Notes under the pieces: generated by a model
Told to the model about the DNA's origin: nothing
Seen by the model: the letters and a program-made list of their open reading frames with translations, nothing else
Database searches by the model: none
Shown: positions 1 to 64,000 of the stretch, piece after piece
How positions within the stretch are numbered: position 1 is the first letter of the stretch
Layout: every line of letters begins with the position of its first letter
Position numbers and translations under genes: made by a program
NCBI GenBank assembly: GCA_949524905.1
Contig: CATINC010000004.1
Span: 177,840 to 241,839, forward strand
Source: Opitutia bacterium UBA7350
Lineage (GTDB): Bacteria > Verrucomicrobiota > Verrucomicrobiia > Opitutales > Coraliomargaritaceae
DNA length: 64,000 nucleotides
Reading direction: 5' to 3'

Positions 1-397
1 TGGCAACTTCATCTCCTCCGCCTGTCCAGATGCTCTGGCCCTTCTTGCCCAAAATAATCGCGGTACCGGTATCCTGACAAAAGGGTAAAACTCCATGCGC
101 TGATACCTCCGCATTGCGTAAAAGCGTCCACGCGATGGTGCGGTCATTTTCTGTCGCCTCAGAATCATCTAAAATCGCAGCAACCTGCTCCAAATGCGAA
201 GTACGCAATTTAAAGGCTATTTCGCTCATAGCAGTCTCAGTCAGCAAAGTCAGTGCTGCGGGATCTACTTTTAAAATCGCACTACCTTCAAATTCTGCCG
301 ATTCAACAAAAGCATCCGACAGCAATATGTATTCCGTTGAATCGTCTTCTAAAGAAAAAGGCTTTTCATATTGAAACGGTGGCGGTGTCTGACTCAT
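1..397 (-). CDS. fumA: Class I fumarate hydratase, N-terminal part (runs off the window)
   Basis: The frame opens at the ATG at 397 and stays open to base 1, so 132 codons of the N-terminus are visible and the rest lies beyond the left edge. Near the edge it reads [16 protein letters not shown] followed by WTGGGDE. This is the hallmark of class I ([4Fe-4S]) fumarases of the FumA/FumB type, with Cys107 as the likely first cluster ligand. The enzyme interconverts fumarate and malate in the citric acid cycle in the cytosol. Known family members are about 540 residues, so roughly a quarter is present. A tartrate dehydratase-like relative cannot be excluded without the C-terminus, but the single-chain start fits fumarase. 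The gene lies 77 bases downstream of, and in the same direction as, the ErpA-type gene, another Fe-S protein. Confidence 0.9.
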
Positions 398-474
398 ACA
401 GCTTTTTTACCCAAATAGTGCATCAATGGAAAACATAAAATGCCCTATAGCGCCTGCCCGAAGCTTGAAATGCT

Positions 475-792
475 TTAATTAAACGAACGACCACATCCAC
501 AGGTGTTTGTGGCGTTGGGATTTTTGATCTGAAAACCTTTACCATGGAGGCTGTCATCAAACTCAACAATACTGCCCTTCATGTATTCTAGGCTGGCGGA
601 ATCCATAAAAAAAGAAATCCCTCTGTCCTCAAACTCTTGGTCACCATCCTCCTTAGCACCAAAGGACATACCATATTCAAACCCAGAGCAACCGCCCGGA
701 TCAACAAATACGCGTAAGCGATACTCCGAATCCGCTTGCTCTGATTGTAGGCGCTTAATCTGCGCCGCTGCTTCTTCTGTAAGTGTTAACAC
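475..792 (-). CDS. erpA: HesB/IscA/ErpA-type iron-sulfur carrier protein
   Basis: A-type Fe-S carrier that accepts a cluster from a scaffold and passes it to apo-enzymes. The sequence shows the family pattern: Cys35 in GGCSGFEYG and the C-terminal pair Cys98/Cys100 in NTCGCG, three residues that together bind the cluster. I chose the GTG at 792, because LTLTEEAAAQIK matches the usual family N-terminus. The frame also extends to a TTG at 831, but those 13 extra residues have no family counterpart. The length of 105 residues is normal. It lies upstream of, and in the same direction as, the fumarase gene, a plausible client. Naming it ErpA rather than IscA or SufA is a guess; no isc or suf genes are nearby. 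Confidence 0.9.
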   Translation of the reverse strand: MLTLTEEAAAQIKRLQSEQADSEYRLRVFVDPGGCSGFEYGMSFGAKEDGDQEFEDRGISFFMDSASLEYMKGSIVEFDDSLHGKGFQIKNPNATNTCGCGRSFN

Positions 793-921
793 CCCTTCAG
801 TGAGGAAAAAAATACGTAGAAAGTCAAGCAAAGGACATTTTGAGGATGATAAGCATTTTTCATGCTAATTCCTTAAAATCACTTGTTTTTCTTTAAAAAA
901 ATCTTTTTAATCCTGAAAGAA

Positions 922-2376
922 ATGTGTGCACAGGAATTTCAACAAAGTCAAAGACAGACTCAATCACAGGTTCTGGCACCTCAATTGCGCAATTCCTTAA
1001 AGATTTTACAGGCGCCTGCGACCGAACTACGCACAACTATTCTAGAGGAATTACAGAATAATCCCATCTTGGAAGAGCTTCCCTTAGACAGTATAAGTGT
1101 TGAGGACATAAGTCGCGACAAAGAAGAGGATTCTAGCTCAAGTGAAAGTGACGAACTCAATTTTGATGCCGAAGATTTTTCCATCCTAGACCGCCTGGGA
1201 GAGGATGTGCGTCAACAATTTTCCGAAGAAAACAGCGGACAATCCTTCACCAGCGAGGATGAAGCCCGTCGCGAACACTTCTTAAACTCTCTAGTTCTTG
1301 AGACTTCTCTCCAGCAACACCTAATTCAGCAAGCTGAGCTCACCCCCTGCTCCGATACCGAACGCGACGCCCTCCTCTATCTTATTGGCAGTCTTGATGA
1401 TCACGGCTTCCTCACTGAAAATCTCCCTAACTGCGCCCTTCAAGCAAAACTTCCTCTCAGCCTATTTCAAACTGCGGCCGAAGTTCTTAAAACGTTTGAC
1501 CCACCTGGCATCGGCACGGTTGACCTTAAAGATTGCCTCGACACCCAACTCGATCGGCTCGGCAAAGACCCATCCAGCCTGCCTCGGCGGATTCTACGAG
1601 ATCATTTCCAGCTCCTTGTTCGACGGCGCATCCCCGAGCTGGGTCGCCTAACGGACTGCAAAGCAGAAGAAATACAGGAGGCCATTGCCCAAATCGGGCG
1701 ACTCGACCCAGCGCCAGGCAAACGCTTTGCCCCAGATAGCAACACCGTTGTTAATCCAGATGTCACGGTCTACCTTGATGAATACGACCAATGGCAAGTC
1801 CACCTCCACAACGACTATATCCCTAAGCTACGAATCAACGCCACTTATAAAGCTATGTTGACAAAAAACAGTCTCAGTAAAAATGAAAAAGAATTCCTAC
1901 TTGAACGACTACGCTCCGGAAAATTTCTAATTAACTCTATCGAGCAACGTCAGCAAACCATCGAACGCATCACCCGCAAGCTCCTCGAGCACCAACGCGA
2001 GTTCTTTGAAGATGGCGTTTCTAAGCTTCGACCACTCACCATGAATACCATTGCTGAAGACATCGGTGTGCACGAAACCACCATAAGTCGCGCAACTGCT
2101 AATAAATACATTCGCAGCCCTCATGGGACTTTCCCCTTCAAATACTTCTTCACCACTGGTTACAAATCCGCCGCAGGCGATGCCGTCTCAAATAAATCAG
2201 TTCAAGAAATGATCGCTCAACTGATTGAAGATGAAAACCCCGCCAAACCCTTCAGCGATCAGGCAATCGTAAATTTACTACAGGAAAAAGACATCAAAAT
2301 CGCTCGCCGCACAGTGGCCAAATATCGAGAAGCTCTCGGTATATTGGCGACCAATCTTCGCAGACGATACCCATAA
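922..2376 (+). CDS. rpoN: RNA polymerase sigma-54 factor
   Basis: Sigma-54 directs RNA polymerase to -24/-12 promoters and needs an AAA+ activator. The protein has 484 residues, usual for the family. Region I is the Gln/Leu-rich N-terminus (about residues 8-55, [15 protein letters not shown]). An acidic region II follows (about 60-110), then the core-binding domain, a helix-turn-helix ([19 protein letters not shown]) and the diagnostic RpoN box [10 protein letters not shown] at residues 461-470, which reads the -24 element. The frame reaches a TTG at 883, but the ATG at 922 behind a weak AGAAA fits the family start better. It is divergent from the erpA gene. The usual rpoN neighbours (lptB upstream, hpf downstream) are absent; a hibernation factor gene lies at 25065. 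Confidence 0.97.
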
Positions 2377-2434
2377 TCTCCCGGAGGATCATAAAATTCC
2401 TGAAAGGACGATCCGCTTGGCACGATGTATACAA

Positions 2435-2596
2435 GTGCGTATCAATAATAAAACTGTCCGTAAGAAGAATCTCCCGACCAAGGATTGCCCTGTATGCAAG
2501 CGCCCCTTCACTTGGCGCAAGCGCTGGGCTCAATGTTGGGAATCGGTTCGCTACTGCTCCGAGGCTTGTCGACGTAAAAGACCGCTACAATTATGA
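2435..2596 (+). CDS. DUF2256 zinc-ribbon-like small protein
   Basis: A 53-residue basic protein starting at GTG 2435. It shows the DUF2256 pattern: [20 protein letters not shown], then a Trp-rich stretch and [10 protein letters not shown]. The two Cys pairs (CPVC and CSEAC) look like a zinc ribbon; metal binding is inferred from that. The function of the family is unknown; members often sit beside TIGR03643 genes and photolyase/cryptochrome genes. Here the TGA stop at 2594-2596 overlaps the ATG of the TIGR03643 gene (ATGA), suggesting coupled translation. An upstream TTG at 2417 has a better ribosome site (GAAAGGA, 2402-2408) and could be the true start, adding six residues. Confidence 0.85.
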
Positions 2597-2820
2597 AAGC
2601 TCCCAAGCTTACCGCAGACGCCTCTGATGCTCTTATCCGCATGGCTTGGCACGACCGCACCAGCTTCGACCAAATCCGCGAAAAGACCGGATTTACAGAA
2701 GCACAAGTCATTCAGCATATGCGGCGATCTTTAAAACCTGCCAGTTTTCGGCTCTGGCGCAAACGGGTAACTGGTCGCATCACTAAACATCGTAAACGCT
2801 TCAAACAGCGCTCAGGATAA
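2593..2820 (+). CDS. TIGR03643/DUF2805 family protein
   Basis: Protein of 75 residues with the family pattern [14 protein letters not shown], then [29 protein letters not shown] and a very basic end. The first part resembles a helix-turn-helix, and the Arg/Lys-rich C-terminus could touch nucleic acid; this is inference, as the family has no assigned function. Its ATG overlaps the stop of the DUF2256 gene by three bases, and the pair probably forms one transcript, perhaps with rpoN 58 bases further upstream. No photolyase gene is present in the window although that is a frequent neighbour elsewhere. Confidence 0.85.
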
Positions 2821-2871
2821 GGCCCGATCAAATACCTTGAAATGGGTTCTGTAATGCGCTGCCATTGAACC

Positions 2872-4098
2872 ATGCCCTTAAAAATAACAATCACGCTTTG
2901 TTATTTCCTCTTGGCGACGTTCTGCTTTGCCGTGGATGAAATTCACAGTATGCGGATTTGGAACAGTGACGACGGTCGCAGCATGGAAGCCAAAGTACTC
3001 GATGCTTCTAATCTTCAAGCCATTCGCTTTCGTCTTCATAATGGTAGGCTTGCAACAATTCCGATAACTCGACTCAGCAAGTCCGATCAGGTCTTACTAC
3101 GCTCTTGGGATGAAAGGCAAAAAAGTACAGCTAAAGCGATCCAATCTAAAACCACCAAACCCACTCCACTCCCAAGTAAAGTTCTCCTCAAACGGGTTCC
3201 AATGATACAACAATTTGGCAACTTTTGCGTGCCTGCCTCTGCCGCCATGATCGCAAACTTCCATGAAGTCGAAGTCGACCAATACCAAATTGCCCAACTT
3301 AGTTCGGCAGAGTCCGCCGATAATAAAGGCACCTACCCAAGCGATATGGCTGCAGCTATTAAGAAATTAGGCCTCAGTAGCCGCATCCTTTTTTGGAATG
3401 AAAGAGATAAATTCCATGAAATAGTCCTACCTAAAATCCGAGAATCAATTGTCCAAGAAGGCCCTATTTATATTTCTTTCAAACCCGGAGTTTTTGGCAA
3501 CATGGGTCACGGTTGCGTCGTGGTTGGATACGATGACAGAAAGGAAGAACTTCTGTTCCACAACCCTTGGGGTAATGAATTTGAATTAGAATACGAAGCG
3601 GTTGCCGTTCAAGCGAGCGGTCTCGTTTTTATCGAACCCCCCAAGGCCTTTCCGGTGGCGAGCGATGCTATGATTGAGCAATTCAAAAAAAGCATTCCCA
3701 CCGTTAAACCAAACCTTGAACACTTATGCCAAAAATTGCATCAATCAGAAATTAATTTTGAATTAATCTGGTGCAACCGTATCGACAGCATGAAAGACAA
3801 CAAATTTGCGAAAGATACTGCCCGCGAAGAGGGACGCCCCATGTTGAAACTCGCCTTTCGTCGCAATGCAGCCGTGATTATTCCTTATAGCCCAAGGGGA
3901 AAACTTACGCACTTTTATCTAGTAACACGAGCTCCGCGCGGAGGCGCCAGCTATTTGGCGCGTAAAATTGGTCCGAGCGGTTGGAGTGGCCCCGAAATTA
4001 AAACCTTAGGAAGCCTCACTCGCGAATGGTCAACCCTATTTAAAGCCAAAAACGGAGACGAATTCTGGCAACTCCCCCTACTTGAAATTATGGAATGA
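2872..4098 (+). CDS. Secreted C39-like cysteine peptidase with SHD1-like domain
   Basis: Protein of 408 residues with an N-terminal signal peptide (hydrophobic 5-20, cleavage near CFA-VD). Residues about 26-78 resemble the SHD1-like domain common in Planctomycetes and Verrucomicrobia (RIWNSDDGRSMEAKVL through TIPITRLSKSDQ). Residues about 105-240 look like a C39/papain-like peptidase: Cys119 in FGNFCVPASAAM, His213 in GHGCVVVGYD and Asn231 in HNPWG would be the triad. The last 170 residues have no domain I recognise. It should act outside the cytoplasmic membrane on an unknown substrate. There is no ABC exporter or bacteriocin gene nearby, so a leader-peptide processing role is not supported. 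It stands alone between the TIGR03643 gene and a convergent PEP-CTERM gene. Confidence 0.8.
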   Translation: MPLKITITLCYFLLATFCFAVDEIHSMRIWNSDDGRSMEAKVLDASNLQAIRFRLHNGRLATIPITRLSKSDQVLLRSWDERQKSTAKAIQSKTTKPTPLPSKVLLKRVPMIQQFGNFCVPASAAMIANFHEVEVDQYQIAQLSSAESADNKGTYPSDMAAAIKKLGLSSRILFWNERDKFHEIVLPKIRESIVQEGPIYISFKPGVFGNMGHGCVVVGYDDRKEELLFHNPWGNEFELEYEAVAVQASGLVFIEPPKAFPVASDAMIEQFKKSIPTVKPNLEHLCQKLHQSEINFELIWCNRIDSMKDNKFAKDTAREEGRPMLKLAFRRNAAVIIPYSPRGKLTHFYLVTRAPRGGASYLARKIGPSGWSGPEIKTLGSLTREWSTLFKAKNGDEFWQLPLLEIME

Positions 4099-4204
4099 GC
4101 CAGAACCTATGAAATTTGTAAACAAACTACATCAATTTACAGAGCACAGCTAAAACTCTTATGCCCCCAAAAATACGGATCTTCAAAATGCCCGAATAGC
4201 TAGC

Positions 4205-4231
4205 CAAAAAAGCCCGCTACTAGACGGGCTT
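4205..4231 (-). terminator. Rho-independent terminator of the PEP-CTERM gene
   Basis: AAGCCCG (4210-4216) pairs with CGGGCTT (4225-4231) around an 8-base loop. Read on the minus strand the stem is followed by a run of T (complement of 4206-4210), so it serves the minus-strand gene ending at 4251. The plus-strand side has only a broken T tract, so termination of the C39 gene here is less certain. Confidence 0.75.
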
Positions 4232-4250
4232 GATTGTTTATTTATCCTTA

Positions 4251-4778
4251 CTATCGTCGGCGACGGAACATCACAATTAATAAGGAAACGCTACCAACAA
4301 TCAAAGCCATGGTTTCAGGTTCAGGTACCACGGTAAATTCAGCGACCATTGAACCTGGATGCGATGTGCAGTAATAATACAATTTGTCTGAGCCCACCGT
4401 AAACCCGCTATTAAAGCTCAACGTAACTGCTTGATTAGCTCCGATACCAGCGGTGTAACTACCATCTCCACCTAAATTCAAATCTGTAGTCGGCCCATTG
4501 CCAGTTGTTAGATTGGTAGCATTTGCTAGATCATCGCTAATGTAGAATGGGTGCCCGGTGTTAGCTGATAAACGAAAAAAACGATAGCTTTCGCTCGTAG
4601 TGAGCGTGTCGGTGCCTTCAAAAAAATTCAGCTCTGTGGTCTTAGTGGCATCAGTATAAAAATTATAGCCGTCATTAGCGAAGGCAATATTTTCAACATA
4701 GATATCAACAACCGCCTGCAATGCGGTTGTTACAAAAAGCAAACCAACGGTCAGGGTAACATTCAAAATATTTTTCAT
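4251..4778 (-). CDS. PEP-CTERM protein with cupredoxin-like copper site
   Basis: Protein of 175 residues starting at ATG 4778 with a signal peptide (to about residue 22, ALQA). The C-terminus is a PEP-CTERM sorting tail: VPEPETMALIV (about 150-161), a hydrophobic segment and a final RRRR. An exosortase is expected to cut it. The body carries His76 (GHPFYIS) and a cluster Cys137-x2-His140-x3-Met144 (YYCTSHPGSM), the order and spacing of a type 1 copper centre like those of plastocyanin and amicyanin. Copper binding is inferred. The candidate processing enzyme is the exosortase at 45344-46396. A longer frame to 4826 is possible but adds residues before the signal peptide. A terminator follows the stop. 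Confidence 0.85.
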   Translation of the reverse strand: MKNILNVTLTVGLLFVTTALQAVVDIYVENIAFANDGYNFYTDATKTTELNFFEGTDTLTTSESYRFFRLSANTGHPFYISDDLANATNLTTGNGPTTDLNLGGDGSYTAGIGANQAVTLSFNSGFTVGSDKLYYYCTSHPGSMVAEFTVVPEPETMALIVGSVSLLIVMFRRRR

Positions 4779-4822
4779 AAATACAAAACGTATCAGATGA
4801 AGCCTCCTTACAAGATTTATTA

Positions 4823-5977
4823 TCACATAAATTCAACAGCAATGGCGTCTGCTAAAAGTTGTCCTTTTTGTGTAAGACAGTATCGATTTTTATTTTTTAT
4901 GGCTAATTCTCCCTCGCACAAACGCTTCAATTGGCCTTGAATGCGCTGCGGTTCCTGAGCCATGGGAAAACGCTGCTGAAGTTCGACTAAATCGATACCA
5001 GCGTTCATGCGTAGCCCAAAAATAACTCCGTCTGCCAGCAGCAGGGTATCATTCAAATCCACAAGCTCCTCGCGCAACAGTGCTTTCTTCTCTACACCCG
5101 AAAGCCATTGATCCAGATTTGAGGGTCGTTGATAGCGTTGCATACGGTATTGACTGGCGGCAGAGGGTCCGCAGCCGAGCCATTCATGCATCTGCCAGGT
5201 GTTAAGATTGTGACGACATTCTCCTTTCGGCTTTGCAAAATTAGAAATCTCGTACTGAGCATAGCCTAGTTCAGCAAGTAACTCCCAGCCACGCTCATAA
5301 AATTTGGCATCCCGCTCATCATCAATACGTACCTTTCCTTGTGATAACTTAAGATACATTGCAGTGTCCTCTTCAAATGTCAGGCAATAGGTAGAAATAT
5401 GATCCGGCCCAAGAGAGGCAGCTTCTCGGATATCTGCCTCCCACTGTCCAAGTGTCTGATTCGGAATGCCAAAGATAAGGTCAAGATTTGTGTGTGGAAA
5501 GCTTGCAGCTTGAATACGTTCCCAAGCTTTATAAATTTGCTTTGGTTGGTGCAAACGACCCAGTGATGCCAACAGTTGGGCATTAAAACTCTGCACGCCC
5601 ATAGAAATGCGAGTCACCCCAAGATCCTGAAGCACGGCTAACTTGTCGGCTTTCACAGTGGAGGGCGCCATTTCAATAGTCCATTCAATCGGTGGCTTAT
5701 TAATTTTTTCAAGTTGGGCGCATCCGAGTTGTTCGAGATCTTTTGCTGATAGCAAACCAGGGGTACCGCCACCCCAAAAAACAGTCTCAATTACTCGATC
5801 TTTCGGTAATGCTGAAAATTCAAATTCCATTGCCTTGAGATAACGATCCAAATCCCCCCGACGTGGCTTTTCTTGATAAAAAGCACAGAAGTCACAGGTC
5901 GAGGCACAAAAAGGCACGTGAACGTATAAACCGAGTGGCCTGGTCTCTTTGACTTGCGAATTCATGTGAGTACTCAT
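4823..5977 (-). CDS. hemW: HemW-like radical SAM protein (heme chaperone family)
   Basis: Radical SAM protein of 384 residues from the ATG at 5977, with the cluster motif Cys24-x3-Cys28-x2-Cys31 (VPFCASTCDFCAF), the glycine-rich FWGGGTPGLL, the family pattern VQSFN and a C-terminal HemW domain (HNLNTW, GCGPSA, FGLRMNAGIDL). HemW is related to anaerobic coproporphyrinogen III oxidase but acts as a heme-binding chaperone; the lack of the extra N-terminal residues of HemN fits HemW. GGAGG at 5988-5992, 10 bases upstream, supports this start. The frame also continues to 6079, which would overlap the divergent lipoprotein gene. The PEP-CTERM gene follows 44 bases downstream in the same direction. 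Confidence 0.9.
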   Translation of the reverse strand: MSTHMNSQVKETRPLGLYVHVPFCASTCDFCAFYQEKPRRGDLDRYLKAMEFEFSALPKDRVIETVFWGGGTPGLLSAKDLEQLGCAQLEKINKPPIEWTIEMAPSTVKADKLAVLQDLGVTRISMGVQSFNAQLLASLGRLHQPKQIYKAWERIQAASFPHTNLDLIFGIPNQTLGQWEADIREAASLGPDHISTYCLTFEEDTAMYLKLSQGKVRIDDERDAKFYERGWELLAELGYAQYEISNFAKPKGECRHNLNTWQMHEWLGCGPSAASQYRMQRYQRPSNLDQWLSGVEKKALLREELVDLNDTLLLADGVIFGLRMNAGIDLVELQQRFPMAQEPQRIQGQLKRLCEGELAIKNKNRYCLTQKGQLLADAIAVEFM

Positions 5978-5993
5978 ATCTTCGTATGCCTCC

Positions 5994-6680
5994 ATGAAAG
6001 CCAAGCGCATTTTTTCTTTTATGGCCTTTTGTGGCTTCTTTATTTTGTCTGGTTGCTCTGTAGCAATTCTTAATACCACCTCGGAAACTATGCCGCGCTC
6101 GGCCTCTGGGAGCTATACCCTCAGTGCACGGGTTGCCCTCACGGATGCACTCGTTGACCGCGATAGCATTGCTCCCTATATAGTTATTGACGGTGAAACC
6201 TATCCAATGAAACCGCACCCCTATGGCGGTGGCTTCTATCAATACCAGTATAACCTGCCTGCAAAACGCTCTAAAGCACTCTTCTACTACGAGCTACACT
6301 TCCGTTACCTCAAAGATCATACCCCCGATGTTATTAAAAAAGAATACACCGAGCTAAGCACCCTCAGTGTTGTGGATACCGAGCTTACCCTTGAGGCTTC
6401 CAACATAACAACCCTTCGCATAATACCTGCATCAATTGATCTGGGCACTCGTGAACGCCAAGCAGTCATATTTGAACTGCCACAGCCAGCTCCAGAAGGC
6501 GGCATACCTATTAAAGTCACCACAGATGTGCCGCACAGTATTATCATGCCGGAAGTATTCATTAGCGCCGGCACGCGCACTACCAGCGTCACCCTTCAAG
6601 GAAACCGTCTTCGCAAAGGAAAGCTTTTTATTCAGGCACCCGGCCTGGAGGAAATCAAAGTACCGGTTCGAGTACGCTAG
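5994..6680 (+). CDS. Hypothetical lipoprotein
   Basis: I do not recognise the family. The 228-residue product begins with a clear lipoprotein signal: Lys/Arg residues, a hydrophobic stretch and the lipobox FILSGC with Cys21 as the lipidated residue. The mature part is rich in Thr, Ile and beta-prone segments, with no catalytic motif visible; it looks like a beta-sandwich protein. It is divergent from hemW with only 16 bases between the two start codons, and no ribosome binding site precedes its ATG. Its stop codon shares the palindrome CTAG (6677-6680) with the stop of the small lipoprotein on the opposite strand. Confidence 0.75.
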   Translation: MKAKRIFSFMAFCGFFILSGCSVAILNTTSETMPRSASGSYTLSARVALTDALVDRDSIAPYIVIDGETYPMKPHPYGGGFYQYQYNLPAKRSKALFYYELHFRYLKDHTPDVIKKEYTELSTLSVVDTELTLEASNITTLRIIPASIDLGTRERQAVIFELPQPAPEGGIPIKVTTDVPHSIIMPEVFISAGTRTTSVTLQGNRLRKGKLFIQAPGLEEIKVPVRVR

Positions 6681-6814
6681 TACGGTTTTATAATTTCTGT
6701 AGCAGCCTCCAAATGTAAGAGCAAAATTGATAATTGCTCATTTGAATTTGTTGCACAGGCAGACAGTAGTAGCATCGCTAGTAGCAAAATGCCATTGAGG
6801 GTTCGTTTTTTCAT
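6677..6814 (-). CDS. Small putative lipoprotein, 45 residues
   Basis: The ATG at 6814 opens a 45-codon frame ending at TAG 6677. The start MKKRTLNGILLLAMLLLSAC is a full lipoprotein signal with lipobox LSAC and lipidation at Cys20, leaving a mature peptide of 26 residues. It begins 16 bases after the last gene of the oligopeptide operon and may be read as its final cistron. No ribosome site is evident. The size and signal resemble entericidin-like or lysis-type small lipoproteins only in general form; no function can be given. Its existence as a gene rests on the signal alone. Confidence 0.6.
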   Translation of the reverse strand: MKKRTLNGILLLAMLLLSACATNSNEQLSILLLHLEAATEIIKPY

Positions 6815-6830
6815 AGCGGATTACTTGAGT

Positions 6831-7649
6831 TTAAAGTTTAGGAATAGCTGCCAGCAGTTCTCGAGTATAAGCATGCTGTGGATCGCGGTAAATTTCTGCC
6901 GCACTGGCTTGTTCAACAATTTTTCCTTTTGTCATGACAAGGACGTAATCACTGATATGTTCTATCACTGCGAGATCGTGTGCTATAAAAAGATAGGTTA
7001 GCCCTAATTTATCCTGTAGATCTTGTAAAAGATTGACGATTTGTGCCTGCACAGAAACATCTAAGGCGCTTACAGGCTCATCGCATATAAGGCAATCGGG
7101 CTCAACTGCGAGCGCCCGAGCAATTCCGATCCGTTGGCGCTGACCGCCGCTAAACTGGTGCGGGTAACGTTGCATAGCATCTGTATCCAAACCGACTTTT
7201 TCTAAAAGATCTGCGACCCGCTCCTCTCTTTGGGAACGATTCCATGACTTAAAATGAATCTCCATAGGTTCCGCAATAATGTTGCATATCGACATCCGGG
7301 GGTTGAGAGATGCAAAAGGATCCTGAAAGATAACTTGAATCTTTTTGCGATATTGGAAAAATTCATGACGAGTGAGGCCAACTAATTCATTTCCATCGTA
7401 CTGAATACTGCCCGATGTAATCGGTACAAGCTGCGCAATCGCACGTCCGGTTGTGGTCTTTCCACTTCCGCTCTCGCCCACTAGACCAACGGTCTTCCCA
7501 CGTGGCACTTCAAAGGAAATACCATCTACCGCCTTTACGGTATCTACTACTCGCTGCAGAAATCCTTCCCGCACCGGAAAGTGCACCTTTAGGCCATCCA
7601 CTTTCAAAAGTGGTTCTCTTGACTGATCATCGGTTTGCCGCGTTTCCAT
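6831..7649 (-). CDS. oppF: Oligopeptide/dipeptide ABC transporter ATPase (OppF/DppF-like)
   Basis: ATP-binding subunit that powers import through the membrane pair encoded upstream. From ATG 7649 it has 272 residues: Walker A GESGSGKT (58-65), Q-loop [11 protein letters not shown], signature FSGGQRQRI (from 166) and Walker B ICDEP (Asp190-Glu191), then the peptide-transporter C-terminal segment [17 protein letters not shown]. The C-terminal part lacks the Cys pattern of some OppF proteins. The frame extends to a GTG at 7679, but the ATG with AGGA just upstream is preferred. It is separated from the OppD gene by 282 bases, the only large gap in the operon, which holds the DUF4250 gene on the other strand. 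Confidence 0.93.
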
Positions 7650-7740
7650 TATCCTAGAGCCTCGTGTATTTTTTGCCACGCTTCAACCCATAAGGATAAA
7701 AACATCGTGTTTTCTAAATACCTTTGTCTAATCTAAAATA

Positions 7741-7929
7741 ATGGACTTCAGTCACTATCGCACCATGGACCCCAACCTGCTTGTTGGTCTCGTTAATACC
7801 GCCCTGCGGAATCATTGTGAATCGCTGCAAGACTTTTGCCAAACACATGAACTCATACCCGCAGAACTTATAGAAAAATTGAAAAATGCCGGCTATCGCT
7901 ACCAACCAGAGCAAAACCAATTCCGCTAG
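7741..7929 (+). CDS. DUF4250 domain protein, antisense to the oligopeptide operon
   Basis: Protein of 62 residues matching the DUF4250 pattern: DPNLLVGLVNTALRNHCESL, then LIEKLKNAGYRYQPEQNQF. The family is short, found in many bacteria, and has no assigned role; the LIEKLKNAGY segment looks helical. It lies between the OppF and OppD genes but on the opposite strand, with two bases separating its stop from the OppD stop, so transcripts from either side would cross the other gene. An earlier in-frame alternative is not available; a second ATG at codon 9 would also give a family-like product. Confidence 0.8.
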   Translation: MDFSHYRTMDPNLLVGLVNTALRNHCESLQDFCQTHELIPAELIEKLKNAGYRYQPEQNQFR

Positions 7930-7931
7930 AC

Positions 7932-8783
7932 TTAAAGTTCTTCTGCCATTTCATCGCCAATAGTCGTCAAACGATCACGCTTCTCACCCAATTTGGGAAT
8001 ACAAGCAATCAGCGCTCGAGTATAAGGGTGTTGAGGGTTTTCTAACACTTCATTTACTGGTCCGCGTTCAACGATTTTACCTTGGTACATAACGGCAACC
8101 GCATCCGCAAAGCCTTTAACAATGCCAAAGTTGTGCGTGATCAAGACAATGCTCATACCCAACTTATTTCTCAACTCCCTCAAGAGGTCCATAATCTGCG
8201 CCTGTATGGTCACATCGAGCGCTGTGGTTGGTTCATCGGCTACCAAAAGCTTTGGTTCACAAGCTAGAGCCATCGCGATCATCACGCGCTGCTGCATTCC
8301 TCCGCTCAACTCATGCGGGTAAGCCGAATGACGTTTTTCTGCATCTCGAATTCCTACCAGTTCTAGTAATTCGACTACCCGAGCATCAAGCGCGTCAATA
8401 TCTGGACGATGCAGCTTCACCGCCTCTGCAATTTGGTACCCTACCGTAAAAACTGGATTCAACGAGGCTGATGGCTCCTGGAAAATATAAGCAATCCCGG
8501 CCCCCCGCAGTGCCCGTAATTCGGACTTTTTCATTTCCAACACTTCTCGTCCCTCGAAAAGTATACTTCCGCTCAAACGGCATCTATTACCATCAGGTAA
8601 AAGTCGCGTAAGCGCCAAACAACTAACACTCTTGCCGCTCCCACTTTCACCGAGTAAGGCCATCGTTTGACCTCCTCCCTCCACTGAAAAATTAATCCCG
8701 TGCACCACTTCGTTTTCGTCAACTGAATTTGGAAAGGCTATGCGCAGATCGCTCACTTCCAGGAATTTTGAATCTTTGTACAT
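7932..8783 (-). CDS. oppD: Oligopeptide/dipeptide ABC transporter ATPase (OppD/DppD-like)
   Basis: Second ATPase of the importer. Walker A GESGSGKS (45-52), Q-loop FQEPSASLNP, signature LSGGMQQR, Walker B LLVADEPTTALD and the terminal oligopeptide-transport segment NPQHPYTRALIACIPKLGE are all present. I took the ATG at 8783, which places the start 29 bases after the stop of the upstream permease. The frame is open to 8876, with further ATGs at 8843 and 8855 inside the permease gene; GGAG near 8855 means a longer product cannot be excluded. Together with the OppF-like gene it completes the heterodimeric ATPase set. Confidence 0.92.
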   Translation of the reverse strand: MYKDSKFLEVSDLRIAFPNSVDENEVVHGINFSVEGGGQTMALLGESGSGKSVSCLALTRLLPDGNRCRLSGSILFEGREVLEMKKSELRALRGAGIAYIFQEPSASLNPVFTVGYQIAEAVKLHRPDIDALDARVVELLELVGIRDAEKRHSAYPHELSGGMQQRVMIAMALACEPKLLVADEPTTALDVTIQAQIMDLLRELRNKLGMSIVLITHNFGIVKGFADAVAVMYQGKIVERGPVNEVLENPQHPYTRALIACIPKLGEKRDRLTTIGDEMAEEL

Positions 8784-8811
8784 TGGATCGGATAAAATGT
8801 TTTTAATTGAA

Positions 8812-9864
8812 TCAACGCTTTTGACTGCGCGGGTCAACGACATCTCGCAGGACATCTCCAAATACGTTATAAGCAATAACCGTTAAAAAGATAGCGAGAC
8901 CAGGACTGAGTAACCACCAGAAGTTCAGATAAAACACTTTTACGTTTTGTGCCTCCGAAAGCATTAAACCCCAAGAAGCAGAAGGCTCCTGAATTCCTAG
9001 ACCCAGGAAGGAAAGTGCTGCCTCTCCGAGCACATAGCCGGGTATTGACAAAGTCGCCGCCACTAAAAGATAGCTCAAAAGATTTGGTAGAACGTGTTTG
9101 CGTAAAATTGTGAGCGGGCGTTGACCCATACTCTCTGCAGCTAGAACAAAAGCCTGCTGCCGGATTGCTAAAGACATCCCTCGCAATATCCGGGCAGCTC
9201 CGGCCCAACCGATAAATGCCAAAATAATCACGATCACAAAGAACATTTTATCCGAGGCGAAATGTGGCGCCAAAGCCGCTCGCAAAGCTAGCAAGAGATA
9301 TAAACCTGGTACCGCCATCATAAACTCCACAAGCCGCATCGCGATAAAATCCGTACGCCCTCCAAAATACCCGCTAAATCCACCCACTAAAAAACCAATC
9401 ACCATTGTAATTGAAATGCCAAGCAGACCAATAAAAAGCGAAACTCGTGAGCCAAAAACCAGACGGGAAAACACATCTCTTCCAGTGGAGTCGCTCCCAA
9501 GAAGATAAAAAGCCCCTTCAGGGTCATTGCACACGAAGAGGTGACGATCGGCCTCAAAAAGCCCCCATAAACGATACTCAAACCCCCGACCCATAAAACT
9601 CAAAGGGTAGCTCTTTCCTTCGATTGCTTCGTAACTCGCAGCAGAAGGATCGATTAATGCATAAGCCTGCACACGCAATCCTTCATCCCAGATAATCTTA
9701 GTCGGTGGATGATAGGTGCGATCTAAGTTCTGGGCATTTGTGGTTGCCGGTGCAATAAGCTCTGCAAAAACAGCCGTCGTATAAAGCAAAAGCAACAGAC
9801 CCCCAGAAAGTGCCCCTAAGGGGCGCCGGAAGGCTGCTTTAAATATACTGCTCAAGCTTGTCAT
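8812..9864 (-). CDS. oppC: Oligopeptide ABC transporter permease (OppC/DppC-like)
   Basis: Inner-membrane permease of 350 residues. It has an N-terminal transmembrane helix, a periplasmic insertion of roughly 120 residues (about 35-150) that is longer than in most DppC proteins, then five membrane segments with the transport-system motif (LGTDSTGRD-like GSDSTGRDVFSRL, and EAALSFLGLG near the end). The ATG at 9864 follows the stop of the OppB-like gene after a single base, so the genes are tightly linked. An extension to 9906 exists but adds residues without membrane or family character. Confidence 0.92.
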   Translation of the reverse strand: MTSLSSIFKAAFRRPLGALSGGLLLLLYTTAVFAELIAPATTNAQNLDRTYHPPTKIIWDEGLRVQAYALIDPSAASYEAIEGKSYPLSFMGRGFEYRLWGLFEADRHLFVCNDPEGAFYLLGSDSTGRDVFSRLVFGSRVSLFIGLLGISITMVIGFLVGGFSGYFGGRTDFIAMRLVEFMMAVPGLYLLLALRAALAPHFASDKMFFVIVIILAFIGWAGAARILRGMSLAIRQQAFVLAAESMGQRPLTILRKHVLPNLLSYLLVAATLSIPGYVLGEAALSFLGLGIQEPSASWGLMLSEAQNVKVFYLNFWWLLSPGLAIFLTVIAYNVFGDVLRDVVDPRSQKR

Positions 9865-9865
9865 T

Positions 9866-10837
9866 TTATTTGTTACTTTTGCGTATGCGGGGGTCAGACC
9901 AACCAAGCATGAGGTCCGCTAGAAGATTACCAGCAACCAACATAGTGCAGCCCAGCATGACCGAAGCCAGCACCACAAACTGATCCTCTCGTAAAATAGA
10001 TTGGTACATTAATTGACCCAGTCCCGGATAGTGTAGCACAATTTCCACCATCAAGGCTCCACTCAAGAGACTAGAAAAGGCGAAGCCAAAAGCACTGATT
10101 AATGGATTAATGGCATTTCGCAATGCGTGCATGAACATAACCCTTCGTTCAGGTAGACCTTTTGCGCGAGCGGTTTTAATATAGTCCGCTCGAATGGCAT
10201 CTAGAAAATTAGCTCGCATGATGCGCATGATGCTAGCGACAGACCCAAGCGCTAGCGCCAGCGCTGGTAGCACTAGATGATGCACACGATCTAGAAATTT
10301 TTCTCCCAGACCCATAAACTCATAATCAATCGAAGTCGCACCACCCAAGGGAAATAAACCACTCTGGGCCGCAAAAAACATAAACAGCAGAGCGAGAAAA
10401 AACTCCGGCAAAGAAAGCGCCGCATAGGCAAGAAAAGCAGAAATGCGGTCAAAGATAGAATCCTTGTACATTGCCGCCAGCACACCCAAAGGTATAGCAA
10501 TACCCCATGCAATCACCAGTGCAGATATCGACAAGAAAAAGGTAGCCAGCAAACGTTGACCGATCAAATCCACCACTGGCATTTTATACGCCCATGAATG
10601 TCCAAGATTTCCAGTCAAAACATTACCCAGCCATTTTGTATATTGAACATACCAAGGTTGATTCAGCCCAAATTGTTGCTCGATTGATTGTATCAATTCT
10701 GGGGAAACATCTCTTTGCGCCCGCACTGGCGTGAGAAAATCTCCCGGAGCTAGACTCATCAGCAAAAAAACTAAGCCAGTAATTCCCAGTAGCAAGGGAA
10801 TCAAAGCGAGTAGACGACTGAACAGATAAGCGATCAT
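9866..10837 (-). CDS. oppB: Oligopeptide ABC transporter permease (OppB/DppB-like)
   Basis: Permease of 323 residues with six predicted membrane segments, the family N-terminus (YLFSRLLALIPLLLGITGLVF), and the EAA-like loop DYIKTARAKGLPERRV that contacts the ATPase. Its ATG (10837-10835) overlaps the TGA of the binding-protein gene (10836-10834), an ATGA junction typical of translational coupling. It forms the channel together with the OppC-like protein. Confidence 0.94.
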   Translation of the reverse strand: MIAYLFSRLLALIPLLLGITGLVFLLMSLAPGDFLTPVRAQRDVSPELIQSIEQQFGLNQPWYVQYTKWLGNVLTGNLGHSWAYKMPVVDLIGQRLLATFFLSISALVIAWGIAIPLGVLAAMYKDSIFDRISAFLAYAALSLPEFFLALLFMFFAAQSGLFPLGGATSIDYEFMGLGEKFLDRVHHLVLPALALALGSVASIMRIMRANFLDAIRADYIKTARAKGLPERRVMFMHALRNAINPLISAFGFAFSSLLSGALMVEIVLHYPGLGQLMYQSILREDQFVVLASVMLGCTMLVAGNLLADLMLGWSDPRIRKSNK

Positions 10838-12672
10838 GGTTTTGGCTCTGCCCAAAGAGATTCCATGTTCCAGGTAAGTCCACCTAGAAGTGTTGGCTGG
10901 AGATTTTGCCAGCGATTTCGGTGTCCCACGTAATCCTTGGCACTCACCAAAAAGATCATTGGTTGTTGCTCCGCAAGTATTTCTTGCACTTCAAAATAAT
11001 AAGCCTTTCGCTTTTCGACATCGATGTGGCGCCCCACCTCCAGCATCAATGCATCGATCTGTGCCTCCCACTCTGTTGATGGCTGAGCCTGTTGCGGGTG
11101 CCATTGATGCAGCCTTCCTCCGCTCATCAGGATGTCCTTACCAGCGTAGGGATCTGGCGCTCCACCGCCTAAACCCAGCATACAGGCCTCATAATCAAAG
11201 GAGGATGAAGTCTTTGTGATGATCGTATTGAAGTCTAAAAATTGCAACTCTACCTCGATTCCGAGCGCTGCCATATTCTCCTTAAAAACAGTCGCCATTT
11301 CAACACGAAGCCCATTACTGGAATTAGTCATTAGAGTAAAACTGATCGGCCTTCCTTTTGTATCCAGCAGTTGCTCATCCTCGTAGCGAAAACCCATTTC
11401 AAGAAACAAGGCCTTTGAACGCTCAGGCTTATAAGGATATTTTCGAATGGCATCATTATACCAAAATTTTTGCTTTGGGGAAACATAACCATGCAAAACC
11501 TGCGCTCGCCCAAAGAAAACCCCATTCACAATCCCTTCCCGATTGATTCCATAAGAGACCGCTTGCCGGAATCGTTTATCCTTAAACCACTCCTGTTTAT
11601 AGGGTCTCACAAAGGGCTTACCGTTTTCATCGGCACCGGGGTTCAGATTAAACCAAACAAAATTAGTCGTATTCGACGGCCCCATCTCCAAGATGGAGTA
11701 GTCATATTTTTCCTCGCCGCGTTTTACCCAAGCAACGTTATCCGGAGCGATACTTTCAAAATCGGTCTTCCCTTGAGCAAAGGCGACGTTACTACTGTTT
11801 AGATCCGGTACGATCCGAGTAATCAAACGGTCGACGTAAGGTAAGCGTTCGCCTGTGAGATTTACTTTCCAGTAATTAGGATTACGCCCAAAGACAATGC
11901 GTTCACCCGGACGATAGGATTCTAGGATAAACATATTTAAACCCACGATCGCTTCGGGCGATTGAATCGCAGTCTCTAGACTCCAAGCTTCAAGCAATGT
12001 GCCCGCTTCAAAGGCCGACCTTAAAGCATGCTCAGGAAGAATTTCCTCACCACCGCCAAAAAGCAAAAATGGGGCATACACCTCCGGCGTAGTAAAACGT
12101 ACGGTGTAAACATCTAATACTTCCACCTTAGGCTCCTTACCGTTGATCAACTGAGAAAAAGTCGAACGTGAAGGGTAACGATATTTCGGTCTTCCCTGCG
12201 CGTCCTTAAGCACCTCGCCACACTCGCGGTCCCATTCCTTTGCAAAAAAAGTCCTCCAAGTGAAGAGGACATCCTGCGCAGTAAACGGCTCCCCATCACT
12301 CCAATGCACGCCACGGCGTAAATGAAACGTATACTGTAAATTATCGTCTGAAATTTCCCAGCTCTTTGCTAAGCTCGGAATAACCTCGCCGGTCTCTGGG
12401 TCTAAGGTCACTAGGCTATCTAAAATACGACCCATCACCATTGAACCGGCCACAGACTCAATTAAAAGGGGATTCAAGGTCGCAATATCTCCCGCCATCG
12501 TTTCCACAACACGACTCCCATGTTTTCCTTCTGGAAAATCAACGACCTCGGCATCCTCTGGGATTGGTGCCGGCTGAACAATAGGTTTTACCTCATCGGA
12601 ACGACCGCAACCCACAGCAAGCAACAGTAATCCAAGGGCAGCAACCCTGATTATCTCTTTTAAACAAAACAT
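10834..12672 (-). CDS. oppA: Peptide-binding lipoprotein of the ABC importer (SBP family 5)
   Basis: Solute-binding protein of 612 residues, first gene of the operon. A lipoprotein signal ends in LAVGC (Cys22 lipidated). The mature protein has the family 5 pattern: MAGDIATLNPLL, LVTLDPETGEVIPSLAKSWEI, FHLRRGVHWSDGEPFTAQDV, and near the middle YGINREGIVNGVF. It should capture oligopeptides in the periplasm and hand them to the two permeases; peptide rather than nickel or sugar is inferred from the family and from the OppDF-type ATPases. It is divergent from lexA, 105 bases apart. Confidence 0.93.
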   Translation of the reverse strand: MFCLKEIIRVAALGLLLLAVGCGRSDEVKPIVQPAPIPEDAEVVDFPEGKHGSRVVETMAGDIATLNPLLIESVAGSMVMGRILDSLVTLDPETGEVIPSLAKSWEISDDNLQYTFHLRRGVHWSDGEPFTAQDVLFTWRTFFAKEWDRECGEVLKDAQGRPKYRYPSRSTFSQLINGKEPKVEVLDVYTVRFTTPEVYAPFLLFGGGEEILPEHALRSAFEAGTLLEAWSLETAIQSPEAIVGLNMFILESYRPGERIVFGRNPNYWKVNLTGERLPYVDRLITRIVPDLNSSNVAFAQGKTDFESIAPDNVAWVKRGEEKYDYSILEMGPSNTTNFVWFNLNPGADENGKPFVRPYKQEWFKDKRFRQAVSYGINREGIVNGVFFGRAQVLHGYVSPKQKFWYNDAIRKYPYKPERSKALFLEMGFRYEDEQLLDTKGRPISFTLMTNSSNGLRVEMATVFKENMAALGIEVELQFLDFNTIITKTSSSFDYEACMLGLGGGAPDPYAGKDILMSGGRLHQWHPQQAQPSTEWEAQIDALMLEVGRHIDVEKRKAYYFEVQEILAEQQPMIFLVSAKDYVGHRNRWQNLQPTLLGGLTWNMESLWAEPKP

Positions 12673-12735
12673 TCAAACCTTACGAAAAAGCGAGGCCACA
12701 ATAGTTCAACCCTTATTCTCCTACCCGAAAAGAAG

Positions 12736-12771
12736 CACTTGACACTGGACAAGTGTTCACCTAAACAAGTG
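12736..12771 (+). promoter_or_regulatory. lexA promoter region with CACTTG/CAAGTG repeats, likely autoregulatory operator
   Basis: TTGACA (12739-12744) and TAAACA (12762-12767) are separated by 17 bases and form a good -35/-10 pair ending 10 bases before the lexA ATG, so the transcript would be nearly leaderless. The same stretch holds an inverted repeat CACTTG (12736-12741), 8 bases, CAAGTG (12750-12755), and a second direct CAAGTG (12766-12771); ACAAGTG-x2-CACC occurs twice. LexA normally represses its own gene, and these repeats cover the promoter, so they are the obvious operator candidates. The exact recognition sequence in this group is not claimed. Confidence 0.55.
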
Positions 12772-12777
12772 ATCACC

Positions 12778-13419
12778 ATGAAAGAACTAACCACCCGCCA
12801 AGAAGAAATTCTTAAATTCATAAGCCAATACGAATGGCGCAATGGCTTCTGGCCCAGTATTCGCGAGATTCAGGAGCAATTTAAATTCAAAAGCACTAAT
12901 GCCGTCATGGGTCATCTTAGAGCCCTCGAGAAAAAAGGCGCTATCCACCGCATCGCAGGACAGGCACGTACCTTCCGCATCAACCGTCCCGGGGAAGAGG
13001 AATCTGAAACCATTCCGGAAAACGCTTCTGAAGTTGTTGAAATTCCCATCTTTGGCGCCATCGCCGCTGGTTACCCAGACCGCGTGGAGTCCGGCGGGGA
13101 AATCGGCCGCCTTCAGGTTGACATTCAAAGCGCCAGTTTTGATAGTCGGCGTAAAAGCTTTGCCCTACAAGTACGCGGTGAAAGTATGATCGATGCAGAA
13201 ATCTATGACGGCGACATGGTCATCATTGAACCTCGAGAAGCCCGCGACGGCGACATTGTAGCGGCTTTAATCGATGGCGAAACTACCCTCAAGCGCTATA
13301 TCCAAAAACCTGGAGAACCACCCTACCTTAAGGCTGAAAATAAATTTTACCCCGAGCTATATCCCGTCGCTGAACTTTCCGTGCAAGGCGTCGCAAAAGC
13401 TGTTGTGCGAAGCTTGTAG
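12778..13419 (+). CDS. lexA: LexA SOS repressor
   Basis: Protein of 213 residues. Residues 1-70 form the winged-helix DNA-binding domain (TTRQEEILKFI, WPSIREIQEQFKFKSTNAVMGHLRALEKKGAI). The C-terminal S24 peptidase domain has the self-cleavage bond Ala97-Gly98 (AIAAGYP), the nucleophile Ser136 (RGESMID) and the general base Lys172 (ETTLKRY). All residues needed for RecA-stimulated autocleavage are present. The ATG at 12778 gives the standard N-terminus; the frame continues upstream into the promoter repeats and those residues are not family-like. It is transcribed away from the oligopeptide importer operon. Confidence 0.96.
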   Translation: MKELTTRQEEILKFISQYEWRNGFWPSIREIQEQFKFKSTNAVMGHLRALEKKGAIHRIAGQARTFRINRPGEEESETIPENASEVVEIPIFGAIAAGYPDRVESGGEIGRLQVDIQSASFDSRRKSFALQVRGESMIDAEIYDGDMVIIEPREARDGDIVAALIDGETTLKRYIQKPGEPPYLKAENKFYPELYPVAELSVQGVAKAVVRSL

Positions 13420-13485
13420 GGTCCAGCAAACGCCCATCGCACTTGCGAGTTGAAAAATCTACCTCGTTAGGGCACAACTACCCGA

Positions 13486-13887
13486 ATGACCGTACAATTT
13501 GATCATACCCGCATTCGCGTTTCAAACCTTGAGCAATCCATCGATTGGTATTGCTGCACCTGTGGCTTTGAGGTCTTGCGTCGTACCGATAAATCTCCCA
13601 GCGGTAATCAACTCGCCCATCTCGCCATACCAGGTTGTGCCCACAAGCTTGAACTCACCTATTCTCCCGAGTTTGAAGTTAAGTTTCCAGAAGACCTTGT
13701 CCATATCTGCATCCGTGTTGACGACCTCAACAACTATTGTGAAATACTTGAAAACCTCGAAAACAAGGGTCTCTCTCTCCAACTTTGGCCCGCTAACTGG
13801 CGAGAAAAATTTATCGACGGTAAAAGAATGGCATTTATTACCGATCCGGATGGTTACGAAGTCGAGATTCTCGAACACATGGCATAA
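13486..13887 (+). CDS. VOC family protein (glyoxalase-like)
   Basis: Protein of 133 residues with the beta-alpha-beta-beta-beta repeat of the vicinal oxygen chelate fold. It starts FDHTRIRVSNLEQSIDWY, as in lactoylglutathione lyase (GloA), and candidate metal ligands are His7, Glu56 (KLELTY), His73 (DLVHICIRV) and a Glu in DPDGYEVEILE. A GloA-type activity on methylglyoxal is plausible, but substrate cannot be told from sequence alone, and the loop of the typical glutathione site is not obvious. It stands 66 bases after lexA; no SOS-type site precedes it that I can see. Confidence 0.8.
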   Translation: MTVQFDHTRIRVSNLEQSIDWYCCTCGFEVLRRTDKSPSGNQLAHLAIPGCAHKLELTYSPEFEVKFPEDLVHICIRVDDLNNYCEILENLENKGLSLQLWPANWREKFIDGKRMAFITDPDGYEVEILEHMA

Positions 13888-13915
13888 AAAAACCGCGTCC
13901 TAAATTGAACGCGAT
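13886..13915 (-). terminator. Terminator of the rpmI-rplT transcript
   Basis: CGCGT (13894-13898) pairs with ACGCG (13909-13913). On the minus strand the stem is followed by seven T (complement of 13886-13892), the right orientation for the rplT gene ending at 13942. The stem is short, and it overlaps the stop codon of the convergent VOC gene. Confidence 0.6.
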
Positions 13916-13941
13916 TTGTGGTTAAATGATGGATCTCCGCT

Positions 13942-14307
13942 TTAAACAGCAGCACCGTTTGCTGCTTTAGCTTTTACGATAAGTTGCATGAATGCAGCCT
14001 CATCATGTATGGCCAATTCCGAAAGTTGTTTACGGTCCATTTCGATACCTGCAGCTTTAAGGCCATGCATGAAACGACTGTAATTGATTCCGTTGGAGCG
14101 ACAGATTGCATTGATGCGTACAATCCATAACTGGCGGAATTCAGTCTTTTTCTTACGGCGGTCACGGTAGGCATAAACCTCCGCGCGATCGACAGCGTCT
14201 TTAGCATAACGAAAAAGACGGGATTTGTTACCAAAATAGCCCTTGGCTTTTTTCAGTACTTTTTTGCGACGTGCAAGGGTCGCGGGTCCATTAGTGGTTC
14301 TAGGCAT
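13942..14307 (-). CDS. rplT: 50S ribosomal protein L20
   Basis: Protein of 121 residues, start ATG 14307, with the L20 pattern RRKKVLKKAKGYFGNKSRLFRYAKDAV cut across positions 13-40, then the conserved ARRRKKKTEFRQLWIVRINA-type segment and INYSRFMHGLKAAGIEMDRK. L20 is needed early in 50S assembly and in other bacteria represses its own operon. It lies 94 bases downstream of rpmI in the same direction. The usual third member, infC, is not upstream. Confidence 0.97.
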   Translation of the reverse strand: MPRTTNGPATLARRKKVLKKAKGYFGNKSRLFRYAKDAVDRAEVYAYRDRRKKKTEFRQLWIVRINAICRSNGINYSRFMHGLKAAGIEMDRKQLSELAIHDEAAFMQLIVKAKAANGAAV

Positions 14308-14401
14308 GTTTTGATTTCTCTCGTTTTTTACGCTGCAGGGTCGCCCATTTTCATGTTACCCGTTTAGCGTGAGTTTAGGTTTCAAACGTTTTTTAACAAG
14401 T

Positions 14402-14593
14402 TTAAGCGAAGGGCAAACCACGAATGAGGTTTGCACGTTGGCCATCAGCGACAAGCTTACTGCTTCCCGCACGACGGCGCTGCTTCACACTTTTATTACG
14501 AAGCAAATGGCGATGTCCTGGTGTACGACGCAGGAGTTTACCGGTGCCGGTCTTCTTAAAACGTTTGGCGATGGATTTGCGTGTTTTTTGCAT
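14402..14593 (-). CDS. rpmI: 50S ribosomal protein L35
   Basis: Protein of 63 residues from ATG 14593: MQKTRKSIAKRFKKTGTGKL, then RTPGHRHLLRNKS and a basic end, the normal L35 pattern. The frame is open to 14623, but the family start is the internal ATG. It pairs with rplT downstream. Upstream on the same strand there is no infC; the next 225 bases to the divergent gene at 14818 contain only the expected promoter region, in which I see no convincing -35/-10 pair. Confidence 0.96.
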   Translation of the reverse strand: MQKTRKSIAKRFKKTGTGKLLRRTPGHRHLLRNKSVKQRRRAGSSKLVADGQRANLIRGLPFA

Positions 14594-14817
14594 GGAATTG
14601 TCAGGAAAAGAGGCAGAGAACATAGCTTTGAAGCGGCGGTGTAAAGCCTAAACTCCAGACCTTTATCTACGAATCTGATATTAAACCCCATAGCGGTGCT
14701 TGACCTCTCGCCTGATTCTTTCAAACAAAAGATATCGAATCTCCTGAAACAGTCCAACTTTCCGGATTCAAAACCGGCAGAATACGTAAATTATCCGGCT
14801 TTAAATCAAGCCATCAC

Positions 14818-15408
14818 GTGCCAGATGAAATGCACGAGGCCGCTAATGCCTTCGTTCGTCGTGCAGGTTCGCAAGAGGTTCGGGATCTCACTCAATCCAT
14901 TCACGGTGAATTGCGTCATCAATTTGGCTACAAACGCAAAGAATTTGATTTTCGAGATGAAGAAGGATTTACCTGCCTGAATACCCCAGGCTTTGATCTC
15001 GAAATACGAATCGATCAATGCATGAATGACCCCAAGGCATATTTATTGGAAACTCGTATCACTTGCCTCCGAGACCCCGCCCTTGCTGAAAACTCAGCCT
15101 TCATTGACCTCTTTAATCCGCTCTGTCATCGCCTCGACATTCTCTTTAATCAACACCTCGAACTTGCTGAAAAAATTGATCGGCTTGAGACTATTCCTGA
15201 AATTGCCGCAGGTCTGGATTACGCACCCGATGCAACTTCATTTGAATTGCGACTTCCATCACTAGATTGCCTCCTAGAAGTAACCGAAACCGAGATGCAC
15301 TTTCAATTATTAACTTTACCCAACTTAAGAAAACTCCTTGAGCATAGCCAACGAATCCTTAAAATACTTACTAAAGCTGGATTTGAATTTACCCTCTCAG
15401 CAGAATAA
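14818..15408 (+). CDS. Hypothetical protein
   Basis: I do not recognise this 196-residue protein. It begins at GTG 14818, though protein-like codons (GFKTGRIRKLSGFKSSHH) continue upstream to a stop at 14713 without any ATG, GTG or TTG, and ATG 14830 is another choice. It is acidic, has no signal peptide or membrane segment, and alternates helical and beta-like segments (FDLEIRIDQCMNDPKAYLLETRITCLRDP, cut into pieces: FDLEIRIDQC and YLLETRITC). It precedes tsaB-alr in the same direction by 62 bases and may be cotranscribed. Confidence 0.65.
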   Translation: MPDEMHEAANAFVRRAGSQEVRDLTQSIHGELRHQFGYKRKEFDFRDEEGFTCLNTPGFDLEIRIDQCMNDPKAYLLETRITCLRDPALAENSAFIDLFNPLCHRLDILFNQHLELAEKIDRLETIPEIAAGLDYAPDATSFELRLPSLDCLLEVTETEMHFQLLTLPNLRKLLEHSQRILKILTKAGFEFTLSAE

Positions 15409-15470
15409 ATCAACACCGAGGACGCTCTCCGCTTGCCCCGAGAACCAGCTTCCTATGTCATGCGATTAAG

Positions 15471-16151
15471 ATGGCTCAAACCCCTGCTCAATTCACCCTC
15501 GTAATCGACACAAGCAACCCTGTTTGCTTTGCAGGTATCCTTGACGCAAAGCACCATTGGTTAGCGTATCAATCAAACGAAGGACCTGCTCTTGAAATCC
15601 TATTTTCTAAAGTAGAAACCGTTCTTACTGAAGCGGAGCTATCGCTGAATGAGATCACAAGCTATCTCTATTGCGAAGGTCCCGGATCTACCCTTGGGCT
15701 TCGCCTCGCTGCAATGGCTATAAAGACATGGCGCGCCCTTCATGTGAGACAGCCACCTTGCTTTGCTTACCATAGCCTGCAATTGGCGGCACATTGCTTA
15801 AAAAAAGATCAACCCAAGCTCCTGAATGCTCTCATAGTGGCTGATTGGAAAAAAGACACCTGGAATGCTGTCTTCATTAAACAAGGAGTTGTAGCAACAG
15901 GTAAGACAATCTCACAGGCAAAGCTTGAAGCATGGCAGGGTTCAGTCTACCACCTTCCCCAACGGAAGGGTTGGCAGGCTCCCCCCTCAGATGCCATTAC
16001 TATGCCCTACACGCCCGAACGCATCCACGAACTCATTGATGCCCCGAGATTCCTTCGTCCTGTGGATATCCCTGTGCCCTTTGCAAGCGCTCCCAGTAAT
16101 TTCCAAAAATGGATACCCGATCGCCACCGCGCCTTTTCTCCCGATGCCTGA
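15471..16151 (+). CDS. tsaB: TsaB-like protein of tRNA t6A synthesis
   Basis: Protein of 226 residues with the ASKHA fold start ([18 protein letters not shown]) and the TsaB segment [19 protein letters not shown]. TsaB is the inactive paralogue of TsaD that holds together the complex making threonylcarbamoyladenosine at position 37 of ANN-decoding tRNAs. The C-terminal half is divergent and shows no further motif, as is common in TsaB. It overlaps the start of alr by eight bases. tsaD and tsaE are not in this window. Confidence 0.85.
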
Positions 16152-17280
16152 CCACGCACGATATCGATGCTGGGTGGAAATCCACCTCGATGCCTTTGAA
16201 CGTAACCTCAAACGAATACAGGCATCACTCCCAAAAGGAGTCCGCTACATTGCCATCGTAAAAGCCGATGCCTATGGACATGGGATGCCACAAATCGTTC
16301 GTCGCCTCATGCAATGCGGCGTGGATTCATTTGCAGTTGCTAATACTCGCGAAGCCGCCGTCATCCGAGAAATGGGTGCAGGTTGGCCGATCTTAATCTT
16401 GGGTCCCGTTTTACCAGAAGAAGCGACAGACCTTGTGCGTGATGACCTAACTGCAACCATCAGTGACCTCAACGAAGCCAAACAACTCCACGCCTTAGCC
16501 AAATCCCATAACACCGATCTCAAGGTTCATTTAAAAATTGATACCGGCATGGGACGCCTTGGCGTCTGGCATGAGCAAGCACTCGAGCTTTACCAAGCTC
16601 TAAAGTCCATGCCCATGCTTCATCTAGAGGGCATCTATACCCATTTCTCAAGCGCTGACTCCGATCCAGAATTTACCGAAACACAACGTCGCCGCTTCAT
16701 CGAGTTACTCGAACAGATGCAACCACCACCCGACTGCAATATTCATGCCGACAACTCTGCTGGGCTGGACAGTTTTAACCGCGAAAGTTACTTCAATGCG
16801 GTTCGCATCGGGCTCCTGCAATTCGGCATTCCACCCTATCCCCATTCCGCACTCGCTAGTGCAAAGGTCGAACCGGTCCTACATTTTAAAACCCGCGTCG
16901 GTTTAATCAAAACCCTTCCAGTAGGAACAGGCATCAGTTACGGTCATACCTATCATTTAAAAAAGGAAACAAGCGTGGCAGTGCTCACCGCTGGTTACGG
17001 AGATGGCTTACCCTACGCCCTCGGCAACAGCGGTTCTGTTTTGATTCACGGTACTCATTGCCCCGTTCTTGGACGCGTGACTATGGATCAAACCATCGTC
17101 GATGTGAGTGAACTATCCGATTTAAAAATAGGGGACACTGCTACTTTCATCGGCACCAGCGGGACGAAGCAAATCAGTGCCAGTGAATTCAGTGCCGCCG
17201 CAGACACCATTCCATGGGAAGCACTGTGCTCCATATCAAAACGAGTTACCCGTGTATACCGCGCACCTCGCGAACTCTAG
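16144..17280 (+). CDS. alr: Alanine racemase
   Basis: PLP enzyme that makes D-alanine for peptidoglycan. From ATG 16144 it has 378 residues, the family length. The PLP lysine is Lys40 in [11 protein letters not shown], and the second catalytic base is Tyr266 in [10 protein letters not shown]; the C-terminal beta domain ends [19 protein letters not shown]. The ATG lies within the last codons of tsaB (overlap of 8 bases), and the frame open to 15925 is only the shadow of tsaB. The tsaB-alr linkage occurs in other bacteria and suggests a shared transcript. Confidence 0.96.
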
Positions 17281-17361
17281 CACCATGGAAAGATAAATTG
17301 GGCTCTACCAGTCGTAACTCTACCTAGATAGAAGTAAAAAAAATGAGTACCTCAAAGAAGG

Positions 17362-17727
17362 CTATTTGGCGTCAACGAGACGTTTCTCTTTTACTTGATT
17401 AGCAGCCTTACCGATACGATCGCGTAGGTAGTACATCCGTGCACGCATAGTCACAGATTCGCGGTCGATCTCAACCTTTTCGATGGAAGGACTGTGAACG
17501 GGAAAAACTTTCTCTACACCGACGCCAGAAGCAATACGACGCACCGTGAAAGTCTCGCCTACCCCGGCACCCTTGCGACATATAATGATACCAGCAAAAA
17601 CCTGAATACGGGTCTTACTGCCTTCTTTCACCTTGAGATGTACCTTTACACCGTCGCCTACTTTGAAATTCGCACGGTCGTCTTTTAATTGATCTTTTGT
17701 AATGTCTTCGAGAATTGCTTGGCTCAT
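17362..17727 (-). CDS. rplS: 50S ribosomal protein L19
   Basis: Protein of 121 residues with the L19 pattern FKVGDGVKVHLKVKEGSKTRIQ (split: FKVGDGVKVHLKV and GSKTRIQVFAGIIICRKG), VRRIASGVGVEKVFPVHSP and YYLRDRIGKAA. It sits at the 30S-50S interface. Its ATG (17727-17725) overlaps the TGA of trmD (17726-17724). It is the last gene of the rpsP-trmD-rplS set. Confidence 0.97.
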   Translation of the reverse strand: MSQAILEDITKDQLKDDRANFKVGDGVKVHLKVKEGSKTRIQVFAGIIICRKGAGVGETFTVRRIASGVGVEKVFPVHSPSIEKVEIDRESVTMRARMYYLRDRIGKAANQVKEKRLVDAK

Positions 17728-18413
17728 ATTATTTCGTCCTTTTCTAGTAGATCCGGTCGCATTGACCGTGTTTTTAAAATTTGTTGTTCACGACGCCATT
17801 TAGCAATGGCAGCATGATCTCCAGAGAGAAGAACCTCTGGCACTTGCATCCCCCGGTACTCCGGTGGACGCGTATACTGAGGAAAGCCGAGAAAGTTGTC
17901 CATGAAGGATTCCTCCGTCAAGGATTTTTCATCTCCTAAAAATCCAGGCACAAATCGACTGACACTATCAATCAATACCGCAGCGGCTAAAGTACCATTG
18001 GTTAAAACGTAATCCCCAACACTGATTTCTCGGTCCACAACGGCATCACGCACACGCTGATCCACTCCTTCGTAGTGACCACTCAATAAAATTAAATGCT
18101 TCTCCGCGGCCAATGTCCTAGAAATTTGGCTGGTCAAAGGCTCCCCATCTGGAGCCAGATAGATCACCTTACTTTCAGGACGTCGCAATGCCGTCACTCC
18201 CTCAAAGATCGGCTCAGGTTTCATTACCATGCCTGCACCTCCACCATATGGCATCTCATCCGTTTTGCGATGCTTATCGGTCGCCCATCGACGCAGGCAG
18301 TGCGCTTGCGCTCGTATCAAGCCCGCAGCTTGCGCTCGACCCAGCATGCTGGATTCTAAAAAACCCTCCGCCATTTCTGGGAAGAGGGTTAAAATATCAA
18401 ACTCAATTTTCAT
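17724..18413 (-). CDS. trmD: tRNA (guanine-N1)-methyltransferase
   Basis: SPOUT methyltransferase that makes m1G37 in tRNA, preventing +1 frameshifts. It has 229 residues with the family motifs DILTLFPEM, DEMPYGGGAGMVMKPEPI, the knot segments LLSGHYEGVDQRV and ISVGDYVLTNGTLAA, and the C-terminal PPEYRGMQVPEVLLSGDHA. It starts 36 bases after rpsP and ends overlapping rplS. The rimM gene that normally sits between rpsP and trmD is missing here. Confidence 0.97.
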   Translation of the reverse strand: MKIEFDILTLFPEMAEGFLESSMLGRAQAAGLIRAQAHCLRRWATDKHRKTDEMPYGGGAGMVMKPEPIFEGVTALRRPESKVIYLAPDGEPLTSQISRTLAAEKHLILLSGHYEGVDQRVRDAVVDREISVGDYVLTNGTLAAAVLIDSVSRFVPGFLGDEKSLTEESFMDNFLGFPQYTRPPEYRGMQVPEVLLSGDHAAIAKWRREQQILKTRSMRPDLLEKDEII

Positions 18414-18449
18414 GACATACGGGCTGTGCCCTCAATCATGAAGAAGATC

Positions 18450-19100
18450 CTAAACGTCTTCTTCTTTAGTTTCTGCTTCGGCAACTTTAGCCGCAGGAGC
18501 TTCTTTATTAGCATGCGATCCATCGCATTTGCCATCAGAATCTTCAGTTTTACCACAAGCGCAATCTGGACCCGCAGACGGAGCCTCAGTAGAAACTTCA
18601 TGTGTTTCTCCAGCTTCAGGAGCAGCAGCCTCAACGGTTTCTTCAGCAGGTGCCTCATTGGCCCCTTCAACAGCTTCAGGTGCAGCAGCCTCAACGGTTT
18701 CCTCAGCAGGCGCCTCATTGGCTCCTTCAACAGCTTCAGAAGCAGCAGCCTCAACGGTTTCCTCAGCAGGCGTCTCAATCGTTTCCTTAACCAGTTCAGG
18801 CTCAGGAGCAGGCTTTGCTTTTGGCTTTGGTGACTCAACAGGCGGGTCTACATGCCCACGACGAGCACGGCGAATCAAACTAGCAGCCGTGTCACTAGCT
18901 TTAGCTCCGACCGATTTCCAATAGTCAATGCGCTCTAGTTTGAGCAGTAATTGCTCTTCTGGTTTTACAGCCTGTGGTTCGTAGGTGCCCACGACCTCGA
19001 CGAAACGACCATCGCGACGAGCTGCCGCTTCGGTTACAACCATGCGATAAAAAGGATGATGGCTTGCGCCATGACGTTGGAGACGGATTTTAAGTGCCAT
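18450..19100 (-). CDS. rpsP: 30S ribosomal protein S16 with long repeat tail and CDGSH-like motif
   Basis: Residues 1-85 are standard S16 (MALKIRLQRHGASHHPFYRM, VEVVGTYEP, DYWKSVGAKASDTAASLIRR), needed for 30S assembly. The protein then continues to 216 residues, more than twice the usual length. Residues about 90-165 are Ala/Glu/Pro-rich and hold three copies of a 20-residue unit (PAEETVEAAAPEAVEGANEA). Residues 180-196 read CACGKTEDSDGKCDGSH, with Cys180, Cys182, Cys192 and His196 in the order of the CDGSH [2Fe-2S] motif, but the loop before the last Cys is one residue longer than the usual pattern. The end is again acidic. The tail is probably disordered; cluster binding is inference. Confidence 0.95.
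   Translation of the reverse strand: MALKIRLQRHGASHHPFYRMVVTEAAARRDGRFVEVVGTYEPQAVKPEEQLLLKLERIDYWKSVGAKASDTAASLIRRARRGHVDPPVESPKPKAKPAPEPELVKETIETPAEETVEAAASEAVEGANEAPAEETVEAAAPEAVEGANEAPAEETVEAAAPEAGETHEVSTEAPSAGPDCACGKTEDSDGKCDGSHANKEAPAAKVAEAETKEEDV
18611..18775 (-). repeat. 60-bp in-frame tandem repeat inside rpsP
   Basis: Three copies with an exact 60-base period (about 18611-18660 partial, 18661-18720, 18721-18775), differing at only a few positions. Each copy encodes 20 residues of the acidic S16 tail, so copy number could vary without loss of frame. The near identity at DNA level suggests recent duplication. Confidence 0.95.
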
Positions 19101-19389
19101 AAAATAATTCGTAAGCGACAGACGATCGCAGTTCGGGAAAAAGTGAGAAAAAAAAGCTTCCCGCTCACACTGTCAAGCGCGTATGCGCACTAAGTCAGCT
19201 TATAAAGAGGGGTTTCATAAATCCTTCTACATCTTTAATCCTACGATCGTGCAGGTTTTACCACGAATTAAACTCCCAAAACATATTTAAATTTTCCCGA
19301 ACTCGCTCAGGCTAGCAGGGTTTGATCCAGCTTTGATTCATGGCGAGATCTATATACGAAACGGTCCCGATATGAACGTCCTCTCTAAG

Positions 19390-19626
19390 CTATAACTCTA
19401 CCCGCTTCGGGGAATCAGTCCAAGGCAACGGGAAAGCACTCTTTTGCCAATCATGGCGTTCATCTCCGATTTTAGCCAGAGCATCTTCCACACCTTCAAC
19501 TAATACAGCCGAAAATTGATAACGTGTTTCCTTACCTGTTAGGCGAACGACTCGCTTGCCGGAATAAGCGACCAAGGTGCGTGGCGTAGTGTAGTCAATC
19601 TGTCTTATTTTTGTAGATCTTTCCAT
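19390..19626 (-). CDS. Hypothetical small protein
   Basis: Protein of 78 residues starting at ATG 19626; not recognised. It is basic in the first half ([21 protein letters not shown]) and ends [10 protein letters not shown], with beta-like segments and no signal or membrane part. It is divergent from the ferredoxin gene with 42 bases between the two starts. The 289 bases between its stop and rpsP contain no gene that I can see; a lone TTGACA on the minus strand near 19169-19174 lacks a clear -10 partner. Confidence 0.6.
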
Positions 19627-19668
19627 TTCTCGGGTTGCAAAATTTCAAGTTGTCACTTGTTTCGTTAC

Positions 19669-19929
19669 ATGGCTAAAATCATTTTCAAACTTTCTAATAT
19701 GGTATTAGAATGGTCCCCCTCAGAAGATAACATCCTAGAGCTAGCAGAAGCAAGCGGCTTAAACCTTTCTTTTGGTTGCCGGATGGGCAACTGCACTTCA
19801 TGTCAACAAAAGATCTTGTCGGGTGAAGTCGCATATGAAAATGGACATACCGGTGAACCCGATGAGGAGCACGCTCTACTGTGCTGCTGCCAACCCAAGG
19901 GAGAAGCAGATGTTGTGATTGAGGCGTAG
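19669..19929 (+). CDS. 2Fe-2S ferredoxin
   Basis: Plant-type [2Fe-2S] ferredoxin domain protein of 86 residues. Cys37, Cys42 and Cys45 ([11 protein letters not shown]) and one of the consecutive Cys72-74 (LLCCCQP) give the CX4CX2C...C cluster ligands. The three adjacent Cys are unusual, and which one binds is not clear. It should act as an electron carrier, but no partner oxidoreductase is adjacent. Such short domains also occur as the C-terminal part of reductases; here the gene stands alone. ATG 19669 was chosen over a start four codons upstream. Confidence 0.9.
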
Positions 19930-19936
19930 GCTCCAT

Positions 19937-20734
19937 TCAGATTCCGTCGCTAATTTCAACTCGCTCAAAGCTACTTGCCAGACCCGTTAAGGGATCGATT
20001 TGTATCAAAGCGCCCGCAATTCGCACATCACCCTTTGCAACCGGGAATCGTCGTTTCATTCCATCGAGAAAACTGGCGGTTACCGGCTCAATTTCGCGCC
20101 CTAGCACGGATGCATACGAGCCACACATTCCAGCATCGCTCAAATAAGCTGTGCCACGAGGCAAAATACGCCCATCGGCGGTTGGCACATGCGTGTGCGT
20201 GCCGATTACGGCAGCCGCACGTCCGTCCAGATGCCAACCAAGTGCGATCTTCTCAGAGGTAGCCTCCATATGAGCTTCGATAAAAACGGCATCGCAATTT
20301 TCCTGCTCTTTGAGTACTTTTAAAAGGTTGTCTGACGTTTTGAAGGGGCAAGCGTCCGCCTTTATTCCCATAAAATTTCGACCTAGCACAGTGGCAACCC
20401 CCAAGCGAAAACCCTCATTTTCAATGACCAAGTAAATACGACCCGGGTTGTTATTAGGTAAATTTGCCGGACGACACACGCACTCAAGGGTATGGATCTC
20501 ATTTTCAAAATTCCTTTGATCCCAAACGTGATCACCTAGAGTAATGGCATCTACGCCCGATGTCAGCAATTCTTCTGAAATTTTTGCCGTTAAGCCTGCC
20601 CCGCCCGCAGCGTTTTCTGCGTTGGCAATCACGCAGTTCACCTCCCATTGCGCACGAAGCTCCGGTAATCGTTGTCGCACAAAGGTGCGACCCGGACGAC
20701 CAACAATATCTCCGAGGAATAAAACCGTCTGCAT
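19937..20734 (-). CDS. ymdB: YmdB-type metallophosphoesterase
   Basis: Protein of 265 residues matching the YmdB/TIGR00282 family: [47 protein letters not shown] and [26 protein letters not shown] (in pieces), supplying the Asp, Asn, Glu and His ligands of a di-iron centre. In Bacillus the homologue is a 2',3'-cAMP phosphodiesterase affecting biofilm and RNA decay; its substrate here is unknown. It often sits beside rny, which is not seen. It converges on the ferredoxin gene, seven bases apart. Confidence 0.9.
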
Positions 20735-20869
20735 AGCACGTATAAGGGATGAATTTAGCTATGCGGGCAAGCCCCTTCCATGCTTGATTTTCCTGCTAAT
20801 TCGTATCTTATCCTAGGTTCTTTTGTTTTTACGGCCCTAATCCGTTTACAGCACAGACCCAAATTCACC

Positions 20870-22657
<1,788 letters not shown>

Positions 22658-22675
22658 GCCTCTTATGATCTCAAC

Positions 22676-22701
22676 AAGTCCCCGCGATTGGGGACTTTTT
22701 T
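22676..22701 (+). terminator. Rho-independent terminator after ilvB
   Basis: AAGTCCCC (22676-22683) pairs perfectly with GGGGACTT (22690-22697) around a six-base loop and runs into six T (22696-22701), 19 bases after the ilvB stop. Confidence 0.93.
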
Positions 22702-22721
22702 GTAGCTGATTCTCAAGATCG

Positions 22722-23342
22722 ATGAACACCCTGGTACTCTTTTTTCTAACGCCTTTGATCACAAGCGCTATCGGTTGGTTCACCAATTGGGTTGCCATTA
22801 AAATGCTCTTTCACCCACGCCGACCGATTCACATCGCTGGCCTAAAATGGCAAGGACTTATCCCCCGCCGACAGCAACAACTCGCAATAGAAGCCGCCGA
22901 AGTAATCGAACGCGAAATCCTTCAGCAACACGCAATTCATAACGAAATTCGAAAAATTGACCTCGGTCCCGACTTAGAAAAAGCAGCTCACGCTTTGGTA
23001 TGGGATCGCATTGGTCCTCAACTTCAAGCCATTCCTCTGCTAGGAGGATTCATTAACGAAGGTATTTTAGCTAAATTTGAAGTCATCGCTACTGCTGAAA
23101 TTAAAAAGGAAGCCGCACCGCTCATGGAAAAAGTTGCCACTCGTTTTGAAGGCTCTGTCGACTTCAAGCAACTCATTGAAACGAATATCGCCGCATTCAA
23201 GCTCCAACGCCTTGAAACCATCGTCAAAGAAGTCGCCCGTCGTGAGTTTCGCACCATCGAACGCCTAGGCGCTCTTCTAGGATTTCTCATTGGACTCATC
23301 CAAGTACTCATCCTTTGCCTCAGCGGCGCGATACAGTTCTAG
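22722..23342 (+). CDS. DUF445 family membrane protein
   Basis: Protein of 206 residues. It starts with a membrane helix and the family segment ITSAIGWFTNWVAIKMLFHPRRP, followed by GLIPRRQQQLA, and ends with a second membrane helix (LGFLIGLIQVLILCLSGAI). This is the short YheB-like layout of DUF445, a family of unknown role. The two helices at the ends suggest a long internal domain on one side of the membrane. Its TAG stop shares the palindrome CTAG (23339-23342) with the stop of the convergent pseudouridine synthase gene. Confidence 0.88.
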   Translation: MNTLVLFFLTPLITSAIGWFTNWVAIKMLFHPRRPIHIAGLKWQGLIPRRQQQLAIEAAEVIEREILQQHAIHNEIRKIDLGPDLEKAAHALVWDRIGPQLQAIPLLGGFINEGILAKFEVIATAEIKKEAAPLMEKVATRFEGSVDFKQLIETNIAAFKLQRLETIVKEVARREFRTIERLGALLGFLIGLIQVLILCLSGAIQF

Positions 23343-24121
23343 CATAAATTTAGACTCAAGTGCATTCGGTCACGGACAAAGTCCTGTAAGTCCTGGGTTA
23401 ACGGAGCTATATAACGCTGCTCCCCTTCAGGGAATTGAAATATATACTCATAGCAATGCAGAGCCTGTCTTGCCAGCGGTAATGCGTTGGCCAGTTGCTC
23501 CGTAAAACCATGCTCAATAAATTCCAGATAAAGATGCTCATCGGGTCCATATAGTTTATCGCCAATAACTCGATGACCGATGTATTCTGCATGGACGCGA
23601 ATCTGGTGTTTGCGCCCAGTATGAGGCTTTACTCGTGTTAGCGTGTAACCACCACCACACGCTACAGGCTCAAACTCAGTTAAGGCATCCTGGCCACCAC
23701 CGTGCAAACGCACTTCGTTTTTAATGTAAACCGGACCCCCGCTTTTACGGCGTCCAATCGCTTTATCGACGATCACCTTCTCCTTGAGTTCACCTTCTAA
23801 AATAGCGTAGTAAGATTTTAACACACGACGATCTTGTATCGCCATTTGATATTGCCGTGCAACCGCTCGGCGTCGTGCAAAAATCACTAAACCACTGGTT
23901 TCCCGATCAAGCCGCGCGACTAGATGTAATTTATCTAACTGCAGATATTCGCGTACGGCTCCAACTAAACTTGACCAAGGCCCATTCTTAGATGGATGGC
24001 AAACGAGCCAACCGGGTTTGTTTACAACAAGTAAATCCTCATCCTCCTGAAGAATCCAACCCAACAAGGCATCAGGATCAATCAAGGGGGCATCGGTATC
24101 CGTAATTTGTGAGTCAGACAT
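23339..24121 (-). CDS. RluA-family rRNA/tRNA pseudouridine synthase
   Basis: Protein of 260 residues with the family catalytic motif ARLDRETSGLVIFAR (Asp72), an early VVNKPGWLVCHPS and the C-terminal PHTGRKHQIRVHAEYIGHRVIGDKLYG in pieces. No S4 domain is present, so the RluA/TruC branch is likelier than RluD; the target uridine is unknown. I chose ATG 24121, which overlaps the end of the SDR gene by eight bases (GATGTCTGA); the frame reaches 24229 inside that gene without family similarity. Confidence 0.92.
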   Translation of the reverse strand: MSDSQITDTDAPLIDPDALLGWILQEDEDLLVVNKPGWLVCHPSKNGPWSSLVGAVREYLQLDKLHLVARLDRETSGLVIFARRRAVARQYQMAIQDRRVLKSYYAILEGELKEKVIVDKAIGRRKSGGPVYIKNEVRLHGGGQDALTEFEPVACGGGYTLTRVKPHTGRKHQIRVHAEYIGHRVIGDKLYGPDEHLYLEFIEHGFTEQLANALPLARQALHCYEYIFQFPEGEQRYIAPLTQDLQDFVRDRMHLSLNLC

Positions 24122-25001
24122 CTGAACCTTTCGATTGCCCATAAAATTGTTCCAGCCGTAGCTTTCGCATAGCCAAGCCAGCAATACGGGCACATTGCTC
24201 TTTCCCAACAAAACGATGCAGCGAGGCAATTAGAAGATTCTTCCAGCCCGTCACCACGAGCGTTTGACCCCGAACTAGAGCTCGAAGCGTTCGTACCGCT
24301 ACTTCTTCTGACGTCATATCCAGCCATTTATTCAAACCACCTTCGCCTGGAGGACTGGCAAAACCTGCTGCTTTAAAAAAATTTGAACGAGTGGGCCCAG
24401 GACAGACCGCTAAAGCGTGTACCCTTGTTTCACGCAATTCTTCATTTAACGCCAAAGACCAGTTTAACACAAAGGCTTTGCTCGCTGCATAAGTTGCCAT
24501 TTGGGGCGTCGGCTGAAATGCTGCAGTGGAAGCAATATTTACGACACTTCCCCCTCGTTCCAGTAACTGCGGCAAAAGACGTGAGGTAAGATCTACCACC
24601 GCTTTCACATTTAAATCGATCATCTTGAGCTGTTTAATGCGGTCTCGTTCCGCAAATGGCCCATAGTCCCCAAAACCGCTATTATTGATCAAGAGGATTT
24701 CACCGGGAGCAGCCTTTATTATTTTTGCCTGCGCCCAATCTGCTGCCCCCTCAAGAGAAACGTTATCCGTAAGATCCACTCCATAATGAGCAGTGGATTC
24801 CTTAGAAAAAAAATCAGGTTTTTTTCGAGAAAGGTTGCACACAGTTATAGTTGGTCTTATTTCTAGTATTGCCTTGATAAGTGCGCCCCCAATTCCCGAA
24901 GAAGCCCCAGTCACCACTACGAGTGAGACCCGACTAAGAAACGCCTCTGTAGATTTAGTTCGTGCAGATGGTTTTGAACTTTTTAAGCGGGTAGCTTTCA
25001 T
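24114..25001 (-). CDS. Short-chain dehydrogenase/reductase
   Basis: SDR of 295 residues: the cofactor motif TGASSGIG (about 31-38), the structural NNSGFGDYG, and the catalytic Ser with YAASK (Tyr-x3-Lys), then CPGPTRSNFF. It is of the classical SDR type; no substrate can be given. About 30 basic residues precede the fold, so an internal start is possible but no ATG is available there. It is upstream of and overlaps the pseudouridine synthase gene, and divergent from the hibernation factor gene by 63 bases. Confidence 0.9.
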   Translation of the reverse strand: MKATRLKSSKPSARTKSTEAFLSRVSLVVVTGASSGIGGALIKAILEIRPTITVCNLSRKKPDFFSKESTAHYGVDLTDNVSLEGAADWAQAKIIKAAPGEILLINNSGFGDYGPFAERDRIKQLKMIDLNVKAVVDLTSRLLPQLLERGGSVVNIASTAAFQPTPQMATYAASKAFVLNWSLALNEELRETRVHALAVCPGPTRSNFFKAAGFASPPGEGGLNKWLDMTSEEVAVRTLRALVRGQTLVVTGWKNLLIASLHRFVGKEQCARIAGLAMRKLRLEQFYGQSKGSDV

Positions 25002-25064
25002 AATTTATATAATGGTTAACATGGTATCCATTTTACAACAACCCTACAACCAAGGACTCAAAAC

Positions 25065-25430
25065 ATGAAAGATCAAGATATCATCATCTCTGGCATTAAT
25101 ATTACTTTAACTGATGCAATGAAACAAATGGTTCAAGAAAAGGCGGCGAAACTCTTTGAACACGATGACCATATTGTGCGGATGCGCGTTGAATTGGAAT
25201 ATGCGCCTCACAATAAATCCCACGAGGGCGAATATCTTGCAAAAGGACAACTCGTGGTGCGCGGAAATGATCATATTGTTAAAGTCGCTAGCGATGACAC
25301 CTACAAGTCCATTGACCTAATGGTACAGAAACTAGATCGGATGCTTCGGCGTCGATCCCGCTTAGAACGCGTAAAACGCAAGCATCCCCATGAAGTCGAA
25401 ATCCCTGCGGATATCCCTAAGGCTGTTTAA
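25065..25430 (+). CDS. hpf: Ribosome hibernation promoting factor (HPF/RaiA family, short form)
   Basis: Protein of 121 residues with the RaiA fold: ISGINITLTDAMKQMVQEKA, HNKSHEGEYLAKGQLVVRG and the DTYKSIDLMVQKLDRMLRRRSR segment. It binds the 30S subunit and blocks translation in slow growth. The long form's C-terminal dimerisation domain is absent. AAGGA nine bases before the ATG is a clear ribosome site. Upstream, TATAAT (25008-25013) could be a -10 element, but I see no good -35 partner. In many bacteria hpf follows rpoN; here they are 23 kb apart. Confidence 0.93.
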   Translation: MKDQDIIISGINITLTDAMKQMVQEKAAKLFEHDDHIVRMRVELEYAPHNKSHEGEYLAKGQLVVRGNDHIVKVASDDTYKSIDLMVQKLDRMLRRRSRLERVKRKHPHEVEIPADIPKAV

Positions 25431-25527
25431 AGCTTATTTTGCTCAAACAAGGCGCTTAGTTTATCAGGCTCGAGCGACTATTCCCAAGCTTGCTTTTTGC
25501 TCCTTAAACTCAATGCTGTGAAATCCC

Positions 25528-25890
25528 ATGTCTCATCAAATCTATCAAATTCTCCACATTCTTGGCATCCTGATGGTCTTCCTCGGATACGGTGCACTAC
25601 TAGGTCGTGCCCTTGCAGGTAGCGACAGCCCGAGTCTAAAAAAATTAGGCTCCATTACCAGTGGTATTGGACTCGTTCTCATCTTAGTGGCCGGCTTTGG
25701 TTTAATTGCAAAGCTTGGCTACGGCTACGGTGAAGCATGGATACTGATAAAATTAGGAGTCTGGGTCGCCTTAGGCGGTTTAATTGTAGCCATTAATCGC
25801 AAGCCATGCTGTGCATCAAAAATCTGGTGGGTCTTACTTGCGCTCGGTGCGATTGCCGCCGCCGCGGTCTACTGGTTCCGTTTTCTGTAA
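25528..25890 (+). CDS. Small integral membrane protein, four helices
   Basis: Protein of 120 residues that is almost all hydrophobic, with about four membrane segments (7-27, 40-62, 70-88, 98-118) and one CC pair in the last loop (RKPCCASK). I do not name a family; in general form it is like SirB or DUF2214 type membrane proteins. ATG 25528 is the natural start. It stands alone 97 bases after hpf, in the same direction. Confidence 0.75.
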   Translation: MSHQIYQILHILGILMVFLGYGALLGRALAGSDSPSLKKLGSITSGIGLVLILVAGFGLIAKLGYGYGEAWILIKLGVWVALGGLIVAINRKPCCASKIWWVLLALGAIAAAAVYWFRFL

Positions 25891-25961
25891 GGCAATTATT
25901 TTCCAAAACTTAGCCTTGATTAAAACAAGCTATGTGCGCATTTTTATCGCTTCGAACGAAT

Positions 25962-26038
<77 letters not shown>

Positions 26039-26046
26039 TTTAAAAA

Positions 26047-26076
26047 AAAGCCTCTCCATCCGGAGGGGCTTTTTAA
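26047..26076 (+). terminator. Terminator behind tRNA-Arg, probably bidirectional
   Basis: AAAGCCTCTCC (26047-26057) pairs with GGAGGGGCTTT (26062-26072) around ATCC. T runs follow on the plus strand and a run of A precedes, so it can also stop minus-strand transcription from the membrane protein gene ending at 26131. Confidence 0.9.
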
Positions 26077-26130
26077 TTTTGGTTTCTCTCGTTCACATAT
26101 GAGAGCCTCATTCCTTCTGGCTGAATTGAC

Positions 26131-26892
26131 CTAGGAGTATTTCGCCAAAGGGCCATCCAAATCAGATTTTTTCAGTTTTGGTGCCTCCGTTTCAGAATCA
26201 AACAGGTCACGATAAATAATGCCAAAAGCGATGATATACCTTGGGAATATCCAGAAATAGATGATACCAAGCGTAAAGACTCCTAATACCATCCACACGC
26301 TTAGCATTATGATAAAGCGAACCAATAAGAAAAATTTACCAGACGTGTGAATTGCATGAATCGAGCACCGAATCGACTCAATAATGCTGAAGTCTTTATC
26401 GACGATCAAAGGAGCCGCAAAGCAGATATAAACACCTAAGCAACCTAATAATAGAACCGTAAAGATGATTATGATGGTAACGGCTGCATTAAATCCAGAA
26501 CCCACGAATGCTAGCGCAAGCAACGTGCAGGCAAATGCACAAACAAACACTGCCATAAAGTAGAGCACCTGGAACCCATATAAAGACCACATTTTATCAT
26601 AATGCCCAAGGATGGACCCAACCTGTATCTCTTCTCCTCGGGAAAGGGCAATACCAAGGCAAACAATCCCCACCATTACAGGATAGACTAGCAATGGTAT
26701 AAGAAATAATTCAAAAAAAATACTGCTAAAAAAAACAACCTCCTGACTCGCCGTCATTTCAATGATCAAGGTGGGCAAAGCTAAGAGGAGATAAATACCA
26801 AAGTAAGTAAGTAAAGCTTTGTTCAAGGGCCAGAGCTGCCCTTCTAGCTTAGTTTTCGCATCGTCAAGGATGGTACGAAGGCAGTTAGTCAT
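26131..26892 (-). CDS. Multi-pass membrane protein of unknown function
   Basis: Protein of 253 residues from ATG 26892 with about six membrane helices. A cytosolic start (ILDDAKTKLEGQLWPLN) is followed by helices at about 25-45, 55-85, 110-140, 145-170, 195-220 and 215-235. The segment AAPLIVDKDFSIIESIRCSI followed by a helix resembles the pattern seen in DUF975-like and GPDase-membrane-domain proteins, where a polar loop sits between the fourth and fifth helices; this is only a resemblance. It stands alone between tRNA-Arg and the SulP gene. Confidence 0.75.
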   Translation of the reverse strand: MTNCLRTILDDAKTKLEGQLWPLNKALLTYFGIYLLLALPTLIIEMTASQEVVFFSSIFFELFLIPLLVYPVMVGIVCLGIALSRGEEIQVGSILGHYDKMWSLYGFQVLYFMAVFVCAFACTLLALAFVGSGFNAAVTIIIIFTVLLLGCLGVYICFAAPLIVDKDFSIIESIRCSIHAIHTSGKFFLLVRFIIMLSVWMVLGVFTLGIIYFWIFPRYIIAFGIIYRDLFDSETEAPKLKKSDLDGPLAKYS

Positions 26893-26993
26893 AGCGGTAT
26901 GATATATATTTATTTTGAATATGCCCCTCAGTAAAAAATGCACAACATAAATTTGCCTACATCAAACGCAACTATGCTAAAGCGTAAGGCAAG

Positions 26994-28580
26994 TTACTCG
27001 GACACCTTAATATTTGCAACCTGGTAAGTTGGGTCATCCGGCAAAAGGATTACATCGACCATGCTGTCGGCTTTTTTTAGCAACTCTCGGCAATTAGGAC
27101 TGATGTGTTGTAAATGCAGAATCTTGCCAGCAGCGCGATAGCGGTCCGCAAGTTTACTGATGGCATCCAGACCAGAGTGATCCCAGACCCGTGAATCCTT
27201 AAAATCGATAATCACCTCATCTGGGTCTGAAGCAGGTTTAAATTCATTACTGAACTCTGTAACAGATCCGAAGAAAAGGGGGCCGTGCAAATAGTAAACC
27301 TTGATGCCATCTTTGCGTGTCTCGCAGGAACGATGGATGTGGTGTGCAGATTTCCACGCAAAAGCGAGGGCTGAAACAATAACGCCAGAAATGACCGCAA
27401 GCGCCAAGTTGTGTGTAAGCACCGTCACACCCGAAACTAGCACCAATACAAAGGCATCGGTCTTGGGAATCTTGCGAAGGATACGAAAACTGGACCATTC
27501 AAAGGTACCAACCACTACCATGAACATCACGCCGGTTAAAGCTGCCAATGGAATACGCTCGATCAGCGGACTCGCAAAAAGAATAAAAATAAGTAAGCAA
27601 GTGCCCGCGGCGATACCAGATAGCCGACCGCGCCCACCGGAACGGATATTAATAATACTCTGTCCGATCATAGCGCATCCACCCATCCCGCCGAAGAAAC
27701 CTGTGACAATATTTGCAAGCCCTTGCCCGACACACTCGCGGTTGCTCTTACCTCGTGTTTCGGTCAATTCATCAATAAGCGTCAAGGTCATTAATGATTC
27801 AATCAAACCAACCGCCGCAAGAATAATAGAAAATGGTAGAATAAATTGAACGGTGCTCCAATCGAGCGGGATAATAAAATGAACAAGACTTGGAAGCCCA
27901 CCTCCAATCGCAGACATATTACCCACGACGAGGGTGTCGAGCTGGCAAGCGATTACAATCAGACTGACAGTCACAATCGCAACCAGCGAGGACGGAACCT
28001 GAGTGGTTAATTTCGGCAAAAATTGTATGATAAACATCGTCAGCGCAACCAATCCAAGCATTAGGTATAGCGCGTAACCGTTCAGCCAAGCTGCCCCAGG
28101 TTCAGTTGGTGCACCCGTAAACATCGGAAACTGTGCCTGGAAAATCACAATCGCTAATCCATTGACGAATCCGAACATTACTGGTTGTGGGATGAGGCGA
28201 ATAAAACGCCCCAATCGCAGCGCGCCGCAGCCAACTTGTATTAGCCCCATCAAAATAACCGCCGCAAATAGATACTGGAGACCTGCATTTTCGCCGAGTC
28301 CTAACTCCAACCCCCTATCATTACCCAATTTGACGAGCCCAACCATTATAACCGCTAAGGCACCGGTCGCACCTGAAATCATACCAGGGCGCCCGCCTGC
28401 AACAGCGGTGATAAGGCACACCATGAAAGCCGCATAAAGACCAACCAGCGGCGGTACTCCCGCAATGATGGCAAAGGCCACTGCCTCTGGAACGAGGGCA
28501 AGTGCAACCGTCAGGCCGGAAAGAATATCGTCTTTTATATACAGACGATTGCCAAATTTTCGATAAATAAGATAAATCAC
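26994..28580 (-). CDS. SulP family anion transporter with STAS domain
   Basis: Transporter of 528 residues with the SLC26/SulP core: DILSGLTVALALVPEAVAFA, a first-half segment ending in GGRPGMISGATGALAV, many membrane helices, and GMGGCAMIGQSIINIRSGGR. A C-terminal STAS domain follows (about 425-515, EVIIDFKDSRVWDHSGLDAI). Substrates in the family are sulfate, bicarbonate or other anions; no carbonic anhydrase or sulfate assimilation gene is nearby to decide. The start is a GTG at 28580, since no ATG lies before the first conserved helix. Confidence 0.93.
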   Translation of the reverse strand: MIYLIYRKFGNRLYIKDDILSGLTVALALVPEAVAFAIIAGVPPLVGLYAAFMVCLITAVAGGRPGMISGATGALAVIMVGLVKLGNDRGLELGLGENAGLQYLFAAVILMGLIQVGCGALRLGRFIRLIPQPVMFGFVNGLAIVIFQAQFPMFTGAPTEPGAAWLNGYALYLMLGLVALTMFIIQFLPKLTTQVPSSLVAIVTVSLIVIACQLDTLVVGNMSAIGGGLPSLVHFIIPLDWSTVQFILPFSIILAAVGLIESLMTLTLIDELTETRGKSNRECVGQGLANIVTGFFGGMGGCAMIGQSIINIRSGGRGRLSGIAAGTCLLIFILFASPLIERIPLAALTGVMFMVVVGTFEWSSFRILRKIPKTDAFVLVLVSGVTVLTHNLALAVISGVIVSALAFAWKSAHHIHRSCETRKDGIKVYYLHGPLFFGSVTEFSNEFKPASDPDEVIIDFKDSRVWDHSGLDAISKLADRYRAAGKILHLQHISPNCRELLKKADSMVDVILLPDDPTYQVANIKVSE

Positions 28581-28701
28581 AATAGTAGTGTTGTTTTAGT
28601 CAGGCAAAACCCCGCTGGCAGGATCGCTCCGGACATAAGGGTTTATCGATGCTTCGTGCAAATAGAATCGCTTTTCACCCGCCAATTATCACCGTTACGG
28701 C

Positions 28702-29952
28702 ATGCCCTCCCACAAGACAGAGACTCGACACATTGCCATTATTGGCGGAGGCGCCGCTGGATTCTTCGCTGCAGTAACGGCCGCTGAGGCTAATCCTCAG
28801 GCTCGTGTTCTTCTGCTCGAGCAAGGTAAACGCTGCCTTCAAAAGGTTAAAATATCAGGTGGGGGGCGCTGTAATGTTACCCACAGTTGCTTTGACCCAA
28901 CAGAACTAGCAGATAACTATCCCCGTGGGTCGCGCGAGCTGCGTGCTGCTTTCCATCGCTGGCAACCCCGTGACACCATCGAGTGGTTCTCCCAACGCGG
29001 CGTGTCAATTAAACGCGAAACCGATGGCCGAATGTTTCCGATAACGGACGATTCTCAAACCATCATCGATTGTCTGCGCGAAGCTGCCCGCGCGGCTAAG
29101 GTTGAAATCCGAACCGAATGCGGACTTAAAAAGCTACACCCAAAATCTACATCTGCCAAAGGCTTTACTCTCAGCCTCACCGATGGTAGCCATTTGGAAG
29201 TCGATGCAATTTGTATTGCCGCGGGCTCACTGAAAAATTCCAAGCTACCCAATGATCTTAAAGCTCTTGGGCATACCATTGAAGCACTTGCACCTTCGCT
29301 TTTTGCTTTTAATGTTAACGATGCCCGCCTCCATGATCTAGCGGGGCTTTCCGTTCCTCAAGCTCGGGTTACCGCCTTGCCCGTCGATCAACCACAGAAC
29401 GGCCCCCTACTCATCACGCATCGCGGGCTCAGCGGGCCTGCCGTCCTGCGCGCCTCTGCATGGGGTGCTCGTGAAATTCAATCCGTAAATTATAAATTTA
29501 AAATCACCATCAATTGGTTCGGCAAAACCACTGAAGCTGAACTCAAGACCGCATTTACCAAACTCCGCCAAAACGCAGCCCGCAAAGCCGTCAAAAATAC
29601 CCCCATCGAACCGCTACCCCGTCGTCTTTGGGAACGCCTTACCCTATACGCCGGTATTTCTGAAGATTGTCCCTGGTCACAACTTGGTAAAATTTCTGAA
29701 GCCGCCCTCCTTCAAGAGTGCCTTGCTGGTCGCTACGCCGTGGACGGCAAATCAACCAACAAAGAAGAATTTGTCACCTGTGGTGGGATTCGCCTTAAAG
29801 AGGTGGACTTCCGCCGCATGGAAAGCAAATACCAACCCGGTTTACATTTTGCAGGGGAATGCCTTGACTTCGACGGCATCACTGGAGGGTTTAATTTTCA
29901 AGCAGCCTGGACTACTGGACGTGTCGCAGGCGAGGCCATGGCAGGGAGTTAA
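28702..29952 (+). CDS. HI0933/BaiN-type NAD(P)/FAD-dependent oxidoreductase
   Basis: Flavoprotein of 416 residues. The FAD-binding start IGGGAAGFFAAVTAAEA is followed by LLEQGKRCLQKVKISGGGRCNVTHS, the family hallmark (in pieces), an inserted domain, and the end GECLDFDGITGGFNFQAAWTTGRVAGEA (in pieces). The family was long annotated as HI0933-like; one member (BaiN) reduces bile acids, but most have no known substrate, so no reaction is assigned here. It is divergent from the SulP gene. Confidence 0.92.
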   Translation: MPSHKTETRHIAIIGGGAAGFFAAVTAAEANPQARVLLLEQGKRCLQKVKISGGGRCNVTHSCFDPTELADNYPRGSRELRAAFHRWQPRDTIEWFSQRGVSIKRETDGRMFPITDDSQTIIDCLREAARAAKVEIRTECGLKKLHPKSTSAKGFTLSLTDGSHLEVDAICIAAGSLKNSKLPNDLKALGHTIEALAPSLFAFNVNDARLHDLAGLSVPQARVTALPVDQPQNGPLLITHRGLSGPAVLRASAWGAREIQSVNYKFKITINWFGKTTEAELKTAFTKLRQNAARKAVKNTPIEPLPRRLWERLTLYAGISEDCPWSQLGKISEAALLQECLAGRYAVDGKSTNKEEFVTCGGIRLKEVDFRRMESKYQPGLHFAGECLDFDGITGGFNFQAAWTTGRVAGEAMAGS

Positions 29953-29977
29953 AGAGTAAGTTCCTTAAAAAGGGCAC

Positions 29978-30000
29978 AAAAAAGCTCCACCGAAGTGGCA
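29978..30000 (-). terminator. Terminator of the outer-membrane barrel gene
   Basis: CCAC (29987-29990) and GTGG (29995-29998) close a TTCG tetraloop as read on the minus strand, followed by AGC and six T (complement of 29978-29983). It lies 20 bases beyond the stop at 30020. Confidence 0.65.
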
Positions 30001-30019
30001 CTTAATATTTATAGTAAAA

Positions 30020-30679
30020 TCAACTGCCCCATGACCAACTAAGCCCTGCTGTGTAATTGTAGGTATCGAACTCAAAAGTAGAAATACTGAGATCTAGAAT
30101 TAGATTATCGGTAAGACCATGTTCATATCCAAGGCTAAAGCTTTCTTCCCAATCAGAACCGCTATCATTCTCAAGAGCGTCTGTAAATTGAGCCGCCGCT
30201 GCAGAACCTCCTAGTCGAGCAATTGTTGAAGCAGATAATATCTTGGTGTCTTCAACAGAAGAATCAGTAAAATCGACACCAAAAGAAAATATTGAATTTT
30301 CAGAAACTTTATACCTGCCTTCAACACCAACAATATATGAACTTAGTTCCATTATCTCCTGACCAACAAAGTCTAAATTTGATTTTGCGTAGCCAATGGA
30401 AGGAACAATGTCAAAATCTGGAGATACTGAGTAGGCATAACTCAGAAATAGACCGTAATCTTTAGATTTCATGTCTAATGCGCCGATGTCAGTATTATCA
30501 ATTTCATCAAACTCGGATGTTGCGTAGGTTAAACCAACTATAAAAGAAGTCTCTAAAATTTCAGAAACAATGCCAAATCCATATCCATAAACTTCATCAT
30601 CTCCAATTGAATTCCCACATAAAGCACCCACTGAATTGTAGGAATTGGATAATTCAATCGCTTGCAGATGAGTGATCAA
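30020..30679 (-). CDS. Outer-membrane beta-barrel protein with damaged or non-standard start
   Basis: Product of about 219 residues made of alternating strands (GYGFGIVSEILETSFIVGLTYATSEF, in pieces; FDIVPSIGYAKSNLDF; DWEESFSLGYEHGL) typical of a small porin-like or autotransporter-like barrel, ending YTAGLSWSWGS. The only standard start is a TTG at 30679, which leaves half a signal peptide. In the same frame, codons back to 30712 read KIIFLPILPILLITHLQA, a convincing signal peptide with a cleavage site before IELS, but no ATG, GTG, TTG or CTG heads it and a stop lies at 30713-30715. Either a rare start (ATA 30709, ATC 30706, ATT 30685) is used or the start codon has been lost. It has no known partner nearby. 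Confidence 0.6.
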   Translation of the reverse strand: MITHLQAIELSNSYNSVGALCGNSIGDDEVYGYGFGIVSEILETSFIVGLTYATSEFDEIDNTDIGALDMKSKDYGLFLSYAYSVSPDFDIVPSIGYAKSNLDFVGQEIMELSSYIVGVEGRYKVSENSIFSFGVDFTDSSVEDTKILSASTIARLGGSAAAAQFTDALENDSGSDWEESFSLGYEHGLTDNLILDLSISTFEFDTYNYTAGLSWSWGS

Positions 30680-30712
30680 TAAAATGGGAAGTATCGGTAG
30701 AAAGATTATTTT

Positions 30713-31068
30713 TTATATTCTATTTTTTAACTATTTTATATGAATATTAAATGTCAAAAGTAAAATTGTTTTTTCCTGAAGCACATACATTTGCTCCCCC
30801 ATTTATCTGGAGGGTGTGTTCGACTTGCGGCGTGATAAAGGAGTTACGGAAATTCGGAGCGCTGGCTGCTGTGGACAAAAATGCGTGCTTCGAGTCCGGC
30901 ATGGGACGCGGCGATCGAGGATGCCTACTCCTAGGACTTGGCCTTGAGGATCGGGGAGCACGTATTCGCTGGCCTTGGGGAATTTGTATTCGTGGAGCTC
31001 GAGCTCGGTCACGGAAAAACCAAGCACCAAATTAAGGGAGGCACTGCAAAGGTTTTCAACAACAGGAA
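30713..31068. other. Intergenic segment: AT-rich leader and GC-rich repeat-like island
   Basis: No gene that I trust. About 30713-30780 is very AT-rich and contains TTGACA on the minus strand (near 30751-30756), possibly the promoter of the barrel gene. From about 30809 to 31025 the composition turns clearly GC-richer than its surroundings, with palindromes such as GAGCTCGAGCTC near 30995 and short hairpins. Both strands are open for 75-94 codons here, but the predicted peptides are Arg/Gly/Cys-rich and low in complexity, so coding is doubtful. It may be a copy of a dispersed element. Confidence 0.45.
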
Positions 31069-32181
31069 TTAAGCGGCACGCTTAAAGAGCCAATCAGCGA
31101 TAAAAATCATGGCAAAGATAGGAAGCCCGGCAGCCATCCATGCTGGTATGATTTGGCGTTCACCCAGAAGGGTTGCAATATTAATGAGCAAGAAGAAGCC
31201 CGCAAAGAAGGCGAGGCTCTTTGAAATACCAACCATGGGACTGGTGCGCACCCCCGTCGCCGCAAAGGGAACCGCGATGCCAACCATGATTAGACAAGTA
31301 AAGGGGCTGGCGAGCTGTTGGAAGTAGCGCACCAGGTAGGCGTGTACCGCAGGGTTGTCCTCAACAGGGATGGTTTTAATGATTTTATGGATTTCGTGGA
31401 GGGATAGTTCCTTGGGTCGCTTGTATAGGGCTAGCATGAGGGCTGGGTCCTCGGTAAATTCAGGAAAAACTTTTTGCTCAAAGGGAATGATACGAAGGGG
31501 ATCACCGGTCACAGGATCAAGGAGGAGTTCCCGGCCGTTGAGAAAAATCCAGTTACCTTGGGTATCATCATAATACGCTTCACTGGCACTGATACGTTGC
31601 GATTCATGACCTTCGGTATCACGAATGTGAACATTGATACCCAAGGCAAGCCAAGCGCGTTCACTGAAACGATCCATAAACCAGAGGCGTCCATTTTGGC
31701 GATTATCGAAGCCCATGTTATAGATAAGTCCGATTTCATGAGATTCCATAACTGCTTCACGAGCGGCGTAGTCGAGTTGGTCGTAAAAAGTACGCGAGCG
31801 TTCAACCGTTTGTGGGACAAGAAAAGCAGTTAGATAAAAGAGCCCCATAGACAAAAGGAATCCCACGACCCAAAGAGAGCGGCAAATACGCAGCAGACTG
31901 ACACCTTGAGCACGTAGCGCGATAATTTCGTTATTGCGGTGAAGGTTTCCCACTGCAAAGAGAAGGGAAACTAAAAAGATGATGGGGAGTACCAGCGTAA
32001 GATAAGCTGGAAGCGTCAGGGAAATATAGTAAAGAATCTGTAGAAAAGTAGCTTGTGCTTGAAAGAGATCCGGTAATTTATCCAGCATGTTATGAAGGAT
32101 CAAAACACCTACTACGAGGCTGAAGGTCAGCAGGAAGGCAACCAACCACTCCTTCAAAATATATCGATCAATTAATAGCAT
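31069..32181 (-). CDS. lptG: LptF/LptG-family lipopolysaccharide export permease
   Basis: YjgP/YjgQ-type permease of 370 residues: N-terminal DRYILKEWLVAFLLTFSLVV, two further membrane helices, a periplasmic beta-rich domain (about 130-265) and three C-terminal helices (HAYLVRYFQQLASPFTCLIMVGIAVPF, in pieces). Such proteins form the membrane part of the Lpt system that extracts LPS from the inner membrane. Whether it is LptF or LptG cannot be fixed by eye, and the partner permease, LptB and LptC are not in the window. Divergent from the sodium symporter gene. Confidence 0.9.
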   Translation of the reverse strand: MLLIDRYILKEWLVAFLLTFSLVVGVLILHNMLDKLPDLFQAQATFLQILYYISLTLPAYLTLVLPIIFLVSLLFAVGNLHRNNEIIALRAQGVSLLRICRSLWVVGFLLSMGLFYLTAFLVPQTVERSRTFYDQLDYAAREAVMESHEIGLIYNMGFDNRQNGRLWFMDRFSERAWLALGINVHIRDTEGHESQRISASEAYYDDTQGNWIFLNGRELLLDPVTGDPLRIIPFEQKVFPEFTEDPALMLALYKRPKELSLHEIHKIIKTIPVEDNPAVHAYLVRYFQQLASPFTCLIMVGIAVPFAATGVRTSPMVGISKSLAFFAGFFLLINIATLLGERQIIPAWMAAGLPIFAMIFIADWLFKRAA

Positions 32182-32275
32182 TGGTTTCTATTTACGCTCT
32201 TTGAGGGCGAGTTGTCACTCAGTTTAGATGGTTTTTTGCTGGATTCTGTCATTTTCCTGTTGTTAATAAGGTACA

Positions 32276-33991
32276 GTGTCTCAATTAAAAGAATCATGGA
32301 ACTCGCGGTTCGGCGTAATTCTAGCAGTTGCAGGTAGTGCCGTCGGCTTAGGGAATTTTTTGCGCTTTCCAGGGCAAGCGGCAGAATATGGTGGCGGTGC
32401 CTTTATGTTGGCTTATTTTGTGGCTTTTCTGTTAATAGGTTTACCCATCTGTTGGGCGGAATGGACCATGGGTCGGCATGGCGGTGGACTTGGTTTTAAT
32501 TCCTGCCCCGGTATTTTTAGTGCCATAACGCAACATCCTGCATTTAAATACCTCGGAGTGATTGGAGTTTTAATTCCGGTCATTATTTATATGTACTATG
32601 TGTATATTGAGGCCTGGTGCCTCGGATATGCAGTCAATTTTTTCGTTGGAGAGATGAATTTTAAAACGATTGAGGAATCGAGTGGTTTCTGGGGTAGTTT
32701 TATTGGAATAAAAGAGGACGGGGCTGCGATTGGTTTTGGTCTCCACCAAGTAGGGTTTTATCTCCTGCTAGTTTTCTTATTAAATTTTATTTTGATCTAT
32801 CGAGGTATTTCAAAAGGGATCGAATTTTTCTGCCGATACGCCATGCCCACACTGGTTATTTTGGCACTCGTCATTCTAATACGCGTACTGACCTTAGGGA
32901 CTCCCGATCCTGCGTATCCCGAGCGCAACGTCAACAATGGCTTGGGTTTCATGTGGAACCCCAGTAAGGTCGTGGTAGAAAACCAAAATGCTGAGGGTTT
33001 ATGGCTTATCGCTGAAGAAATCGTAGATACAAAAAGCATTGAGAGCGCCCAGGCACAGGCTTTTCTGGATGACTCCAAACGCGTGCGACGGATTACCGTC
33101 TTTGAACAATTGGTGAATCCACAGCTCTGGCTAGCGGCTGCTGGGCAAATTTTCTTTTCCCTCTCAGTAGGGTTTGGAGTTATTATCACTTATTCCAGTT
33201 ATCTAAGGCGTCGGGATGATGTCGTATTGAGTGGCTTGACAGCAACCAGTGCGAATGAATTTTGCGAAGTGGCGCTGGGTGGATTAATCACCCTCCCCGC
33301 GGCGGTAACTTTTTTAGGCGTAGCAGGTGTAGCCGGGATGGGTACTTTTGGCCTAGGCTTTAACGTACTGCCTATGGTATTTACCAGTATGCCTTTAGGC
33401 GCATTTTTTGGCGGGCTTTTCTTTTTCCTCCTTTTTCTAGCAGCTGTTACCAGCTCACTCTCAATGCTTCAACCTGGTATCGCTTTTCTCGAAGAATCTC
33501 TGCGACTTAATCGGAAACAATCGGTAGCCCTCTTGGGAATGATAACCGCCGTCGGTTGTGCCTTCGTGGTTTATTTCAGCACCGATAGTAAAGCCTTAGA
33601 GACCCTTGATTTTTGGGTGGGGACCTTCCTAATCTTTGTCCTTTCAACTATTCAAATTATCATTTTTGGCTGGATCATCGGTATCAAAAAAGGATTCATC
33701 TTGGCACATGAGGGTGCGGCGATTATGATTCCGAGTATCTTTAAATTCATCATAAAATTCGTGAGCCCACTGCTCTTGTTGGTAATCTTTACTCTGTGGA
33801 TGGCCTCTAATCTCTTTGGCTTAAATTTCTCTACTGGAGAGACGAGTTACAGTAAATTTGTCCGTGATCTTTTCATTGAACCTAATCGAGTGGCTTGGTT
33901 AAGCATCGGCTTGATTTTCCTTGTAGCGTGTTTCTTTGCCTACTGTGTTGCCCTCAATCCAAACTTTAAAACCTCCAAGCAGAAAGATTAA
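32276..33991 (+). CDS. Sodium-dependent symporter, neurotransmitter:sodium symporter (SNF) family
   Basis: Protein of 571 residues from GTG 32276, with AAGG five bases ahead. The first helix has the sodium-site signature [21 protein letters not shown], and about twelve membrane segments follow, including [14 protein letters not shown]. The family (LeuT-like) carries amino acids or related solutes with Na+; the substrate is unknown. A helix-poor insertion near residues 230-275 is longer than in LeuT. A small membrane protein gene follows after three bases, as in the MetP/MetS pair. Confidence 0.93.
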
Positions 33992-33994
33992 ATC

Positions 33995-34150
33995 ATGACG
34001 ACAAGCGGTTGGATAATCATGTTAGTGTCAGTCAGTTCTGTGACGGCGCTTCTGGCTTGGTGTATTATAAAGGTTTTAAAATCTTCCACAGACGCGGAAT
34101 CCCGTAAGGAACTCGACTTGGAAAGTCAGGATGTAGCAAGTGAAGACTAG
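33995..34150 (+). CDS. Small single-helix membrane protein, possible symporter subunit
   Basis: The ATG at 33995, three bases after the symporter stop, opens a 51-codon frame: a short N-terminus MTTSGWIIMLVSVSSV begins one membrane helix (about 6-27), followed by a charged cytosolic tail (SRKELDLESQDVASED). In actinobacteria a comparable small protein, MetS, is needed by the SNF transporter MetP, so a subunit or assembly role is a fair inference. Its TAG stop shares the palindrome CTAG (34147-34150) with the stop of ptsI on the other strand. Confidence 0.75.
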   Translation: MTTSGWIIMLVSVSSVTALLAWCIIKVLKSSTDAESRKELDLESQDVASED

Positions 34151-35919
34151 CCTGCAATAACTGCAACCGGACCCAGAACTTGTTCATGAAAATGTTGAAG
34201 TCGCGCTTTTACTTCATTGGGATCTTCCAATTTTAAAACGGCTTCAACCAAACCCTGTGCGCGCTTAAGGTGAAGTTTACGTAGAAAATATTTTAATTCT
34301 GGCAAAAGCGCTGAAGCCATACTGAGGGAGTCTGCACCCATCCCCAAAAGCAGGCTCACAAACAGGGGATCGCCCGCAATCTCTCCACAAACGCCCACGG
34401 GTACACCTGCCGAATGTGCTTGATCAAATATCTGCTTGAGGGTTCGTAAAACTGCAGGATGCGCCGGTTCATATAGGTGGGCGACTCGATCATTCAGGCG
34501 GTCGACTGCCATGAGGTATTGAATTAAATCATTCGTGCCCAAACTTAAAAAATCTACCTCCTTCGCTAGTAGATCAATGGTGAGCGCCGCACTGGGAATC
34601 TCAATCATTGCACCAACCTGCATGGTATCATCAAACGGTTTGCCTTCCTTTTTGAGCTCAGTCTTAGCTTGTTCCAGCATGGCTTTAGCACGGCGCAATT
34701 CATCTAAGCCACTGATCATAGGAAACATGACCTTAACATTTCCGTGGGTACTAGATCGTAGAATGGCCCGAAGTTGCACCATAAAAATATCTGGGGTCTC
34801 CAGGCAAAAACGGATTGCGCGAAAGCCCATAAAAGAACTATCCGCCACCTGATTAGGTCCATCGATTATTTTATCCCCACCAATATCCAGTGTGCGGAAA
34901 ATAACTGGTCGACCCATGGCAGACGATGCCACGGCGTCGTATTCTTCAAATTGTTGCTCTTCAGTCGGGTAACCATGATGTCTTAGGAATAAACCTTCGG
35001 TGCGGAAGAGCCCTACCCCATCAGCACAAACTTGGTCTACCTGAGCAAATTCATCCATGCCTTCGATATTCGACATGAGTGGTAACTTGGTGCCGTCCAA
35101 GGATTCGCTAGGCAAATCAAGCGAAGTCCGATACAGAGCATCCAATTTTTGTCGCTCTGAGGCGAGTTTTCCAAATTGAAACAAGCGTTCCTCGGTGGGA
35201 TGAATGACCACAATACCATCGTAACCATCTACAAGGATCATATCACCAGTGCGAATCTTATGAGTTGCATCATGAAGACTAACGACTGCCGGAATTTGCA
35301 ATGACCGTGCCATGATAACCGAATGGCTGGTTTGTCCTCCAGTGTCTGTGATAAATCCTAGAAATTTATGTCGATCGAGATTAGCAGTATCCGAAGGGGT
35401 CAGATCAGTGGAAACCACAATGCTGTTTCGCTCCATGTGGCCAAGGTCGGTGTTTTGCAGACCAATGAGGTTGTGTAGCAAACGCCGGGAAACATCCTGA
35501 ATATCAGTAACCCGCTCTTTGAGGTAATCATCCTCCATAGAACTGAAAAAAGCCATGTAGCGCTGAACAACTTCGTTGTAACAATGCTCAATGTTGAATC
35601 GTGATTCTCGTACCTCCGTGGTGACTTCCTCTATTAAGGCACTGTCTTCCAAAACCATTAAGTGAGCATCAAAAATACGGGCCTCACCTTCTCCAAGGTT
35701 GGAAGCAACCTTATTGCGCACGGCGGTGATCTCTGCGCGAGTTTCTAGCATAGCCTGCTCAAAGCGCTCAAATTCAGCCTCAATCTCAGTTTCTTCTAGC
35801 TTGTAATGCGGAATCTCAAGTTCGTTACGTTGATAGACAAAAGCAGGCCCGTGTACCACGCCCGGAGAGGCTGCAATACCTTTAATGATGATTTCGTCTT
35901 GGGATCCGGGCTGCGTCAT
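34147..35919 (-). CDS. ptsI: Phosphoenolpyruvate-protein phosphotransferase (enzyme I)
   Basis: Enzyme I of the PTS, 590 residues from ATG 35919. It has the N-terminal start IKGIAASPGVVHGPAFV, the phosphohistidine loop TGGQTSHSVIMARSL (His199), and the PEP-binding barrel with GVGLFRTEGLFLR, RTLDIGGDK and LSLGTNDLIQY plus GVCGEIAGDP. It moves phosphate from PEP to HPr. No ptsH or permease lies in the window, so it may serve regulation as well as sugar uptake. The frame extends to 35964, but those residues are not family-like. ispE is 59 bases upstream in the same direction. Confidence 0.95.
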   Translation of the reverse strand: MTQPGSQDEIIIKGIAASPGVVHGPAFVYQRNELEIPHYKLEETEIEAEFERFEQAMLETRAEITAVRNKVASNLGEGEARIFDAHLMVLEDSALIEEVTTEVRESRFNIEHCYNEVVQRYMAFFSSMEDDYLKERVTDIQDVSRRLLHNLIGLQNTDLGHMERNSIVVSTDLTPSDTANLDRHKFLGFITDTGGQTSHSVIMARSLQIPAVVSLHDATHKIRTGDMILVDGYDGIVVIHPTEERLFQFGKLASERQKLDALYRTSLDLPSESLDGTKLPLMSNIEGMDEFAQVDQVCADGVGLFRTEGLFLRHHGYPTEEQQFEEYDAVASSAMGRPVIFRTLDIGGDKIIDGPNQVADSSFMGFRAIRFCLETPDIFMVQLRAILRSSTHGNVKVMFPMISGLDELRRAKAMLEQAKTELKKEGKPFDDTMQVGAMIEIPSAALTIDLLAKEVDFLSLGTNDLIQYLMAVDRLNDRVAHLYEPAHPAVLRTLKQIFDQAHSAGVPVGVCGEIAGDPLFVSLLLGMGADSLSMASALLPELKYFLRKLHLKRAQGLVEAVLKLEDPNEVKARLQHFHEQVLGPVAVIAG

Positions 35920-35978
35920 AGCAAGGAATAGGACAATATTACCGAAAGGTCTAATACTGCCCAAGTAAGAATCATTAT

Positions 35979-36887
35979 TTAAATGAGGTTAGTTTCAACA
36001 AAAAAGACAGATTCGCCCCAGGCGGATTGAATAATGCTCTTTAAATCCTTTGATTTTAGGCCAAATCCGTTCGATTCAATGAGCGCAAAACAACAGCTTC
36101 CGCTTCCGCTTAAGCCACAGCTAAAGCCCTTTTCACGCAACTGCTCTAAAAGACTGGGGATCGCACGGTATTTCCTGCCAATCGCCTCTTCAAATGAGTT
36201 AAAAATTAGGCGATCTAAGCCCTTTTCTTGACTTCCTGACTTTAAGCAGGCTTCTGCAAATGCCTCAGAGTGGTAATATTCCGGCGCAGCTGAACTCAGG
36301 ACGGCATAAGCCGAGCCAGTATTGATCTCAAAGTGAGGCTTAAATAGAATGATCGCATGAGTTCGTAAAAAATTTGCCAGATCTTGCGAAGCCGCCTCCA
36401 AAATTTCACCCCGACCACGCATGAGGCTTATTCGTGGTTCGATAAAAAATGGACAGTCGGAACCCAAGTCTGCCGCAAGATGACTCAGTTCGGTTCTGCC
36501 AAGCGGTTTCCCAGTGAGGGAGTTCATCCCTAACAAGGCACCTGCAGCGTTACTACTACCCCCTCCAAGACCTGCTCCCATGGGTATCTGTTTTTGCAGC
36601 TTAAAGTCAAAATACACCTTTTTACCTGTATGTTCGCGAAAGGCTCCAGCTGCTTGCAGAATGAGATTACGATCATCGCTTGGAACTTTAGCATCATCGC
36701 AAGAGAACTGGTCCCTCGCAAGAGAATTGCAACCGATGTCTAGATCGTCCCCAAATGCGAGTGGCGCCACTAATGAAGTCAAGGTATGGAATCCGTCATG
36801 GCGAGGTCCCTGTACCGCCAGCATGAGATTCACTTTAGCCGGTGTATGAATCGCAATCATTTTTTCCGCATTTACCTCCGTATTCAT
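35979..36887 (-). CDS. ispE: 4-diphosphocytidyl-2-C-methyl-D-erythritol kinase
   Basis: GHMP kinase of 302 residues acting in the MEP pathway to isoprenoids. It shows HTPAKVNLMLAVQGPRHDGFHTL at the N-terminus (in pieces), the ATP loop PMGAGLGGGSSNAAG (102-116) and the C-terminal CGLSGSGSCCFAL. It starts at ATG 36887; an ATG at codon 10 is an alternative. It is divergent from pyrF-ispD by 97 bases, so two enzymes of the same pathway, ispD and ispE, lie around one intergenic region. Confidence 0.94.
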   Translation of the reverse strand: MNTEVNAEKMIAIHTPAKVNLMLAVQGPRHDGFHTLTSLVAPLAFGDDLDIGCNSLARDQFSCDDAKVPSDDRNLILQAAGAFREHTGKKVYFDFKLQKQIPMGAGLGGGSSNAAGALLGMNSLTGKPLGRTELSHLAADLGSDCPFFIEPRISLMRGRGEILEAASQDLANFLRTHAIILFKPHFEINTGSAYAVLSSAAPEYYHSEAFAEACLKSGSQEKGLDRLIFNSFEEAIGRKYRAIPSLLEQLREKGFSCGLSGSGSCCFALIESNGFGLKSKDLKSIIQSAWGESVFFVETNLI

Positions 36888-36984
36888 GTTCTATTGAAGT
36901 ATCGACCGAGGCTTCCGCTGCCAACAAATAAAATTTTGCCATTTGAGTTTTGCCTTCTGCCTGCCTTTTTAAAAGGATTGATGG

Positions 36985-37686
36985 ATGAATCATCCAAATG
37001 GCTGCCAACTTATCCTCGCGCTGGACGTTGAAAATCGCGAAGCGGCGCTCATGACCCTTAAAAGCCTTGGAGATTCCATTGACTGGGTAAAAATTGGTCT
37101 CCAACTTTTCACTGCCTGTGGTCCTGATATTGTAAGAGAAATCCACGAGTTGGGATATCGAATTTTCCTCGACCTCAAACTCCACGACATCCCGAACACC
37201 GTTGCTAAGGCCGTACAAAGCATCTCCGCCCTACCAGTGGAACTGCTAACCCTTCACGCCAGCGGAGGTGCTGAAATGATCGATTGGGCAAACCAGGCTC
37301 GCAAAGACCATGCGCCTGAACTCAACCTGCTTGCAGTGACGGTCCTTACTTCGATGAATGATGCCCAATTGAAACACTTAAATGTCCTCAGATCTGTTAA
37401 AGCTCAAGTTCAACACCTTGCCGACTTAAGCCTTCAAGCTGGCGCTCAAGGGTTAGTTTGTTCTCCCCTAGAACTGGCATCGCTTCGCTCACGTTTTGGA
37501 AATGATCCTGTTTTAGTCACCCCAGGCATTCGACCACAGGGAAGCGATAACGACGAGCAAAAGCGCATTATGACGCCTGCTATTGCGGCAGCAACCGGTT
37601 CTAATTTTATTGTAGTGGGTCGCCCTATCCTTCGTGCTGATAATGCTGCTGCTGCAGCCCGAGCTATCCGTAACGAGCTTGCTTGA
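36985..37686 (+). CDS. pyrF: Orotidine 5'-phosphate decarboxylase
   Basis: Enzyme of 233 residues for the last step of UMP synthesis. The active-site segments are present: LALDVENREAA (Asp for the substrate), KIGLQLFTACG, and LDLKLHDIPNTV with the catalytic Lys-Asp pairs; the phosphate-binding end reads TPGIRPQG and VGRPILRADN. The ATG at 36985 follows AAAGGA at 36972-36977. It is coupled to ispD, three bases downstream. Confidence 0.96.
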   Translation: MNHPNGCQLILALDVENREAALMTLKSLGDSIDWVKIGLQLFTACGPDIVREIHELGYRIFLDLKLHDIPNTVAKAVQSISALPVELLTLHASGGAEMIDWANQARKDHAPELNLLAVTVLTSMNDAQLKHLNVLRSVKAQVQHLADLSLQAGAQGLVCSPLELASLRSRFGNDPVLVTPGIRPQGSDNDEQKRIMTPAIAAATGSNFIVVGRPILRADNAAAAARAIRNELA

Positions 37687-37689
37687 ACC

Positions 37690-38385
37690 ATGAATGCATT
37701 AATTCTTCTCGCAGGCGGAAGCGGTACCCGCATGAACGCCACTGATATGGATAAGACCTTAATACCCTTAGACGGACGCGCCGTTATCAAGCATTCGGCT
37801 CAAACCTTTTTGGAAAGTGGTTTTATTGACCACCTCATCATTGTATTTCGGGATATAGAGCAGCGCAAGGCACTTGAAGCAGCCCTAAAACCCTTTGGTT
37901 TTGATCAGCAATTTATCCAAGGTGGATCCACTCGTCAGGATTCGGTTTTAAATGCCTTAAAAGCACTTCCCGAACAAATGACTCATGTTTATATTCACGA
38001 CTCCGCTCGCCCACTTGTAAGTCGCAATGCTCTGAAATTATTAGAGGCTGCACTTGCAAAAGATGGCGCCGCCGTCCTTGCTAAACCCGTTAGCGACACA
38101 GTGAAGCTCATTGCTAGCCCAGCGAAAATCGAGAAAATACTCCCGGAGGATCTGGATCGCACCCGACTCTGGGCAATGGAAACGCCCCAGGCTTTTGCGA
38201 TGCCTGCAATCTTGGATGCATATCAATACGCACAAGCTGAGGGCCTGCATTTTACTGACGATGCTGCCGTCGCCTCTCATTATGGTTTGCGGATTACTCT
38301 AGTGTATAACCCAGACCCTAATCCTAAAATCACCACCAGCGATGATTTAGAATGGATGGCATACCTAACAACGAAACGACCTTGA
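37690..38385 (+). CDS. ispD: 2-C-methyl-D-erythritol 4-phosphate cytidylyltransferase
   Basis: Protein of 231 residues with the nucleotidyltransferase start LLAGGSGTRM, then IPLDGRAVIKHSAQTF, the middle GSTRQDSVLNAL and HDSARPLVS, and the family end NPKITTSDDLEW. It makes CDP-methylerythritol in the MEP pathway, whose next enzyme IspE is encoded 1 kb away on the other strand. The loop SGTRM lacks the usual extra Gly of some homologues. It ends 46 bases before the TonB receptor gene. Confidence 0.94.
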   Translation: MNALILLAGGSGTRMNATDMDKTLIPLDGRAVIKHSAQTFLESGFIDHLIIVFRDIEQRKALEAALKPFGFDQQFIQGGSTRQDSVLNALKALPEQMTHVYIHDSARPLVSRNALKLLEAALAKDGAAVLAKPVSDTVKLIASPAKIEKILPEDLDRTRLWAMETPQAFAMPAILDAYQYAQAEGLHFTDDAAVASHYGLRITLVYNPDPNPKITTSDDLEWMAYLTTKRP

Positions 38386-38431
38386 AAGGCTTTGTCCCAA
38401 GTCAGCGCAATACTTAAGGCTAAGGAAAACC

Positions 38432-40546
38432 TTAAAATTTCCCAACGACAGAAAATGTCGCATTCAGAGGTGCGCCTACGGTAACTTGACTCTCTTTATG
38501 CGCACTCGGGTAGTAAAGTTCATCCGTTAGATTCTCGATATTTAGCTGAAGACTTATGCTATCAGAAATCTTACAGTAGGCAGCGGCATCCATTCGCGTG
38601 TAGGCAGGCAAGTAAGCCGTGCCACCTGTTGTGGTTAGGCTATCGGCTTGGTGTGTTAAGCCGAAGCCTAGGCTTAACCTATCATTCAAAAGATACTTAT
38701 TCCAAAGCGATATAGTCCGCTCGGGTAATTCTCTCAAATGATCACCATCACTATCTTCGCCATCCAGTTGGCTATATCCTACAATTAAGAACCAGCGATC
38801 TGTGATTTTACCCTGCAATTGGAACTCAAAGCCGCTGATTTTGCCTTCAAGATCGCGAACAAGCGCTTCACCTAGACCTCCCGTGTAGCTTTCTTGTTGA
38901 ATGGTATCGATCTCAAAAAGTGCCGCTGTTAAACTAAGACTGTTATTGAAGTCCCATTTCAAGCCAATCTCAGAATTTTCATAGGTATTGGGGTCTAAAT
39001 TTGTCTTGCTTGCAGTTGCATATTGCTCGTCACCACTTTTCAACTGATAGGCCTCACTATAACTGGCATATAAGTTGAGATTTTCTTTTGCCTTGTAGAC
39101 AAAACCCAATCGCGGGGTGAATACACTGTCATTACGGTTAACTGCTTCGGAGACATCCCCATTCACATCATACTTGATAGAATTTTGATCAATATCATCC
39201 AAGCGTGCGCCCAAAACTAAGCCCAGCTTCTCGGTTAGATCAATCTCGTCATTTAAGTAGATCCCAAAAACGGATACCGTATTGCTAGTGTTATCGCCAA
39301 AACTGTCGAAATCATTCGTTACCGCTCCAACACTATCCATACCGACTCCATCGCTAAGCCTGATAGGACGTACGATGGTGAACTCATTTGTGAATACAGC
39401 TTTATCACGTGTATTAGCATTATTGGTGCTGATTGATTCAACCCCGGCAACAAGGGTGTGCTGCATACCCAATAACTCATATTCACCAATCAAATCTGCT
39501 GATAGAATGAGGTTGTCTCTTTTCGTGGTATCAACATAGCCACCCAGTGGTATGGTGGGGTCAGTCGCTTCAGCCTGCCTGTTGGGATAGACGTTTTGAT
39601 AGCGTTTATCGAAATCATTGTAGGTTATATTAATAATGCTTTTCAAGGCTTCCGAAAACCCGTTCTGAAAACTAGCCCTATATATATGTGCCGTGAGCGT
39701 AGAATAATTATCTCGCTCATCGCCAAAAACAATGTCTTTGAAGGCATCGACTGGAGTGTTCGTAGTGGGTGAAGTTGGGATGCCTCGATCGATGAATCGA
39801 TCTGTATCTAAGAATTCATACGACAAATCTAAAACAGCATGGTCGCTGAGTTTAAACTTAACGGTAGGATTGATTCCAAATTCATCAGCATAGAAAAAAT
39901 CACGATGACCCTCGAGGTCATTTTTAAATACATTGATGCGCACAGCAGTAGCATCACCTAAGGCTAAATTCTTATCAAACTGTGCTAAAGTACCCCCAAA
40001 GGTATTTATGGATAACTTATATACATTGAAATTGTCACGGAGCACCCCTTTTTTCATAACTCTATTCAGCACCCCTCCTGTCCCGCCTCTTCCAAAGAAA
40101 AGAGCGTTTGATCCACGGAGAAACTCAACACGTTCAACGTTGTAAAGCGGCCGGTAGTATTGGACATCATCTCGCACGCCATCCACAAAAAAGTCTGAGG
40201 TAGAACGAACACCCCTAAATACAACTGCATCGCGGTGACCTTCTCCTTGAGAAATGTTAACACCTGGAGTATATTCAACAATATCGTTGATACTTTCCAA
40301 GCCTTGCTGTGAAATTTGATCCGCCGTCATAATCGTGAGGCTCTGAGGAACCTGTAAGATAGTTGTCGGGGTCTTAAGTGCATTCACCTCATCGATGTAT
40401 AAAGAAGAACCGATAACAACAAAGTCATCCAAGATAAGTATCGGCGCTCCAATTTTTTCAATTTCAGTATCAGCCAAGAGCATTGCTTGATAGCTTGAAA
40501 ATAGTGCTCCTAGTACGAATAGAGCGTTACGGTAGGGATGGTCCAT
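38432..40546 (-). CDS. TonB-dependent siderophore-type receptor
   Basis: Outer-membrane receptor of 704 residues with a signal peptide (cleavage near residue 26), a TonB-box-like segment in IEKIGAPILILDDFVVIGSS, a plug domain (about 55-165: PTTILQVPQSLTIMTADQI, VFRGVRSTSDFFVDGVRDD, ERVEFLRGSNALFFGRG) and a C-terminal barrel ending SVVGKF. It is of the FhuE/FpvA siderophore class, so ferric-siderophore uptake is likely; the exact ligand is unknown. A Fur-like operator lies 38 bases upstream of the start. Transporter genes for the next step (permease and ATPase) are found 1 kb away at 41468-43329. Confidence 0.92.
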   Translation of the reverse strand: MDHPYRNALFVLGALFSSYQAMLLADTEIEKIGAPILILDDFVVIGSSLYIDEVNALKTPTTILQVPQSLTIMTADQISQQGLESINDIVEYTPGVNISQGEGHRDAVVFRGVRSTSDFFVDGVRDDVQYYRPLYNVERVEFLRGSNALFFGRGGTGGVLNRVMKKGVLRDNFNVYKLSINTFGGTLAQFDKNLALGDATAVRINVFKNDLEGHRDFFYADEFGINPTVKFKLSDHAVLDLSYEFLDTDRFIDRGIPTSPTTNTPVDAFKDIVFGDERDNYSTLTAHIYRASFQNGFSEALKSIINITYNDFDKRYQNVYPNRQAEATDPTIPLGGYVDTTKRDNLILSADLIGEYELLGMQHTLVAGVESISTNNANTRDKAVFTNEFTIVRPIRLSDGVGMDSVGAVTNDFDSFGDNTSNTVSVFGIYLNDEIDLTEKLGLVLGARLDDIDQNSIKYDVNGDVSEAVNRNDSVFTPRLGFVYKAKENLNLYASYSEAYQLKSGDEQYATASKTNLDPNTYENSEIGLKWDFNNSLSLTAALFEIDTIQQESYTGGLGEALVRDLEGKISGFEFQLQGKITDRWFLIVGYSQLDGEDSDGDHLRELPERTISLWNKYLLNDRLSLGFGLTHQADSLTTTGGTAYLPAYTRMDAAAYCKISDSISLQLNIENLTDELYYPSAHKESQVTVGAPLNATFSVVGKF

Positions 40547-40583
40547 TTTGCCTCTATATCAGGTTAATCTGCGCTGTAAATGT

Positions 40584-40615
40584 GACTCATTCTCAATAAT
40601 GGTTGAAAATGAGTC
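40584..40615. promoter_or_regulatory. Fur-like inverted repeat upstream of the TonB receptor
   Basis: GACTCATTCTCAA (40584-40596) and TTGAAAATGAGTC (40603-40615) form an inverted repeat with one mismatch in 13 and a six-base centre. The half-sites resemble the GAGAATGAGTC-type cores of Fur boxes (TGAGAATGATTCTCA-like). Its place just before an iron receptor gene fits iron-dependent repression. An AGAGG ribosome site precedes the ATG at 40546. Confidence 0.6.
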
Positions 40616-40746
40616 TCAATATTAATTGCTGTCAACTAAATATTAAATTTAACAACAAAATTTAGAGCTGAGCGTAATGGATTTATGAAGCCACACCCTA
40701 AAAAGAGAACAGCCTATAGTAAATTTAGAATAAGCAAAGAGAATGG

Positions 40747-41385
40747 CTATTTCAAAGCTTCAAAAAAAGCCGCTAGCTTTGCCGGATCCTTTAAACCAGG
40801 TACAGATTCTACCCCGCTATTTACGTCCACAAAACATGCCGTGCTTTCCGTAAGAGCTGTTTTGATGTTTTCCGCTGTAAGTCCGCCAGCTAAAATAAAT
40901 TGTAGATTTGTATGCGCGGCTTGAAATTTGCGAAAACCCTCCCAATCGCCTACTTCACCGGTCCCACCGGCTCTTTTTGTAGAATAGGTATCGAGCACAA
41001 CCGTGGTGGTATAATGTCCTAACATTTTCGGCAAAGGTGTTCCGCTGGGCAAACGAGGTGCTATCCAAAGATTGTCCCGTCCGATAACGCTCGCCCACTC
41101 TGCCAGATATGCTTCGCAGGCTTTGAGACTGGCATGAATTTGAAAGTTCTGAAAGCCTGCCGCTTGGAAGGCTCGAATCGTTGCCAGCTCTGGTTCTACG
41201 TCCACCACGATGCGTTGAGCCAGCGGCACGAGTGATGCTAGAGCTTGAGCTTGCTCTAAGGTAACCACACGCGGGGAAGCCTTGTAGGCGATAAAACCAA
41301 AGGCGTCTGCCCCTTGTGTAAGCGCAGCGCAAACATCCTCTTCCCGGGTGAGGCCACATACTTTTACCTTAATTCCTTTTTTCAT
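40747..41385 (-). CDS. trpF: Phosphoribosylanthranilate isomerase
   Basis: TIM-barrel enzyme of 212 residues for tryptophan synthesis. It starts KVKVCGLTREEDVCAAL, with the catalytic Cys in VCGLT, then GADAFGFIAYKASPR and the C-terminal LAGGLTAENIKTAL and VDVNSGVESVPGLKD. No other trp gene is adjacent. It is transcribed away from the FecCD permease gene, 82 bases apart, and toward the TonB receptor promoter. Confidence 0.94.
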   Translation of the reverse strand: MKKGIKVKVCGLTREEDVCAALTQGADAFGFIAYKASPRVVTLEQAQALASLVPLAQRIVVDVEPELATIRAFQAAGFQNFQIHASLKACEAYLAEWASVIGRDNLWIAPRLPSGTPLPKMLGHYTTTVVLDTYSTKRAGGTGEVGDWEGFRKFQAAHTNLQFILAGGLTAENIKTALTESTACFVDVNSGVESVPGLKDPAKLAAFFEALK

Positions 41386-41467
41386 CTTCTTGCATTAAAT
41401 TGGTAACCACCTTGCAAGCAAATGTATATCGACATGATTCAAATGCCAACACAGAGTTAAAATCTCA

Positions 41468-42523
41468 ATGATTCCCAAGGCATATCGCTCAATACTACTG
41501 CTCGCTTTGCTTGTGCTTGCGCTAGCAAGTGGCTTTCTCAGTTTAAATTTTGGCAGCATCCCTATTGCTCCAAGCGAAATCTTTTCCATTTTTCTCGGGC
41601 CCCTAAATACTCATATCGGATTTCATGAACCCTCTCCTGAGCATACCACGATTGTTCTTCAACTTCGATTCCCTCGCATCCTGCTTGCTCTCCTAGGAGG
41701 CGGCAGTCTTGCACTGGCCGGCGCAATCTTACAGGGACTTTTTCGTAATCCCCTCGCCGACCCTGCTTTAATTGGCGTCAGTTCGGGAGGTGCAGTGGGT
41801 GCTGGCTTGGTACTTCTAATGGCTTCAAGTGCGCGTTTAGCTCCCACCTTATGGGATAACCCCTACACCTTGATGTTGGCTGCCATGACCGGAAGCATCT
41901 TAAGCACTTACCTAGTTTACCAACTCTCTAAAACAGGCGGTCGTATTCATGTCCCAACTATGCTTTTATGTGGTATAGCAGTGAATGCCTTTGGTGGCGC
42001 GCTTGTTGGTGTTATGCTCTTTAGTGCCGATCTAGATACTCTCCGCGAAATCACCTTCTGGGGAATGGGTAGTTTCTCCCGTGCACCGCATACAGCAGTC
42101 TTTACGGCTACGCCGCTTTTCCTCGTTCTCATGGTACTTCTTTTGCGCCAAAGCCAAGCCCTCAACGTGCTCCTGCTTGGAAATGCTGAAGCTCTTCACC
42201 TCGGATACGACCCACACCCTATCCATCGCCGCCTTATCCTACTATGCGGAGCTCTGGTCGGCCTAAGCGTAGCGCTCTGCGGATCCATTGCTTTTGTGGG
42301 TCTGGTTGTTCCTCATCTGGTACGCCTTTTAGTCGGACCCAACCATCGCTTTCTACTACCTGCTTCCTTTCTTGTTGGCGCCATCTTAATGGTGATGGTT
42401 GATTTACTTGCCGCTAATTTATTAGAACACGCAAATATTCCGATCGGCATCCTGACCGCTTTTGTCGGTGCTCCTTTTTTCCTTTACCTCCTCCTCGGTG
42501 CCAGACGAAAGGAAATTGTATGA
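41468..42523 (+). CDS. FecCD-type ABC permease (iron/heme/cobalamin importer)
   Basis: Inner-membrane permease of 351 residues with about nine to ten helices. It shows the family stretches LRFPRILLALLGGGSLALAGAILQGLFRNPLADP (in pieces), GGRIHVPTMLLCGIAVNAF and the ATPase-contact region GLVVPHLVRLLVGPNHRFLLP. It belongs to the class that imports ferric siderophores, heme or B12; the TonB receptor at 38432-40546 suggests iron. Its stop overlaps the ATPase gene (ATGA at 42520-42523). The third component, a periplasmic binding protein, is not in the window. Confidence 0.93.
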   Translation: MIPKAYRSILLLALLVLALASGFLSLNFGSIPIAPSEIFSIFLGPLNTHIGFHEPSPEHTTIVLQLRFPRILLALLGGGSLALAGAILQGLFRNPLADPALIGVSSGGAVGAGLVLLMASSARLAPTLWDNPYTLMLAAMTGSILSTYLVYQLSKTGGRIHVPTMLLCGIAVNAFGGALVGVMLFSADLDTLREITFWGMGSFSRAPHTAVFTATPLFLVLMVLLLRQSQALNVLLLGNAEALHLGYDPHPIHRRLILLCGALVGLSVALCGSIAFVGLVVPHLVRLLVGPNHRFLLPASFLVGAILMVMVDLLAANLLEHANIPIGILTAFVGAPFFLYLLLGARRKEIV

Positions 42524-43329
42524 TTGAAGCAAAGGGTATCACTTTTTCAGCAGGATCTCGTAAGCTCATCAAAGCGGTGACCTTTAAGCTTCAACCCGGA
42601 AAGTTCTATGGCCTGCTCGGTCCAAATGGAGCCGGAAAGAGCACTCTTCTACGGATCCTCAACGGTGAAATCCAACCCGACAAAGGCTCCGTATTTTTTG
42701 ATGAGCGCAAACTCACTGACTGGTCGCTAACTGCTTTGGCAAAAATCCGCAGCGCCTTACCTCAACGCACTGAGCTTTCATTTGATTACACTGTCGAAGA
42801 GGTTGTCGCATTAGGACGCAGTCCCTTCAATGATAGTCAAAACGAATCGACTCAAGGACCTGAAGCCATACAAGCTTCATTAGAATCTTTCCATCTAGAA
42901 AAACTACGCAACCGCTCCTACCTAAACTTATCCGGAGGTGAGCAGCAACGCGTACAATTAGCCCGTGTATTTACCCAAATCTGGCGTCCCAAAGGGGATC
43001 CTACATCACGTTTCTTGCTTTTAGATGAACCCACCGCAGGTCTTGACCTTGCCCACCAACAACAACTGCTGGAACGACTTCAGGAAAGTGCACGTCAAGG
43101 CACTACTGTTATAGCAGCGCTACACGACCCCAATCAAGTTGCTGCTCACGCCGATTCACTTCTAGTACTTGCGGAGGGAAAATTAGTAGCTGATGGAAAG
43201 GTCGAGGAGATCCTTAACAATACGCTTTTAAAACGCTACTTCGGTGTAGAAACTGAGACCTTACGCACGGCAAAAAATGGCAAAGCTTTTAGTTTTCGCG
43301 CCCCTTCTCCTCCACCATCACAGAGGTAA
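42520..43329 (+). CDS. HmuV/FhuC-type ABC ATPase
   Basis: ATP-binding subunit of 269 residues: Walker A GPNGAGKS (34-41), signature NLSGGEQQRVQLARVF, and Walker B FLLLDEPTAGLD, with a downstream AALHDPNQVAAHAD switch. The 13-residue gap before Walker B (TQIWRPKGDPTSRF) is typical of the HmuV branch, so heme or siderophore import is likely. It forms one transcript with the FecCD permease by stop-start overlap. It converges on the Minf_1886 gene, 13 bases apart. Confidence 0.92.
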   Translation: MIEAKGITFSAGSRKLIKAVTFKLQPGKFYGLLGPNGAGKSTLLRILNGEIQPDKGSVFFDERKLTDWSLTALAKIRSALPQRTELSFDYTVEEVVALGRSPFNDSQNESTQGPEAIQASLESFHLEKLRNRSYLNLSGGEQQRVQLARVFTQIWRPKGDPTSRFLLLDEPTAGLDLAHQQQLLERLQESARQGTTVIAALHDPNQVAAHADSLLVLAEGKLVADGKVEEILNNTLLKRYFGVETETLRTAKNGKAFSFRAPSPPPSQR

Positions 43330-43342
43330 AATAATTAAAAAA

Positions 43343-43768
43343 CTACTGCATCCGAGGTCGGCGCGTCGTGGGTTGCTTTTCTGGACGGAAAGGTAAGTCA
43401 AAGGCCACTTCAAAATCATAGCCCTCATTAAAATCTTCTGGGCTATCATTTTCAGTTTTTCCCAAGACTCGACACGCCACTAAATTAAACACTATATTGC
43501 CAAAATCGCTGCAGCTCTTAACACCCCAGCTTTGAAGAACTGAACGCGCCATGGGCCCGTACTGCTCAATAGCATGCATACGAATACCCTCTAATAATTG
43601 TTGCCCAGTAAGGTGGTGCCCTTCCTGCAGTTGACCCGCTTCATGCAAACTCTTCACGCTATAATCCAAAGCTTGCCGTAGGAAATAATACGCACCACGA
43701 GCATAGCGGGGGTCGTCCTTACAGATTGCCCGTACAACCTCATTGAAATCTCGATTTGAATTAGTCAC
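43343..43768 (-). CDS. Minf_1886 family protein
   Basis: Protein of 141 residues matching the Minf_1886 family found across Verrucomicrobia and Planctomycetes: FNEVVRAICKDDPRYARGAYYFLRQALDY (in pieces), TGQQLLEGIRMHAIEQYGPMA, and VKSCSDFGNIVFNLV. The role is unknown. It begins with GTG at 43768, since no ATG precedes the conserved part. The last 20 residues are Pro/Arg-rich and variable. It follows glgA in the same direction by 47 bases. Confidence 0.9.
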   Translation of the reverse strand: MTNSNRDFNEVVRAICKDDPRYARGAYYFLRQALDYSVKSLHEAGQLQEGHHLTGQQLLEGIRMHAIEQYGPMARSVLQSWGVKSCSDFGNIVFNLVACRVLGKTENDSPEDFNEGYDFEVAFDLPFRPEKQPTTRRPRMQ

Positions 43769-43815
43769 TTACTTAAAAAAACGACTTACCCAATGACGTC
43801 AACTGCCTCACCCAT

Positions 43816-45318
43816 TCAGGGTGATTTAGCCTCAATCTGGTATCCTTTTTTTCGCGCCTCCATCGCCCAAGTATAAATCTGTTCGTAGGTATCAGCCGAT
43901 TGATCCCATCTGAAATCTGCAGCCATTCCATTTGCTTGTAATTGCGCAAACTCCTCAGGACGGTCAAAATACGTGGAGCAAGCCCATCCAACCGTATCGT
44001 AAAACGCCTCTGCGGTAGGCGCATCAAAACGAAAACCAGTCCCCAAACCACTGCCCTCAAGGTATTGCTCAACCGTATCCACCAAACCACCGGTAGCCCG
44101 TACAATCGGAGGCGCACCGTATTTCATAGAATACATCTGACTCAGGCCACATGGTTCAAATCGGCTGGGCATCAAAAGAAAATCAGATCCTGCCACCGAC
44201 AGGTGTGCCAGTTGATTATCAAAACCTATATAAGATGCGAAACGTCCAGGATTTTGATTTGCCAAGAACTTAAAGGCTTGCTCCAGCGTAGGATCCCCTG
44301 TCCCCAGCACTGCAATCTGGATATTCATGGTTTCCAACAAACGCTGCCCCGTTGCCACAAGTAAATCCAGTCCTTTTTGATCCACCAGTCGTGAAACGAT
44401 TGAAAAAAGCGGGACATTGTCCGCCTGATTCAGTCCAAAAGCAGTCTGAAGCGCTGCCTTACAAGCAGTCTTTCCCTTTAAATCATTCGCTGAATAACGT
44501 TCAGGTAAATACAGATCCGTTTCTGGGCTCCACTCGTTCTCATCAATGCCATTGATCACTCCAATTAAATCTGCTGCTCGAAACTTCAAGAGCTTTTCTA
44601 AACCGCATCCGCCATCCTCTTCCTGAATTTCTCGAGCATACGTCGGGCTGACTGTTGTGATCTTACTAGAGTGATAGATGCCCCCCTTCAGCATGTTCAC
44701 TTGCCCGTATGCCTCGAGACTATCACTGCGAAAAGTTACCTCTGGCAAGCCTGCAAACTCTAGGGTATCTTTAGGAAAGTAACCTTGATGCTGTACGTTG
44801 TGTAAGGTCATTACAGTGGCGACCTGCTCCATGGGTTTGCCCTGCTCTGTTGTGTTCAGATACACCGGCAATAGCCCTGTTGGCCAGTCATGGCAGTGCA
44901 CCACATCAGGAATCCAACCCAATTGATAGCACAAATCAATGGCCGCACGGGAAAAAAATGAAAACCGTTGAGCGTTATCTGCCTCATTTCCAGACGGACC
45001 ACAGTAAACTTCAGGTCCATCAAAATATAAATTATGCTCCAACAAATAACAAATCGCCTCACAACCCGGTAAGGACACTTCCCAAACCTGAGCATAAGCC
45101 GTCTCCCCACCCAAATTAACAATTAAGGGTGAAGATTTGAGCGGCACGGCAGTTTCAATTCCAGTTAAAGAGGCGTATTTTGGAAGTACGATACGCACAT
45201 CATGCCCGCGCTGACTCAAGGTCTTTGAAAGAGCTCCGACAACATCAGCTAAACCGCCTACCTTTATGAATGGCACCAACTCTGGTGTCACCATTAGGAT
45301 TTTTTGAACCGTGCTCAC
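43816..45318 (-). CDS. glgA: Glycogen synthase (ADP-glucose type)
   Basis: GT5 glycosyltransferase of 500 residues that extends alpha-1,4-glucan from ADP-glucose. It carries the N-terminal MVTPELVPFIKVGGLADVVGAL with the ADP-binding KVGGL, HCHDWPTGLLPVYL, TLHNVQHQGYF and the C-terminal acceptor region MPSRFEPCGLSQMYSMKYGAPPIVRATGGLVDTV (in pieces). I chose the GTG at 45318; the frame reaches 45372, overlapping the exosortase gene, and a start at ATG 45360 is also possible. No other glg gene is present. Confidence 0.94.
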   Translation of the reverse strand: MSTVQKILMVTPELVPFIKVGGLADVVGALSKTLSQRGHDVRIVLPKYASLTGIETAVPLKSSPLIVNLGGETAYAQVWEVSLPGCEAICYLLEHNLYFDGPEVYCGPSGNEADNAQRFSFFSRAAIDLCYQLGWIPDVVHCHDWPTGLLPVYLNTTEQGKPMEQVATVMTLHNVQHQGYFPKDTLEFAGLPEVTFRSDSLEAYGQVNMLKGGIYHSSKITTVSPTYAREIQEEDGGCGLEKLLKFRAADLIGVINGIDENEWSPETDLYLPERYSANDLKGKTACKAALQTAFGLNQADNVPLFSIVSRLVDQKGLDLLVATGQRLLETMNIQIAVLGTGDPTLEQAFKFLANQNPGRFASYIGFDNQLAHLSVAGSDFLLMPSRFEPCGLSQMYSMKYGAPPIVRATGGLVDTVEQYLEGSGLGTGFRFDAPTAEAFYDTVGWACSTYFDRPEEFAQLQANGMAADFRWDQSADTYEQIYTWAMEARKKGYQIEAKSP

Positions 45319-45343
45319 AATTGAATCTTTTTTCGGCCTAGGC

Positions 45344-46396
45344 TTAGCCAGGATCTCCATCAGAATCCTCAATTAAAAATTCATCCGGAATTTTTGGGGA
45401 ATAATTAATAATAGGCAACAAACACAAGAGACCAGTACAAGTCACTCCAAGGATTAGGAAACCTGTCACATCATGCACTGTACCAATATCGCCGATTAAA
45501 GGAAGCACCCAATGCTCGTCGATCGCGTTGGAACCATGATTATAAGCCCAATAAGTCAGAAAAAGGGCGCGACATAAATTAGTGATAAAGGCAAGGCTCA
45601 TGGCAAACCCTATCAAAAGTAACTTTTTCCAGATTTTTTCTAAAAAGACAGCTGCCAAAAAAGAACCCGCAAAAAGACAAGCCGTCAAAGAGCGAATACC
45701 CGAACAGGCTTCCTCAACTCCAACTCGATCCTCGCCATTCAAAACCAGCACACTACCCTCGCGCTCAAGAGTAGCGCCCGTTAAATCAAAAACGGTAAAG
45801 ACCACTGCGGTTACCTGTGACTGCAAAAATACCAAAACTGCCTTTTGTATCACACTAACCAAAGGTGCAGATAGAAGCCAAATGAGCGCCGGAAAGAGAA
45901 ACAGCAAAGCCAAAGCCAAACGACTTTTAAGCGCCATTGGTTCGCCATCTGCACGTTCCTTAGAAAAAATGAAGACCCCAGATAAAAAGATGCTTGCAAA
46001 GCCGACGGAGATCGCAAGCGATGCCGGATTCTGCGGACCAGTCACCGCTCGCAAGAAACCTCCGATAAAAAATAAAACGATCCCCAATATGAGGGCAGCC
46101 GTGGCTATCCACTCCAAAACTACCGTGAGCCTAGATCGACTTGGAGCTTCGTTTGAACTTTCCTCACCTAAGCGTACCCCGCGAAAAAGATAGGATTGAA
46201 TCTGTGGCCAACGATCATAAATGACATAGACTGCAAACAGAGGGACTAAAAAGCCAAAACTGTATTCATCATTTGTTTGCCACCAAAATAACTGATCCCA
46301 AACCATGAAGATCGCCAATCCCAAAAACAAAAAACAAACATTTTGCGTTTCCTTTGGCAAATTTAAGAAGGCACCTGCGTTGTTATCCTCAATCAC
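45344..46396 (-). CDS. Exosortase/archaeosortase family protein
   Basis: Membrane protease-transpeptidase of 350 residues, with about eight helices. The three catalytic residues of exosortases can be seen: Cys231 in VEEACSGIRSL, Arg276 in NLCRALFL and His308 in GTVHDVTGF. Exosortases cut PEP-CTERM tails and pass the protein to the cell surface or exopolysaccharide; the PEP-CTERM protein at 4251 is a candidate substrate. No EpsI-like domain or PEP-CTERM operon accompanies it. The start is GTG 46396. It lies directly upstream of glgA, with 25 bases between, perhaps by chance. Confidence 0.92.
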   Translation of the reverse strand: MIEDNNAGAFLNLPKETQNVCFLFLGLAIFMVWDQLFWWQTNDEYSFGFLVPLFAVYVIYDRWPQIQSYLFRGVRLGEESSNEAPSRSRLTVVLEWIATAALILGIVLFFIGGFLRAVTGPQNPASLAISVGFASIFLSGVFIFSKERADGEPMALKSRLALALLFLFPALIWLLSAPLVSVIQKAVLVFLQSQVTAVVFTVFDLTGATLEREGSVLVLNGEDRVGVEEACSGIRSLTACLFAGSFLAAVFLEKIWKKLLLIGFAMSLAFITNLCRALFLTYWAYNHGSNAIDEHWVLPLIGDIGTVHDVTGFLILGVTCTGLLCLLPIINYSPKIPDEFLIEDSDGDPG

Positions 46397-46559
46397 GACC
46401 TATAAATAGTAAAGTTTTGCTTTTAAACAGTATGAACTCTTTAGAAAGCCCTTAATTTAACCGATAGCAACCCCATAAATTTAAAATAAGCTCGCCAATC
46501 GCACTTGAGAATTTGATTCGACCCATATCCTTACTCCACCCATACTAATATCCAATTTT

Positions 46560-47087
46560 ATGTCAAACTCTGACCGATCCAATGACCCCGCTGAATCTAA
46601 GCCGGGATTTGAAAGCCTGCAGGCCCATTGGCGCATGCCGTATATTCTCGCACCTAAATGCGATCCTAATTCGGCTAATCCTTTTGCTTCGCTACCAGAT
46701 AAAGATGATGCTGAAAGTCTTATTCTCCTGCGCAGAAAGTACAACTACACTGTCCTCAATCGATACCCCTACAATGCCGGTCATCTCTTAGTGGTGCCCT
46801 TTGAGGAAGTTTCCGATCTTCAAAATCTATCGACTGTGGCGCGTCATGAACACATTGATTGCATCACCGAAGCCCAAGCCCTTCTCACCCGCGCCTTAAA
46901 TCCCGAAGGTTTTAACATCGGCTACAATTTAGGAAACGCCGCAGGTGCGGGGATTCCGGTGCATCTACATTGCCACATTGTACCGCGTTGGCATGGTGAT
47001 ACCAACTTTATGCCAGTTATCGGCAACACCCGTGTCTTACCGGAAGCCCTGCAATCCATGTGGGAACGCCTACGTCAGTTCATTTGA
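46560..47087 (+). CDS. HIT family hydrolase
   Basis: Protein of 175 residues with the histidine triad His135-x-His137-x-His139 in VHLHCHIVPRW and upstream YPYNAGHLLVVPF, NIGYNLGNAAGAGIPVH. It is of the Ap4A-phosphorylase/HinT type and likely hydrolyses dinucleotide or nucleoside phosphate bonds; substrate unknown. About 60 residues precede the fold, longer than in HinT. It heads a run of same-strand genes (phoH, HD protein, ybeY) and 40 bases separate it from phoH. Confidence 0.9.
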   Translation: MSNSDRSNDPAESKPGFESLQAHWRMPYILAPKCDPNSANPFASLPDKDDAESLILLRRKYNYTVLNRYPYNAGHLLVVPFEEVSDLQNLSTVARHEHIDCITEAQALLTRALNPEGFNIGYNLGNAAGAGIPVHLHCHIVPRWHGDTNFMPVIGNTRVLPEALQSMWERLRQFI

Positions 47088-47127
47088 AGGCCCTTCCATT
47101 AACAATCTTTTCACCACCCTCCGATTT

Positions 47128-48081
47128 ATGCCATCCGACACCTTACATTTTTCAGATGCTCGGCACCTTAGCCAACTGTATGCAAACGATCCGCGATATC
47201 TCGATGAGATCGACCATGTCTTTGGGACTAAAACCACAACTCGAGATGATTGGATCACTTTTGAAGGTGAACCGACAGCGATCGGAAAGGCACGTGATGT
47301 CTTTGAAATACTCGATACCGCACGCAAACAAGGGCTGCGTATACGCGGATCTGACCTACATCACACTTTACGCTCTGTCTCTAAAGGGCGTGCTGAGGAA
47401 TTACGTGATATCTACCGCAACCCCTTCGTGATTGAACTCAAACAACGGAGCATTATCCCTAAAACGCTGAATCAAAAACGATACCTGCAAGCGATCGAGC
47501 AGCACCCCATCACTTTTGGAATCGGACCAGCCGGCACCGGTAAAACTTACCTTGCCATGGCTATGGCACTACGAGATCTACTCGCCGGGTCCGTAGAACG
47601 TATCATCATTACCCGTCCCGCAGTTGAAGCAGGTGAGGCACTTGGCTTTCTGCCGGGTGAACTTCAAGAAAAAATCCTACCCTACCTAACCCCGCTTTAT
47701 GATGCCATGCATCAAATGATCGGCAAAGAAAGTGCCAGCCAACTCCTTGAACGCGGTATCATAGAAATCGCACCCTTAGCTTATATGCGTGGGCGCACCC
47801 TCTCCAACGCCTTTGTAGTGCTGGATGAAGCCCAAAATACCACCCATGAGCAAATGATGATGTTCCTCACTCGCCTCGGAGATGGAAGTCGTATGGTTGT
47901 TACTGGAGATGTCACTCAAATCGACCTGCCGCGCACAAAACTCTCCGGACTCGTTGAAGCCACACGGATTTTAGGAGGCATTAAGAATATTGAACTTTTC
48001 AACTTTTCAGGTGAAGATGTCATCCGTCACCCCCTTGTGCAATCAATTATCCGAGCTTATGCACAGCAAAGCCAGGAATAA
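47128..48081 (+). CDS. phoH: PhoH family ATPase
   Basis: Protein of 317 residues from ATG 47128. The Walker A motif is GPAGTGKT (133-140), with IITRPAVEAGEALGFLPGEL, the Walker B VVLDEAQNTT and the C-terminal GDVTQIDLP. This is the PhoH ATPase/helicase domain, linked to RNA metabolism and usually found beside ybeY, as here. The frame is open to 46945, but that part lies over the HIT gene and carries no family residues. Confidence 0.94.
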   Translation: MPSDTLHFSDARHLSQLYANDPRYLDEIDHVFGTKTTTRDDWITFEGEPTAIGKARDVFEILDTARKQGLRIRGSDLHHTLRSVSKGRAEELRDIYRNPFVIELKQRSIIPKTLNQKRYLQAIEQHPITFGIGPAGTGKTYLAMAMALRDLLAGSVERIIITRPAVEAGEALGFLPGELQEKILPYLTPLYDAMHQMIGKESASQLLERGIIEIAPLAYMRGRTLSNAFVVLDEAQNTTHEQMMMFLTRLGDGSRMVVTGDVTQIDLPRTKLSGLVEATRILGGIKNIELFNFSGEDVIRHPLVQSIIRAYAQQSQE

Positions 48082-48115
48082 TCCTTTGGAAAAAACTACC
48101 TAAACGCTCTGCACT

Positions 48116-50443
48116 ATGGCCGATTCAAAAAGCCCTAACCACAAAAGCCGCAAAAACGAAGCGCGTCGACTTCGTAAGCGTAAGATTCGCAAGCTCAAGC
48201 TCGACTCGCGCCAAATCATTGAGGCTTCTCTATACAGTCTTCTTGTCCTCGGATTGATCTGCATTGCATTCCTGGGCAGGCAACCAATGGGACCACAAAT
48301 CCTGCTCAATCAACCCGCACCCACGCGGATCGTTGCGGAATTTCCCTTTGAGTATACAAGCGAAATTATACGTCAACGCCAGGCTAGGGCAATTCGTGCA
48401 CAAATACCTCCGGTCTTTAAACGCAGTGATGCACCTTTCCTAGAATTCAGCACCGCCCTCAGTAATCTCCAAAATCGATTCGCAAAAGTCCTCATTGAAT
48501 TTGAAGACGAAGATAAGGAACGTCTACTTGAAGAAAAAAATAAAGCGACCACCGAATGGATAGAGGTCTCTGGCCTAGAAATCGACCCAGATATAATAAC
48601 TGAACTCTTTGAGCGCACCAACCCCAAAGAACGCGCCAAACTTTTTGAAGAAGCATTGGAAGCACTCCATTCGCTTTATCAAGATGGGATCTACACTGCT
48701 CCTGATGCCCAAAATACTAACAGTATTTCCGTTATCCAACTCCTTGATGATACCAGCAGCAACGAACTACCCGCTGCACGCACCCGCTCCGCCGCAGAAA
48801 TTGCCCTCCGTCGACAAATTGACTCAATCTCACGCAATGACAAAACTGCGCGCGCCCTTTTCAGCTTCTTTAACGCCGGACTTAAAGACAATTTAGTCTA
48901 CAGCGAAACCGACACCGCTGCTGCGATCGACCAAGCCATTTTTGAGATCGAACCCACTCTTTTTGCCTTTACCAAAGGCGACACCCTAATCGAACCAGCC
49001 GCCACCATTGAGCAACTCGACCTTGAGCGCATGGAACAATATTCCGCTGCCGCTCTTGAAGACGGCAACGATCCCACCTTCTTCAATGCCCTCTTTCTCG
49101 AGCGCCTTGTCCTCACCGCTTTTCTCCTCATTGCAATTGGCCTTTTTCTCAAACAAGGCCTCCGCAATTACCCCAATCGCACCCAAGCCTTTGTCATCAG
49201 CGCAGTCTGCCTTCTTGTTAATCTCTTCATCATTCGACTCATTCTTGAATTTGGAGAACTCGTTGCAGTCAATAACCGTGGCGTCCTCAGTATCCTCCCT
49301 TATTTCGCCCCGTATGCTTTAGCTCCAATACTAGTAGCTGCTCTTACCGGCATGACCCCTGCGATTTTTACTGCTCTTGTTATCGCCACTCTTTTTGGAA
49401 TCTCCCAAGGCAACTCTATTGAGTTCACCCTCATTGCCTTCCTCTCAGGCGTCGTTGGGGCTTACTACTCCAACAATATCCGTTCTCGTACTCGACTCTT
49501 CCGAGCCGGACTCTTCGCCGGGCTTGCAGCTGCTATTGCTGCCATCATGACAGGCATCTTGAGTAATTTTTCTGCCGGATTAATTACAGAACTGTTTTTT
49601 CTTAGTCTGCTAATTGGAGTCCTATCTGGCATAATCGCAGTCGGGGTACTTCCGCTCCTTGAACATCTTTTTAAGATCACCACCGATATCACCCTCCTAG
49701 AGCTTACCGACTTTAATCACCCCCTTCTGCGCCGAATGCAGGTTGAAGCTCCAGGCACCTACCACCATAGCCTTATGGTGGCCAATCTCTCAGAAAACGC
49801 TGCTGCTGCTATCGGTGCCAGCCCCTTGCTCTGCCGCGTCTGTTGCTTCTTTCACGATATCGGAAAGTTAGTTAAGCCAGAATATTTCACCGAAAACCAA
49901 CGCGACGGACTCAACCCTCATGATGAAAAGAACCCTTCCATGAGCGCCCTCGTCATTAAGGCGCACGTAAAAGAAGGCATCGAACTCGCCCGAGATCATA
50001 AACTCCCTCATGTGATCCACGACGTCATCCAGCAACATCACGGAACCACCCTCATTCAATACTTCTACCATCAAGCCCGCGAACGCCTTAAAGAGGATCA
50101 CGACAACAATACCCCTGTTATCGATCAAAGCACCTACCGCTACGATGGCCCACGCCCTGCATTCAAAGAAAGCGCCATTATCTTCTTTGCCGACGGCGTA
50201 GAAGCCGCAAGCCGCACGCTTCCAAAAGTTACCCAGTCAAACATCGAAGACCTCATCGATAAAATTTTTCGTGACCGAATCGAAGACGGACAACTCGACG
50301 ACTGTCCCCTTACCTTCCAAGAACTGAACAAAATTCGAGAAAGCTTTGTCTACACCCTCCTCAATATGCTCCATTCGCGTGTTGAATATCCCAAGGACGA
50401 TAACAAAAACGAGCCTGCCCCTAAAGCAACCGCATCCTCTTAG
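48116..50443 (+). CDS. pgpH: 7TM-HD domain phosphohydrolase (PgpH-like)
   Basis: Protein of 775 residues: a basic cytosolic start and one helix (about 38-58), an extracellular domain (about 70-310), seven helices (about 325-520), and a C-terminal HD domain with YHHSLM (His550) and FHDIGKL (His580-Asp581), then IQQHHG and a long helical end. PgpH in Listeria degrades c-di-AMP; the same architecture here suggests c-di-AMP turnover, but no cyclase (DacA) gene is in the window. It lies in the phoH-ybeY cluster, its stop one base from the ybeY ATG. Confidence 0.92.
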   Translation: MADSKSPNHKSRKNEARRLRKRKIRKLKLDSRQIIEASLYSLLVLGLICIAFLGRQPMGPQILLNQPAPTRIVAEFPFEYTSEIIRQRQARAIRAQIPPVFKRSDAPFLEFSTALSNLQNRFAKVLIEFEDEDKERLLEEKNKATTEWIEVSGLEIDPDIITELFERTNPKERAKLFEEALEALHSLYQDGIYTAPDAQNTNSISVIQLLDDTSSNELPAARTRSAAEIALRRQIDSISRNDKTARALFSFFNAGLKDNLVYSETDTAAAIDQAIFEIEPTLFAFTKGDTLIEPAATIEQLDLERMEQYSAAALEDGNDPTFFNALFLERLVLTAFLLIAIGLFLKQGLRNYPNRTQAFVISAVCLLVNLFIIRLILEFGELVAVNNRGVLSILPYFAPYALAPILVAALTGMTPAIFTALVIATLFGISQGNSIEFTLIAFLSGVVGAYYSNNIRSRTRLFRAGLFAGLAAAIAAIMTGILSNFSAGLITELFFLSLLIGVLSGIIAVGVLPLLEHLFKITTDITLLELTDFNHPLLRRMQVEAPGTYHHSLMVANLSENAAAAIGASPLLCRVCCFFHDIGKLVKPEYFTENQRDGLNPHDEKNPSMSALVIKAHVKEGIELARDHKLPHVIHDVIQQHHGTTLIQYFYHQARERLKEDHDNNTPVIDQSTYRYDGPRPAFKESAIIFFADGVEAASRTLPKVTQSNIEDLIDKIFRDRIEDGQLDDCPLTFQELNKIRESFVYTLLNMLHSRVEYPKDDNKNEPAPKATASS

Positions 50444-50444
50444 T

Positions 50445-50903
50445 ATGATAATCGCCGTCAGTAACCGCTATCCCGATCTTCAAGACCCCGTAATCGCAAC
50501 TCAATGCCTTGCCGACTGCACCCAATCATTAGCTGAGTTTACCCTTCCTTCAGGAGAGCTCTCGATTGTTTTTGTCGATGATTCAGCTATCTCCAGTATC
50601 CATCATCAATTCATGAAGGATTCGAGCCCTACCGATGTTATTACTTTCAAAGCTACGCCTGAGATGGACTCCGCCGGTGAGATTATAGTCTCAGTCGACC
50701 ACGCCCGTGCCCGTGCCAAGGATTTAAACCTTCCTTTCGCCCGCGAACTCGCCCTTTACCTTGCGCATGGATGGCTCCATCTAGCCGGCTTTGATGACCA
50801 CAATGATGAGGACCGAAAAAAAATGCGTTCCGCTGAAAAAACCATTCTCGATGCACTCGACCAGCTCCCTCAATTCCCCGATTTTCAAATCGTAAAAAAA
50901 TAG
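50445..50903 (+). CDS. ybeY: Endoribonuclease YbeY
   Basis: Protein of 152 residues from ATG 50445, immediately after the pgpH stop (TAG-T-ATG). The zinc motif HGWLHLAGFDDH (from His108) and the upstream SPTDVITFKATPEM segment are characteristic. YbeY matures the 3' end of 16S rRNA and takes part in ribosome quality control. It completes the HIT-phoH-pgpH-ybeY cluster, a frequent order. It converges on the CrcB-Psd gene, 12 bases apart. Confidence 0.94.
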   Translation: MIIAVSNRYPDLQDPVIATQCLADCTQSLAEFTLPSGELSIVFVDDSAISSIHHQFMKDSSPTDVITFKATPEMDSAGEIIVSVDHARARAKDLNLPFARELALYLAHGWLHLAGFDDHNDEDRKKMRSAEKTILDALDQLPQFPDFQIVKK

Positions 50904-50915
50904 CGACGATCCAAC

Positions 50916-52247
50916 CTAAGGGGTATCGGTAAATAATTTTTTGCCCGTGGTTTTTCCACAAGACTCACCCATTCGAGCGTAAACTTCCGTCCCCTGAATA
51001 GCTTGATCCAGTAGGTCTGTATCAAATTTGACTGTGCCTGGCTTAAAAAGTGTGACCACACAGGAACCACCAAAACTAAAGTATCCCTTCTCACCCCCTT
51101 GTGCCACCGTGCCGGGCTTGTAAGTCTGATGAATTCCACCCACACAGGTTGCTCCTACTTCAAAAATCAGAACCTCTCCAAATTTTGGAGCGTGTAAATG
51201 CGTCCGAGTGCGTCGGTTCTCCCACAAAATTGAGAGTTTACGCCGTAATGCCAAAGGACTAACCGAGCGCAAACTTCCTTTTAAAGAAACCGAAGCATTG
51301 ACCTCTCCCGCTAACGGGAAATGAAATCGATGATAATCAATCGGGCACAAGCGCGAAATCAACAGCGCACCGCCAGCAAAACGTTTAGCCACCTCAGCAT
51401 CACCAACAAAATGCACCAAATCGAAAGCCTGTCCCTTGATATAAAAGACTGAGGCCGCATCAACATTAGGAATAACAAGGTGTCGGCCATCTGCCGGGAA
51501 TACCACTGTTTCTAAACCACCCTCAATCGGACGGGCTCCAGCTTGTAAACGACGATAGAAAAATTCATTAAAATGCCGAAAACCACCTTTGGGTTCGATA
51601 AATTCTTTGCGGTCCAATCGAAAGTGTCTAATAAACGGTCCAATTTTTGCACGGCTCTTAGTTTGGTTCATACGCCAGCCGTACCAAACTGAAAACCACG
51701 CCCGCTGCACAAAAAGCCATACCGTGAGACGGCCAATGGCAGTACCATAAGCCCACCGCATAAAACCCTCTCCATAAATCGGCTCCCATTGAAGCACCCC
51801 TTTAGCACGATCAAAGTATTCAATTCTAGCATTTAAAACCCCTTCCCTTCCTTGAGCGCGTCTGCGTGCGAGCGAAAACCCTAACCATACCGCTAAGAGA
51901 CTCAAAACTACGCTTCCAGCACCGTACAATCCTGCTACTAGACCAGAACCTCTCAACAATAGATCTAAAAGCTCTTTGCTAAAAAGAGAAAAAGTGGTGT
52001 AACCCCCGCAAAAACCTGTGACCCAAAAATGCCAACTTACAGAGGACGCACTCTGCCCACTTTGTTGTATCTTGAGACCTGCAATTCGCCCCACTAAGTA
52101 GGAACCACTTACATTTATCAAAATCGTGGCCAATGGCAAGTAGAGGCCAAGCCCGACAGCAACAAGCACGATAACGATACGCAAGACTCCACCCAGCGAA
52201 GAGCCAAGTGCAATCAACGATAGATCTTTTATGCAAATCGTTTTCAC
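50916..52247 (-). CDS. CrcB (Fluc) fluoride-channel domain fused to phosphatidylserine decarboxylase
   Basis: One frame of 443 residues, GTG start at 52247 overlapping the stop of the free crcB by one base. Residues 1-130 are CrcB-like: [21 protein letters not shown], the signature [14 protein letters not shown] (77-90), four helices, and a basic stop (LARRRAQGR). Residues about 138-443 are a complete Psd: [23 protein letters not shown] start, FFYRRL, Asp253 in FPADGR, His306 in CPIDYHRFH, and the pyruvoyl Ser395 in [10 protein letters not shown] (usual GGST has become GGSC). Psd cuts itself at Gly394-Ser395 and makes phosphatidylethanolamine. Why a fluoride channel domain is attached is unknown; it would anchor the enzyme to the membrane. 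No stop or frameshift is seen at the junction. Confidence 0.93.
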
Positions 52248-52606
52248 TAATATTTACCCATTATCCATCCAGAACCCACAAGAAAGGCCATGAGGCTCAA
52301 GCCAAGACTTAAAATTACATAAATAACTAAAGTCAGCCGTCGACCCTCTGATAAAAGAGTTATATTCTGAAGGCTGAAAGCTGAAAAAGTCGTGAAACCA
52401 CCGCAAAACCCTAACAACAAATAAGCCCTCATGGGGTGTTCCATCACGAGTCCCAAACTAGCACCCATCAGCGCACTTCCAAGGATATTTACCATGAGGG
52501 TGCCCCATGGAAAGAAATTCCTCTGCCAGCCTGCGCTAAGCGTGACCACCAGATGTCGCGCAACCCCGCCCATTGAACACCCCATAACTCCGAGCAAAAT
52601 TTCCAT
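52247..52606 (-). CDS. crcB: CrcB (Fluc) fluoride channel subunit
   Basis: Protein of 119 residues with four helices: [24 protein letters not shown] and the signature [16 protein letters not shown] that lines the fluoride pore. Family members work as dimers, either homodimers or as two unlike genes side by side; here the partner would be the CrcB domain of the fusion protein directly downstream (one-base overlap). The start is ATG 52606, with AAGG directly in front. The leader to the divergent rnr gene lacks a full fluoride riboswitch. Confidence 0.94.
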
Positions 52607-52703
52607 CCTTGCATCTATGTAATAATACGCGCTCCTGTAAAGCCCCCGATATCGTTGTTTTCATCATCGCCAAGCTTCTACTAGCAACCAACACTCATTC
52701 TTA

Positions 52704-55115
52704 ATGGATCTCCGTAAAAAAATATACGCACTCATCAAAGCACCCGACTACCTCCCCTTAAGGCAGGAGGAAATTATCGCCGTCCTAAAACTCAACAAAG
52801 ACGCTGCCCGCCGAACCCGTAAAATCCTTCAAGGGCTTCTTGATTCAGGTGAAATCGCTCGGATAAAAAAAGACCGCCTTTGCCTTACAAATGACGCCAA
52901 CCTTATCAGCGGGCGTATCCAATTCCGTCAAAGCGGGTCCGCCGTTTTAATTCCTGATGCAGATGCAGGTAAAAAAGGCATACAGGGTCATCCTGTAAAC
53001 GCCGAGGACACGGGTGTAGCCCTCCACGGTGACCACGTCCTTGCGCGTATCCAAGAAGGCCGCCAACGAGGCTATTATCGAGGACGCCGCAGAGAGCGCA
53101 ATTTTCGTAACCCTGGAAAACCAGATCAAAATGAAAAACCAAACGTTCGAGTCATTCGCATCCTTAAACGCGCCCGCGATACCGTAGTAGGCAACTTAAA
53201 AAAAGGACGTCATACTTTCTACGTCATACCTGATGACCCACGCATCATTCAAGATTTCCTAGTCCCAGATCCTCGAAACTCTGGCCTAAAACCACTACCG
53301 AAGGTCGGCGATAAAGTTGTGCTTAAACTCATTGACTGGACTCAACGCCACCTAAACCCCGAGGGCGACATCATTGAAGTGCTCGGCAAAACTCATGCGC
53401 CCGACGCAGAATTTAAAGGCATCCTTCATAAATACGAACTCAACCCAAATTTTCCTTCTGCTGTCCTCAAACAAACTGAAACAATCCCTGAGCACGTCCG
53501 TGCAAGCGATTGTAAAGGTCGCCAAGATTGCCGCGACCTTCTCACCTTTACCATCGACCCCGACGACGCAAAAGATTTTGACGATGCCCTCTCCATTGAA
53601 GAACTCGAAGGCGCCCGCTATCGCATTGGAATTCATATCGCGGATGTCTCGGCCTACGTTAAACCCGGCACCCCTCTCGATATTGAAGCGCAAAAACGCG
53701 GTAACAGCACCTATCTCGTCGGGACCGTTATCCCAATGTTACCGCATGCACTTTCAAATGGGCTTTGCAGTTTAGTTGAGGCCGAAGACCGCCTAACTAA
53801 ATCCGTTTTCATCACCTATACCTCAAAAGCCCAAATTGAAGCAGTGGATTTCGCTAATACGGTCATCCGCAGTAACAAACGTCTTACCTACCGACAAGCC
53901 TTTGCCTTCATGGAAAAAGACGATCTTAAGGCCATCCGCAAAACCCCATTACCACCCAAGCATCAAACCGGTTCAACCGGAAGACCTCTCAGTGAACTTG
54001 ACGACCCTGAGATGGAAACGCTGCAGCGCCACACCCGTTCTCTGTGGCAAATCGCTCGTCAACTTCGCCAGCGTCGTTTCAAAAACGGTTCTCTAGATCT
54101 TGATATGACTGAGATCAAAATCTATGTGGATCCCCAGGGATATGCCGACCGCATTGAAAAACAGGTAAATGATGAAAGTCATCAACTCATTGAAGAATTC
54201 ATGCTGTCTGCCAATGAACAGGTCGCCCGCCAAATGAAGCGCAACCAATTCCCCTGCCTTTACCGCGTTCATGACGAACCCGAAGAAGAGAAACTACAAG
54301 AGCTTCGGCAAACTATGGTTTCTTTTGGGATTACCTGTGGCAACTTGACCCGCAGCCATGAAATGTCTGCTCTCTTGAAACAACTTAAAGAACACCCACA
54401 AGGCTATACTCTTAAAACTCACGTTCTTCGCAGTCTCAAACAAGCACAATACCGAGCCTCGCCTGACGGACACTATGGACTTTCCAAGAGCGACTACACC
54501 CACTTCACTTCTCCGATTCGTCGCTACTCCGACCTCATTGTCCACCGCATTTTCGATAGCTTCCTCTGTAAAACCGGAGCTGCCTCTGCTCCCAAAAAAC
54601 CGGACACTCAGTACCCACAGGCAAAATTAGACGCCCTTGGCGAGCATCTCTGCATCACCGAACGTAATAGCGTCGATGCTGAGCGGGAATCGGTAAAAAC
54701 CAAACTCCTCGAATTCTACGAGCGCGAACTCGATAAAGACGACAAGCAAAGCTTTGGCGCTGTTATCACCGACATTAAAAACCACGGCCTCTATATTGAA
54801 ATCACCGATACTATGGCCTTCGGAATGGTACACATATCTACCCTTGATGATGATTTCTATCATCTGAGTGAAGATGGCAGCCGTATGGTTGGTCGACGCA
54901 AAAAGAAAACCTATCGCGTTGCACAAAATATCCACGTTCAAGTTGAACGCGTTGACCGTTTTAAGCGACAAATTGATTTCCGCATCATGGATGAACCAAA
55001 TAAAGCTAAAGCTACATCCGCCAAAAAGAAGCAAGCAACCACGGCGGCATCCGCAAAAGAACTCGGAGCTATTAGAAAAAAACGTAGGAACAACCGCTCC
55101 AAAAAGCTTTCTTAA
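52704..55115 (+). CDS. rnr: Ribonuclease R
   Basis: Exoribonuclease of 803 residues: an N-terminal winged-helix (about 10-60), two cold-shock-type domains (about 70-245), the RNB catalytic domain with [12 protein letters not shown] (about 284-295), SNGLCSL and the later [18 protein letters not shown], an S1 domain (about 690-765) and a Lys-rich tail ([24 protein letters not shown]) as in RNase R. It degrades structured RNA 3' to 5'. The ATG at 52704 is the family start. It is divergent from crcB by 97 bases. Confidence 0.94.
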
Positions 55116-55254
55116 TCTAATGTTAAATGCCCCCTAATCCCCTATCACTCTATTGGTGCAAACGAATCGAGTAATACATATAACTCCTTCTTTGAACTGA
55201 ATTCTGAAGTGCAATCTCATCCGATCCGTTTTTCATATTAAGATTAATGTATTA

Positions 55255-58200
55255 ATGAAAGGCATCTCCAAGCTTGTATTTTACTGCCTCTTTACACTTG
55301 GACTGATATGCTTAGTCCTAAACCAGGTTCAAAGATCGACTCCCAACGACGATACTAAATCAAAACCTAGCATTGTTGAAGAGAATCACATCGACCCATT
55401 TACAGCTAGCCCCATCGAACCGTCAGGGTCTGAAACAGATATAATTGTCCATCCTCCAGAATGCCCATGTGGACAACACCAGCAGGGACACCAAAAGAGT
55501 TCGCCTAAGGCTACTGAAAGGTACCCATCACTCAAGCTACCCAAAGACTTCATTAACGCCCTGGGTCGTAACACTCCCGGTGACCCTATTCGCTTTGATT
55601 TGCCTGAAGGCAGCTTTGCCAGCGGTCACATCCAAGGCCGAGAATTTGATCTCAAAGGTCAGATTATTGCAATTGAGGGTACCCTTCATTCCCCAAAATC
55701 AGGACGCTTTATGTTTCGCCGGGAAATCCTCGCAGGGAACGCTTGGCCAATGTCTGGCGTGGTTATTTTTGACGAAGGCAACTATGCTTACCGTATTGAA
55801 CCTAGCACCATTAATTACGGAACAGCTGAGCTAATTAAATATCCTCTCGATGAAGTGATTTGTAACAATTTCAAGGGCCTAAAAGCCGAAGCTATTCCAG
55901 AGAGTGAAACAACCGAGATTCTTCCTGAAGATCACCCGACCGACATTCCGATACCCGATTACCAAAACGGCGTCATACCCCTTGAAAGCCTACCCGGCAC
56001 AGCCGCCGTCTTATACCTCGATTTCGATGGTGAAGCTGGTCCTCACGGAAGTTGGGGTGATTTTGATGCCCATCCAGCAACCAATCTCAGTCTCAGTAAT
56101 ATTTTTCAAATTTGGCGTCGTGTTGCGGAAGACTTTGCTCCTTTCAACTTTAACGTCACAACAGATCTGCAAGTCTACCTTGATGCTCCTGAAAATTCTA
56201 GACAGCGCTGTATCATTACGCCCACCGATGATGCCTACCCGGGAGCAGGCGGCGTTGCCTATCTTAGGTCGTTCGACTGGAGTGGTGACACTCCCTGCTG
56301 GGCTTTTTACAGTAGTGGAAAATCAGCCGCTGAAGTTATCTCGCACGAACTTGGACATACCTTGGATTTAAGGCATGATGGACAAACGGACCCCAGTGAA
56401 GATTATTACAGCGGTCATGCCAGTGGCGATATAGGTTGGGCACCTATTATGGGAGTTGGCTATTACAAAACGCTCACTCACTGGTCCAAGGGGGAATATG
56501 CAAATGCTAACCAATCCCAAGACGACATTCAGATCATTGCCTATAATAACAATAACGTAGGCATACGAACCGACGACCACGGCAATACCCGCGAGTTAGC
56601 CAGCTATCTAGAAATCTTTTCGGATGATTCCGTCGACAGTGACGGCACAATTTCAACCGCTACTGATGTTGATGCCTTTAATTTCACCACCACCGGCGGA
56701 CAAACCACGCTAAGCATAGACCCTGAATCCTATGGCCCTAATCTTGATATCTATGCCGCACTTTTCAATGATCAAGGCACGCTTATTCAATCCTCAAATC
56801 CTGATACCCGCACCGATGCCACCCTCTCTACAAACCTTTCAGCGGGCAACTATACCATTAAAATTAGCGGAACCGGACGCGGTGATCCTCTTGCCTATGG
56901 ATATACCGACTATGGCAGCCTCGGTAGTTATTCAATCACCGGAACAGCAGTCGGTGGAGTCGAAGTTAATTACACCCCCACGATGGCAAACCCTAGTAAT
57001 GCTACGATCTACGAAAATGCTTATCCCGGCACTCCTATTACCGACTTTATTGCTTCTGATACCAACACTGAACAAACGCTGACCTACACTATCAGCGGCG
57101 GCAACTCAGCTGGAATATTTTCCCTTGATGCCAGCAACGGAAAACTAAGCCTAACAAGCTTCAACGCTCTGGATGCTCAGAGCACCCCAAACCACACCAT
57201 AGAAGTGAGCGTTACCGATAACGGAAACCCTGCCAAATCTACCACAGCCTCAGTTCAAATCTCGGTCCTTTCTTCAAGTGCAATCAAAGCCACGGGTCCC
57301 GTACAAGAATTTTGGAACAATATCAGCGGCACAAATCTCACCTCCCTCTACAACGATGCCAACTGGCCAGAGTTTCCAGACGCCATCAACCAAGGAAACA
57401 ATTTTCAAGGCTTATCAAACTACGCTGATAATTACGGCTCTAGGATACGCACACATCTCACGCCTGAAACTACTGGCGACTATACCTTCTATATTTCCAG
57501 CGATAACGTCAGCAGCCTTATTTTAAGCTCCGATGCGACCGCCGCTAACGGAAACCAAATTGCAACCGTTGGCTCATGGACCGGCGTCTTATCCTGGAAT
57601 GAATTCAGCTCCCAAGCATCCAACCCAATTACCTTAGTAGCAGGTCAGTCATATTTCATCGAAGCTCGGCTCAAAGAAGGCAACAGCGCAGATCATCTCG
57701 CGGTTGGTTGGACAGGTCCAAATATTTCCACCGTCTCCGTTATTCCCGCTGAAAGACTTAGCCCTTACGACTCCAATACTGCTCCAACTTTTTCAAGCAG
57801 TAGTTATACCTTTAATTTAGCAAATAACGCTCTCGTAGATACCGTTATCGGAAGTGTATCTGCCTCCAGTCAATCCTTTGAAAACATCCTTTATAACACC
57901 CTTGGCGGAGATGACCAAAATGTCTTTTCCCTTAATCCAAACACTGGTCAAATTACCCTTACTCAACCAAACCTGATCATTCCAGGTCAAATCTTTGATC
58001 TGACCATCGGTGCTCAGGACAATGGATATGGAGGACTTTTTCCATTAAAAGAATCAAGCGTAAAAGCCACTATTACAATCTCAGGTACACCGATACAAAC
58101 CTGGCGCGGTCAAAACTTCGGTAACGATATCGCAAACCTCCAGATCACCAGTGACCTCATTGACCCGGATAATGATCAGATAAATAACCTACTCGAATAC

Positions 58201-58491
58201 GCCTTTAATCTCAATCCACTACAATCCGATGAACCTTCAAACTTACCACAAATCCAAACCGCCAACAACAAACTCGACTTTATATATCGCAAAAACCTAA
58301 ACGCCACTGATCTTTCTTACACCATCATGCAGGCGACTGAACTAAAAACGCCCAATCCATGGTCTGCCGCATCCGTATTAAGTGAAGAAATTATCAGTGA
58401 TGACGGATCCACTCGACTCATCCGCGCTACCCTAGCAAACCCCAATAACGCTGATAAACGCTTTATTCGGCTCCAAGTGGATTTACCATAG
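55255..58491 (+). CDS. Large secreted zinc metalloprotease with PPC, cadherin-like and PA14 domains
   Basis: Protein of 1078 residues with an N-terminal signal-anchor (7-24). Residues about 85-210 have no known motif. Residues about 248-410 hold a peptidase domain with HELGHTLDLRH (His364, Glu365, His368, His374), a HExxHxxxLxH zinc site. Then come a PPC-like beta domain (about 440-565), a cadherin-like repeat (about 575-672), a PA14 domain (about 680-840), a second cadherin-like repeat (845-945) and a C-terminal segment DPDNDQINNLLEYAFNLNPL found at the end of many verrucomicrobial exoproteins. It is likely to be a surface or secreted protein degrading or binding polymers; the substrate is unknown. 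Met turn residues of metzincins are not evident. Confidence 0.85.
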   Translation: MKGISKLVFYCLFTLGLICLVLNQVQRSTPNDDTKSKPSIVEENHIDPFTASPIEPSGSETDIIVHPPECPCGQHQQGHQKSSPKATERYPSLKLPKDFINALGRNTPGDPIRFDLPEGSFASGHIQGREFDLKGQIIAIEGTLHSPKSGRFMFRREILAGNAWPMSGVVIFDEGNYAYRIEPSTINYGTAELIKYPLDEVICNNFKGLKAEAIPESETTEILPEDHPTDIPIPDYQNGVIPLESLPGTAAVLYLDFDGEAGPHGSWGDFDAHPATNLSLSNIFQIWRRVAEDFAPFNFNVTTDLQVYLDAPENSRQRCIITPTDDAYPGAGGVAYLRSFDWSGDTPCWAFYSSGKSAAEVISHELGHTLDLRHDGQTDPSEDYYSGHASGDIGWAPIMGVGYYKTLTHWSKGEYANANQSQDDIQIIAYNNNNVGIRTDDHGNTRELASYLEIFSDDSVDSDGTISTATDVDAFNFTTTGGQTTLSIDPESYGPNLDIYAALFNDQGTLIQSSNPDTRTDATLSTNLSAGNYTIKISGTGRGDPLAYGYTDYGSLGSYSITGTAVGGVEVNYTPTMANPSNATIYENAYPGTPITDFIASDTNTEQTLTYTISGGNSAGIFSLDASNGKLSLTSFNALDAQSTPNHTIEVSVTDNGNPAKSTTASVQISVLSSSAIKATGPVQEFWNNISGTNLTSLYNDANWPEFPDAINQGNNFQGLSNYADNYGSRIRTHLTPETTGDYTFYISSDNVSSLILSSDATAANGNQIATVGSWTGVLSWNEFSSQASNPITLVAGQSYFIEARLKEGNSADHLAVGWTGPNISTVSVIPAERLSPYDSNTAPTFSSSSYTFNLANNALVDTVIGSVSASSQSFENILYNTLGGDDQNVFSLNPNTGQITLTQPNLIIPGQIFDLTIGAQDNGYGGLFPLKESSVKATITISGTPIQTWRGQNFGNDIANLQITSDLIDPDNDQINNLLEYAFNLNPLQSDEPSNLPQIQTANNKLDFIYRKNLNATDLSYTIMQATELKTPNPWSAASVLSEEIISDDGSTRLIRATLANPNNADKRFIRLQVDLP

Positions 58492-58562
58492 CTCACATTT
58501 TTAACTTGCCCCCACCCACCAATCCCCCTTTGGTTCGCGTTTCAACTTTAACACCACTTTTT

Positions 58563-58721
58563 ATGACTCAACATAATAGCTTCAGAGCCTCCGGTGGAGG
58601 TGGCAAAAAAAACCGCACGGTCCTCAAACGTTTCGAACGTGTTGACCTACTCAAAAAGCGCGGTCAGTGGAAAGACGGCGATCGCGTTATTGGCCTAAAA
58701 AAAACCACTCCCGAAGCATAA
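58563..58721 (+). CDS. Small basic protein (TIGR04137 family)
   Basis: Protein of 52 residues from ATG 58563 with the family pattern GGGGKKNRTVLKRFERVDLL followed by KKRGQWKDGDRVIGLKKT. This small basic protein is restricted to the Chlamydiae-Verrucomicrobia-Planctomycetes group and has no known role; its charge suggests nucleic acid contact. The frame extends to 58506, but the family start is the internal ATG. A strong terminator follows 23 bases after the stop, so it ends its own transcript. Confidence 0.93.
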   Translation: MTQHNSFRASGGGGKKNRTVLKRFERVDLLKKRGQWKDGDRVIGLKKTTPEA

Positions 58722-58744
58722 GCTCTTCTCAGTATATTTTCATC

Positions 58745-58775
58745 AAACCCTACACGTGCTGTGTAGGGTTTTTTT
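58745..58775 (+). terminator. Rho-independent terminator after the small basic protein
   Basis: AAACCCTACAC (58745-58755) pairs with GTGTAGGGTTT (58761-58771) around a five-base loop and runs into seven T (58769-58775). TATAAT at 58782-58787, just behind it, may be the -10 of polA, but I see no matching -35. Confidence 0.93.
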
Positions 58776-58832
58776 ATATTCGTATAATATTCAGGTTCGA
58801 CCTCGACCCAGCTCTCCTCAAAAATCCTCACA

Positions 58833-61610
58833 ATGATGCAATCACTTTATCTTTTGGACGGCATGGCCTTAGCATACCGTTCACATTTTGCTTTTATGCG
58901 AAGCCCGATTACAACCTCAAAAGGCTTCAATACTTCTGCAATCTACGGTTTTACCGCTACTCTGGTTGAACTCATTGCTAAACAAAAACCCTCCCACCTC
59001 GCCCTTGTTTTTGATACTTCCGCTCCTACCGAGCGACACAAAATCCATCCCGAATACAAAGCCCATCGAGAAGCAATGCCCGAAGAGCTCGCTGAAGCTC
59101 TACCCCATCTCGACCGCATTGCACATGCCTTTGGCATCCCCACGATTCGATTAGATGGCTATGAAGCAGATGATATCATTGGCACACTTGCGCACCGCGC
59201 CGAAACCGACGGCTTTAATGAAATCTTTATGGTAACCCCAGACAAGGATTTTGGCCAACTCGTTACCGACCGCATCAAAATGTACCGCCCCAGTCGCGGT
59301 GGTGATGATCCTGAAATTCTCGACCCAGCCGCCATTTGCGAAAAATGGCAAATCGCACGCGTCGATCAAGTCATTGATATGCTTGGGCTTTGTGGCGACA
59401 CCGCCGATAACATCCCAGGCGTGCCAGGCATTGGCCCTAAAACTGCCGCAAAACTTCTTACTCAATACGACAACATTGAAAACCTCTTAAAGCATACGGA
59501 CGAACTCAAAGGCAAACAACAAGAACGACTCCGTGACAACGCTGAGCAAGCACGCCTATCCAAGACCCTCGCGACCATTCAACTAGACGTACCCTACACC
59601 TGCAAATGGGATGACCTACAACTCGATAAGCCCGACCCCGAAAAAATCACCCCACTGCTTGTAGAATTCGAATTTCGTACCCTCGGCAAACGAATCTTTG
59701 GTGCTGATTATATCCATCAACAAGCCCCGGAAAATCTTGTCCTTCAAGCCGAGGATGGTCCTACGACTGAGCAGAGCACACAACTCGACCTCGCTGTGCC
59801 GGTTCCCTTTAAACAACTCAAAGATCTTAAGGTCAGCTACCACTGTCTAGAGAAACCTGAAGATATTAGCGCCATGGTGAAAGAACTACGCCATGCTGGC
59901 ACCGTTGCTTTTGATACCGAAACCACCTCCCTGAGTCCCCATCGCGCCAAATTAGTCGGTTGCTCATTCTCCGCAAAGGCTCAATCAGGATACTACGTTC
60001 CTGCCAGCGATGCTGCCCTTGAAATCCTGCGTACGCTTTTTGCGGACCCGCAACTCAAACTCGTCGGGCATAATCTTAAATTCGACCTTTCCATCCTCCT
60101 GGTAAATGACATCACCTTTACTGGAACCTGTTACGATACCCTCCTCGTGCATAGTCTACTTGAACCAACTCAACGCCACGGCCTAGATACCCTCGCTGAG
60201 AATCACCTCAATTATAGCCCCATTCCCTTCACCGAACTCTTCCCTGATCTCAAAAAAGGCGAAGATCTTGATTTTTCTAAAGTGGATCGCCAACGGCTGA
60301 CTGAATACGCTGTTGAAGACGCCGATATCGCCCTCCAACTATGGCAAAAATTCGAACCACTCCTAAAATCCTCAGGGCAAGAAAAAATCTTTCGCGAGAT
60401 TGAAATGCCTCTCTTGCCCGTTCTTGCCCAAATCGAACTCGAAGGCATCAAGCTCGATACCATCAATCTTAAGGAAATCGGTGAAAATTTCCAAAGCATC
60501 ATCGAAACACTTGAAAAACGCATCTTTGATGCTGCTGGGCACAAATTTAATCTTAACTCTCCTCGCCAACTGGGAGGCATCCTCTTTGATGAGCTACAGC
60601 TTGTAGACAAGCCCAAGAAGACCAAGACCGGACAATACGCCACCAATGAACAAGTGCTCACCGCCCTAGCACCAGACCATCCAATCGTGGCCGACCTCCT
60701 CGAGTACCGACAACTTGCAAAACTGAAAAGTACTTACATCGACGCTTTACCCCAAGTAATTGAGCCCAAGACAGGGCGCGTCCATACCCACTTTGGACAA
60801 ATTCAAACCGCTACCGGCCGCCTTACTTCCAATAACCCAAACCTACAAAATATCCCAGTGCGCAGTGAAAGAGGGCGTGCCATCCGTAAAGCCTTTGTCC
60901 CGCGTGCCCCCAACTGGAAAATCCTCGCCGCTGACTATTCCCAGATCGAATTACGCGTTCTGGCAGCACTCACCCAAGACAATGACCTCCTGCAGGCATT
61001 TCGCGATGGGCAAAATATTCACAGCGCAACCGCCGCCAAACTCTTCAATGTTAAACCAGAAAACGTCACTCGTGAACAACGCAGCACCGCTAAAATGGTC
61101 AACTTTGGTATCCCATACGGCATCTCGGCGTTCGGCTTGGCGCAACGACTCGGCAATACCAGTCGCAGCGAAGCTCAAGAAATCATTGACAACTACTTTC
61201 AGCAATTTCCCGGCACGCGTGCATTCATGGATTCTCAAAAAGAATTTGCTCTTAAAAATGGTTACGTCGAAACCCTCTGCGGGCGACGACGCCAGCTCCC
61301 AGATATTGAATCCCGCAACGCCACCATACGCAATGCCGCCGAACGCAATGCCATCAATATGCCCATTCAAGGAACCGCAGCAGATATGATCAAACTTGCT
61401 ATGACTCGGGTGCAAAAATCCATTATAGAAAGACAACTCCAATCTCGCCTCATACTTCAGGTTCATGACGAACTCGTCTTTGACCTCGCACCCAATGAGG
61501 AAACAACCCTCTGTGAAATAATCACTGAAGGAATGACTCAAGCGCTCCCGCTCGATTGCCCCGTTGAAATCGATATCGGTATTGGGCAAAATTGGCTCGA
61601 AGCACACTAA
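58833..61610 (+). CDS. polA: DNA polymerase I
   Basis: Protein of 925 residues with all three domains. The 5' nuclease lies at about 1-260 (LLDGMALAYRSHFAF, YEADDIIGTLA, GDTADNIPGVPGIGPKTA). The 3'-5' exonuclease at about 345-520 keeps the acidic residues Asp361 and Glu363 in FDTETTSL, so proofreading is likely intact. The polymerase occupies the rest: LTSNNPNLQNIPVR, DYSQIELRVLAAL, the O-helix region RSTAKMVNFGIPYGIS and the catalytic HDELVFD. It fills gaps and removes RNA primers. It is followed after 19 bases by a small RNase III-like gene. Confidence 0.96.
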   Translation: MMQSLYLLDGMALAYRSHFAFMRSPITTSKGFNTSAIYGFTATLVELIAKQKPSHLALVFDTSAPTERHKIHPEYKAHREAMPEELAEALPHLDRIAHAFGIPTIRLDGYEADDIIGTLAHRAETDGFNEIFMVTPDKDFGQLVTDRIKMYRPSRGGDDPEILDPAAICEKWQIARVDQVIDMLGLCGDTADNIPGVPGIGPKTAAKLLTQYDNIENLLKHTDELKGKQQERLRDNAEQARLSKTLATIQLDVPYTCKWDDLQLDKPDPEKITPLLVEFEFRTLGKRIFGADYIHQQAPENLVLQAEDGPTTEQSTQLDLAVPVPFKQLKDLKVSYHCLEKPEDISAMVKELRHAGTVAFDTETTSLSPHRAKLVGCSFSAKAQSGYYVPASDAALEILRTLFADPQLKLVGHNLKFDLSILLVNDITFTGTCYDTLLVHSLLEPTQRHGLDTLAENHLNYSPIPFTELFPDLKKGEDLDFSKVDRQRLTEYAVEDADIALQLWQKFEPLLKSSGQEKIFREIEMPLLPVLAQIELEGIKLDTINLKEIGENFQSIIETLEKRIFDAAGHKFNLNSPRQLGGILFDELQLVDKPKKTKTGQYATNEQVLTALAPDHPIVADLLEYRQLAKLKSTYIDALPQVIEPKTGRVHTHFGQIQTATGRLTSNNPNLQNIPVRSERGRAIRKAFVPRAPNWKILAADYSQIELRVLAALTQDNDLLQAFRDGQNIHSATAAKLFNVKPENVTREQRSTAKMVNFGIPYGISAFGLAQRLGNTSRSEAQEIIDNYFQQFPGTRAFMDSQKEFALKNGYVETLCGRRRQLPDIESRNATIRNAAERNAINMPIQGTAADMIKLAMTRVQKSIIERQLQSRLILQVHDELVFDLAPNEETTLCEIITEGMTQALPLDCPVEIDIGIGQNWLEAH

Positions 61611-61629
61611 AATTCTCCCACCTCCATAC

Positions 61630-61959
61630 ATGAGCATATCGATCAATCAAGATCAGCAACGTACGGATGCATGGATCGGCGATGCCGTCCTCGCGCTTTT
61701 TGCCCGACAATGGATCCTTGAGCAAACTGACATCAACCCAACAGATCGCGCCGAAGCCTTTACTCAACTCACCGCAAATCAATTCCTCGCTTCATTCGGT
61801 GACCCCACCGCAGTCGAAGCCAGCATCGGCAGGATCTACCAATCTAAAGGCCTTCAGGTCACCTTTGAATATATTAAAACAAACTACATCCCGCTTTACC
61901 TCAAGCAGCGCAACAACCGCCGCAAAACAAACAGATCACACCGTCGCAAAAACAAATAA
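61630..61959 (+). CDS. Small RNase III-like domain protein
   Basis: Protein of 109 residues from ATG 61630. The start DAWIGDAVLALFARQWILE resembles the second signature of RNase III/Mini-III folds (GDAVYE...), with the catalytic-type Asp, and a later EASIGRIYQSKGL resembles the C-terminal helix holding the second Asp/Glu. The N-terminal signature ERLEFLGD-like motif is not present and the C-terminus is strongly basic (RRKTNRSHRRKNK), without a dsRNA-binding domain. It may be a degenerate Mini-III type ribonuclease, but activity is not certain. The end of polA lies 19 bases upstream, likely one transcript. Confidence 0.65.
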   Translation: MSISINQDQQRTDAWIGDAVLALFARQWILEQTDINPTDRAEAFTQLTANQFLASFGDPTAVEASIGRIYQSKGLQVTFEYIKTNYIPLYLKQRNNRRKTNRSHRRKNK

Positions 61960-61974
61960 ATTCGCCTAAACCAA

Positions 61975-62661
61975 TCACTTTTCGTTCAAAAGATACCCGC
62001 GTTGACGCTCTAACTGACCTTTTAAATCGGCAGCAAATAAGGAAGAAATCGCAAAATAAGCATGGATGGCATTAGTAACCGCATCCTTTTGTACAACGCC
62101 TTTCAGACGACGCACAAAGTCCTGATTCACCATCGCCAGATTAGAAAAAACCGCCTCCAAGCGATCCAATTCCCAGTCCGGTTTGCCTCCATCGCGCTGA
62201 ATAAAATATTGCTTTGTAAGATAAGCCCCAACCATACGAGTCAGCATTTCTTCTGTCGAACAAAAGGGAATATGGAAATTCACCAACGACCGCATTGGTT
62301 CAAGATGCGGACATCCACAAGTCGCCATTAACAAGCCCAATAATGAGTGGATTCCCGTCTGTAAATCGCAGTCCTGCATAAACTTCCTTTGGGGTGTTTG
62401 CACATTTACCCGAACTCTATCAGTCGACATGGCTTCACCAAAGGTCTCTATTACAGACTGAACCCGTATCGCCATTGCACATGCCAAACATTCATTGGAC
62501 TTAAGTTCACAATTGCGACATTGCCAATGTTCTAGCAGCATCCACTCCGGTATAGTCTGATGATCAAAATCCTCTCCAGTATCGCCGATCGCTACATCAA
62601 AAGTTGCTTTGCGATCTTTAAACTCAAAAGTATACTGTATATTTTCCGTATCAGAGCTCAT
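61975..62661 (-). CDS. Cysteine-rich hypothetical protein (possibly DUF6901-like)
   Basis: Protein of 228 residues with no signal peptide. After a beta-rich start (YTFEFKDRKATFDVAI) it has the Cys cluster CRNCELKSNECLACAMAI and then GLLMATCGCPHLEPM and FHIPFCSTEEMLTRMVGAYL. The Cys residues suggest metal binding. From memory, the GCPH and FHLPF elements occur in DUF6901-type proteins, but I cannot confirm this without a search. It lies 42 bases downstream of metG in the same direction... that is, it precedes the metG stop side by strand order, and convergent with the small RNase III-like gene (15 bases). Confidence 0.6.
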   Translation of the reverse strand: MSSDTENIQYTFEFKDRKATFDVAIGDTGEDFDHQTIPEWMLLEHWQCRNCELKSNECLACAMAIRVQSVIETFGEAMSTDRVRVNVQTPQRKFMQDCDLQTGIHSLLGLLMATCGCPHLEPMRSLVNFHIPFCSTEEMLTRMVGAYLTKQYFIQRDGGKPDWELDRLEAVFSNLAMVNQDFVRRLKGVVQKDAVTNAIHAYFAISSLFAADLKGQLERQRGYLLNEK

Positions 62662-62703
62662 TTTATGAACCTGACCTCAGAAATGCGTAAAAGTTCCCTG
62701 ACT

Positions 62704-64000
62704 TTACGGGCGTGGAAAGAGGATTATTTTTTCACCTAGAACGGCTCCCTCCAGACGAGTACCCCATTCCAATTGACCTTCTAAACGCTCAAAGGGCTTG
62801 GTACCCACCAGGGAACGCACTTTTTCAGCAATTTCCGGCATCACAGGCGTCAATAAAACCATACCCAAACGCAAGGCCTCTGCCATCGTCGCTAACGATG
62901 TCTCTAGCTTTGCTCGATCCTCTGCCAACTCAGATTTTGCTAATTTCCAGGGTGCACGTGCCTCTGCATATTTGTTGATCGCTGAAATAAATCCAAAAAT
63001 ACGCTCCAGGGCACGATGAAACTGGAAGCCCTCAAACAAAGGTACTAATTCCCCCTGCGTCGACGTCCAGGCTGCCCGCAGCTCTTTTTCAGGATCACCG
63101 TCAATTGAAGCAACCGGTACGATTCCCTCAGTATAGCGACCTCCCATATTAAGGAGGCGACTTACGAGGTTACCCAAATCATTTGCTAGATCACTGTTGT
63201 AGCGACTCAGGAACAATTCTAAAGAAAACTCACTATCTTGACCCACATTCATTTCACGCGTTACAAAATAGCGAAAGGCATCTGCTCCAAATTGCTCGAT
63301 TAAGTCCAAGGGATTGACGACTTCTCCGGTACTCTTAGACATCTTAGCACCAGAGCTCAGCCACCAACCATGCACCAAAAAGTGGCGTGGTAACTCAAGC
63401 CCCAGAGCTTTAAGCATAATCGGCCAGTAGACCGCATGCGGCGGGACGAGAATATCCTTACCGATTACATGGTAGTCTGCCGGCCAATTTTCCGAAAAGC
63501 TATCGGTACCATAGCCCGCTGCCGTAATGTAGTTGGTCAGCGCATCAAACCAGACGTAGGTTACGAAGTCTCCATCAAACGGTAATTCAATCCCCCACTC
63601 CAATCGCGATTTGGGACGTGAAATACATAAGTCATTTAATGGTTCTTTTAAAAACTGCAGAACATCTGCTGCCCGGAAGCGGGGATAAATCATGGCCTCG
63701 TCTGCCTGAATGGTTTCCACCAACCAGTCCTGGTATTGCGCTAGTTTAAAGAAATAATTGGTCTCCACCACAGTCTCGACTTCACCGTAAATTTCAGGCC
63801 ATTTACCATCTACTTTTTCTTTTTCCGTCACAAATTGCTCCTGCCGAGCACTATAATAACCGGAATACTCCGCCTTGTAGATCTCTCCTTTGTCATACAA
63901 CTTTTGCAGAATATCCTGCACCACCATTTTATGACGCTTTTCGGTTGTTCGGATGTAATCGTCATTCGACAGACCCAGTTGACCACACAAACTTTGAAAT
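62704..64000 (-). CDS. metG: Methionyl-tRNA synthetase, C-terminal part (runs off the window)
   Basis: The frame runs open from the right edge to a TAA at 62704; the N-terminal part, with the HIGH motif, lies outside. Visible are TTEKRHKMVVQDI, YYSARQEQFVTE, GWGI-like WGIELPFDGDFVTYVWFDALTNYI (in pieces), the KMSKS loop GAKMSKSTGEVVNPLDL and the anticodon-binding helical domain. The metal-binding Cys of the zinc knuckle is not seen in this part, and no C-terminal tRNA-binding (EMAP-like) domain is attached, the protein ending LFPRP. About 430 residues are visible. Confidence 0.95.
   Translation of the reverse strand, partial: FQSLCGQLGLSNDDYIRTTEKRHKMVVQDILQKLYDKGEIYKAEYSGYYSARQEQFVTEKEKVDGKWPEIYGEVETVVETNYFFKLAQYQDWLVETIQADEAMIYPRFRAADVLQFLKEPLNDLCISRPKSRLEWGIELPFDGDFVTYVWFDALTNYITAAGYGTDSFSENWPADYHVIGKDILVPPHAVYWPIMLKALGLELPRHFLVHGWWLSSGAKMSKSTGEVVNPLDLIEQFGADAFRYFVTREMNVGQDSEFSLELFLSRYNSDLANDLGNLVSRLLNMGGRYTEGIVPVASIDGDPEKELRAAWTSTQGELVPLFEGFQFHRALERIFGFISAINKYAEARAPWKLAKSELAEDRAKLETSLATMAEALRLGMVLLTPVMPEIAEKVRSLVGTKPFERLEGQLEWGTRLEGAVLGEKIILFPRP

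Follow-up and report, generated by a model that had tools for sequence, protein, structure and literature searches.

A CDGSH-like Cys/His motif on the tail of a bacterial ribosomal protein S16 and similar motifs in other bacteria and phages

The S16 gene and its tail

The window, a 64,000-nucleotide stretch of the Opitutia bacterium UBA7350 genome, carries an rpsP gene whose product, ribosomal protein bS16, is extended at its C terminus. The features at the locus, all on the minus strand, are as follows (window coordinates).

18450 to 19100, minus strand: rpsP, bS16 with C-terminal extension, 216 aa; open reading frame with an ATG start
18855 to 19100, minus strand: S16 core, residues 1-82, without Cys; profile matches
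18567 to 18854, minus strand: linker, residues 83-178, acidic and without Cys
18513 to 18563, minus strand: mini-CDGSH motif, CACGKTEDSDGKCDGSH, Cys180 to His196; conserved in L004 and L005
18453 to 18512, minus strand: short charged C-terminal end, residues 197-216 (20 residues)
17724 to 18413, minus strand: trmD, ordinary operon partner downstream of rpsP; PF01746
17362 to 17727, minus strand: rplS (L19), ordinary operon partner downstream of rpsP; PF01245

The core matches both Pfam Ribosomal_S16 (E 4e-21, residues 9-69) and TIGR00002 (E 3e-23, residues 3-79), and rpsP is the sole S16 gene found in the genome. The full-length S16 domain, the single copy, and the downstream trmD and rplS genes identify the protein as bS16; no rimM was seen between rpsP and the trmD/rplS pair. 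The linker comprises ~96 residues, is rich in Glu, Ala, and Pro, and has a net charge of -21; AlphaFold assigns it a pLDDT of about 40 and no secondary structure. It also contains a 60-bp tandem repeat (18611-18777; 2.8 copies, 93% match) and, therefore, its length probably varies. The original prediction described a normal S16 with an added tail, in which Cys180, Cys182, Cys192, and His196 follow the ligand order of mitoNEET-type domains with one extra residue before the third Cys. This description is accurate: the three Cys residues are the only ones in the protein, His196 follows, and the arrangement Cx1Cx9CDGSH exceeds the CDGSH consensus by one residue.

A gene for a [2Fe-2S] ferredoxin (window 19657-19929, plus strand; Pfam Fer2, E 3.3e-11) lies divergent from rpsP. 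As a partner of the S16 motif it was rejected, because it occupies the same place in several family members whose S16 lacks the motif.

Among 57 related genomes searched, 52 yielded an S16. The genus is a small marine one of the Verrucomicrobiota. The motif is present in the S16 of all three of its species, the other two copies being CACGKMEDANGKCDGSH and CGCGKTEDLNGKCDGSH, and none of the three has lost a Cys or His of the set, a loss that had been proposed as a check on close relatives that keep the tail. The proposed search of S16 proteins for C-terminal CDGSH-like motifs returned this genus only; a pattern search of ~40 genomes of the family gave no S16 motif outside it. In the other genera of the family, S16 has either a short tail or a long tail without the motif, and these tails are variable, low-complexity sequence. 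Elsewhere in the family S16 has either no such tail or one lacking the motif, and the tail is therefore dispensable for S16. Moreover, although several relatives have tailed S16s, the motif is limited to one genus, and the simplest history is therefore that it was probably gained once, at the base of the genus.

Within the genus, the linker and the C-terminal end have diverged while the motif is kept. Between the window S16 and that of G002 the linker is 45% identical and the motif segment 86%, and the synonymous sites of the tail are near or beyond saturation among the species of the genus. These data bear on the suggestion that a tail tolerant of insertions gained the motif by accident and without function. 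The restriction to one genus and the variable tails elsewhere in the family would be expected on that account; retention in three of three species, despite a diverged linker and end and near-saturated synonymous sites, makes it improbable. A frameshift or assembly artefact was likewise rejected, given that the frame is the same in three genomes and that the indels are whole codons. The same holds for a chance motif, since it is kept across the genus near synonymous saturation and other, unrelated proteins carry the 17-residue pattern too.

The motif in other bacteria and in viral contigs

In a sample of the phylum, the motif occurs in this genus and in one Opitutaceae-type genome only, and in a sample of the order it occurs in this genus and in several genomes of one other family. 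A scan of 84,980 genomes with a pattern requiring nine residues between the second and third Cys returned 46 stretches, which were translated. The recurring form, here called the mini-motif, is CxCGx[TS]x[DN]xxGxCDG[ST]H, and in bacteria it is found in five settings. Two of these are free proteins of 24-63 aa (Opitutaceae, Flavobacteriales, and Brevibacillus): single-copy proteins 24-46 aa long, exemplified by MAKQCACGKTQNAQGNCDGSHNNK in Brevibacillus and MSNYKCSCGKTKNVNGNCDGSHKS in Marinoscillum, and tandem proteins 52-63 aa long, which are those of Opitutaceae. No conserved gene neighbours were found beside the free Opitutaceae proteins. In two further settings the mini-motif sits at one end of a larger protein, namely at the N terminus of Flavobacteriales YceI-family proteins (Pfam YceI), ahead of a hydrophobic segment, and at the C terminus of RicT/YaaT proteins of marine Flavobacteriales (NF041131, E 1.8e-76), after a basic Lys-rich linker. 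In Bacillus, RicT is established as an Fe-S protein (PMC6751060). The fifth setting is S16, confined to this genus. The loci of the two end-tagged families, and those of the phage proteins described below, are as follows.

YceI with mini-motif, Flavobacteriales: L109:5452-6105, L112:394-1068, L085, L100, L104, L121, L123, L127
RicT/YaaT with C-terminal mini-motif tag: L084:2554-3732, L094, L097, L105, L110, L126, L129
Phage mini-motif proteins, 22-45 aa: L155-L234 and further viral loci

Judged by eye from the sequence, genes for a pirin-like protein and for a regulator of the HxlR type are among the neighbours of the YceI mini-motif genes.

In a collection of viral sequences, at least 120 contigs carry the mini-motif; a control pattern with the spacing shifted by one base gave 14 matches in the whole collection. 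The open reading frame is shorter than 80 aa in 103 of the 120 matches listed, very often 22-45 aa. Among the longer viral hosts are a protein whose N-terminal segment resembles a prohead protease inhibitor (phrog_8608, E 8.6e-5) and a 588-residue open reading frame in which the mini-motif is C-terminal. Among the 120 contigs listed, many of which are related so that the counts are not independent, a holin-family gene lies ~800 bp downstream in 57, an endolysin-family gene ~400 bp downstream in 31, and a gene for a small membrane protein just upstream in 44. In four loci (L157, L160, L179, and L204) the mini-motif is near the N terminus of phage open reading frames of 56-72 aa that have a Cys-rich second half (VCKGVCKIT...CGTKCC).

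The viral copies also show which positions are kept. Searches in which Cys2, position 17, and His18 were left free, or Cys14, position 17, and His18, returned the same 120 listed loci and none new; the Cys/His ligand set is kept in 120 of 120 matches listed, the other features of the motif being required. When positions 7, 9, 12, and 17 were left free, the matches listed comprised 90 unique strings, with Thr/Ser at position 7 in 85, Gly at position 12 in 82, and Ser/Thr at position 17 in 87.

The phage copy L270, CACGKTEDPNGACDGSHAKKEE, matches the window motif at 14 of 17 positions, equal to the S16s of the other species. This similarity, together with the number of viral contigs and the holin and endolysin genes near many of them, raises the possibility that S16 took its motif from a phage-type micro-protein and that the tail binds, or competes for, the partner of the phage micro-proteins. 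However, the motif is too short for proof of descent, Opitutaceae chromosomes also carry free copies and tandem proteins, and the Flavobacteriales copy L113 is equally close (14 of 17). We consider a phage-related tag to be a remote prospect.

Neither PHROGs nor NCBIfam has a family for the mini-motif micro-proteins scanned. Annotated phage records yielded no tblastn match to a phage copy of 26 aa, the query length probably being limiting, and no paper linking CDGSH to bacterial S16 or to phage micro-proteins was found in the open-licence literature. The mini-motif family of bacteria and phages is apparently unnamed and undescribed. Judged by its range of hosts, the mini-motif is a mobile module, and the wider family is more surprising than the S16 case.

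Comparison with CDGSH domains and known metal sites

The CDGSH consensus is C-X-C-X2-(S/T)-X3-P-X-C-D-G-(S/A/T)-H (PMC5859297). The Pro at position 11 is universally conserved in CDGSH domains (mitoNEET/CISD; PF09360), and the cluster module is held to need a beta-sandwich dimerization module (PMC3174974). The S16 motif has the CDGSH ligand order C-x-C...C-D-G-(S/A/T)-H, and it keeps the consensus residues apart from Pro11 and, in one species, Thr7: Ser/Thr is at position 7 in two of the three S16s (Met in G001) and in 17 of the 18 motif copies in the order. The Gly after the second Cys of the mini-motif is also seen in many bacterial CDGSH proteins.

In contrast, the spacer between the second and third Cys is nine residues in all S16 copies and eight in CDGSH domains (the bacterial and viral sets were chosen for the nine-residue spacer by the search pattern itself). 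A Gly-containing [DN]-x-x-G segment stands in place of Pro11, and hydrophobic residue 1 is lacking. The N-strand, the lid-proline [GP(Phi)X(Phi)] strand, and the beta-sandwich are all missing from the AlphaFold models of the tail and of the tandem protein, both of low confidence (pLDDT 54 for the tandem protein, with no confident fold; the S16 tail likewise). The mini-motif can be a protein of only 22 residues, and the free copies of 22-25 aa are too short for the N-strand and the lid-proline strand. Moreover, Pfam zf-CDGSH (PF09360) does not match S16 or its tail, the best score among the tandem mini-proteins is 14.7 bits, where the cut-off is 29.5, and no protein in the genome of the window is above the cut-off. 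On the features tested, the S16 motif is not a member of the CDGSH domain family; the Pfam non-match and the missing features rule out a standard CDGSH domain. The mitoNEET-type domain of the original prediction thus survives in its ligand order and in the conservation of ligand type, and not in spacing, Pro11, N-strand, lid-proline, or profile match.

The motif nevertheless looks like a cut-down CDGSH loop. The best PDB matches to a profile of the tandem mini-proteins are the CDGSH proteins 3tbn (E 0.0018) and 3tbm (E 0.3), each alignment leaving a single-residue gap where the motif has its additional residue. Common descent with CDGSH is plausible, the motif being too short for proof, and we regard the knuckle as probably CDGSH-derived.

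Metal sites are known in bacterial small-subunit proteins, e.g., the [4Fe-4S] cluster of Thermus thermophilus S4 and the Zn site of bS18 (PMC11791143), but these are other proteins with other motifs and without an added tail knuckle. Closer in position is the [2Fe-2S] cluster of the human mitoribosome, for which mS25 provides a CxCx7C motif and bS16m one Cys, whose place is taken by His in some fish (PMC11791143). The human case is a precedent for a [2Fe-2S] cluster at an S16 protein. The original statement that no such ribosomal protein was known has to be narrowed on this account, though the human arrangement is very different. The human cluster is shared by two proteins, is required for mitoribosome assembly, and uses a non-CDGSH motif, and tethering by a long linker is not described for it. 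In its full form, the original prediction is of a mitoNEET-type [2Fe-2S] site through which the ribosome would sense iron or redox conditions and tune translation; it would draw on this precedent, on the shared ligand order with its Ser/Thr7 and Asp-Gly-Ser/Thr, and on the CDGSH proteins being the best PDB matches. Given the nine-residue spacer, the lack of Pro11, N-strand, and lid-Pro, and the zf-CDGSH non-match, we consider such a site unlikely.

The C-terminal tail of SecA offers a second comparison. Its ligands are of the CxCx8(C/H)C type, unlike the CxCx9Cx3H of the S16 motif, and Pfam scans of S16, its tail, and the mini-motif proteins gave no match to SEC-C. The build is alike, with a flexible linker and a Cys-rich knuckle of ~21 residues at the end of a ribosome-related protein; the SecA domain, a metal-binding unit of 21 residues, makes contact with ribosomes and may carry iron inside the cell (PMC6620043). 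The S16 knuckle could accordingly hold zinc (or mononuclear iron) and act as a protein-docking tag of the SEC-C/SecA-tail kind rather than as a redox cofactor site, and the minimal size of the free-standing copies would suit this role. The SEC-C non-match and the conserved Thr7 and Asp-Gly-Ser/Thr, which fit a CDGSH loop and which a plain Zn site does not need, render it doubtful.

A possible role for the tail

The explanation that we lean toward, with modest confidence, is that the S16 of this genus carries a Cys3His metal-binding knuckle of ~18 residues on a flexible acidic tether of ~96 residues. The knuckle would be an abbreviated CDGSH cluster loop whose conserved Pro segment has given way to [DN]-x-x-G, probably a turn, and it would belong to a mobile family made up of free proteins of 22-63 residues, in bacteria and phages, and of end-tags. 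Counting for this explanation are the RicT host, a known Fe-S protein, the SUF Fe-S assembly machinery present in the genus (including the genome of the window), and the SecA-tail-like build; counting against it are the Met in place of Thr7 in one of three S16s, the low-confidence AlphaFold models, and the absent beta-sandwich dimerization module.

Metal binding best accounts for the motif because the three Cys and the His are conserved together within a unit that can be as short as 22 residues, and we regard it as likely that the motif binds a metal. The free-standing copies of 22-25 aa suggest that it is a self-sufficient unit. As to which metal, the retention of Thr/Ser7 and Asp-Gly-Ser/Thr as in CDGSH favors an Fe-S loop, and an Fe-S reading of the S16 tail is plausible, whereas the missing beta-sandwich points to a labile or dimer-dependent cluster, or to zinc. 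A labile [2Fe-2S] cluster may be what the motif holds, with a likelihood below even; zinc or mononuclear iron is slightly less likely. The tail might then be an accessory tag for binding that responds to metal or redox state and extends from the 30S body, with a role separate from that of S16 in assembly.

A broader and speculative proposal is that undescribed, self-folding Fe-S or zinc micro-domains of ~20 residues ("mini-CDGSH") circulate in marine phages and bacteria, commonly near phage lysis genes, and that one was captured, in a single genus, onto a ribosomal protein to give a metal-responsive ribosome arm. Should the motif hold iron or an Fe-S cluster, this genus would have a bacterial ribosome with an added iron or redox arm, and the free copies would rank with the smallest metal-cluster proteins known from nature. 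Failing that, the micro-proteins still form a testable, apparently unnamed family present in many phages, and the free copies of 22-25 residues are accessible by peptide synthesis.

Follow-up and report, generated by a model that had tools for sequence, protein, structure and literature searches.

The window analyzed here, a 64,000-nucleotide stretch of the genome of Opitutia bacterium UBA7350, contains a single continuous open frame that joins a CrcB/Fluc fluoride channel subunit to a phosphatidylserine decarboxylase (PSD), immediately downstream of a separate crcB gene. This crcB2::psd gene brings two known families together in a new domain combination, which is confined to a single genus. 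It probably reflects a recent, genus-specific fusion of neighboring genes, in which one half of a heterodimeric Fluc channel and a self-cleaving cytoplasmic PSD would both have stayed functional and would be linked only physically.

Gene layout, distribution and origin

The fusion occupies positions 50916-52247 of the window on the reverse strand (443 residues from a GTG start; all coordinates of the two genes given below are on this strand), and the upstream crcB1 lies at 52247-52606 (119 residues), its stop codon overlapping the GTG start of the fusion by one nucleotide (TAGTG). The Pfam CRCB profile (PF02537) matches CrcB1 with an E-value of 6.8e-23 and residues 11-124 of the fusion with an E-value of 4.5e-19, both above cut-off and covering profile positions 2-103 and 4-102 of 103 in the two CrcB domains. 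Within the fusion, this CrcB2 domain corresponds to residues 1-130 (51858..52247) and includes the Fluc F-box (residues 78-90, 51978..52016) with F86 and F89. A linker lacking a psd start codon (residues 129-141, 51825..51863) leads into the PSD domain (residues 142-443, 50919..51824), of which residues 226-430 match PS_Dcarbxylase (Pfam PF02666, E-value 1.2e-46) over positions 1-196 of 198. The best-matching PSD model is NCBIfam PRK00723 (residues 142-433), at 323 bits and thus below its equivalog cut-off of 371. The initial annotation had described one frame holding both a complete CrcB/Fluc domain and a complete PSD, next to a normal CrcB overlapping it by one base, and this description holds in full.

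On the same stretch, the two genes converge with a forward-strand series encoding a HIT protein, PhoH, a 7TM-HD hydrolase (PgpH-like) and YbeY (46560-50903), and diverge from RNase R (52704-55115). Further away are an exosortase of the EpsH family (45344-46396, reverse strand, Pfam E-value 1.8e-38) and a 1078-residue protein (55255-58491, forward strand) that contains cadherin and PA14 domains and weakly matches M12-type metallopeptidases.

Searching the whole genomes of relatives and scanning a single genome for each species recovered the same continuous fusion in two other species of the genus (G001, JAACDB010000033, L036; G002, DKOX01000093, L037), as frames of 483 and 473 codons whose products share 74-75% identity with the window protein along almost the entire sequence. 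Beyond the genus, no fusion was found among the matches listed from 273 genomes of the order (matches to E ~6e-82), nor in 388 genomes of the phylum queried with the channel, the linker and the start of PSD, nor on plasmids. Two additional candidates suggested by the lengths of their open frames (G019 and G013) were rejected, as translation revealed in-frame stops between crcB2 and psd. A literature search, mostly of papers accessible without subscription, found none relevant on CrcB together with PSD or on CrcB domain fusions.

Other genera of the family (Puniceicoccaceae) carry crcB1, crcB2 and psd as separate genes of matching order and orientation (G025/L038, G031, G015, G019/L039, G033, G009, G006, G017, G013, G059 and G062; G061 shows crcB2-psd), and differ from the fused genus in that psd has an ATG of its own, located 10 codons before the conserved core wherever the start could be placed (11 in G059). 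Both this ATG and the crcB2 stop codon are gone from all three fusions, and nucleotide alignment against the unfused relatives places a gap of ~25 nt in the fused linker. The initial annotation would have given up the fusion if the closest relatives all had separate genes here, and this applies only in part: the two closest species carry the fusion, and separate neighboring genes are seen in those that come next. Evolutionarily, the ancestor would have had three adjacent genes on one strand, and a deletion of ~25 nt between crcB2 and psd would have taken out the stop codon of the former and the start codon of the latter, so that crcB2 reads into psd. In three protein trees, one per gene, the fused trio is split from the unfused genes on branches with 96-100% bootstrap support, which is consistent with one single fusion event.

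In the window genome (G000) and in G001, the 15 codons preceding the PSD core contain no in-frame ATG, GTG or TTG, so that PSD would hardly be made there without the channel domain, while G002 retains a GTG 5 codons before the core, and some free PSD may be produced there. The window genome (1.67 Mb, 99.97% complete) yielded no second PSD and no further CrcB beyond crcB1 and the fusion; G001 and G002 likewise have one PSD and two CrcB each. The window genome also encodes pssA (TIGR00473, above cut-off). PssA makes phosphatidylserine (PS), which PSD converts to phosphatidylethanolamine (PE), and with the fusion as sole PSD, PE synthesis in this organism should thus run through the fusion protein.

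Elsewhere in the family, the content of these genes varies: a Pfam search detected a single psd and zero CrcB-family genes in G004, G010, G011, G014 and G018. Members of genus g4 (G005, G012, G016, G020, G023, G026 and G029), with genomes of 0.7-1.4 Mb, lack the family's usual PSD, and G016 has only a distant one (31% identity).

The channel half and the decarboxylase half

In paired Flucs, one twin carries its positive charge at the termini and in loop 2, whereas in the other it is located in loops 1 and 3, which predicts opposite insertion, with the termini cytoplasmic in one twin and the converse in the other (PMC3755343). Such an opposite charge bias was observed in 14 of 14 pairs compared here, CrcB1 being always negative (N-out) and CrcB2 always positive (N-in), although these pairs are kin by descent and do not represent 14 independent tests. 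For CrcB2, the bias is +6 in the window genome and +6 to +8 across the fused genus, whereas CrcB1 of the window reaches only -1, which counts against the pairing proposed here. Overall, the charge pattern supports a paired, heterodimer-type Fluc, as the initial annotation had supposed, with CrcB1 predicted to be N-out/C-out and CrcB2 N-in/C-in. The CrcB2 domain would then pair with an oppositely inserted CrcB1, and CrcB1 and the fusion together would form an antiparallel heterodimeric fluoride channel. Since the C-terminus of CrcB2 is predicted to be cytoplasmic, the attached PSD would reside in the cytoplasm, where its substrate arises, and on this prediction only the CrcB2 subunit could carry a cytoplasmic enzyme.

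The residues required in the Ec2 Fluc (N41, F80 and F83; PMC5636608) have counterparts in both subunits, namely N45, F86 and F89 in the fusion and N40, F74 and F77 in CrcB1. CrcB2 has R23, N45, F86 and F89 without exception in 14 of 14 genomes, and the domain matches the Fluc chains of PDB entries 5a40 and 5a43. The CrcB part of our structure model was poor (pLDDT mostly < 55), and the model was used for the PSD part only. Among known systems, the heterodimeric La1/La2 Fluc of Lactobacillus acidophilus resembles the window pair in its neighboring crcB genes, opposite charge bias and N/F/F core in both subunits, but here one subunit bears a 300-residue C-terminal enzyme.

Eukaryotic FEX proteins consist of two Fluc halves joined via an extra transmembrane helix. 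They share with crcB2::psd the joining of a Fluc domain to another domain within one gene, the difference being that crcB2::psd attaches its Fluc half to an enzyme of unrelated type. In two other loci (L041:2929-3726 and L092:631-1428), exactly one stop (TAA then ATG) separates crcB1 from crcB2, which share one frame. A single mutation there would be enough to produce a tandem CrcB fusion, without the extra helix of FEX.

The PSD half matches E. coli PSD (PDB 7cnw/6l06) in sequence, and its modeled fold retrieves the E. coli enzyme with a best E-value of 1e-10. Alignment confirmed the positions assigned in the initial annotation to the F-box and to Asp253 (PADG, 51489..51491), His306 (YHRFH, 51330..51332) and Ser395, these three residues forming the Asp-His-Ser maturation triad and Ser395 also belonging to the predicted self-cleavage site and pyruvoyl precursor Gly394-Ser395 (GGSC, 51063..51068), homologous to Gly253-Ser254 of E. 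coli (PMC7952604). In the latter enzyme, three N-terminal helices attach the protein to the membrane and also matter for self-cleavage (PMC7952604). Their counterpart in the fusion is found at residues ~160-209 (51621..51770), where the model predicts helices at 160-168, 170-180, 183-193 and 196-209, with low confidence at 177-183. The fused PSD is thus similar to bacterial PSDs (E. coli Psd; NCBIfam PRK00723 subfamily) in its Asp-His-Ser residues, its Gly-Ser site, its N-terminal helices and its role as sole route to PE after PssA, but it lacks an independent start and has a four-TM channel domain at the head of its beta chain. From the mechanism of PSD it follows, as previously proposed, that this channel domain should stay on the beta chain (residues 1-394) after the predicted cleavage.

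Taken together, these features suggest the following organization: PSD would be carried on the cytoplasmic C-terminus of CrcB2 via a linker of ~13 residues, would lie on the inner leaflet beside the channel, held there by its own N-terminal helices, and would self-cleave at Gly394-Ser395 and turn PssA-made PS into PE. Both functions would be retained, and the link between them would be physical and stoichiometric. In E. coli, PSD forms a dimer of alpha-beta units (PMC7952604), and channel and enzyme might accordingly assemble in a 2:2 ratio.

A probable tolerated joining, weighed against anchoring, coupling and artefact

Is the CrcB2 domain still a channel? By pairwise counting, and with dS near saturation, pN was 0.24-0.27 against a pS of 0.70-0.80 for CrcB2 in the fused trio, and 0.11-0.14 against 0.61-0.76 for PSD; this low non-synonymous relative to near-saturated synonymous change indicates purifying constraint on both domains. 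However, relative to PSD, the channel subunits have diverged more quickly in the fused genus than in genera g3 and g5 (dN of ~0.31 for CrcB2 vs. 0.14 for PSD in the fused genus, and ~0.13 vs. 0.12 in g5). This hints at weaker constraint rather than loss, and would fit a partial relaxation of channel function. CrcB2 might accordingly be seen as mainly a membrane anchor or a passenger by now, with the fluoride channel on its way to being lost, and the complete loss of crcB in some relatives would agree with such a trend. Yet the pore residues are intact in both subunits, among them the invariant fluoride-coordinating Phe, Asn and Arg of CrcB2, the purifying constraint persists, and CrcB1 is retained next door in all three fused species, while PSD has membrane helices of its own and would need no extra anchor. 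That the channel fold now serves as an anchor and nothing else, one of the possibilities raised in the initial annotation, is thus unlikely.

Less likely again is a functional coupling of the two halves, whereby fluoride flux or the assembly of CrcB1 with CrcB2 would control the maturation or activity of PSD, or local PE would support the channel. If true, this would tie fluoride stress and resistance to membrane lipid synthesis in this lineage, and it is tempting to read in this direction the maintenance of the crcB1-crcB2-psd cluster across several genera of the family, as well as the status of the fused CrcB pair and PSD as sole copies wherever total copy number was counted. Against it, no match to the crcB (fluoride) riboswitch was found in positions 44000-60000 of the window nor in 11 related loci, the family members without any CrcB still retain psd, the samples taken from beyond the family showed no such clustering, and the linker varies among the three fusions. 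(The sole RNA-family match in the window, mir-193, fell below threshold and is spurious.) The link between fluoride export and membrane lipid composition put forward in the initial annotation is hence unsupported and unlikely, and the lack of a riboswitch in the loci searched, the occurrence of psd without CrcB and the family-specific clustering make a tolerated fusion of neighbors the simplest account. Finally, a sequencing, assembly or gene-calling artefact hiding truly separate genes is hardly credible, even though at least the two named fused genomes are metagenome assemblies: the same open frame in three separately assembled species, with proteins 74-75% identical and an aligned linker from which the crcB2 stop and the psd ATG are both gone, rules out a frameshift or misassembly.

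This is a clear example of a fusion between neighboring genes for which the states before and after the event both survive within one bacterial family. It also provides a natural topology test for paired Fluc channels, as the enzyme sits on the subunit whose C-terminus is predicted to be cytoplasmic, which supports a fixed and opposite insertion of the two subunits. Lastly, with PSD bound obligatorily to a channel, one could ask whether PE synthesis tolerates a fixed position in the membrane.
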